From Pogonophryne albipinna (lineage: Eukaryota; Chordata; Actinopteri; Perciformes; Artedidraconidae): DNA of 64,000 bases. The notes under the pieces were generated by a model. The model searched no databases and had not been told where the DNA came from. It worked only from the letters and a program-made list of their open reading frames with translations. Location of the stretch: positions 10,118,494 through 10,182,493 of the forward strand of contig CM053256.1 in the NCBI GenBank assembly GCA_028583405.1, given 5' to 3'. Of this stretch, positions 1 to 64,000 are shown one piece after another; within the stretch, counting starts at the first letter, position 1; every line of letters starts with the position of its first letter. A program made the translations under genes and the position numbers.

Positions 1-128
1 CCACACTATTTAAAAAAAGTTAAATGCAAATGAAACCTTACAATACCTCTGCAAAGACAGACATTCTTTTTGGTAGATGGATTCCTATTCAGGTGGACAG
101 ATGTAATTATATAATAACTGTTACTCAC

Positions 129-3100
129 TGGTTCAATTCCACATCCAAGATGAATTTCCTGCCGAAAGCGTCCACTTGAAAGCTTGCTTGGGCCACATGG
201 TTCACCTAGGAAAAGCAGAGAAGACATGTTATTTACTATTACTAAAGGCAGACATTATCATATTCATGGGTTTATTCATTATCATATGCAAGGATCAATT
301 CTCCTCTCCATTGATGGATGGCTGCATTGTCTCTTTCAGAACCAATCAGCAGTAGGAAGACTGTTTATATTAAGCCATCAACATCTGTCTTCTACTGAAT
401 TTGAATTTCTGCAAAGGATCTCATGCAAGTGCTTTTTATGTAATACCATCTCACACCATGATTCATAATTAAAAACGCATACATATTATTATACCTCGAT
501 GACACGTCATTTCTATGTTTACCCGAGTGAGTTTGTATGTTTCACAGCGCCAAGGACTCATTGATATTCCTCATCCCATACTGAACCATATAATTCCGCT
601 GACTGCTGTGTGTGATTGATTTGGCTGGAGGAGGGTCTTCTGGGCACATATGGGACAGGCTTCACTACAAACCCTCAGGTCAATGAGAACTCGGCCCAAT
701 CATTCCTCTGCAGGTCTAGGGGAGTCCCCGAGCTGGGCTAAAACTCGCCTCACCCTCCCCCAGACTCACCCCCCCGGCTACCTTCATCAACAGACCGGAC
801 ACCCCATAACAGCGATGGGAGGAGGGGTGTGTCGGGTTCTTTTTTTCTTTTTTTATTCAGGAGGTGCCCTTGTGCTCACCCAAGCACGACCTCAGCCCGT
901 GAAGTCCCCATTGACCAGAGACCATTGTTTGAAGGCGTGTGTCTGCGCCCGGTCAATGCATATATGAGCGGTTAAGAGGGTGTGTGGGTGTGTGGGTGTG
1001 TGTGTGTGAGTGCGTTCAAAGGGCAATCCCTTTCCATGGCACACTTGCGATGAAATCTTATCTGGCAGGATTGGATCCATGATGGGAGGAGGTACCAGTA
1101 ATTGTGTTTAATGAAAGCACATCCCAGCTTCACTGAGCCAGGCCGATATTCTGAAGCCACCGCTGACTCTTGATTTCTGAGTTATAGCAGACTTTCCACT
1201 CATGACTGTCGAAGTATGACTGTAAGTGCTATCAACGCACTGCGCCCAGACCGAGAGGCAAGCATGCAAACCAACACACACTGATTCCACTGGAAGCTTT
1301 GGTTTTTCCACCAAAACAACATGAGCACTCTGCTGAACTCTCCACGGCTCATTCAGTGGTGAAGCTGTTTGTGTCTGAGACTGAAAATAGGCAATGTAAC
1401 TGAAGTCTAATTATAAACTTCTGTGTGTCACATATTTTCAGAACTATTTGACAGATTTGTTTTTAGACTGTTGGTCTAAAAACAGCCAAATACCTATCAA
1501 ACTTACAACGTGCTTGTGACATCACGGCTGATTGCAGACCAGATTCAAGCCTCTGGAGAATAAGAGACTCAGAACATCAAATATAAAATGAGAGAGGCAC
1601 GTGTCCTCTTCTACCCTGGATTTATTACAAAATATATATTAAACCGCTAATTAAGAACTTTAGAACCATTACCTATTATCTGTTATTTTAATTAGTAACC
1701 ATGGGCTGACAATACATCTTTAAGCTAAATAAACACATCTTAAAGGTGTCAACTCAAAAAATAAATGCGTATCTAGATAGGCTCCTAAGAAGATACTTGA
1801 CTCGTGAAAATATGATATTTTAAGCATGATTTTAGCTAATCTTCTTAAGAATCTTTGTAGAAAGTTGAAAATGTTCCTTTGCCCTGCACAAACTGTATTA
1901 ATCTTAGGATGGAGGTTAGTATCAGCTTCAAAGGAAAACACTAAAATGATATCTGACGGCAGATGGCTGCTGTTAGCATGTTTACCCATCGGGCTGCAGC
2001 TCTGATGTGTGAGAGGGACAAAGGGTTAACACCTCCCTGCATGCTACCATCTGTAGCCGTCTCCAATCTCTGGGCCCTGAATAGGCTAGCAAACCTAAGC
2101 TGCACAAATTAAAAACGCATGGAAGGTTTGCACAATGCTAATTGACTCGTCTCTTGAAATGAACCCAACAGACACGCTGCTTCACTGAACTGAGTCAGTG
2201 AACACTGCTACAGTGATATGGATTATTACTGCACTGCATTGGTTATTAAAGACAAGGCGGAATGTAAGGTTTCCTGTCAAACTATGTTGTTGCTAACATT
2301 GGGTTTGGATAATCACTAACAGCTCTCTGCATCATTTTGTAACATAATGGTTTGTGGGTGTTATTGTCCAAACTTACTGCAAAACAAAGTTTACCCCAAG
2401 CCAATAAGACTAGTGGTGTGCTTGTTCCAAACAGTGGTAGTGTTAACTAAAGAACTGTAAACATACCTATACAACCATTATCAAATAATCTTGGTTATCA
2501 ATCCGACTTTAGAACATATTTTCTAGAGATATCACTGTAAATATTCAGATGTTGAGCTAGTACAGCCAAATGTTATTGTTTTTTTTAGAAGAATATAGAT
2601 ATTTGAGAGCTAAATCAAAAACAGATACTGCATTTAGCGGTACCGTTCTTTAACATAAACACATAACAAAAATGTGTTCCTTAAATGTGGTTATTAAAAA
2701 GATAATGCACTTAACCGTGTTATGACTGTTTAGATTGTGACGAAACACGTCCATAAAAACATTTGTTCTAAATTGGCATTTCATGGGTTAAAAATGCCTA
2801 AACATATCAACTACTGGTATTCGCCCTGAACCAGACAAATGCTGGAAAAAGTTAAATTACAAATATTGTTAACGCCCTTCTAATCAGTTGGCAGGGGAGG
2901 CCACTGCAACTCCTGCCTTAAGGTTGTCCTCTCAGCCCTCTCTGAACACTGTGAAAGCGGGACTCTCAAAGACATGTGTAACCGTTTTGTACATGGGCCG
3001 TTCACATCGATGGATGATCTCTTGATAATATATAATCCCCTCCACTTAACTCGACTTGCATGAATTAACTAAAATACAAAATAAAATGTTGCTTTATGTG

Positions 3101-4049
3101 AGCTGATGCAGGTGAGGCAGCTCCTCGGCAACCCAGCTGGACACACAAGATGCAAGTTATCACAAAATTATTAATTATCCTGGTTGGCCAGATGACTAAA
3201 GCAGATTTCCTACAGTTGCCTAAATGTACAGTGTGAATAGAGAAACATTTGTTGACAAATCAATAAGCTAAATATTGTATATCCATTGAAAGGCAGAGTG
3301 ATGACCTGCACAGTCTAATCAGAGAGGCTTCATTGTTTTAAGCTTCTGCTGTTTTGCTTGTAATTGACTAATTATTAGTTTTACCCTCTGATAACAAGGG
3401 TAGAGGAGGAGAAACAAACATAAACACGCAGGCAGCAGAGAGCAGCACACACACACACACAGCCTCCATGCAGACACTCCTCTCCATCCGGACAACAAAA
3501 CACTGTGTACCTGGCTGGAGCCGGAGCCGGAGCCGGAGCTGGCTTTCACCCTGGTGCTGAGCTCATCCTCTGTGATCTGGCTGTGGTTGTGCCTGCTGTA
3601 GAGCAGGCGGAGAGGCACCGTGTCCTCCTTTCCCACAAACCTGCCTGCATCACGAAGAGCCTTCAAGCTCGACAAGGCGTCTCCTGCACAGAGAGGAAAA
3701 CACAGATGTCATTACCCGCCTGTCCCTCCGTGCGGGAAACAGAGGCACGCGTTCATCATAAACACTGCCATCTGAAATGTCGACTGGTCCATTTTTCCTT
3801 TGATAACAGCAGCTACAGGCAAAATGCATATTTTAGAGGGAAACCGTCAACGAGCCGAAGCTACACAAAAACAAACAAAGGCCTGTGAATGGTAATTTAA
3901 GGCTTTTATCAACACGATGTTTTGATGTAATATTTTAAAAAGCATCAGTTACCATTTTGGGCATCAGGGCTGCTCTGGTGGCCGACGTGCATCAATCCAC
4001 AGACGCACAAAAGGGAAATCCACCATCGCGGGCGCATCATCAGCACCAT
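129..4049 (-). CDS. adam22: ADAM22, first three coding exons (partial)
   Basis: Exons on the minus strand are 4049-3953 (start ATG), 3683-3511 and 205-129. All have GT-AG borders and consistent phase, and the gene continues off the left edge. Exon 1 encodes an Arg/Trp-rich start followed by a hydrophobic signal peptide (core WWISLLCVCGLMHVG). Exon 2 encodes the start of the prodomain, including RFVGKEDTVPLRLLYSR. Exon 3 encodes ASFQVDAFGRKFILDVELN, very close to mammalian ADAM22. ADAM22 is a catalytically inactive, membrane-anchored ADAM that binds secreted LGI1 at synapses. Only the signal peptide and early prodomain are visible, so the metalloprotease-like, disintegrin and transmembrane parts lie outside. 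ADAM23 and ADAM11 share this region; the next-door dbf4 favours ADAM22. Exon 2 ends in a Ser-Gly run encoded by a short GGAGCC-type repeat. Confidence 0.9.
206..3510. other. adam22 intron 2, no further feature seen
   Basis: This 3.3-kb AT-rich intron separates adam22 exons 2 and 3. It holds only a short GT-rich stretch near 978-1010. I saw no conserved open frame, RNA gene or transposon end. Confidence 0.6.
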
Positions 4050-4540
4050 CACCTTTCACTCTCCTGCTGGAAATTATAAAACAATGCGGTATTCCGGGAG
4101 CAGGCTCTCAGAGTCCTGCCTTCGCTAGGGGAGCTTGAAGCTGGGGCTGGTCGTCTGGTTAGCGCAGTCCCTCTGGTTGGGGGCCATCGGGGTCCTTACA
4201 AGTCTGAACGCGGAGCGCGTCTGAGCGCACCGACGACCCGCGAAGCAGCAGCACGGAGCAGAGAGGGAGGAGAGGGGAGGGTGCAGGGGAGGGGAGGACT
4301 AGGGACACCTCCTTAAAACACATCAATATCCAGCGGCTCACTGCAGAAACGCCTAATGCATAAATATGAGCGAGTAGTGGAGACAGGATGGAGAAAAGCT
4401 GCGGGCCCGGCCTTCCGGGATGATCATCGTCCACCTCCTGCACCTTCCTCCATGTTAAAGATCTGCAGGAGCGCCATTCCTGCCCCAACCTGCCTGTTGT
4501 TGTCATGAGTCACTCTATCATGTGCCATCTATGAATAACA
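4050..4540 (-). promoter_or_regulatory. adam22 5' UTR and probable promoter region
   Basis: The sequence directly upstream of the adam22 start codon is locally GC-rich compared with the AT-rich surroundings. It has several CpGs and a purine-rich run at 4258-4300. This fits the promoter and first-exon region of a brain-expressed gene. No TATA box or transcription start can be fixed from sequence alone. Confidence 0.4.
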
Positions 4541-4808
4541 AGAACATGTGTGTTTGTGTGGCAATTTTGTTTTTGTGGATTAATATGTTCCAGTTGGGCC
4601 AAACAACATGTTTATGAAAAGCTATTTAGGAAGGCTTCTCATTCCTTCATTCTACAAAACATTCCAACTGTTGACACATGGGAGCATCAACAAAATATTG
4701 TGTCACTTCAAAACAAGACCTACAACAGCGTTCATTAATTCTGATTATCCCCGGAACCATGAGGATTGTTTACTCACAGCTGGTGTGGCTCTGGGCAAAG
4801 AGCTAGAG

Positions 4809-5060
4809 CAGGGGTGCCCACACTTTTTTGGCTGGTGAGCTACTTTTGAAATGACCAGCTCACCGAGGTCTACCAACCAAAAATAAAATCCCAAATTGCA
4901 AGGGTTGCTGAATAACACGTTTTATTTATACATGGGATAACTACAATAGGGCTGCAACAAACGACTCATTTGATAATTGATTGATCTATCGATTAATGAA
5001 ACGATTAATCGACTATTCGGACTATTACATGCCTTGCACAATTTCTCAAACGCTCTTATT
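4809..5060. mobile_element. hAT-type terminal sequences, decayed
   Basis: Two stretches look like ends of vertebrate hAT elements. CAGGGGTGCCCACAC at 4809 resembles Charlie-type termini. TAGGGCTGCAAC at 4947, followed by ATCGATTAATCG-like sequence, resembles a second, very common hAT end. I found no matching opposite ends, so these are fragments. They lie just downstream of the zf-BED remnant at 5366-5719, to which the second end may belong. Confidence 0.4.
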
Positions 5061-5365
5061 TAGCCATCAACTTTTAGATTTAGCTTGAGGTTGTTTTAGG
5101 CATGTGGAAACTAACAATGAAGACAATAAAGATGAATACTTGATTCAAAAATACATATATTATTAAATTGTGAACAAAATTAACATTGCTTTTTATTTAA
5201 ATTAAATAAATAATATTTCACATCAAAAGAAACAACAATGTTTTAACAAATCGCATTAAATAATCTGATGACAGAACTGTAAACAGAATAGCTGAAACTT
5301 TAACAAAATAAAGAGTAACTCTGTTACCTAGGCTCTAATGATTAACCCATGTTTGCATAATTTAG

Positions 5366-5719
5366 TTAACTCCGTGTTTTTGCTAGCATACCACCTGACG
5401 TGGAAACGTTACTCGTGGATGGGGCTACAGAGCTAATAGAAAGACAGTCGAACCCGGTACATTCCTCCGTCTGAATGTGGTGCACTTTTGCTAAATGTTT
5501 AGACAAATTGCTCGTGTTACCGCCCTTACATGCTAAACACTCTTGGCAACGAGCATTGTCCACCTCAAGACGGGTAACATTTAACCACACCTTGGAGCGC
5601 TTCTCTCCGCCATCCCCGCCGTGTGTTGCTGCATGTAGCAGCTGCGTGTGTGTAAACTGCCCCGCCCCCCTAGCACACAGACAGGGGAGAGAGATACAGG
5701 TCGAAAATACACCGACCAT
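5366..5719 (-). pseudogene. hAT transposase fragment with zf-BED domain
   Basis: A 117-codon minus-strand frame contains a BED zinc finger: KVWLNVTRLEVDNARCQEC, then a second cysteine pair region, NTSNLSKHLAKVHH and the closing histidines. BED fingers sit at the N-terminus of hAT transposases and bind the transposon ends. No RNase H-like catalytic region follows; the frame stops and hAT-like end sequence lies within 320 bp. This is an internally deleted transposase remnant. A domesticated ZBED gene is less likely because nothing suggests the frame continues. Confidence 0.6.
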
Positions 5720-6718
5720 AGACGATTTGTTGTGTCTTTTTGCATGTTAGAAACGAGTTGGCGACACTAAGGTGCATTCACACCTAATAGTCCGCTCTCT
5801 GGTGCGCACCAGACCACAGTTTGTTACATTGTTATACATTGTCTCTCGTTGGAAATCGGTAGCTACAAAATGTCAGAAGCACCTGCATACAGCGGCTGGC
5901 GGAGGCAGGGTTGGAGGCCAGAGAAATCATGTCCGTTAGCGGACATAAAAACGAGTCATCGCTGCGCAGCTACTGGGCTCCATCTCTAGACAACAGAAAG
6001 ATGTGGAGCAACCAGGGAGCAACGCGCTTTTTGCCGGTCCGGGACACGCCATGAAACGGCCACTGGAGGAAAGCTCTTCCTATAACGTAGTCCTACCCGT
6101 GAACACCACAGCACCACCTGCAAAAAACTCTGGCATGGAGTTCATGGAGAGCTGTTTCAAGAATTGCACTTTTAATGGCAGCATGAACATCCACCTTCAT
6201 TCTGAACCCAAAATGTTTCAGCACCATGGACAGCCTGATTTGATTTGTTCCGCTAATCCCACACAGTGATTACTCAGATATTTAAATAGCCTAATTCAAG
6301 AATTGTTTTCAATAAATTGTTTTCAATAAATTGGTTAATAATATATTATTTACGATAATTATATCAATAACTGTAAGCGGGGTAGCAGGAGTGTTCGATT
6401 GATCGGCTATCGTTACCATGGGAACTACTTTCTAGGAACTACTTTCTGACGGAGATTAACTCAAGCAGAAAGCGTAGGTTTGGGAGCAAATTAGCCCACA
6501 TTATGAAATTATTTTACGATATTGTTGATTACAATGATAGTTTGTGTCATAGAATCGCAATCATACACTTGAGGCCGTTCTTGAACGTCATTATTGGTAC
6601 TCCAGTACAGACGCTTAATTGTTAAGGACGCTCACATCTGCACAAAGAAGTCCGTTCGATTTAACTGTATACAGTTTGGCTGAAAAGCAAACTGCATGCA
6701 GTTTGCTTTTCTAACTGA
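5720..6718. other. repeat-rich spacer with small frame of unknown origin
   Basis: At 5771 begins a GGTGCATTCACACC motif, echoed in inverted form at about 9120-9143. These may be the ends of a decayed element later split by the hAT insertion at 6727. A small plus-strand frame (6003-6269, 88 codons) has a segment ENCTFNGSMNIHL-like in style (seen as SCFKNCTFNGSMNIHL) but no family I can name. A perfect 30-bp palindrome lies at 6682-6711. Confidence 0.35.
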
Positions 6719-7232
6719 CAAGACAATAGTGATGGGAATTCCGATTCCCTTCGGGGACACGAATCTTTTGATTCAGTTCACTTGAAAGATTCGTTCACTG
6801 ATTCGTTCACCGGTTCGCGAACGACTTCTGGTGATTTGCACGTTCGCGAACGATTCGTCTTTGTACTTAATTTGTTCAGTGAGTCTTCACTACTGCCGAA
6901 GTCCGTACAAGAAGTTTGCTGGCGTAACATGTATGATATTAAAACACATTTTACACCTCACCTTGTTGCCCCATGAATTATACTCTGGGAATAGGCTACA
7001 TATTATTTAAGAAATATAATTGGCCATTGTTAAATCTCTCATAAATGTGTGCCTGACTATACGATGTATTACAGCAGACTAGCACGTTATACTTTCAAAC
7101 CCATGCACGTACTATGTGGCCTAACTTAAATCCCAAAGCATTAAACTCCATTTGGCCGAGTTCAAAGTGAATAAAAAAATATATCCTCTACATCGGTGAC
7201 GATTTATTCATATTCTATAGTATGTACCCATC

Positions 7233-8115
7233 TATGTTTACCTTTAGCTAGCGGCTAAGCTAGCTGGACGCTACGGAGCCCAGCTATCCGCCCTCTGAAG
7301 CTTTTAGGGCCGACAGGGAGAGGAGAATGTCCCGCTAACGCTGTGTGTGTGTGTGTTTCACATTAGCGGGATGCTATGGAGCTCAGGTATCCGCCATCTG
7401 AAGCTTTTAGGGCCGACAGGGGGAGGAGAATACAACGCTGTGTGTATTTATCGCTAAGCTAGCGGCTAAGCTAGCTGGACGCTACGGAGCCCAGCTATCC
7501 GCCCTCTGAAGCTTTTAGGGCCGACAGGGAGAGGAGAATGTCCCGCTAACGCTGTGTGTGTGTGTTTCACATTAGCAGGATGCTATGGAGCTCAGGTATC
7601 CGCCATCTGAAGCTTTTAGGGCCGACAAGGGGAGGAGAATACAACGCTGTGTGTATTTATCGCTAAGCTAGCGGCTAAGCTAGCTGGACGCTACGGAGCC
7701 CAGCTATCCGCCCTCTGAAGCTTTTAGGGCCGACAGGGAGAGGAGAATGTCCCGCTAACGCTGTGTGTGTGTGTTTCACATTAGCGGGATGCTATGGAGC
7801 TCAGGTATCCGCCATCTGAAGCTTTTAGGGTCGACAGGGGGAGGAGAATACAATGCTGTGTGTATTTATCGCTAAGCTAGCTGGACGCTACGGAGGCCAG
7901 CTATCCGCCCTCTGAAGCTTGTAGGGCCGACAGGGGGAGGAGAATACAACGCTGTGTGTATTTATCGCTAAGCTAGCTGGACGCTACGGAGCCCAGCTAT
8001 CCGCCCTCTGAAGCGTTTAGTGCCGACAAGGGGAGGAGAATACAACGATGTGTGTATTTATCGCTAAGCTAGCTGGACGCTACGGTTCCGGTATCCGTCC
8101 TCTTTATTGCGGACA
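7233..8115. repeat. Higher-order minisatellite inside the hAT element
   Basis: Two related half-units of about 100 bp alternate. Each contains a version of ATCCGCC(C/A)TCTGAAGC, TTTTAGGGCCGACA and GGAGGAGAAT. One half opens with GCTAAGCTAGCTGGACGCTACGG, the other with a GT run and CATTAGCGGGATGCTATGG. The pair repeats with a period of about 210 bp for roughly three rounds. It then continues as about three single half-units that have lost their partner, before the GT microsatellite. Confidence 0.85.
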
Positions 8116-8122
8116 GGTTGAG

Positions 8123-8229
<107 letters not shown>

Positions 8230-9117
8230 GGAGCTCAGGTGAGAGGGCTCTGATTACAGTACACTGTAGGAAACAGTTCAGAACTGTTTCCTACAGTTCT
8301 TTAAGTTCGTCGTTCGCGAACGAATCGTTTTGTGGGAGGAATCAGTTCATCTCATTCACTTCAAAGATTAGTTCAAAAAGAACGAATCGTTCGCGAACGA
8401 CCCATCACTACAAGACAAGAGCGACAAGAAAACAGCGGAGAAGTAACGGGCAGAAACCCTCCTTTTTACGCAGCGGTCCAGACATAGACATCAAACGGCG
8501 ACACATATTCAGTTGCCAGTTACTTTGGCATTTGGGCAGGGATATCTAGATACTTTCCAAGGTTTGACATCATGAATTGTGTTACTTTTAAATCAAGCAA
8601 CGATGTTTTCAAATCTGTAATCAAAATGCTCCTCAAAAACACTATCGAAGCAGTTCCTGCCGTTGCTACGTTAGTTCAAACGGTAACAACAGACTATTTT
8701 TCTTCGCGGATGCATGTCAATTGAAATCAATACATACAACTATTTTTTAAATCAATAAAATCATTTTATGTAGTTGACGGAGAATTTTTACTTTACACGA
8801 CACTGTTCAACACTTCATTCTGCTTCACTCTTTAACTAAACAACCGCGGATGTCTTGAAAGACTCTTTCGCTAAATATTTTGAAGATATCCGCGTTCTTG
8901 TGACACGTAAATACTACACTTCCCATGTTTTGGTGCGGATCGCGTTCACACCGCAATGAACCGCTCCAGAGTTCACTAGCAAGCGCTCCGAGACCACCTA
9001 TTTTAGCGGACCAGAGTCCGGTTGTTTAGTTCACTTAAGAGGTCTCGGATTGTGTTCACACCGACCCAAATGAACCGCACCAAGCGGCTAAACGCACCAG
9101 GGTTCGATTCAACCGGA

Positions 9118-9405
9118 CTATACAAGGCAGGGGTGAACGCACCCAGACTGCGAGATAATGTTTGTGTAGCAATAATACATGACCTTTCTCTTTCTCAACT
9201 CGCTACTCGGAGGGAAGTCGCTGTCATGAACTGCCTTGTGAACACTCCGATAATGCCTCTCCACGTTACCTTTCTTTGGCAGAGCGATGCTTGCTTTACA
9301 CATAAGGCAAATAACCTTTGAATGTGACATCACAACAAAATATTCTTCCTCCCATTCTGGGTGGAAGTGGTATGTCTTTAGCTTCTTGCTCGGTCCCGCA
9401 CTCAT
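9118..9405 (-). pseudogene. hAT transposase N-terminal fragment
   Basis: The minus-strand frame begins MSAGPSKKLKTYHFHPEWEE and includes VICLMCKASIALPKKGNVER, HYRSVHK and SSELRKRKV. This is the zinc-finger N-terminus typical of hAT-derived proteins of the GTF2IRD2/ZBED type. The frame breaks after about 75 residues and no catalytic domain follows, so it is a fragment. It is a different hAT lineage from the BED finger at 5366-5719. Confidence 0.6.
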
Positions 9406-10067
9406 TTTGTTGTTTGTCTCTTGTTTGTCTCTTTAACTTAATTTGAGTTTTCCCGGCTCTTGACTGATTTTGTATCGCTTTGCATTCTGGGTTAACAGAC
9501 TGGAAAGCGAAAGGTCGCTTTTTCTGTCAATCAAGTAAACTCCTGAATTAAGTGGCAGGGAGGCCAAGGGAGGAGTGATCAAAAAAACCGGTTTTGTCTA
9601 TTTTAACGGAGCTGTATTTTTTATTTTTTATGAATGACTCGTGATCTACCGAGAAGGTCCTCGCTGCGGAACGCGGAATGGGGCGGGGTCGGATAAAAGG
9701 CGGGGATGGATGTCCGACCCCGCCCAGAGAAGAGTTACGACATCTCCGTTCACTCCAATGGACCAGTTTTTTACAGCAATGGCGGATCGTGCAGCCTCTC
9801 AATAGTTCCCCGGAAGTTAGCTTGCGGGAAACTATTGAGAGGATCTGCGGCTAGCAGCGCAGTAGAGTTGTAGCATAATAGACCGTTCGTGATGGACTGT
9901 TAAAGGTAAGAAGACGTTTAAAGATTTATATTGCGGATATTATCAGAACATCTGAATCAAATTAACTACACATGTGTATTAAAGGATGTTAGTGGATTAT
10001 CCCTTCAATCAGTATATTTAACGTTTACAGATAACAGATTAGGCTAGAATGCCGGATAAAGTTAGCA
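9406..10067. other. Repeat-like spacer with imperfect hairpin
   Basis: No gene is visible. Around 9796-9842, CCTCTCAATAGTTCCC is followed after a short spacer by GGGAAACTATTGAGAGG, an imperfect hairpin that may be the internal end of an old element. A GC-rich patch lies at 9655-9730. Confidence 0.35.
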
Positions 10068-10074
10068 ACACACG

Positions 10075-13000
10075 CAACCCTGTCTCCTAAAAATTACGTT
10101 CCCACAGAACTAAACTGCATTCTCAATTACGTTTAGTCAGAAACGTATTTTCTCCCACGTTACGTTCGTTATGAACGTATCTCAAATACGTTTATTTTCT
10201 ACATATCTTCTAGAAACATATTTTCTCCCACGTTACGTTTATGAACGTATCTTAAATATGTTTATTTTCTACATATCTTTGCCATTTTTTGTCTTGCTTA
10301 ATGATAATAGTCATTTATAAATATAATTTTAGAGCACACATTTGAAATCAGTAGGCGAGGCTGTAATTTCGCCAGCTGTTACTCTCATGAGCGAGGCAGA
10401 AAATAATAGTTTTAACATGCCAAAAAGTGTCGTTTATTGCACCTCAAACATTAAAACAAATCCAGAGTTACGTGTTTCTGTACTTCCTCTAAGAAGAAAG
10501 GACAGTAACAGAAGATCTCTGTGGCTTCAGGCTTGATCGCCGTTCAAATGACAGCGTTGGTTTCCCCAAAAGTGGGCGGGGCTGTAAAGTGACGTAGATT
10601 TTACTCTCATCTATTATTCAAAACCATTCTATTTATTCTAACGTAAATTACATGCCAGTGTTTTATCTTTTTATTTATTTGTTTTATTTAAAATCGTATA
10701 ATGTCGGACTTTTTTTTCCGTCTGTGAGGAAAAGAAATGGGGCTCAGAGCCTCAAATACTGAAATCTGTATTTTTTAAAATCTTTTTTTCCTTCTAATTT
10801 GTAATTATTTTCTAAATAACACACTGTTATTTACTCAACAATAACACACAATTATCCTTGTTTTTATTTATTCGTTTAATTCTATAATCTTGGGCTTTTT
10901 AGCATGCTTTTTAGCCGTAAATAAAGTCACCGGAAACAGACATAGGCCAATAAGGGACATTTCGAGCGATACACACCACAAACCCACTGAACAGATTACC
11001 CAAGATCCTCAGCTTGAAGCTCGTTGATTGGATGTTTTAGCCGCAATGCATGTTGGGATATGATGTTAATGCGATATGATATCCGAAAACATTTAAAAAA
11101 TATATAATAATACTTTATTCCCAGTGTTCTTGCTTTTCTCTTTGGAAGTCATCACATAACGGCATTGTAATACACGGTTCGGCTGCATTAAATATTACAC
11201 ATCTGCCGTAGTTCTTTATTTATAGAGCCCTGATGAGAAGACTTCTGGACAAACTTGAAGAACTGCATCTTGCATTTCTTTTCACAAAATACGTCTCCTT
11301 GCAGTATCAATACTAATTCGGCTGACTTTTATATTTGATCCAATTGGTAGATAGGTTATATTTACACCATAACGGTGCACAGCTGATAGAAAAGGACTTG
11401 TAGTTTTTAAAGATATTACTGATTTTGTTTGAATATAAGAATGTAAATACTGAGTTGAGAGAATAGTCAGGGGATTTGGGTGATGGGAGACACATCTATG
11501 GAATCACAATTTCAATAGCTTACCATTAAATGACGGATATACCTTTCTGTCTGTGATGTTTTACAAATCAGATAATAATGTGTAGAAGTAAAGCATGAGA
11601 AATAGTATAGCAATATCCTGTAAAATTATGTAAAAACATGAATAAAACTACACATCTTCAGATGTTATACATACATAAGTGTCCTACACTAATAATACAA
11701 AGTTATTATTAGTATGCTGTGTGTACCTTGTGTTAACCTAGTGGTTAAAGCACGTCATTGAATTATTTATGTTGAATAATGTTATTTTTGTTGAATAATG
11801 TTATTAGATGAAAAACATATTAAGAGTACATACTTTCATAGGGGGAAAGTAGAAGGTCAATGATAGAAGTATAGAATATAAAAAAATCAAGAAGATACTG
11901 TAAGTGATCTCTACAATAAAACAGTTTAGTACAGGATGTACAAAGATATTAATATGAGGATGTGCAAAACAGACAAACTAATTAACCTTTGTTAACACAT
12001 TAAAGAATACTTTAGGTTAAGGTCTTCTTTCAAATAAGAAAAAAGCTTTGGGGGTATCTATCTACAGATAAATATTAAGCCTGACAAATTACTTAACGTC
12101 TAATGTATTGCTTTCCTGCAATGTTAACTATGTTGAAGCACTTATTTTAACTGATATTATACACATTAATTATACTCTTATGTATGTAGATAGTATAATA
12201 AATGTGCAGAATTTGACAGTTTAATGGTGGAGGTATACACACATATTGATAGATGTCGTAATGCACTGTTGAGGAACCTGTGACCCAAGTTTTTCATTCA
12301 TTGCATAACTACACTGTAGTTGTGTATATGATATGTCAATAAACCTTAGAAAATCTTGAAATCTTGAAAGGGATGTGCAAACATAGCAATTATATACAGT
12401 CTTTAATTAACTATTAGTAGAGAATAACGAGTAATTAATATACTTTATAGAGATCTGCAGATAAATGTTTAGTCTTCTCAAGCACTAACTATCAAATATC
12501 TCTCCTGATTGTTGGCACTTGACAATCACTTTCCCTGAATTTTACTCAGGTGTAACTAAAGTCTGCTTTAAGGGTTGTTTATATTTCACATCATTAATCA
12601 GAATCGGCAGAGTTACTAAAGTAAATGTAGTGGAGTAAAAATAACAAGTTAACCTCTGAATTGTAGTGGAGTAGAATATATATTAATGCTGCCCATTATG
12701 GATACAAGCGATTTTCACCCAGGTAGTAATTACATGTTTTAAATGTGTACACACCAATGTGTTTCCTATCGCCTAAACCTCCAGGGCTGTACACAGTTTA
12801 ATACTGTCAACTTCTAATTTTTGGAAAAACGAAAACGTCTTTTAAAACTACAATTCCCAGTAGAGACGTGCCATAGAGAACATGTTGCGAAACACAATAG
12901 CCAGCATGTGTAGTTCTGGGGGGGCGTTCGAGTCCAGTTTTTAATAGTCTGCCGTGGTTTCGTTCCATTTCAAAGAGCTTGACGCTCGGCGTAACCTTGG

Positions 13001-13639
13001 CGCACTGCCACTCCAACATCCAATCACAGAGCTTGAAGATTAATCACGGGGTTTGTCAACGGGACTGTAGTCCCAAACGATAGCTGGGGATTATGGGTAG
13101 TGTAGTGTCTTCGGCCATTCTAAACTGAAATGTTTTTCGGATATCATATCGCATTAACAACACCACATCTGGCGTCACAGAGCTCTTCTGTTACTGTCCT
13201 TTCTTCTTAGAGGAAGTACAGAAACACGTAACTCTGGATTTGTTTTAATGTTTGAGTTGCAATAAACGACACAGCAGCTTTTTGGCATGTTAAAAACTAT
13301 TATTTTCTGCCTCACTCATGAGAGTAACAGCTGGCAAAATTACAGCCTTGTCTACTGATTTCAAATGTGTGCTCTAAAATGATATTTATAAATGACTATT
13401 ATCATTATTATAAGCAAGACAATAAATGGCAAAGATATGTAGAAAATAAACGTATTTAAGATACGTTCATAAGAAACGTAACGTGGGAGAAAATATGTTT
13501 CTAGAAGATATGTAGAAAATAAACGTATTTGAGATACGTTCATAACGAACGTAACGTGGGAGAAAATACGTTTCTTGCTAAACGTAATTGAAAATGCAGT
13601 TTAGTTCTGTGGGAACGTAATTTTTAGGAGACAGGGTTG
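10075..13639. mobile_element. THAP-encoding long-TIR DNA transposon, copy 1
   Basis: The element begins CAACCCTGTCTCC and ends GGAGACAGGGTTG. It is flanked by 7-bp direct repeats ACACACG (10068-10074 and 13640-13646). The terminal inverted repeats are about 450 bp long (to about 10525 on the left, from about 13180 on the right). Both carry a mirrored copy of the same THAP-domain coding fragment. The 2.6-kb core has no long frame, so this copy is non-autonomous. A nearly identical copy lies at 49320-52847. THAP DNA-binding domains occur in P-element and Kolobok transposases; the 7-bp duplication is closer to P-like elements (usually 8 bp), but the superfamily is not settled here. Confidence 0.85.
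10417..10536 (+). pseudogene. THAP-domain fragment with deleted zinc ligands (TIR of copy 1)
   Basis: This 39-codon frame starts MPKSVVYCTSN and ends SNRRSLWLQA. It matches the first half of a THAP domain, a C2CH zinc-binding, DNA-binding module at the N-terminus of some transposases. Copy 2 of the element reads MPKSCCVVYC at the same place. Copy 1 has lost six bases, removing two adjacent cysteines in frame. The frame then stops before the rest of the domain. A mirrored fragment lies on the minus strand near 13288-13187. Confidence 0.65.
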
Positions 13640-14930
13640 ACACACGTTAACCACGAACAGCCTATTAATCCGTTCTCCTCATGTTATTTCCTCCAACGTT
13701 GTGGAATTAGAGAAAAGGGGCTTCTTAACGTGCTTTTATCCGGGGTGGAGGGAGTTACATATTAGTTAAATATAACATTGGGGCGTGTGATTGTAGTGGG
13801 TGGAGGTGGTGAAATGAGGATATCCATTTTGGAGTTCAAGCTAGTATAATATAGTTAACGTTACACAATAATAAGGAAGAGAGCTATTTTTGTGATACAT
13901 CGCTATTGATATGGATTTAGAGTGGATATTTGAGACTTCTAAACAGTAAACAAAAACATAACTTATGGGTGAGTGTTTTTAGCAGAGCCATATAATGTCC
14001 TTGTGATTCTGTTGATTATTACCTGTCTGTATTATGTTGCAGCTCAGCTGATGTTGGATTGATGGCAAAGGGAGAGGGACTTAAGTGAGAGTGAAAACAC
14101 AAGGTACGTTTAAAATAGGTCAGCAATTTCCCATCCTCTAGGTTGCTAGATGTATCTAATCCTTTCTCCTGTCTCCCTCTTTCAGCACAAGAACCCCACG
14201 GGGATTCAATGGAGCCTGAAGACCTGCAATGAGACCCTCACCCTGCACCTGAGTCTCAACTCCCAGAGCTTTGCAAGCCTCTCCCTGTTCTTTATTTTGA
14301 TTAAACAGACATTAAGCTTCCCAATGGTGTGGTCTTCGTTTTGTGAAAAATATGATTACCTCACATATGTTGTTGCTGTTGTTGTCTTTTGTGATAGTTA
14401 AATTGCTCCTGCTGACTTGAGCCAGCCATTCTTTCCTCCTCTCTGTGTCAGTGGGGAAACCTTACATTCATACTCCTTTCTCTGAGCGCTTGGAGCATCC
14501 CCAGGCAGCACCGCAAACCATGGGGGAGACTATATGCCGGACAACACGGAGGAAAAGGCTCAGACAAACTGCATGCATGCTATTCAATGTTTATTGAATT
14601 CCATTTATTTACTGTCAGTTGACAATCATTGATAGGCACCTGTCGGTCTCCTGTCCTTTCTGAAAGTCATAAAGAAGACATTACTCATTTAGATTACTTA
14701 TGTCCTCAATTACCAGGGGATTACTGAAACCACCATGAATTAAAGACATTGAAGAAATGAATCTAAATCTGAATTTTGAAACCTTCCTTCCCTCCCCCTA
14801 AATATATCAAACATTAGGAAGTGATGCTCCTGACTACCATTCAAGTTTAAGAAGATAATATTTGTTATAAACAATTCAAAGCAATAAACAACAGCAACAG
14901 GCTCTTTAACCAAGGCAACGTTAGCCTAAC

Positions 14931-15170
14931 ATGAAAATGGGAGATAAAGTCATCCTGCCACAAATTATTTCCATGGCCCCACTGGACAGAGAAGCAGCTC
15001 TCCATAACCTTGGTGAAGCCAGCAACCTGCGGGACGAAGACAGCTGGGAAGACAGGATGGACCCATTTATGGTCAGGTTCAAATTTGAGTCGGACTATTT
15101 AATGTTTTTTGAGCAGTGCATTGATAAAGAAAACCTTAAGGTTCATGCCTGTTTTGAAGAGCGCGGTTGA
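14931..15170 (+). other. Unidentified 79-codon open frame
   Basis: The frame starts MKMGDKVILPQIISMAPLDR and ends FEERG. Its composition looks protein-like (charged, with DEDSWEDRMDPFMVRF), and an AATAAA lies about 140 bp downstream. I do not recognise it. It could be a fragment of an old retrocopy or a transposon gene, or chance. Confidence 0.2.
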
Positions 15171-15410
15171 ATGTTTGCATCAGCAAAGCCTTTCACTGTT
15201 GTATAGACTTTTTTTTTATATACTTGGTTTGGTTTTTATATTTACTGTATTTGCTTTTTCGGTTCTGCTATCTTAATGATTGTTCTGTTATATGATAAAT
15301 GTTGTAAATAATAAATACTTTTTCTATCATTCTATTAAATGCAATGCAATGTATCATTTGAAATATATGGACTAGATATGAGTATGCACAGAACTGACTA
15401 AATGAATAAT

Positions 15411-15548
15411 CAATTAAAACAAATATTAAATAATGAACTTAAATACACTAATATATCAATTAAAACAAATATTAAATAATGAACTTAAATACACCAATAT
15501 ATCAATTAAAACAAATATTAAATAATAAACTTAAATACACTAATATAG
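15411..15548. repeat. 46-bp tandem repeat, three copies
   Basis: The unit starts CAATTAAAACAAATATTAAA and recurs at 15411, 15457 and 15503 with only single-base differences. Confidence 0.85.
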
Positions 15549-17288
15549 AAAATATGACTTTTTATACCACATATTTAAATACATTCATGCATTTAATTAG
15601 TATGAAGTTTTTATATTTAGTTTTTAAATTATATTTAGTCGAGTGCAGATTAATTCGGTCGACGTCCTGGGCACCTCTGAGCTAGAGTATGTCACAATGT
15701 CACATTAAGTCTGAAGAATTTGGCAAAAGTTAATGTTAATATGGATTAAGAACAGCCACCGTATAATAAAAACAGTTTATGCATATAAACCAGACATAAA
15801 CTCAAGCCCCTTTAACCCTGCAAAAATATAACTGTTCATGGATGCCCCTAATGAGCAACAGGTTATGTGTGACATGTTGTATGACCATAAAAGCATTTTC
15901 AGTAGTTCAGAATATGTATGAGAAACAAATGACAATGTCTGCATTCAGTGTTGCTTTAGTGCTTTTATTTGCAGCTGTACTTACTGTACGCCTCTGAACA
16001 TTGCTGCTCAGGTCTTTCTTAATGTCAGTGGCAGTCAGAGACTACCATCTGACCCAGAGCATCACTTAGAGAGCCATAAGGGAGAACAGGGCTCTATGCT
16101 AATGCACTAACTGCAGGGCAGAGAGAGGCTGGTCCAGCTAATGCATCAGAAAAGCACAAGGCGGGTCATGAAAGGTGCACTTAGGAATAATCCTAAAATG
16201 TCATATATAATGTCAAGTACCACACATCCAACCTACGAGACATTCAAATATATGCAACCATTATATGCATTTCAAATACATATACGATCAGTTCGGCATA
16301 TTTAAGAAGATTCAAGACTCTTTGTTCAGGTTATTGGGGAAATTATTTTTAATTTAAGCTGCCTCTTTCACAAAATGCTACATTTTTATGAAAAATATTT
16401 ATGGGAAACAGCTGCAAGTAGGGTCTGTAAACTATGGAAATAAACTATTCACTAATAGTGTATTACATACACTCTTTTTTACACAAATCACTTTGCCTTT
16501 CTAACGTAAGGCCTCTGTTTCCATGGGACTTTAAAGTGTTAGGGCCTTTTTCCTGTTCTTCAGAGCAGTGACGTCTTCAGGTGGCATTTCATTAGCATCT
16601 ACTCTAGAGAATGTATCTACCTGAAACTATATGTATAAATGACTGTGGACTAATGTTTAGGCCCAAATTTGCCATGCATTTCTAAAATTAAATATTAAAT
16701 ATATTGGCATACTGTCAAGAATGTGAACAAATGATAATGTTTTAACCAAATTAGACCGTGTGGGCAATTAGTGGATATTTCAATGTAGCACAATGGATGA
16801 GCGTATTATTACACCACCCTATTTTTCTTCACAAAGTAGATTAAGAGTTTGAATTCAGGTTAAAGCAATTAGCTATTATTATTTTTTCTAACAAAATATT
16901 TACATAAAATTTGACAAGATGTTTGATGAGGATCGTTTGAAAAGGGTTGCGACTGGATATCAAAATATTATTTTGTTAATTTAACAAAATGTTTTGACAA
17001 ATATTACTATAAAGACAATATTTCAGTTTTTATTACTTTAACTTCGAGTCTACTTCGACTGTTCATTGTGTTCAGTTTAGAATTTCAAATTCAAAATCTG
17101 GTTTAAAAACAGCACAAGAAAAAGGTGCAACATGTCCTTTTAAAGTGAATAGAATGTCCTTGAATGCTGCTAACCACATTTCAGTTTTAGAAAAACACAG
17201 CACATCCGCAGCTGCTATATATGATATAAAACAAAATGAGATCAATCTGCCTACTGAGATTCCTGTGGAGAGATTATAGTGTATATGA

Positions 17289-17292
<4 letters not shown>

Positions 17293-17328
<36 letters not shown>
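17293..17328. repeat. (AT)n microsatellite
   Basis: About 36 bp of AT repeats, about 60 bp beyond the dbf4 stop codon on the 3' side. Confidence 0.9.
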
Positions 17329-17331
<3 letters not shown>

Positions 17332-17385
17332 TATGGTATCCTTCAAGTATTTTAAAAAGGCAGTAATAGTCCAGTTCCTTTCTCC

Positions 17386-20300
17386 CTAGTCCTCAAACCC
17401 CAGAAATTCTACTTCCATGTCGTCACTCGACTGAAAAAGTCTCAGCAGGGAGTTGTTGGGGATGTCACTCGGCTTCACACTTTCATCGTGTGTGCTCATT
17501 TTCCGTCTTTTGCGTTTATAAACTCTCACCCTCCTCTGTACTTTCCGGACAGGAGAGAGGCGTGCTGAAGGAAGGCTCACTTCTTCCCTTTCCGAGAGGT
17601 TGTTTCCAGTCTGTTGGTCGGGCAGAACGTTTCCTTCCTGAGCAGCCTCACACACCGAGGAGTCCTGTTTCTCATCAGACTCCTCTAGCTGATGAGTGTT
17701 CACATCATGGAGGTGAGAGGGAGAGCTGTTCATGTGTGGAGATATTGTTTGGTGCTCCTTGTTGTCCTGAGTTTCTCTGGAGCGAATAGAGGGAAGAAAT
17801 TCACCTCCAGAGGGCGCTGTTTCCATATTCTGCTGATCATGCAGAGTCTGCTCTGCTTTTTGGGTGCGAGAAGTCAAAGAGTTCTGTCGGCACGGCCGTT
17901 TACGTGCAAGAGATTTGTGCTTTGATCTGTCCGAGTTTGAGTGATTGTTCCTCCTCTCCCCCTCCATGTGATTGAGAGGAGCAGAATCAGTAACTGAACT
18001 GATTTTTAAAGTGTGTCCAGAGTAAGATCCCATGTGGCCATCAGCAGTCTGATGCTGCTCTTCTTTAATAATCTCTGTGGGATCCAGATCCGTCTTGTGT
18101 CTCAGAGCAGTTTTCCCACAGGGTTCGGGAACAAAGAGAACAGAGGAAACACTGCACTTCAGTCTGAAAGGAATCAAAGACAAGTTTCCATGAGTAGAGT
18201 GAATAGAAAGACAAAAGGTCTATCAAAAACACATTGAGTTTTTATAATCTTGTGAACATATATTATATAGGTGGAAGTTTGGTCATATTACCTTTTAACT
18301 TGAGATTTGATGTGGAGGAAGTTGCAGTGCAGGGTTGACACCAGTTGGTCCACCACCAGGTACTCATCACTCTTGGAGAAATCCTTGTGACGTTCACTCT
18401 TTAGATGCTTAACAAAAAGGAAATCAGCCAGTATAATAACCCAACATTACAGCTGTCTAGTGGAGGGTACTACACACACCATTTCCTCCATTGCATGAAC
18501 AATCAATTCACAAATGCCTAGAGAGAATAACATTATAGAGAAAATGCAGTTTCCCTAATTCAATAAAAAAACAGACAGTTTGGAGACAAATGTACCATCT
18601 TTGTCAGTCTAATTAAAACGGGGCCAAATACTAATAATCAATATACAGTTATATTACATGTTAACGTAATTCAAAAGTATAAGAGCCTCCTCCATTTGTT
18701 AATATTTTTTTACATCATATTGTAAAAACATTATACTCAAAGGGCCAGTAAATATCACCCCGGGGCCAGATTTGACCCGCGGGCCGCCAATTGAATAGCC
18801 CTGCATTAATGTATTCCAATTGTATTGCATTGAAAGTTTTTTACCAAAATAACTTACCATTGAGACGTTCTCATATTTGATCAGGCAGCACTCGCAGTAG
18901 CCGCCTCGCTTCTTCTTTCGGACGTTTGTTCGCTCCTCGCTGGCCGAGGCTTTCACACCTCTGTTCCCAGAAGTTGCACAAATAAAACCAAACATCAGAA
19001 AAAAAACAGTTTGGATCACTGCATTTTGATCAAATGTCATTCGGGCTTGAAGAGTGGCTCCAGCAGTGCCAACTAAAACTTCTGTGCAACTTCTTTTACA
19101 AGTGTGATGAGTTATATTTCATCAAAATTGATAGTTTGGCTTCACCACACAATATGAATTCAAACCTGCACGACAACACAAGTATTTGAGAACAGGCATC
19201 CCTAACAGAACATCAGTTATTTGTATTAACAGTGCTGTAAATAGTATAGACAACTGAAAAATACAGAAGGAGCCGAGTTAAAAAGTAAGTTAGTTAAAAT
19301 AACTTAAGATCCTTATGGGTAATTTTTGGTGGAATTTGCTAGTTTCAGTGGTTAAAATGTTGTTTTAAATGTAGTCATGTGACAGCTTGACACACTGTGC
19401 TGAGATCAGCGGAGAGCCACGCAGAGAGGAAACACCGTACCTGTGTCCCGGCTGTTTAATCCCAGGATTCACCTTGTCGTGGACAAAGAAGGGACTACAG
19501 GGAGGAAGAGTCTTCAGGTTGAACACCGGCATGTTCGGCATAGTGAGGCTGATAGGACGGTAATGCCTGAGGAGGTAAAAATAAATATTTTATAGTCAGA
19601 TGTAAACAACCCTCAGAAAGGAGGGACAAACAAGCATCTTTTTATAAACGGTCTCTTTACCTGCTTGAATCCTCGACCTTGACGAAGGGTTTACTGATCC
19701 GCCCCGCTGGAACAGACATGTTGATAGTCAAAGTAAATTCAAGCATGCATTTACAAAGCAATTAAAACAATGGACAACATTAAAGAGGACGGGGTAATGA
19801 GTCAATTCAATGTACCTTTGCATTTCTGAAAGCCTTGCTTTGCTGCTGAGCCAGCTTTGACCTATAACATTTGCAGAAAAAGCTAAAATTATTCTACACG
19901 GTTAAATCCAAACTTTTCTTTTAAAATAACAATCCCAAAATGTTATTCAATTTCAAAAAAGGATGCATTGAAGAATTGTAACCTGTACACTCACACTTGT
20001 CTTGGCAGCAGTGGTAGCCGGACACTGCCTGCTGCAATTCTTTTGCTTCTTCTGAATATATGCAACTATAGCTGCGTGGCAGAAAAAAACAACACAATTA
20101 CTTATTTTCAGAATTATAAATACATTACAGATTACATCTACCATTATTTAAGACAACATACCATCTATATAGACAATTTTCACACCCCACTCCAGAGCAT
20201 TTGACAGGATCTTGTTCATTTTCACCCTCTCCTAAAAACAAACAAAGTGTATTAGCACAGAAAACAGTTCTTCACTAACTCGCTAGTGTTGACTTGACAA

Positions 20301-21816
20301 ACCTGCTCTTTCACCACTCTCTCCACCAAAGACTTCCCTCGACTCGGAATAAACTGCAAGACAAAAAGAAAAGAATATGAAAAAATTATCTAGAAATAAA
20401 TTGTAACGGTAAGAAGTGACATAGGCGACAAATCTGCACTGTAGTTGATATAGTTGAACAACAAAGGTGAACTCACAGAATCCGTTTGGCCCTGAGACTT
20501 GCCCTTCATGTTGTCCCCAGGCTGCTGCTGCTGCTGTGGTGCCGGCTGAGGGGAGCTGGGGCCGGACCCCGGACTGGGGACCGGAGAGTCCTTCCTGAGG
20601 AAGTGCACATATCTAGCCTCCCTCTTGTTGGACACCAGATACCTAATTTCTTTGCTGAAGAACTTCTCAACAGTCTGAGTGTCAAACGAGAGAAACAGTT
20701 GTTGAGGAAAGCCTTAAAACATTTATACCACCTTCTATAACAAATGCAACGCACCGACTATACTTATGGTGGCTGAAATAAGAAATCAATTGTTTTGATA
20801 ATAACCACAACGTGTCCACAGTGCAGTTCATCGAATACTGGCCAAACTGGTATTGAATGTCCAAAACATAACATTTATTATCTTAATCAAATATTTCCTG
20901 ATTTAACTTACAATGTTATTTTACTGCTGTCTATATTCAGCCAACAGTTAAATAGTTTGTCTTTTAAATGAAAAAATAAATAATTTGTATTTACTCAAAT
21001 ATTAAAACCAAAACTCAGGCATTGTGTTGCTAATAATATTGACGAATGTCAGGCAACACCAAGCCCTAGTGTGTTTTTTCAATCATCATTAATAGTATCA
21101 GAATTAAGATAAGACAAGCCTTTATTGATCAGATGAAGCCTGATAAAGTCCGCTGAGCCGAGAGGAGGAAATCTAGCATTATGTGATGTAGCACAGAAGA
21201 ATTGACAAAGATTTGAACCTTCCTGACAGCCAATATAAAATCATTTGAAAAAAGTGTTTAGTCTCACCCCTCCCAGGTCTTTGATGTCACCCTCCAATTT
21301 CTCTGCTTTTCTGTTTGAAGGCAGGTCCAGGTAAAACAGTTTCCCAGCAAAAGGTTTGACTCGAGCAGGAGAGGACACACATGTTGGCTTCGCTTGGCTC
21401 AGCGTGGCCTTTTCACAGGCTTTACCGGCTCCTTTCCCTGAAAGGCAATCAGAAAACTCACAGATGAGAGGGACACAGACAGGTCCCTTGTAGATCTCAG
21501 ATGAGAACTATTTTATACTTCTACTAAACTTCATCTCAGAGGAAAATGTGGTTATTTGTATTTAACTACATATTAACTATGTATTTGACCCACTAGCTTT
21601 CACATTGACATCAGAATACTTCCTCCACCACTAAGAGTGTATTATATGAATATTAAAGGCTGTTTCATGGTGTTAACATTTTAATAAACATATTGTGGGT
21701 TGGAATAATAATAATACAAGAATATAAATAATAATAACATTAATCATGTTATAACAATAATAAACATTACCTTGCCAGTTGGGTTCTGGATGCCTGTGGG
21801 TGTGTTTCGGCTTCAT
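17386..21816 (-). CDS. dbf4: DBF4, regulatory subunit of CDC7 kinase
   Basis: Twelve coding exons on the minus strand: 21816-21771, 21437-21268, 20674-20477, 20353-20303, 20231-20162, 20071-19995, 19861-19816, 19706-19661, 19566-19441, 18960-18858, 18407-18292 and 18163-17386. They join in phase into 608 codons plus TAG. DBF4 binds and activates CDC7, which phosphorylates the MCM helicase at replication origins in S phase. The N-terminal BRCT-like motif N spans about residues 38-150 ([38 protein letters not shown]). Motif M includes [13 protein letters not shown] around residues 220-235. Motif C is a zinc finger with ligands Cys299, Cys302, His312 and His318 ([19 protein letters not shown]). 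The last exon encodes a low-complexity, Ser/basic-rich tail. Human DBF4 is somewhat longer (674 aa). It is divergent from slc25a40, as in mammals. Confidence 0.96.
18741..18803. mobile_element. hAT-like terminal fragment in a dbf4 intron
   Basis: Read on the minus strand this starts CAGGGCTATTCAATTGGCGG and continues with GCGGGTCAAATCTGGCCCC. This resembles the end of a vertebrate hAT element. It lies in the intron between dbf4 exons 10 and 11. No second end is seen. Confidence 0.4.
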
Positions 21817-23674
<1,858 letters not shown>

Positions 23675-26600
23675 ATGAGTCGTCAAAGTCCTGCAGCCAG
23701 TAATGGCATTACCCCTTTTCAGCAGATGGTGGCGTCCTGCTCCGGAGCCATCATCACATCTCTGTTTGGTGAGATACTACACTTTTTATTTCAAATAACT
23801 AGGTTGAGGCTTTGCTTGCTTCATCTCGTGTAATGCACAATTTATCTGAGTGATGGAATAGTTATATCTATACTTAAGTAAAATTAGCACTGCAGTATTG
23901 AAGACAGCATTACTAGTACATTTCCTACATTCAAAACAAGTAGTTATTATCATTTTTGAGTGTTTTACTTGTTAAATCCTGTTTTTTTAAATACTCTTGT
24001 CCACAAAAGGTGGTGGTAGGATCCATAGAAAACATATGTGCCTAATTTCATTCATGGAGGATCATGTTAATTTCTTTCTTTTTTCAGTTACTCCTTTGGA
24101 TGTCGTGAAGATCAGACTGCAAGCTCAGAAAAATCCCTTCCCCAAAGGTATAATGAATATGTACTTTGTTGCTCTGGTGTTATGCTTAATATAGTACTGG
24201 TTCAAAGATTACATGAGTTTGTCTTGTATTAATACCTTTCAGGGAAATGCTTTGTTTACTGCAATGGACTTATGGACCACATATGCGTGTGTGAAAATGG
24301 AAACACTAAGGCCTGGTACAAAGCCCCCAGTCACTTCAATGGCACACTGGTAAACATTTCAGATAGCCTATGCATGTCACCATTCACTTTTTACCCCAGT
24401 AAAACATTAGTAGCCTTACTTTGACATGTACCATAGCTTGTTTGTCTTCTTTCACTGACTCCACACTGTACATCTCTGCAGGATGCCTTCGTCAAAATAG
24501 TGCGCCAAGAAGGAACAAAGGCCTTATGGAGCGGTCTACCTCCAACCCTGTGAGTGTGAAGTCTTGTGTTCTCTTTTTTTAAGTTGTACCAATTAGTGGC
24601 AAACCACCTATGTTGTCTCTCAGGGCTGATTACCAAAGATTGATTTCTGAAAAGTGTTGATGGATTTTTCTTTGATAAATCACTTGGTGAATTTATTTAT
24701 GGTGTGGTTTTTGTAGCTGATTTTTCCCTGCTTGGAACACTTGAGTATAATATGTGGATATATATGTTTTTTTCAGTGTTATGGCAGTCCCAGCTACCGT
24801 GATCTACTTCACGTGCTACGACCAGCTGTGTTCAGCGCTGCGGGTCAGGATGGGAGACTACTCTCAGGAGGCTCCTCTCCTGGCAGGAGCGGTCGCTAGA
24901 GGTGAGCTAACCGCTGTCACATCAAGAGAACAGGACCACCTCTATTTAGAGCTTCATCAATTACTGCTGATCATCCCTCAAAACTCACCTTTTCACTCTT
25001 GCCTTCAACTCCTAATCCACTAACCCCTCGCCCCTATTCCACCTATCTTTGCACTTTTTACTTTTGTTGTTACTTTTCTTCTTTACTTGCTTGTAAAGCG
25101 CTTTGACCACCAGAAAAAGCGCTATATAAATAACATGTATTATTATCTACATTTAATTAGTGTTTACAGAATGGAACACATCTATTATCTACTGAAGTCC
25201 CTTCCAGAATAGTAACCTTTTTGCCGTATTTAAATTATGTTAGTAGTTTAAGTAACAGATTGTGTTACTCTAGATTTTAATTTAGACCCTGACTTTTTAA
25301 TAATGGCTCAGGTTTTAAAAAGGGCAGTTTATGAGGTTGAATACAATTTGCTTGACATGCACTACTTTTTTCAAATACAAAATGCTCCACCATGGTGAAA
25401 CATAATTTTCACCTAGTGCATTTCAATCATTTTTCTCTGCAACAGTATGATTTTGAGAAGATGTGTTTTGATCTTCTCCTCCCTGTTTCCTCTGTGTGTG
25501 TCAGTGGGTTCGGCGACAGTGATCAGCCCTCTGGAGCTGATCCGTACGCAGCTGCAGTCGCAGAAACAGTCGTACAGGGAGCTGACTGACTGCATCCGCT
25601 CTGCAGTGCAGTCAGAGGGCTGGCTGTCTCTGTGGAGAGGCTTGGGACCCACGCTCCTGCGAGACGTGCCCTTCTCAGCCATGTACTGGTACAACTACGA
25701 GAAGGGCAAGAGCTGGCTGTGTGAGCGCTCTCACACCAGAGAACCCACCCTTACCATCACCTTTGTATCAGGAGCGATGTCTGGCTCTGTAAGTGCATCT
25801 GTTTTTCAACCTGTAGAAAAAGAAACAAAATATAATAAACTGTCATCTAATATAAGTAAACCATAATCTAATCATTTGTACATTTCTCTTAGATTGCGTC
25901 CATTGTGACTTTACCCTTTGATGTCGTCAAAACGAGAAGGCAGCTGGAGCTGGGAGAGCTACAAGCAAAGAATTGTAATTATGGCATTATTCTTTTTCTT
26001 TTTATAATAATTAAATGTTACTAAAGTTTGCAAATGTTGTATGTCAGTGGATTCCCAACAAGGAATAGGTTTACCGGGGGGTACTTCTGCATTTGTCTTA
26101 ACTCACATGAAAAGATTGTGCATCCTATCATTGTCTTGGATTCCTTTAAATATATACATTCTCAGTAAACGAAATACAAGGTAAAACTTTATTAAGACCC
26201 TGGAAAACAAGTCAACAGCAATTAGGATGAAACACAGGAGAGATATAGGTAAGAGCGCAGAATAGAATCTTATTTTAAGAATAAAAATGTGGTATTTGAA
26301 TGAAGATAAAGCAAACAATGGGAGGCTTGCCCTTAGCGATGGACTGGATCTCTGTGTGAGGTAGTGAGTGGGCATATGCACAATCTGTTGATTAAAAAGC
26401 CTCAGTCCCAATCAATTTACACATTTAAATAAATATACGAGTAGTTCAAAGTCCAAAGTAAGTATCACATCAAACCCCAACGGATATAAAAGCCCATCTG
26501 AGGACTCTTTGTGCTGCAGATAGGTTTCAGGCTCAGTATTGAAACTGTGAAATTGCATCGTTCCTGTGCAAGTCTTACATTTCCTTTGTGGGGGTCAAGC

Positions 26601-27088
26601 TTTAGTTAGGAGCCTGATGTATGTCAGCACAAAGGACTGGCCTTGTGGAACACATCGTTTTTTTTTTTTATCTGACAAAAAAGGCCGTTTTATTTGACTG
26701 AAATTAAATCCTTTGTGGTCCGTCTTATATTTAAGTTAAATGTGTCATTTGATGGTGATGTTATCTTTGTCTCTTCAGTGTCATGTCAGGTCTCCTCCTC
26801 CTCCACCTTCAGCGTGATGAGCAAGATTGTGGCGCAGGGCGGGTTTAGTGGACTGTTTGCAGGTAGATACTTCTGTGATGTTTTGTCAATGATTACAGAT
26901 ACGTCTAACCACATGGCATCTAATCGCTCCTCTGATCTGTTGCCTCTCTGCCAGGTTTCATCCCGAGGTTGATCAAAGTGGCTCCAGCCTGCGCCATCAT
27001 GATCAGCAGTTATGAGTTCGGAAAAACCTTTTTCCGCAAACACAACGAGGAGAGGACACTCAGGCCAATGCAGGACACGAACGCTTGA
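23675..27088 (+). CDS. slc25a40: SLC25A40, mitochondrial carrier
   Basis: Nine coding exons: 23675-23768, 24088-24147, 24243-24349, 24482-24549, 24777-24901, 25505-25788, 25893-25974, 26779-26862 and 26955-27088. They join in phase into 345 codons plus TGA. The three mitochondrial carrier signatures PxDxxK/R are P34-LDVVK, P160-LELIR and P254-FDVVK, one per repeat, so the six-helix inner-membrane fold is complete. SLC25A40 and its paralogue SLC25A39 (yeast Mtm1) are needed for glutathione import into mitochondria. The first matrix loop carries Cys54, Cys58, Cys66 and Cys68 ([17 protein letters not shown]), the region where SLC25A39 is reported to sense iron-sulphur status. Human SLC25A40 is of similar size (338 aa). 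The start is fixed by an acceptor nine bases upstream and conserved downstream sequence. Confidence 0.96.
25084..25146 (+). repeat. Dispersed repeat tail in slc25a40 intron
   Basis: The stretch CTTGTAAAGCGCTTTGACCA...AAAGCGCTATATAAATAA with a TATTATTAT end is a motif found in many copies in fish genomes as the 3' end of a retroposon. I cannot assign the family. Confidence 0.35.
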
Positions 27089-28842
27089 TATATTCCCTGT
27101 CATTTCTCTGCAAACCAACCAGAACTACTGCTAGAGTTTACCTCATTTATAAATGTAAATGAACTACTTTACCCTTTCTGAGTACGAAGATTTATATTAA
27201 ATTATTAGAATTAGTATTTATAATGTATTCTATGATTTGATGCGATAGATCCTGTGTGTAGTAAAGAAAAGAAGTGATGTTTTCATCAGTGTTCAAATCA
27301 AATGCTTTTTGATGAATTGAACTGCCAGCAGATGGCACCCCAGTGTTGTTAATCTTTTTTTTTTAAAGATCGAGCGCACTGTGCCTGAAGTCATTTATTG
27401 GTGATGTAAGATTAATCTCCACTGATTCCTCTGTGTCACGCTCAGTCAGTGTAGCCTCCCCTGTCCTGAGAACAGATCTCCATGTTCTTGCACTTCTTCT
27501 CCAATTCCCTGTGACCTGTGAATACGTGTGAGACAGAGACAAACACGAAAGCCAAAATCGTACCATTTTGAAGCTGCGAGTTTGTTTTCAGTTTGAAGAG
27601 ACTGTGAATCATGTCAACTTTCTGAAAATGTTACGTCTAAAATGTTGAATATACGTACGTGATATTCTTTAGAATTTCTCATTCATTGACTTTATGCAAC
27701 GTGTTCACCTCACTCATTATGGACATCAATCTCACTGTTTGAGTAAGAGCAGTTTATTCAAAATGAAGAATGAAAAGGCAAATAAATCTAATAAAACATC
27801 TGCTGCATGTCTGTGCAAATGACTGCTGGAACGAGCTAAAGGCAAAATCATATTTCAGTGTTGAGGTATACGGTTAGTCACTAACAAAACAAATAGAAAT
27901 GTTCTGATTGTTCACTCATTTCTCATTCTCGGAAATATCTGTTGCAAAGTATTTTTTTAACAACGTCTTAACATAGAGTTTTAGGAATTCCCTATTTGTT
28001 GTAACTAGTGATCAAAATACTACATTTTGATAATCAAAGGGAATAAAACAAGTGTCTGTGTCTGATGAAGCTTTAAAGTAAACTCAGAAGTGAAGGGTGA
28101 ATATTATCTTAGGGATCATTACCTGAGAACAAAACCCCTGTGAGACTGCAATTTGTACAACACTGATAAAGCAACACTGATAAAATAAAAGTATTTACAC
28201 CTGACGTGAAATGTGAGACAGCATTGAGCAAAACTTTGAAATTGTAATCTGACAAAAGTGAGAGTACATACATTGTAAATCAAAGATTACTTGTCAAAAA
28301 CTAAACTAAATAAACAGCTGTAGCAGAACATAACATACCCTTTTAACTGCAGGAAATGTTTCATAGTGCCTACATTGACTGAGGCTTTCAGTATTTTCTT
28401 ATCTATATTCAGTATTTTCATACTGAATATGCATGCTGTGACTCCGGCAAACCTTTCAATTCTTACATCATCTGCTATTGTTTTCATTTATTTCCTTTAA
28501 AAAAGGGAAACAAAAACTGAAGTTCCACAAAAAAAGAAACTAAACAAAATAATTCAAACACAGCTCGATGAAGTAACGGCAGCAGATCCTCTAATAAGAG
28601 TCAGAGGGTATTTCCGCTGGATATTACGTTAATATTAAAGACTTTAATGAGTCCGACGGAACTGCACTTCATTTTTAACACAGAGAACATGCTACACCAG
28701 ATTCTCCATTTGAAAACCTGATTTATTTCTATTAAAGCGCTTAGCTCCACTTACAGAAAATAAATGTCTACAAATCTACATGACCTAAATGAAGAGAGTT
28801 CCTGGATTGTCTGGAGATGTGTTTTGTTTATCTCTCCGTTCA
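27089..28842. other. Intergenic region between convergent slc25a40 and rundc3b
   Basis: The two genes end toward each other here. A variant poly(A) signal ATTAAA lies about 110 bp after the slc25a40 stop. For rundc3b, AATAAA on the minus strand lies at 28727-28722, about 115 bp past its stop. Apart from a possible small exon at 27442-27515 I see nothing else. Confidence 0.55.
27442..27515 (-). other. Possible terminal coding exon, gene unknown
   Basis: On the minus strand an acceptor-like CACAG is followed by an open stretch reading ELEKKCKNMEICSQDRGGYT and then D and TGA. The peptide looks like the charged end of a coiled-coil protein. It lies 1.3 kb beyond the known rundc3b stop, so it could be an alternative 3' exon of rundc3b or a relic. 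I do not recognise it. Confidence 0.2.
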
Positions 28843-39568
<10,726 letters not shown>

Positions 39569-40026
39569 CCCCGGCCCGTGACGGTGTCTGCGGGTGGAGG
39601 CGGTGCGTGGTCCCCACTCCTCTGCCTCTGCACCAGGGGAGGATCAGCTGGCTGTCTCCGTCACCTCCGAGCAACTCACGCTGCTCAGCTGAAGGAGGGG
39701 CTGCACACAAAGCTGCGTCAAGTCAAAATGATAGAGCTTCCGGATTGAACCTTCAGAATAAAAGCTCCCCCTCCACGTTAGCTAGTTCTAACAAAACATC
39801 CACGGTAATGATTACTATTTAGTTGGAGAGATTTGTAAAACCTCATTGGACTTCTTCAACAAATCGGTGACATATTCGTCCAGAAAGATACACGAATGGG
39901 CCCCCTTTTTAAATCAAGGTAGGCCCAAAACCATGCAAATGTTTTTGAGTGTGAATAGTGCAGCTGCATTTTCCTACAAAACGTGAATCGACTACTTAAT
40001 TTACCTGAAGGCATGTGCATAAATGA

Positions 40027-41276
40027 CAGGGACGTGCACAGACATTTTGGGGGGCAGGTGCTCAAGTGAGAAAAAGGGCACTTCCCATAATCATTTATAA
40101 AAAATTGTTTTAAAACAAAAAGTTAAATATAGTTGCACATCTCTGACTTACTGACCAATTTATTTTAATACCCTCACACTCACGCAATTGTTTAATACTC
40201 AACAGAATTCTACAAAATAATCAGCTAACACAGAGTCTTCTTTAGTATTCACTAAGCACAAGAGTAGACAACAAACTAATACAATTCATAGTTATTAAAT
40301 GAGCAGCCAACAATCAAAGTTATGAAGTTACTGTTTAAGGACATTACAGGCTAAAAGATAGTTTTTTCATGTAGGCCTACTTGTTATTTTGGTCTATTTT
40401 GCTTCCATGTTTTCTTTCACTCTAATGGAAAGAAAACTTCCAAGAAATGCATATATAAATGGTGTTCGTTTTACTACCATGTCTGAATTAATCTATAGGC
40501 TAGATTTAAAGCTAATCTGCATATATAAACATAACATTTCAGGGGAAAATACTGACTTGACGTGAGTAACTATCTGGGGAAGTTGTGAGGTGATGTGTTT
40601 TTTGTTTTATCCTTCTACCTGCAATGCCTTGGTAACCGCATGCAAATTAACGCATTTTAATTAAGCCTATAGTTAACGCCTGATTTGCATATCAATGTAG
40701 CGATTGTGATGACGTTATTAGATACACATTTTACTATTTTCACTCTAAGTGTCTCCCCTTGAGTACAGTACATTAGCCTGTATGCCCGTGATAAATTGCC
40801 TTAGCTAAACCTTGAGCTAACTTATCCATTAGCTTGTAGCCTTAGTTAACTATATATTTGTTATTGTCTTTTAACTAATTAGCTGTAAACTCGAGGCACT
40901 AGCAGTTTAGTAATTTGTTCATCACCACTCACCTTCAAAATAAGCCAAGAAAAGCCGGCATAACATGGAACAATAAAGTGGGAGGTGCTGCTACCTGTCT
41001 GTCTGAAGGGACGGCCGATGTCCACACCGCTGTGCAAGAGACGTGGAGGGAGGGAGGGAGAGCTACGGAACTTCACAGTCTAATCTCCCGACCTGATATT
41101 TTAATTTTGTATTCAATCAATATATTTTTGGAAAGGAAACCTGTGCGCAAACAGCAGTAGATATATTTTCATTTATTAAAAAAAATTAAAAAGGGGGGGA
41201 AAAGGGCACTTTCTCTGGAGGAAGAAAAAGGGCAGGGGCTCAAGCCCACTTTGATGTCTATGTGTGCACGTGCCTG
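40027..41276. mobile_element. Probable decayed hAT-like element upstream of rundc3b
   Basis: The left end reads CAGGGACGTGCACAGACAT. The right end, read inward, is CAGGCACGTGCACACATAGACAT. Flanking 8-mers ATAAATGA and GTAAAGGA agree at six of eight positions, consistent with an old target duplication. GGGCACTT and GGGGCAGGTGCTCA-type motifs recur near both ends. No transposase remains. The sequence CGTGAATCGACTACTTAA also occurs outside both ends (39984 and 41378), so a larger enclosing repeat is possible. Confidence 0.5.
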
Positions 41277-41974
41277 GTAAAGGATACTCATAAACATGAC
41301 AAATATGTTCGCCCAACCAATTTCGGGTTAATGTGTGTAAATATGGTACTGTCATCTTATGTGCCTCCCAATGACCGTGAATCGACTACTTAACGTCACT
41401 TACACTTACAATAATTACCATACGAAAAAACTAAAACTGAAATACTCTCTTTTGTTATGTTTAATATTTCAATTACATTATTATACATGTTCTGATGTGC
41501 GCCTTATTTAGTGCTGACTTTTATTTTGAAGCCAGATTTGTCCAGCCGGTAATAAGAGTCTGTAAACAAAGGAGGTTTCAATGACAGTACAGGGTCCTGG
41601 AAGAAATTGTGTGTCACCAGTGTGAGAAGTTCAATAAAAGGTGTGAGCTGCTTCTTATTATACATAACATACACTGATATAATGTGTGAATGGCATGTCT
41701 GTTTTAATTTCAAAGAGATAAAAAGCTGATAAATCTAACAAAATGAATAAAACAAATCTGAATCTAGCATTTTCCTCCTTAAACTTCGCTTTCAATAATT
41801 ACTCAGTTAAAGGAGGGGTAGGCAAGTTTGAGAAACCGGCTCGAGATACACTTTTTGTTATATTCCATGGAATGCTCTTAACATCCCGATAGCAATGCAT
41901 ATCTTAAGTGCTTTGACAAAAAATCCATAAAAAAATTTCATCTGTGGAAGCCGTAATACTGTAAAAAGTACGAC

Positions 41975-42017
41975 CAATCCAATCCGTTTAGCCGGCCCGG
42001 CTAAACGGATTGGATTG
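41975..42017. repeat. Perfect 21-bp-arm hairpin near the transposon left end
   Basis: Arms 41975-41995 and 41997-42017 are exact reverse complements around a single C, with the core TTTAGCCGG/CCGGCTAAA. It lies between the left inverted repeat and the transposase start codon, about 165 bp inside the element. No counterpart is seen at the right end. Confidence 0.9.
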
Positions 42018-42149
42018 CCGCCCTGTCTGTCAGCCTTCCATCTCGTGCACGCACAAATGTATCTCGTGCCCTCATTGGGCGTGACGTCATTGGGCGTGCA
42101 TTGCAGCAGTACTTCAATGACTCACCAGCAACAGGCGGCCACTTTCACC

Positions 42150-45100
42150 ATGGCAGAGTTACGTTCAACATCGTCTACTGGTCGCAAAAGAAAAAATGTA
42201 ACGGAGCAAAATAAGAACAAAAAGAAAGTGGAAACTAGGAGAAGTCAAACCAGAGTCAATATCGGAGTTGCTTTTCAACGATGGCGACTACTGATGGAAC
42301 ACACCGAGTTGAAATCTGATGCCATGGTCGCTCTTTTTCTCTTGGACAGGTAATTATCTGTTTTGTATGGTTTACAATTCCCCTGAACTATATAGCCAAC
42401 CTAAGTTTTAGCAGCTCATTTGTAAAACACTTTAAATTGCCGACGAGTATGAATTGTGCTATTTTAAAATACACTTAGCTTGCCTCGCCTTGCTTCACGC
42501 ATAGACATAGAACGTTTGTTTGTTATACATAAAAAAGTAAGTGAACATGTAAGTAGCAGCCAGTAGTGTGTGAATGTATATGACGAAATGCTCGTCTTTA
42601 TCAGACTGCTCTCTGGCAACAACTATGCCAAGATTTCACTACTATTCCGGTTCATGAACATGGGGATGGTGGATAGGTCCTCCTTCTTCAAAATCCAGGA
42701 CTACTACTGTGTGGACAGTATAAAGGACTTCTGGAACGAGAAGAGGGCCAAACTCATCACCCAGCTTCACCCTAAAGGGCCTGTTGTGATCTTGGGTAAG
42801 TTGGAGACACACACTAGCACAAACTATACACCATGGTATATAACTGTATTTGTTCCCCAGAAGCAGTATTAGCAGGGCAGATGCAAAAATAATTTTAAAT
42901 AAAGTTCAGTAAAGAACTCAAAAGTAATTGTGTGAAAGTAGAAATATAATGCAATCAAATGTGCCCAAAATGTCAGTCCAGTATTTCTTTTATTGGGGTT
43001 GAGCATAATTTCTACTCTTCATGTTGAGTGTGAGCCTATACCAGGCAACTTTTGCTTTTGAAAAGATGTGAATCAATATTTTCAATGTTGTTGTTTTTGT
43101 GTGAGATACAAAACGCTAGGCTGACCTAAGGTTGCTCAGTGTTTCATGCATTTTGAGCATCATGCAATTGAATGTTTATCGCAATATGGAACTATGTAGT
43201 TATCCTTTTTTGTTCTCATTTCGATTCAAAGGAGATGCTCGGATGGACAGTCCTGGATTCTGTGCGCAATACTGCACATACACTGCCATGGACAATGACT
43301 CCAAAAACATAATCTGCATGATCAACCTAGACAAGCGTGAAACACAGAGAAATTCTGTTATAATGGAGAAGGAGGGCTTCATGCGTGCCATTAATACACT
43401 TCGTGAAGAGCTGCATGTGACAGAAATTTGCACAGATGCTCATACGCAGATATCAGCCCTCTTCAGTAAGTGGATAAAATGTAGTTTTCTTCAGGGGTTT
43501 GTTGCAGCAAGTCCCAGACTACATTCATCACTGCATTACTATGACTGGACATAGTCAAATATGCTAGGTTATTACATAGCATATTTGTTTCATGACTTGT
43601 TTTTGTCCTTCAGGCAAAGGGGACTTGAAAGATAGCGGAATCCACCACTCTCTGGACATCTGGCATGGGTCCAAAAACTTGGGCAAAAAAGTTCTGACCG
43701 TAAGTCCATGATCTCTCAAAATAAAGATAGATAAATAAATAGATATGCTGTACTTCATTGAAATCATCTACATCAACCCTGTTTTAATAAACCCAGTTGA
43801 CGTCCCATAACAAACATTTTGTTCAATGTCCAGGCAGGGCAGCAAAAGGGGTGCTCCATACTACAGATGTGGAACAAGGACATCTGCAACCACTTCTGGT
43901 ACTGCTGTAAAACTGCCGACCATTATGAAGACTTCTTTGTAAGTATTACAAAACAAATATCATCAAATGAAATAATTTATAATAATGTAATACAATTTAA
44001 AAAGCTCAGAAATCAACATGCAATCAGTGCCTGATGCCATTTCCTCATCCATAACTATCATTTTCAGAGTAATGTAATTGCTGATATACAGGGCATTTAG
44101 TTTACACCATTATGTCAAACGCTGCATTTATGTAAAGGTGACTGAGATTTAGCAGACGCTTTTAGCCAGACACAGACTCGGAACATTCAGGAATCAAACC
44201 CGTAAACATACCAAGCGGTGACACTAACTGTTGATCTACTCATGCCTCCGCCTTATGGGAGTTGTTGTACCAAATGGTAACATGTATATATACTAATACT
44301 TTGGACAAAACATCAGAATAAAAGTGCTCGCTAGACCTTGGTCAACAGGTCGGATTCTTTTTCTGACTGTTCACCTGTGGTTTGTGCAAACTGGGCTTGC
44401 TCGCTTGCTGACCTCAGAATTCACAACACATTTCTATCTGTTTTTTCTCAGGACATGTGGACTGGACTCCTGCACCACGTCACAGGAGAACATTCATGGG
44501 CCCTTGGAGCCTGTCACCATGGCCCCTTGTTGGAGAGCAGAGAGAAGGAGTGGATCCAGCAGGGCTCCGTGGCACACCAGAGTCTTACTGATATCATTCT
44601 CAATGCACGTTGGCTTAAAAACGTCCACAAATATCTGCGTTTCAGGTATACCAGCCAAGGTCTATGTTCAAGTGACTGTTTTCCCATACGTCAATACTTC
44701 TGTGTTATTCTGAATTTGGTGCTTTTATGCATCAAATTGTATAACCAGAAAAAAAATAATGTATATTGTTTTCACTGTGCTCTCAGATCAACTGCAGACC
44801 TGGAGTCCTTCAATAATCACATTCTCATGTATGCAAGCAAGCGCTTCAGCTTCTCTCCAACGGTATATGCAGCTCGGACACTGCTGGCTGGCCTGGACTA
44901 CAATCACCACATCCACAGACCAGCAAAGAGAAAAAAAGATGGCTCTATTCAGTATATTGTAATAATATTACTCCTATGCATTTTAGTCTATTACCTTATA
45001 GGTGCTTAGTCAAGGCTGATCCAATGCTATGAAAAATAAGCATTGTGGAAGTACAAACTACTGTGCCATGTACGGTCATATGAACATTTCACTAATGTGT

Positions 45101-45776
45101 AACTTTTCTTTTATGGCAGATACAGGAAGTTGTACAACAAAAGGTCCAGGGCGTGGAGGTTGCACACATTGAAAGTAGAGAAGGATTACAGCTACATCCC
45201 CGACCTCCAGAGCGCTATCCTGCGGCGAAGATTGTCTGCAACCAAGGGGATGCCAAGGATCAGAGCCAAGAGGCCAGACGATCCCCGTCAACATGGGGTT
45301 CTGTCAGGTGCCCCTGCACCAACCACCCAGGAGCTGTTGCAGAAGCAAGTCAGCAGAGGACTAGGTGAGTTGTCTTACGATAATGTAGATTGATCATCAA
45401 GCGGTAACATTCTAGCAAAAGCTAGTTTAAAAAAAAGTGTCGACATTTATGCCAGGTTCCACAAAACATCATCAGTTTCTAAACCTCAGAGCTACTAATT
45501 ATGATCTACAAGAGTTATCTCAACAAAGTAATGGCTCAACCATATGCAAGTGTGTCCTTAGTCCACTAAAGAGTCTAGTCGTTTTGCTTTTCAAATCATC
45601 TTTGGACCCACAATAGGTATGACATTGAAAAGTGTTTTTCACTACATGAAATGCTGCCAAACTTGCAGTGTTGTCTGTCTTTGGCAGTAATGCGGGTGTT
45701 GTTGATATGCTGTAATTACTGTCATATATGTAATTGTGATATTTATTTTAAAGGACAATCACTGCCCAAGGAATAG
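42150..45776 (+). CDS. Kolobok-like DDE transposase, nine exons
   Basis: Exons 42150-42349, 42605-42795, 43232-43465, 43614-43699, 43834-43938, 44452-44645, 44787-44951, 45120-45364 and 45754-45776 join in phase into 480 codons plus TAG. All introns are GT-AG. An AATAAA lies at 45939. The N-terminus is very basic (GRKRKNVTEQNKNKKK). Candidate catalytic acids are Asp132/Asp136 in GDARMDSPGF, Asp199 in CTDAHTQIS and Glu343 in TADLESFNNHILMY. The conserved SLDIWHGSKNLGKKV and ICNHFWYCCK segments lie between them. It would cut and paste the element via its inverted repeats. From memory, relatives carry a cysteine-rich region between the N-terminal FLLD motif and LLSGNNYAK. Here exon 1 joins directly to that motif, so a segment may be missing. 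Exon 2's start is chosen by phase. Confidence 0.78.
44130..44245 (+). repeat. SINE-like fragment in a transposase intron
   Basis: The stretch containing TTTAGCAGACGCTTTTA and, further on, CATTCAGGAATCAAACCCG resembles abundant fish retroposon sequence. A second TTTAGCAGACGCT occurs near 46770, outside the ballast exon. Confidence 0.3.
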
Positions 45777-45938
45777 AGGATTGGCCCAGCACCAATATGC
45801 AACGTGCACATCCTGTCCTGTAATCAACAGCCTGGAAACCTCTGCCGACACACCATTTCTTCCTTTGTGTACATATGATGTTTATAGTTGTTATATAATG
45901 TATCTTGTAATATTGAATATTTGATGGTGTTCCAATAT

Positions 45939-46054
45939 AATAAACAGGTTTCATAACACATTTGGTTGTCGTCGTTCGTACATAAATAATAAATGTAATC
46001 GCTTCATTGTTTATGCTAAAAGGAAAAGGCATTAATCATTTTAAAGATTTTATT
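45939..46054. terminator. Convergent poly(A) signals of the two transposon genes
   Basis: AATAAA on the plus strand at 45939-45944 lies 163 bp after the transposase stop. AATAAA on the minus strand at 46054-46049 lies about 83 bp after the ballast-gene stop. The transcription units would overlap at their ends unless cleavage is efficient. Confidence 0.6.
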
Positions 46055-46136
46055 TAAACAAGTTTGACGAAAGTGCAGAACATAAATAGTGAATTATTTT
46101 TAAAGAAATATTGTGATTGCACTTATGACTGTGAGC

Positions 46137-47108
46137 TTATACCCTACTGGGGATGAAGCCTTTGTACTGTCCATGTGAATCTGGGTACCGGTCTCGTATC
46201 TTCCAGACACAGCAACTGGGTATAATCACTCTGTGACCCTGTCCCAAGGCTCCATATTGCCACACAACAAATTGTCTGTATGCTGCATAGCGGAACTGTT
46301 TGTTGCTCTCCCCTGTGTCTTGAACATCAGCCACTGCCCGGATATCGTTCCAGATCCGTCTTGCAAGGCGCAGGACCCCCTCCTGCAAAATATACACTTC
46401 CATGTGTGGAAGGCTGGAAACACAGGAGTCATGAGGTTGCCCACAGCATTTCCTTTCCACATCTGTGGACATTTCTCTGCAGTTATGGCAGAAACACCAA
46501 CTGGGTTGACCTTCAACGGGCCACTCTGCTTTGACCAGATGTGCTGGGTTCTGGAGTGTACTCAGTGTCAGAGGAAACCATGCTCTCATCCTGGATGCTC
46601 TCATCCTGGAAGCTCTAACAAGCGAAACAAGAGATTATAATATAATTATGAATTATTATAATATTATAATAATTATTATGAATGAATTATAATATGAAAT
46701 CCACGTTCCTCAATGTGTCACCGATGATAACAGAAACAAACGGCAGGTAGCATTTACATGTACTCATTTAGCAGACGCTGTCTAGCGTAGCTAGGTAATT
46801 AGGTACTGTATTTAGTTCGTCAACAAACATAATAGATGAATACGCTAAATATTTCAAATAAACATTAAAAACCAACTTGGGCTGTGTAGTATTGCTAACC
46901 TAGATGTGTTTAGCTTTGCCTGATATGTAACGTTACTGCAGCCTGCTCTCGCCAGCTAGCCAGAAATAATTTACTTATTTTTAATACATTTTCCCAAAAC
47001 AAACATGCTAGCTTAAAAAATATAAGCACTGACAATAACTTTGTTCCTTTTTTACGTTCATTATTATGATAATCTTAGGTGTTGTTTTCTTACATCTGAT
47101 TGAGCCAT
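46137..47108 (-). CDS. P2X7 C-terminal (ballast) domain-like protein, frame disrupted
   Basis: Probable exon 1 is 47108-47094 (MAQSD, then a GTAAGA donor). Exon 2 starts at 46614 after a TTGTTAG acceptor and ends at stop 46137. The domain body is open from about 46540: SWCFCHNCREMSTDVERKCC, then EVYILQEGVLRLARRIW, NKQFRYAAYRQFVVWQYG and PSCCVWKIRDRYPDSHGQY. The last block closely matches the end of the P2X7 receptor (PSCC.W.IR..P.S.GQY.GF), whose cytoplasmic ballast binds zinc and guanine nucleotide. No transmembrane segment is present, so this is a free-standing domain. Exon 2 is 478 nt, not a multiple of three. The acidic N-terminal part (DTEYTPEPSTSGQ) is in another frame and meets TGA at 46515-46513. 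This implies a one-base-type frameshift near 46515-46540, or initiation at ATG 46604 giving 155 aa. Confidence 0.7.
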
Positions 47109-47620
47109 GTTTTCCCAAGATGCTCAAGTCTGCTGACGTCATGTGCGCGTTCATGTGTGTTGGAGGAGGTGCTCTGTAAGGAAGTCTGAAGGAAGGGGCG
47201 GATTCTTTTCGGCTGTGTACTTTCAAATGTTAGTGCACTCGAGCCGGTTTCTCAAACTTGCCTACCCCTCCTTTAAGCAAAGGTCCAAATAAAATAAAGG
47301 CTTAACATCTGATATAACTCCGTTTAGAAAATACAACTAAATATTTCACAGCATCATAAAACATTAGGCCATAGTATATCACATTATGAAATTAGCAATA
47401 GTGGATATGAGTTAACCATGTGTTACCATATTTCAGTGCTGTATTTTGATTTTAAACATGAGGCATTCCTAGCATTCGGTGCCATTTCAGCTAGGTTAAT
47501 CAAAAATAAAAAACATAATTGTCCATGTTTTTTTTATTTTAATCTGAATGATGGCTTGTTAAAGTATAAGAAAAATATTTTGGTCAAGATCAGGATTTTT
47601 TAACATCCCCAACAGTTACT

Positions 47621-48581
47621 AGGCTTGTTTGAGACGCGTTGCGGCTCGCCTCGAAAGTAGACGAGAATAGCCGATCGCAGCCGGGGGAGGTCTCAAAAAG
47701 CTCGCCTGAAGTCGGACAGCTCGGAGTCGGCTTCGTCTTCTTCTTCTTCTCTCGTTTTTTTGGCGGATTGCAAACAACTTTAAGGTGCATACCGCCGCCT
47801 CCGGAGTCGGCTTGACTCGGTTTGCATTTATAAAGAATGCACACATGTGTTTAATCGTTAATGTCAGATATGTACTAAGTAAATACATTTGTTCCTGCTC
47901 AAGATTAGATTCAACTTTATTGTTATTGCACATATTACAGGTAGGCTACTGAGACAACGAAATGCAGTTTAGCTTCTAACCAGGTGCAACAAGCAGTAAA
48001 GTGAAAAGTAATGTACACAATAGACAGAATAAAATATAGAATGAATTGAATGATGAATAAACAGTGAGGGGTATGAATACACTAGATATCAGCCTGTGAG
48101 CAGTATGAACAGTGTGTATGAATATGCTAAGATATATAAAGTATGAAAACGGTAAGCAGTGCAAGTATAGTATAACATATATAGATATTCATTTCATGAT
48201 GATAAACATTGTGGAACAATGATGAAAAATGGGAATGGATGTGGCGACGTAAAACTGACACAAAACAACAACAAACTTTTGCCGAGCCAATTGGAGAGTT
48301 TCATCAGCAGCACGGGGTAAAAACCACCAATGAGCGCTCAGCTCGAGATACCAGCGAGTCGTTTCCCATCAAGCATTTCGCTTCCGCAGCCCGTGGAGAG
48401 GAACTGCGCCGCCTCGCCGCGACTCGCTCTCCAGGCTGCGGGCGTCTTTGTCCCGCGAGATTTCAAAGTCTCATGTAGGCGAGCCTCCAGAGCAAGTCGG
48501 ACAAAATGACTAACCATCATGCAACGCACTAGCAAGACGTTGATCGCAACTGTGCAGGTCTCGCTTGTCTCAAACAAGCCT
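47621..48581. mobile_element. Harbinger-like MITE with nested retroposon piece
   Basis: The left end AGGCTTGTTTGAGAC and right end GTCTCAAACAAGCCT are exact inverted repeats. ACT lies outside both (47618-47620, 48582-48584). A 3-bp target duplication fits PIF/Harbinger-type elements, although TWA is more usual. Inside, 47905-48180 (CAACTTTATTGTTATTGCAC, then CGAAATGCAGTTTAGCTTCTAACCAG-like sequence) is a known-looking fish dispersed repeat inserted later. No transposase is present. Confidence 0.5.
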
Positions 48582-48584
48582 ACT

Positions 48585-49312
48585 GTGTGTCCACCCTGTT
48601 AATGTGAAAAATAGTAACAGGGTGGACATTTTATTCTAAACTTAGCTATTGCTACATGCGTGATGATAATCAAGCTAGCACTTGGTGACAACAGAAACAT
48701 ATATTTGATAGATATATTCACCCTATTTTCTAAATGTAAAACAAATTATCAGTTTCCATTAAAACTGAGCATAACAGCGTGGACATGTTATGCTTTACCC
48801 ATGCATTACCGCAACAGCTAAGTTCTTTAAAACATTTTTAAAAAACGTTGAAGGAAGAATGCATTCACTCTGCTTCTTGAAGATGATGTTCCCACTCAAA
48901 ATGTATCCTTCTTCAATCTTGAGTCATACGAATAGTAAAGGGGCGTGTCCAGAGGGATTCAAATCAGAGTAACAGGGGGGACATTCAAACAGGGGACACA
49001 CACTTTAAAAAAAACTTTAAACAATAAAAATGAATTAATAACAACAAATTCAATTTGGTGAGGAATATTAGCAAAAGTGGTATACAACAGTGACAAAAAT
49101 GTATAATTTGTTTGGATTTGTTTGATTTCTTTTTTATATCTGTTACAGAAGTTGAGCAAACATGATTTGGGACACAGCAATTTGGCCTACTTGTGCTCAA
49201 ATCAGAGTAAATATTTAGAATTTTGAATATCCTGGGTAAATAACATTGTTGTTTTATGGTAGAGGGGGATAAATATTTAAAACCAAGCTTTTAAAAAATA
49301 AGCATTAGACCT
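48585..49312. other. Spacer, no feature seen
   Basis: AT-rich DNA between the Harbinger-like element and THAP copy 2. Two AACAGGGTGGACATTTT/AACAGGGGGGACATTC-like phrases (about 48614 and 48971) hint at an old repeat, but no ends can be set. Confidence 0.4.
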
Positions 49313-49319
49313 ATGCATT

Positions 49320-52300
49320 CAACCCTGTCTCCTAAAAATTACGTTCCCACAGAACTAAACTGCATTCTCAATTACGTTTAGTCAGAAACGTATTTTCTCC
49401 CACGTTACGTTCGTTATGAACGTATCTCAAATACGTTTATTTTCTACATATCTTCTCGAAACATATTTTCTCCCACATTACGTTTATTATGAACGTATCT
49501 TAAATACGTTTATTTTCTACATATCTTTGCCTTTTATTGTCATGCTTAATGATAATAGTCATTTATAAATATAATTTTAGAGCACACATTTGAAATCAGT
49601 AGGCGAGGCTGTAATTTCGCCAGCTGTTACTCTCATGAGCGAGACAGAAAATAATAGTTTTAACATGCCAAAAAGCTGCTGTGTCGTTTATTGCACCTCA
49701 AACATTAAAACAAATCCAGAGTTACGTGTTTCTGTACTTCCTCTAAGAAGAAAGGACAGTAACAGAAGATCTCTGTGGCTTCAGGCTTGATCGCCGTTCA
49801 AATGACAGCGTTGGTTTCCCCAAAAGTGGGCGGGGCTGTAAAGTGACGTAGATTTTACTCTCATCTATTATTCAAAACCATTCTATTTATTCTAACGTAA
49901 ATTACATGCCAGTGTTTTATCTTTTTATTTATTTGTTTTTATTTAAAATCGTATAATGTCGGACTTTTTTTCCGTCTGTGAGGAAAAGAAATGGGGCTGA
50001 GAGCCTCAAATACTGAAATCTGTATTTTTTAAAATCTTTTTTTCCTTCTAATTTGTAATTATTTTCTAAATAACACACTGTTATTTACTCAGCAATAACA
50101 CACAATTATCCTTGTTTTTATTTATTCGTTTAATTCTATAATCTTGGGCTTTTTAGCCGTAAATAAAGTCACCGGAAACAGACGTAGGCCTATAAGGGAC
50201 ATTTCGAGCGATACACACCACAAACCCACTGAACAGATTACCCAAGATCCTCAGCTTGAAGCTCGTTGATTGGATGTTTTAGCCGCAATGCATGTTGGGA
50301 TATGATGTTAATGCGATATGATATCCGAAAACATTTAAAAAATATATAATAATACTTTATTCCGAGTGTTCTTGCTTTTCTCTTTGGAAGTCATCACATA
50401 ACGGCATTGTAATACACGGTTCGGCTGCATTAAATATTACACATCTGCCGTAGTTCTTTATTTATAGAGCCCTGATGAGAAGACTTCTGGACAAACTTGA
50501 ACAAAAATACGTCTCCTTGCAGTATCAATACTAATTCGGCTGACTTTTATATTTGATCCAATTGGTAGATAGGTTACATTTACACCATAACGGTGCACAG
50601 CTGATAGAAAATGACTTGTAGTTTTTAAAGATATTACTGATTTTCTTTGAATATAAGAATGTAAATACTGAGTTGAGAGAATAGTCAGGGGATTTGGGTG
50701 ATGGGAGACACATCTATTGAATCACAATTTCAATAGCTTACCATTAAATGACGGATATGGCTTTCTGTCTGTGATGTTTTACAAATCAGATATTAATGTG
50801 TAGAAGTAAAGCATGAGAAATAGTATTGCAATATCCTGTAAAATTATGTAAAAACATGAATAAAACTACACATCTTCAGATGTTATACATACATAAGTGT
50901 CCTACACTAATAATACAAAGTTATTATTAGTATGCTGTGTGTACCTTGTGTGTACTGCCTAGTGGTTAAAGCACGTCATTGAATTATTTATGTTGAATAA
51001 TGTTATTTTTGTTGAATAATGTTATTAGATGAAAAAAATATTAAGAGTACATACTTTCATAGGGGGAAAGTAGAAGGTCAATGATAGAAGTATAGAATAT
51101 AAAAAAATCAAGAAGATACTGTAAGTGATCTCTACAATAAAACAGTTTAGTGCAGGATGTACAAAGATATTAATATGAGGATGTGCAAAACAGACAAACT
51201 AATTAACCTTTGTTAACACATTAAAGAATACTTTAGGTTAAGGTATTCTTTCAAATAAGAAAAAAGCTTTGGGGGTATCTATCTACAGATAAATATTAAG
51301 CCTGACAAATTACTTAACGTCTAATGTATTGCTTTCCTGCAATGTTAACTATGTTGAAACACTTATTTTAACTGATATTATACACATTAATTATACTCTT
51401 ATGTATGTAGATAGTATAATAAATGTGCAGAATTTGACAGTTTAATGGTGGAGGTACACACATATTGATAGATGTCTTGTAATGCACTTTTGAGGAACCT
51501 GTCACCCAAGTTTTTCATTCATTGCATAACTACACTAGTTGTGTATATGATATGTCAATAAACCTTAGAAAATCTTGAAATCTTGAAAGGGATGTGCAAA
51601 CATAGCAATTATATACAGTTTTTAATTAACTATTAGTAGAGAATAACGAGTAATTAATATACTTTATAGAGATCTGCAGATAAATGTTTAGTCTTCTCAA
51701 GCACCAACTATCAAATATCTCTCCTGATTGTTGGCACTTTCCCTGAATTTTACTCAGGTGTAACTAAAGTCTGCTTTAAGGGTTGTTTATATTTCACATC
51801 ATTAATCAGAATCTGCAGAGTTACTAAAGTAAATGTAGTGGAGTAAAAATAACAAGTTAACCTCTGAATTGTAGTGGAGTAGAATATATATTAATGCTGC
51901 CCATTATGGATACAAGCGATTTTCACCCATGTAGTAATTACATGTTTTAAATGTGTACACACCAATGTGTTTCCTATCGCCTAAACCTCCAGGACTGTAC
52001 ACAGTTTAATACTGTCAACTTCTAATTTTTGGAAAAACGAAAACGTCTTTTAAAACTAAAATTCCCAGTAGAGACGTGCCATAGAGAACATGTTGCGAAA
52101 CACAATAGCCAGCATGTGTAGTTCTGGGGGGGCGTTCGAGTCCAGTTTTGAATAGTCTGCCGTGATTTCGTTCCATTTCAAAGAGCTTGACGCTCGGCGT
52201 AACCTTGGCGCACTGCCACTCCAACATCCAATCACAGAGCTTGAAGATTAATCACGGGGTTTGTCAACGGGACTGTAGTCCCAAACGATAGCTGGGGATT

Positions 52301-52847
52301 ATGGGTAGTGTAGTGTCTTCGGCCATCCTAAACTGAAATGTTTTTCGGATATCATATCGCATTAACAACACCACATCTGGCGTCACAGAGATCTTCTGTT
52401 ACTGTCCTTTCTTCTTAGAGGAAGTACAGAAACACGTAACTCTGGATTTGTTTTAATGTTTGAGTTGCAATAAACGACACAGCAGCTTTTTGGCATGTTA
52501 AAAACTATTATTTTCTGCCTCGCTCATGAGAGTAACAGCTGGCAAAATTACAGCCTCGTCTACTGATTTCAAATGTGTGCTCTAAAATGATATTTATAAA
52601 TGACTATTATCATTATTATAAGCAAGACAATAAATGGCAAAGATATGTAGAAAATAAACGTATTTAAGATACGTTCATAAGAAACGTAACGTGGGAGAAA
52701 ATATGTTTCTAGAAGATATGTAGAAAATAAACGTATTTAAGATACGTTCATAACAAACGTAACGTGGGAGAAAATACGTTTCTTGCTAAACGTAATTGAG
52801 AATGCAGTTTAGTTCTGTGGGAACGTAATTTTTAGGAGACAGGGTTG
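49320..52847. mobile_element. THAP-encoding long-TIR DNA transposon, copy 2
   Basis: The termini (CAACCCTGTCTCC / GGAGACAGGGTTG), long inverted repeats and core match copy 1 at 10075-13639, in the same orientation. The flanking 7-bp repeat is ATGCATT (49313-49319 and 52848-52854), different from copy 1, so this is an independent insertion and not a segmental duplication. Differences are scattered substitutions and small indels. Copy 2 lacks about 28 bp found at 11260-11287 in copy 1 but keeps the six bases encoding two THAP cysteines. No catalytic transposase frame is present. Confidence 0.88.
49665..49790 (+). pseudogene. THAP-domain N-terminal fragment in TIR of copy 2
   Basis: A 41-codon frame reads MPKSCCVVYCTSNIKTNPEL, then RVSVLPLRRKDSNRRSLWLQ and A. 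It has the opening cysteines and the basic-Trp segment of a THAP domain. The domain's later Cys-His pair and AVPTIF-type end are absent because the frame stops. The right inverted repeat carries a mirrored fragment on the minus strand near 52500-52395. Confidence 0.7.
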
Positions 52848-52854
52848 ATGCATT

Positions 52855-55248
<2,394 letters not shown>

Positions 55249-55676
55249 TGGCAAGCCGATTTAGCTTTTATTCATTTCTGGAGGATATCAAAAAATATCT
55301 CTTACTAATATTAATGCGAGTTCTTGATATCAAAAATGCAATTCTTACTAGTAATAATGTTTATTTCTGATATCAAGAATTACATTTCAACTAGTCGAAA
55401 TGCCAATTGTTGATATCAGAAATTGAATTACTAGTTCAAATTCCAACTCCCATTGAAATGAAGGAGAAAAACGATGCTAATCTCACTAGTTACAATTGAA
55501 TTTCTGATATCAAGAATTTGCATTCTAACTAGTTAAAATTCAAAAAAATTATATCAGAAACAAACATTATTACTAGTAAGAATTGAATTTTTGATATCAA
55601 GAACTTGCATTCTTACTAGTAAGAATAGATTTTTTGATATCCTCCAGAAATTAATAAAAGCTAAATCGGCTTGCCA
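55249..55676. mobile_element. Foldback MITE (TA target site)
   Basis: The ends TGGCAAGCCGATTTAGC and GCTAAATCGGCTTGCCA are inverted repeats continuing through TTTCTGGAGGATATCAAAAA, with TA on both sides. The 428-bp interior is built from alternating ACTAGT and TTGATATCA-type motifs in both orientations, so much of the element can fold on itself. The TA site suggests Tc1/mariner mobilisation. Confidence 0.75.
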
Positions 55677-56390
55677 TAAAAAACAGTATAATATGGGACC
55701 TTTAAGTAATAATTTCAAACTATCTGAATTGTAAACAATGTGAAGCAACGATTCACTTAAATAACCGATAAGTTAAACCCCAAGTTTGCTGGGGTCTTAT
55801 GATATAACTCACGATCCAGGTAGTAGTGTTATTTATATTTATATTGTGCACTATTGTAAGTACACAACACCACACAGCATATATCCTATTTGCTAAGGAA
55901 AACTGAAAACATAGGAAAAAAATTAGAATATACTTTTCCATATATAATAAAACGTGAATAAGGTTGTCTGTGTGGAATGTTCACTTTAAAGTAACGCAAG
56001 CACAATATTAGCATAATTGTGTTTCTCTATGGGAAAAAAATTGATGAAGGTGGGAGGCGTGGCTTACTTCAGGATAGCGCAACAGCCCCTCAATATGTCT
56101 GCGCACGGCCCTGCCCTGTGTGCCAGTTTATTGACACTCCGTCTGCATTTCGACATGCAATCCTAAACGTCTTTCACAACACGGTGACAGTCTTAAATGA
56201 TCGTGACACTTACAGTTCAGACTTTGATCGATTATTTGCTATAAAGCTCAGACCACATGACCGGGGGAGTCTCACACTGACAGCCAACAGCACTGAGAAA
56301 CACGGGCAGGTCAAAGCTGCACTTTATTTATCTGAAGCTCTTTCGTCCCGGGATAGAGTACCCTACAATAAAAACACGCAAGGAGGGGAG

Positions 56391-56542
56391 AGAGAGAGGA
56401 GGAGGAGGAGGAGGAGGAGGAGGAGGAGGAGGAGGAGGAGGAGGAGGAGGAGGAGGAGGAGGAAGCGTTGGACAGGCGCGTTTGTGATCACCACCTCTGT
56501 CAAAAATAGACCGGCGGACTGAGAGGGGTTGCGAGAGAAACG
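56391..56542 (+). promoter_or_regulatory. Probable 5' non-coding exon of abcb gene with (GGA)n tract
   Basis: A 5' UTR exon probably ends at 56542 with a GTATGT donor. Its intron would end at 56765 (TCTTCTCACAG), nine bases before the ATG. A GGA run covers about 56398-56460 just inside or upstream of this exon. Mammalian ABCB1 likewise has non-coding 5' exons. The transcription start is not determinable. Confidence 0.5.
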
Positions 56543-56774
56543 GTATGTCAGCGCCTGCTTCAATCTATCGCTATTAAACTCTACTTTGATATACCTACTG
56601 TTCTTTTCATAATCCTAGAATATAATACCTTAGTAGCCTATAATAAAATGTGATGACACAGTTTACAATGGACAGCAGACTGAGCTTTGGATCCTGAGGG
56701 TGCTCTTATATCATAAAGGGTTATAATATAAATAGTTGTGATTGGGACGTAAAATCTTCTCACAGGACCCAGCC

Positions 56775-63957
<7,183 letters not shown>

Positions 63958-64000
63958 GTGTGTACAATATGATCAAAAGCAAAAATAAGATAATACCGAA

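Follow-up and report, generated by a model that had tools for sequence, protein, structure and literature searches.

The window analysed here comprises 64,000 nucleotides of the forward strand of contig CM053256.1 (positions 10,118,494-10,182,493; assembly GCA_028583405.1) of Pogonophryne albipinna. At 41807-47276 it holds an element in which TTAA and perfect 35-bp terminal inverted repeats (TIRs) surround a DDE transposase gene and, convergent to it, a gene named KolX that encodes a ballast domain. Its sequence features identify the element as a Kolobok DNA transposon of the Kol0 type, the Kol0 placement following from its possession of KolX and not from a transposase tree.

The target-site duplications lie at 41807..41810 (left) and 47273..47276 (right), and the TIRs at 41811..41845 (plus strand) and 47238..47272 (minus strand). 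Together they form 39 perfectly complementary nucleotides (41807-41845 against 47238-47276), in agreement with the original prediction of perfect 35-bp inverted repeats with TTAA outside. The TIR starts with AGGAGGGGTAGGCAAGTT, and its first 18 bp have two matches in the 64 kb at up to three mismatches (0.01 expected), both at the ends of the element. The window copy carries the TTAA duplication typical of Kolobok elements, and its AGG...CCT ends, shared with 18 sister copies, conform to the 5'-RR...YY-3' termini of that superfamily. A perfect 21-bp hairpin with a 1-nt loop occupies the subterminal positions 41975..42017, in a region whose length varies among sister copies. The CRE/ATF-like motif TGACGTCA occurs only twice in the 64 kb, once 5' of the transposase start (42082..42089) and once immediately 5' of the KolX start (47134..47141).

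The transposase gene, on the plus strand, had been described as having nine exons. In the window it does present nine exons with GT-AG introns and an open frame of 480 amino acids, but it is incomplete, since the fullest sister copy has 14 exons encoding 754 amino acids. About 275 residues are missing, corresponding to exons 2-6 and part of exon 7. Exon 1 (42150..42349) is followed by the internal deletion junction (42604..42605), at which exons 2-6 and 95 of the 286 bp of exon 7 are gone relative to the complete gene. The remnant of exon 7 (42605..42795), originally counted as the second exon, starts at this junction, so its splicing is only presumed. Exon 8 (43232..43465) contains the candidate first and second catalytic aspartates, exon 9 (43614..43699) the motif DIWH, an instance of C/DxxH, and exon 12 (44787..44951) the motif LESFNNH with the candidate catalytic glutamate; exons 10 (43834..43938), 11 (44452..44645), 13 (45120..45364) and 14 (45754..45776, with the stop codon) complete the gene. 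Residues D422, D489, D514xxH517 and E634 (numbering of the homologue P0067) do not vary across the 23 homologues aligned, and the window protein has them too. D422, D489 and E634 are candidates for the catalytic DDE triad, assigned by motif, and C/DxxH lies between the second D and the E, as in Kolobok transposases. A Pfam scan of the 754-residue transposase found no family at E ≤1. The fold of P0067 is matched best in Foldseek by the ISCth4 transposase (E 9.7e-7, the sole match below 0.001 among 673), with a low TM-score of 0.25 by query and 0.42 by target; integrases and Hermes come next at E 1e-3 to 1e-2. The initial reading of a Kolobok-like transposon is therefore upheld by the TTAA, the RR...YY ends and the DDE with C/DxxH.

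The minus-strand open reading frame 46137-46634 matches the Pfam family P2RX7_C (E 2.8e-29) and, among solved structures, P2X7 chains (best E 1.2e-16), and it ends as originally read, confirming a free-standing gene with the hallmark of the P2X7 C-terminus. In sister copies, complete KolX has three exons and encodes 260 amino acids, including an arginine-glycine (RG)-rich linker; a Pfam scan finds P2RX7_C in complete KolX as well, and the P2X channel family PF00864 is absent from both complete KolX and the transposase. KolX is broken in the window: a deletion of about 0.49 kb relative to sister copy L016 has removed the N-terminal helical module together with the RG-rich linker. The deletion junction (46511..46517, minus strand; 7-bp overlap) lies in a segment that joins a remnant of exon 2 to exon 3 (46137..46614, minus strand). 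Exon 1 (MAQSD; 47094..47108, minus strand) retains its GT donor, the frame from the natural start meets a stop at codon 39, and the ballast core is complete (46140-46520). Two intact genes in the window are ruled out by the relatives and sister copies. The predicted structure of the truncated protein was unusable (pLDDT 43). The zinc-cysteine motifs WCxCxxC, KCC, C and PSCC all align between KolX and the P2X7 ballast, and the seven zinc-coordinating cysteines, as described for P2X7, have counterparts in KolX by this alignment. Among the guanosine-nucleotide residues of P2X7 listed by Rump 2020 (PMC7016195), R546 and R578 are matched in KolX and H547, R574 and K583 have no counterpart.

Thirty-nine other scored places in the genome, selected by ballast similarity, carry a ballast about 99% identical to that of the window. 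Twenty sister copies were fetched at length. In 18 of them, each inserted at a different site, both TIRs are present with TTAA outside each; the remaining two show one end only within the stretch fetched, with TTAA there. In the same 18, KolX is intact and a transposase gene is present, though in most of them it is disrupted or has lost part of its sequence, so both genes do recur between the same inverted repeats, the test set beforehand. Mean pairwise divergence among these 18 end-to-end copies and the window is 0.36%; the element is young, recently amplified and present in many copies. KolX is open in 35 of 40 copies. Within the end-to-end set it is open in 18/18, against 1/18 for the transposase (3/18 if exon 2 may be absent), and eight fully covered copies of about 5.9 kb have lost much of the transposase and kept KolX. 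The window copy is a doubly deleted, probably non-autonomous derivative that would be moved in trans.

The pN/pS ratio is 0.27 for KolX (39 copies) and 1.43 for the transposase. Copy L040 was left out of the KolX set because the part 5' of its ballast is unlike the element and swamped the initial 40-copy count (59 synonymous and 174 nonsynonymous changes, pN/pS 0.87, p 0.19). A 19-copy count gave five nonsynonymous to five synonymous changes for KolX (p 0.054) and 32, four of them stops, to six for the transposase (p 0.85). KolX coding sequence is as variable as the neighbouring noncoding sequence (24/777 and 26/704 variable sites), so the low ratio owes partly to many synonymous changes. Openness and pN/pS together suggest that KolX is kept under selection, though the copies were picked by their ballast match. 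Across five host pairs, transposase and KolX divergence correlate (r 0.80, matched by 9/120 permutations), which is only suggestive of co-divergence.

These observations are consistent with the following account. The DDE transposase would cut and paste the element at TTAA. The standard second gene of the element, KolX, encodes a zinc-cluster (ballast) protein whose linker is RG-rich; this protein would most likely be a nuclear accessory factor of transposition, binding nucleic acid or the transposase. The doubly deleted window copy would be mobilised in trans, and the P2X7 ballast would derive from the last exon of KolX. As a whole, the account of a Kol0-type Kolobok with an accessory KolX and a P2X7 ballast captured from KolX is probable.

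KolX may instead antagonise host defence, such as piRNA or chromatin silencing, or regulate expression of the element, giving the transposase no direct help. An RG-rich linker and a zinc cluster are compatible with many nuclear roles and KolX persists in the ~5.9-kb copies depleted of transposase, yet such a role appears rather unlikely. It is equally doubtful that KolX is a passenger whose intactness reflects the youth of the copies and their sampling. The low divergence, the selection of copies by ballast and the equal variability of coding and noncoding sequence would fit a passenger; against it, the transposase of the same age is broken or partly deleted in 15/18 end-to-end copies, KolX shows 13 nonsynonymous changes out of 27 where about 21 were expected (one-sided binomial p 0.0009), and conservation of KolX extends from fish to amphioxus. 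A tentative proposal, no more probable than these two, is that the gene no copy can do without is KolX and not the transposase. Transposase would be supplied in trans among copies, its gene free to decay, and KolX would act mainly on its own encoding copy, so that selection would keep KolX even in deletion derivatives. On that view the cytoplasmic ballast of P2X7 would have begun as a cis-acting transposon factor under selection, probably a nuclear protein that binds nucleic acid through its zinc/RG features, and would have been domesticated as the tail of an ion channel.

The P2X7 exon of the host was located in the 4 kb that follow eight clusters of P2X exons; a ninth cluster (C6:44173081-44183922), apparently duplicating one of the eight, was left out. 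In the ballast tree the last exon of host P2X7 joins mammalian P2X7, and across a 100/99 branch the KolX of the element joins fish and amphioxus KolX and does not fall inside fish P2X7. Mammalian P2X7 stood likewise apart in an earlier tree made without host P2X7. The element's KolX is thus no recent capture from P2X7. A one-off capture of the ballast exon by the transposon from fish P2X7, which the clear homology of the two domains might recommend, is ruled out by this tree and highly improbable overall: P2X7 sequences cluster by themselves (100/99), the element's KolX shares 30% identity with the host P2X7 ballast but 58% with an amphioxus KolX (67% of the query aligned), and Rump 2020 (PMC7016195) lists sponges, cnidarians and molluscs among the animals with ballast proteins and found no typical P2X7 in either jawless or cartilaginous fish.

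For the suggestion that transposition delivered the P2X7 exon, the unrooted tree thus establishes the separation of the two ballasts and leaves the direction from transposon to P2X7 to be inferred. The final exon encodes 165 amino acids in host P2X7 and 168 in KolX, and both start in phase 0. The N-terminal helical module of KolX was not detected in the last exon of host P2X7, where 238 of the 995 shuffles reported scored at least as well. One match with a KolX-like ballast was found among 56 candidate long proteins, a BTB-ballast hypothetical protein of Mugilogobius, and no P2X7. Most likely, P2X7 obtained its ballast by capture of the last exon of a KolX, which would put the transposon on the source side. 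This idea is already published: Kojima & Bao 2022 (PMC9587614) report KolX as a second gene and propose that P2X7 arose by fusion with it, a proposal that the present finding fits. New here are the damage to the window copy, the set of sister copies, the complete gene models and the tree with host P2X7. Because this one genome contains a genuine P2X7 ballast exon as well as dozens of young KolX transposons, it provides a check on the proposal that the tail of a major immune ion channel came from a DNA transposon. The young, near-identical copies open the role of KolX to experiment and population statistics, and knowing that role would help to explain why P2X7 carries a ballast in the first place.

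The two genes lie together in at least two other fish: the transposase and KolX genes adjoin by consecutive locus tags in Mugilogobius, and in Cyprinodon tularosa each is on a contig of identical length, 56,069 bp. Among viral contigs, 23 stretches fitted a pattern for a KolX homologue with none confirmed, and the exact TIR was not found. Besides the papers named, PMC6004289 and PMC9319628 were drawn on. piggyBac is ruled out by the RR...YY ends, which according to PMC9587614 separate Kolobok from piggyBac, and by the lack of any Pfam family in the transposase at E ≤1. With Kol0 (type Kolobok-1_XT), as characterised there, the element shares the TTAA duplication, the 5'-RR...YY-3' termini, the DDE with C/DxxH and a KolX with seven cysteines, a second protein that is complete in the sister copies; it differs in the internal deletions that both genes of the window copy have undergone. 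With the P2X7 ballast (PF20478; solved in 6u9v and others), KolX shares a homologous zinc-cluster domain and a final exon of similar length, but it has no P2X channel part. Nanor and other free-standing ballast proteins (PTHR36981) are likewise short, with a C-terminal ballast and little else. Rump 2020 treats these as host genes, whereas the ballast gene here lies inside a mobile element, and Kojima & Bao regard Nanor as probably domesticated KolX.

The stretch at 41807-47276 of the window is a DNA transposon with TTAA outermost, followed by perfect 35-bp terminal inverted repeats (TIRs), the first 18 bp of which have only two matches in the 64 kb at up to three mismatches, both being the element's own ends (0.01 expected). 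Between the TIRs lie a plus-strand transposase gene, with nine exons, GT-AG introns and a joined open frame of 480 aa, and a minus-strand ORF (46137-46634) that encodes a P2X7 ballast. This ORF matches Pfam P2RX7_C over profile positions 61-191 of 192 (E 2.8e-29) as well as four distinct sequences among solved structures, P2X7 in every case (best E 1.2e-16), and the zinc-cluster cysteines of the P2X7 ballast find aligned counterparts in it. The TIR, Pfam and structure matches confirm the original prediction of TTAA-flanked perfect inverted repeats enclosing a transposase and a P2X7 ballast gene. TGACGTCA, which we take to be a CREB/ATF-type motif, occurs at exactly two sites in the 64 kb (42082 and 47134; 0.8 expected from base composition), one 20-70 bp upstream of each gene start; one might guess at a CREB/ATF-driven promoter at both. 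A perfect 21-bp hairpin with a 1-nt loop (41975-42017) lies just inside the element, in a region whose length differs among sister copies.

The window also contains a repeated element of about 3.55 kb (10075-13640 and 49319-52848), the repeated blocks of which are mostly 98-99% identical between the two copies and the inverted ends of which are made of two 73-bp minisatellite units. A partial copy (58184-60032) lies within a 413-nt inverted repeat (57400-57812/60870-61282), and a tandem array at 7246-8073 comprises four copies of a 209-bp unit.

The transposon copy in the window is damaged. Many transposase homologues (best 120 of 246) are 650-800 aa long. In tblastn alignments of six of these homologues to the window (E up to 1), the first 60-80 residues matched in five of six and the stretch from about residue 310-355 onward matched too, while nothing in the 64 kb corresponded to the middle stretch. 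KolX, the ballast gene, lacks in the window the conserved N-terminal helical stretch of its relatives, and about 0.49 kb of it is lost in the window alone among 19 copies (18 end-to-end sister copies plus the window).

A ballast query of the 1.07-Gb Pogonophryne albipinna genome returned 52 candidate places, 40 of which were scored: the window and 39 others, with ballasts 99% identical. Twenty of the others were fetched (9.9 kb each). In 18 of these both TIRs are present and bordered by TTAA, each copy at a site of its own; for L017 and L020 the fetched stretch includes only the right end. Both genes thus recur between the same TIRs, although the transposase is broken or partly deleted in most copies. 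Because mean pairwise divergence among these 18 copies and the window is 0.36%, the burst appears recent. In the most complete copy, L014, the transposase has 14 exons and 754 aa, so that the predicted nine-exon gene stands as an open frame but belongs to a damaged copy. KolX of L014 (three exons, 260 aa) runs from MAQSD through an RG-rich linker to a helical module and the ballast, which share a single last exon of 168 aa beginning in phase 0.

End-to-end copies fall into classes of 7.6-8.1 kb (n=10) and 5.8-6.0 kb (n=8); the window copy measures 5.46 kb between target-site duplications. In the short class, exons 2-6 of the transposase and a portion of exon 7 are gone. The deletion has two slightly different junctions, one shared by the window, L019, L025 and L029 and the other by L013, L015, L021, L022 and L030. 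At either end of the deletion these junctions are no more than about 10 bp apart, which may point to a hotspot for deletion or to change in steps.

In all 18 end-to-end copies the KolX frame runs uninterrupted to its natural stop, its length shifting by whole RG-repeat codons only, whereas the transposase is broken or missing exons in 15; the transposase is open in L014 and, without exon 2, in L016 and L024. KolX is intact in 35 of 40 copies (exceptions: the window, L040, L044, L047 and L048). Across 39 copies, 14 of the changes in KolX are synonymous and 13 nonsynonymous, a pN/pS of 0.27 (p 0.0009, one-sided binomial test), against 6 and 32 (four of them stops) for the transposase across 19 copies (pN/pS 1.43, p 0.85; Fisher p 0.003 between genes). 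The counts suggest that KolX is kept while the transposase decays, but this should not be over-read. The copies were selected for their match to the ballast, a choice that favors an intact KolX exon 3, although codons outside the query part give a pN/pS of 0.19; variability around KolX is the same in coding (24/777) and noncoding (26/704) positions (p 0.57); inclusion of L040 raises KolX pN/pS to 0.87, not significant; and the 19 copies alone give 5 to 5 for KolX (p 0.054).

Comparison within the same genome speaks against a recent capture of the ballast from P2X7. A Pfam search for host P2X exons gave 51 matches, and the 4 kb downstream of eight exon clusters were read, a ninth, probably duplicate, cluster being excluded. 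One is followed by the host P2X7 ballast exon (L055, 601-975, minus strand), which shares 45-47% identity with mammalian P2X7 and 30% with the element's KolX. In an unrooted tree of 23 ballasts (host P2X7, three mammalian P2X7 and 19 KolX, of which the 18 beside the element's own were hand-chosen from 66 matches), host P2X7, on a long branch, joins mammalian P2X7 (support 100/99), opposite all KolX rows, amphioxus among them; the element's KolX pairs with a Dissostichus sequence as its sister (98/91). The element's ballast thus falls outside fish P2X7; the original prediction had linked a position inside it to a recent one-off capture. Since the tree is unrooted, the direction between KolX and P2X7 rests on distribution: free ballast proteins are described as widespread in animals and P2X7 as confined to bony vertebrates (PMC7016195). 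The last exons of both genes begin in phase 0, an agreement expected by chance one time in three, with P2X7 phase judged from the acceptor at the open-frame start. The KolX helical module was not detectable in the host P2X7 exon (238 of 995 reported shuffles score as high).

Both genes are present in other fish, according to pairings read by eye among 66 KolX rows and the best 120 of 246 transposase rows and known from gene records rather than element ends. They are adjacent in number in Mugilogobius (KolX, WMY93_012474; transposase, WMY93_012473), lie in Cyprinodon tularosa on contigs that both measure 56,069 bp, and pair more weakly in Perca fluviatilis and Alosa alosa, where the contigs are chromosome-sized and equal in length; for the majority of remaining rows no pairing was readable. 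A hypothetical Mugilogobius chulae protein, P0187, combines BTB domains with a KolX ballast that differs little from P0029, and is either a gene-prediction artefact beside a transposon or a new fusion.

DDE motifs are invariant in 23 transposase homologues. The predicted structure of one, P0067 (pLDDT 69.5), has the ISCth4 transposase as best Foldseek match (E 9.7e-7, TM 0.25/0.42), followed by weaker matches to retroviral integrases and Hermes (1e-3 to 1e-2). The element has TIR/TTAA structure and has inserted recurrently and independently; the transposase would cut and paste it at TTAA, deletion derivatives would be mobilized in trans, and KolX may serve as a nuclear accessory.

Among the papers searched, no publication on the KolX-P2X7 link was found beyond Kojima & Bao 2022 (PMC9587614). 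According to those authors, KolX is encoded by Kol0 elements and resembles the P2X7 ballast, and P2X7 arose when a P2X4-like gene fused with KolX. The present element is taken to be of the same kind, and the apparent additions are the contrast of P2X7 and KolX within one genome and the finding that its two genes decay unevenly.
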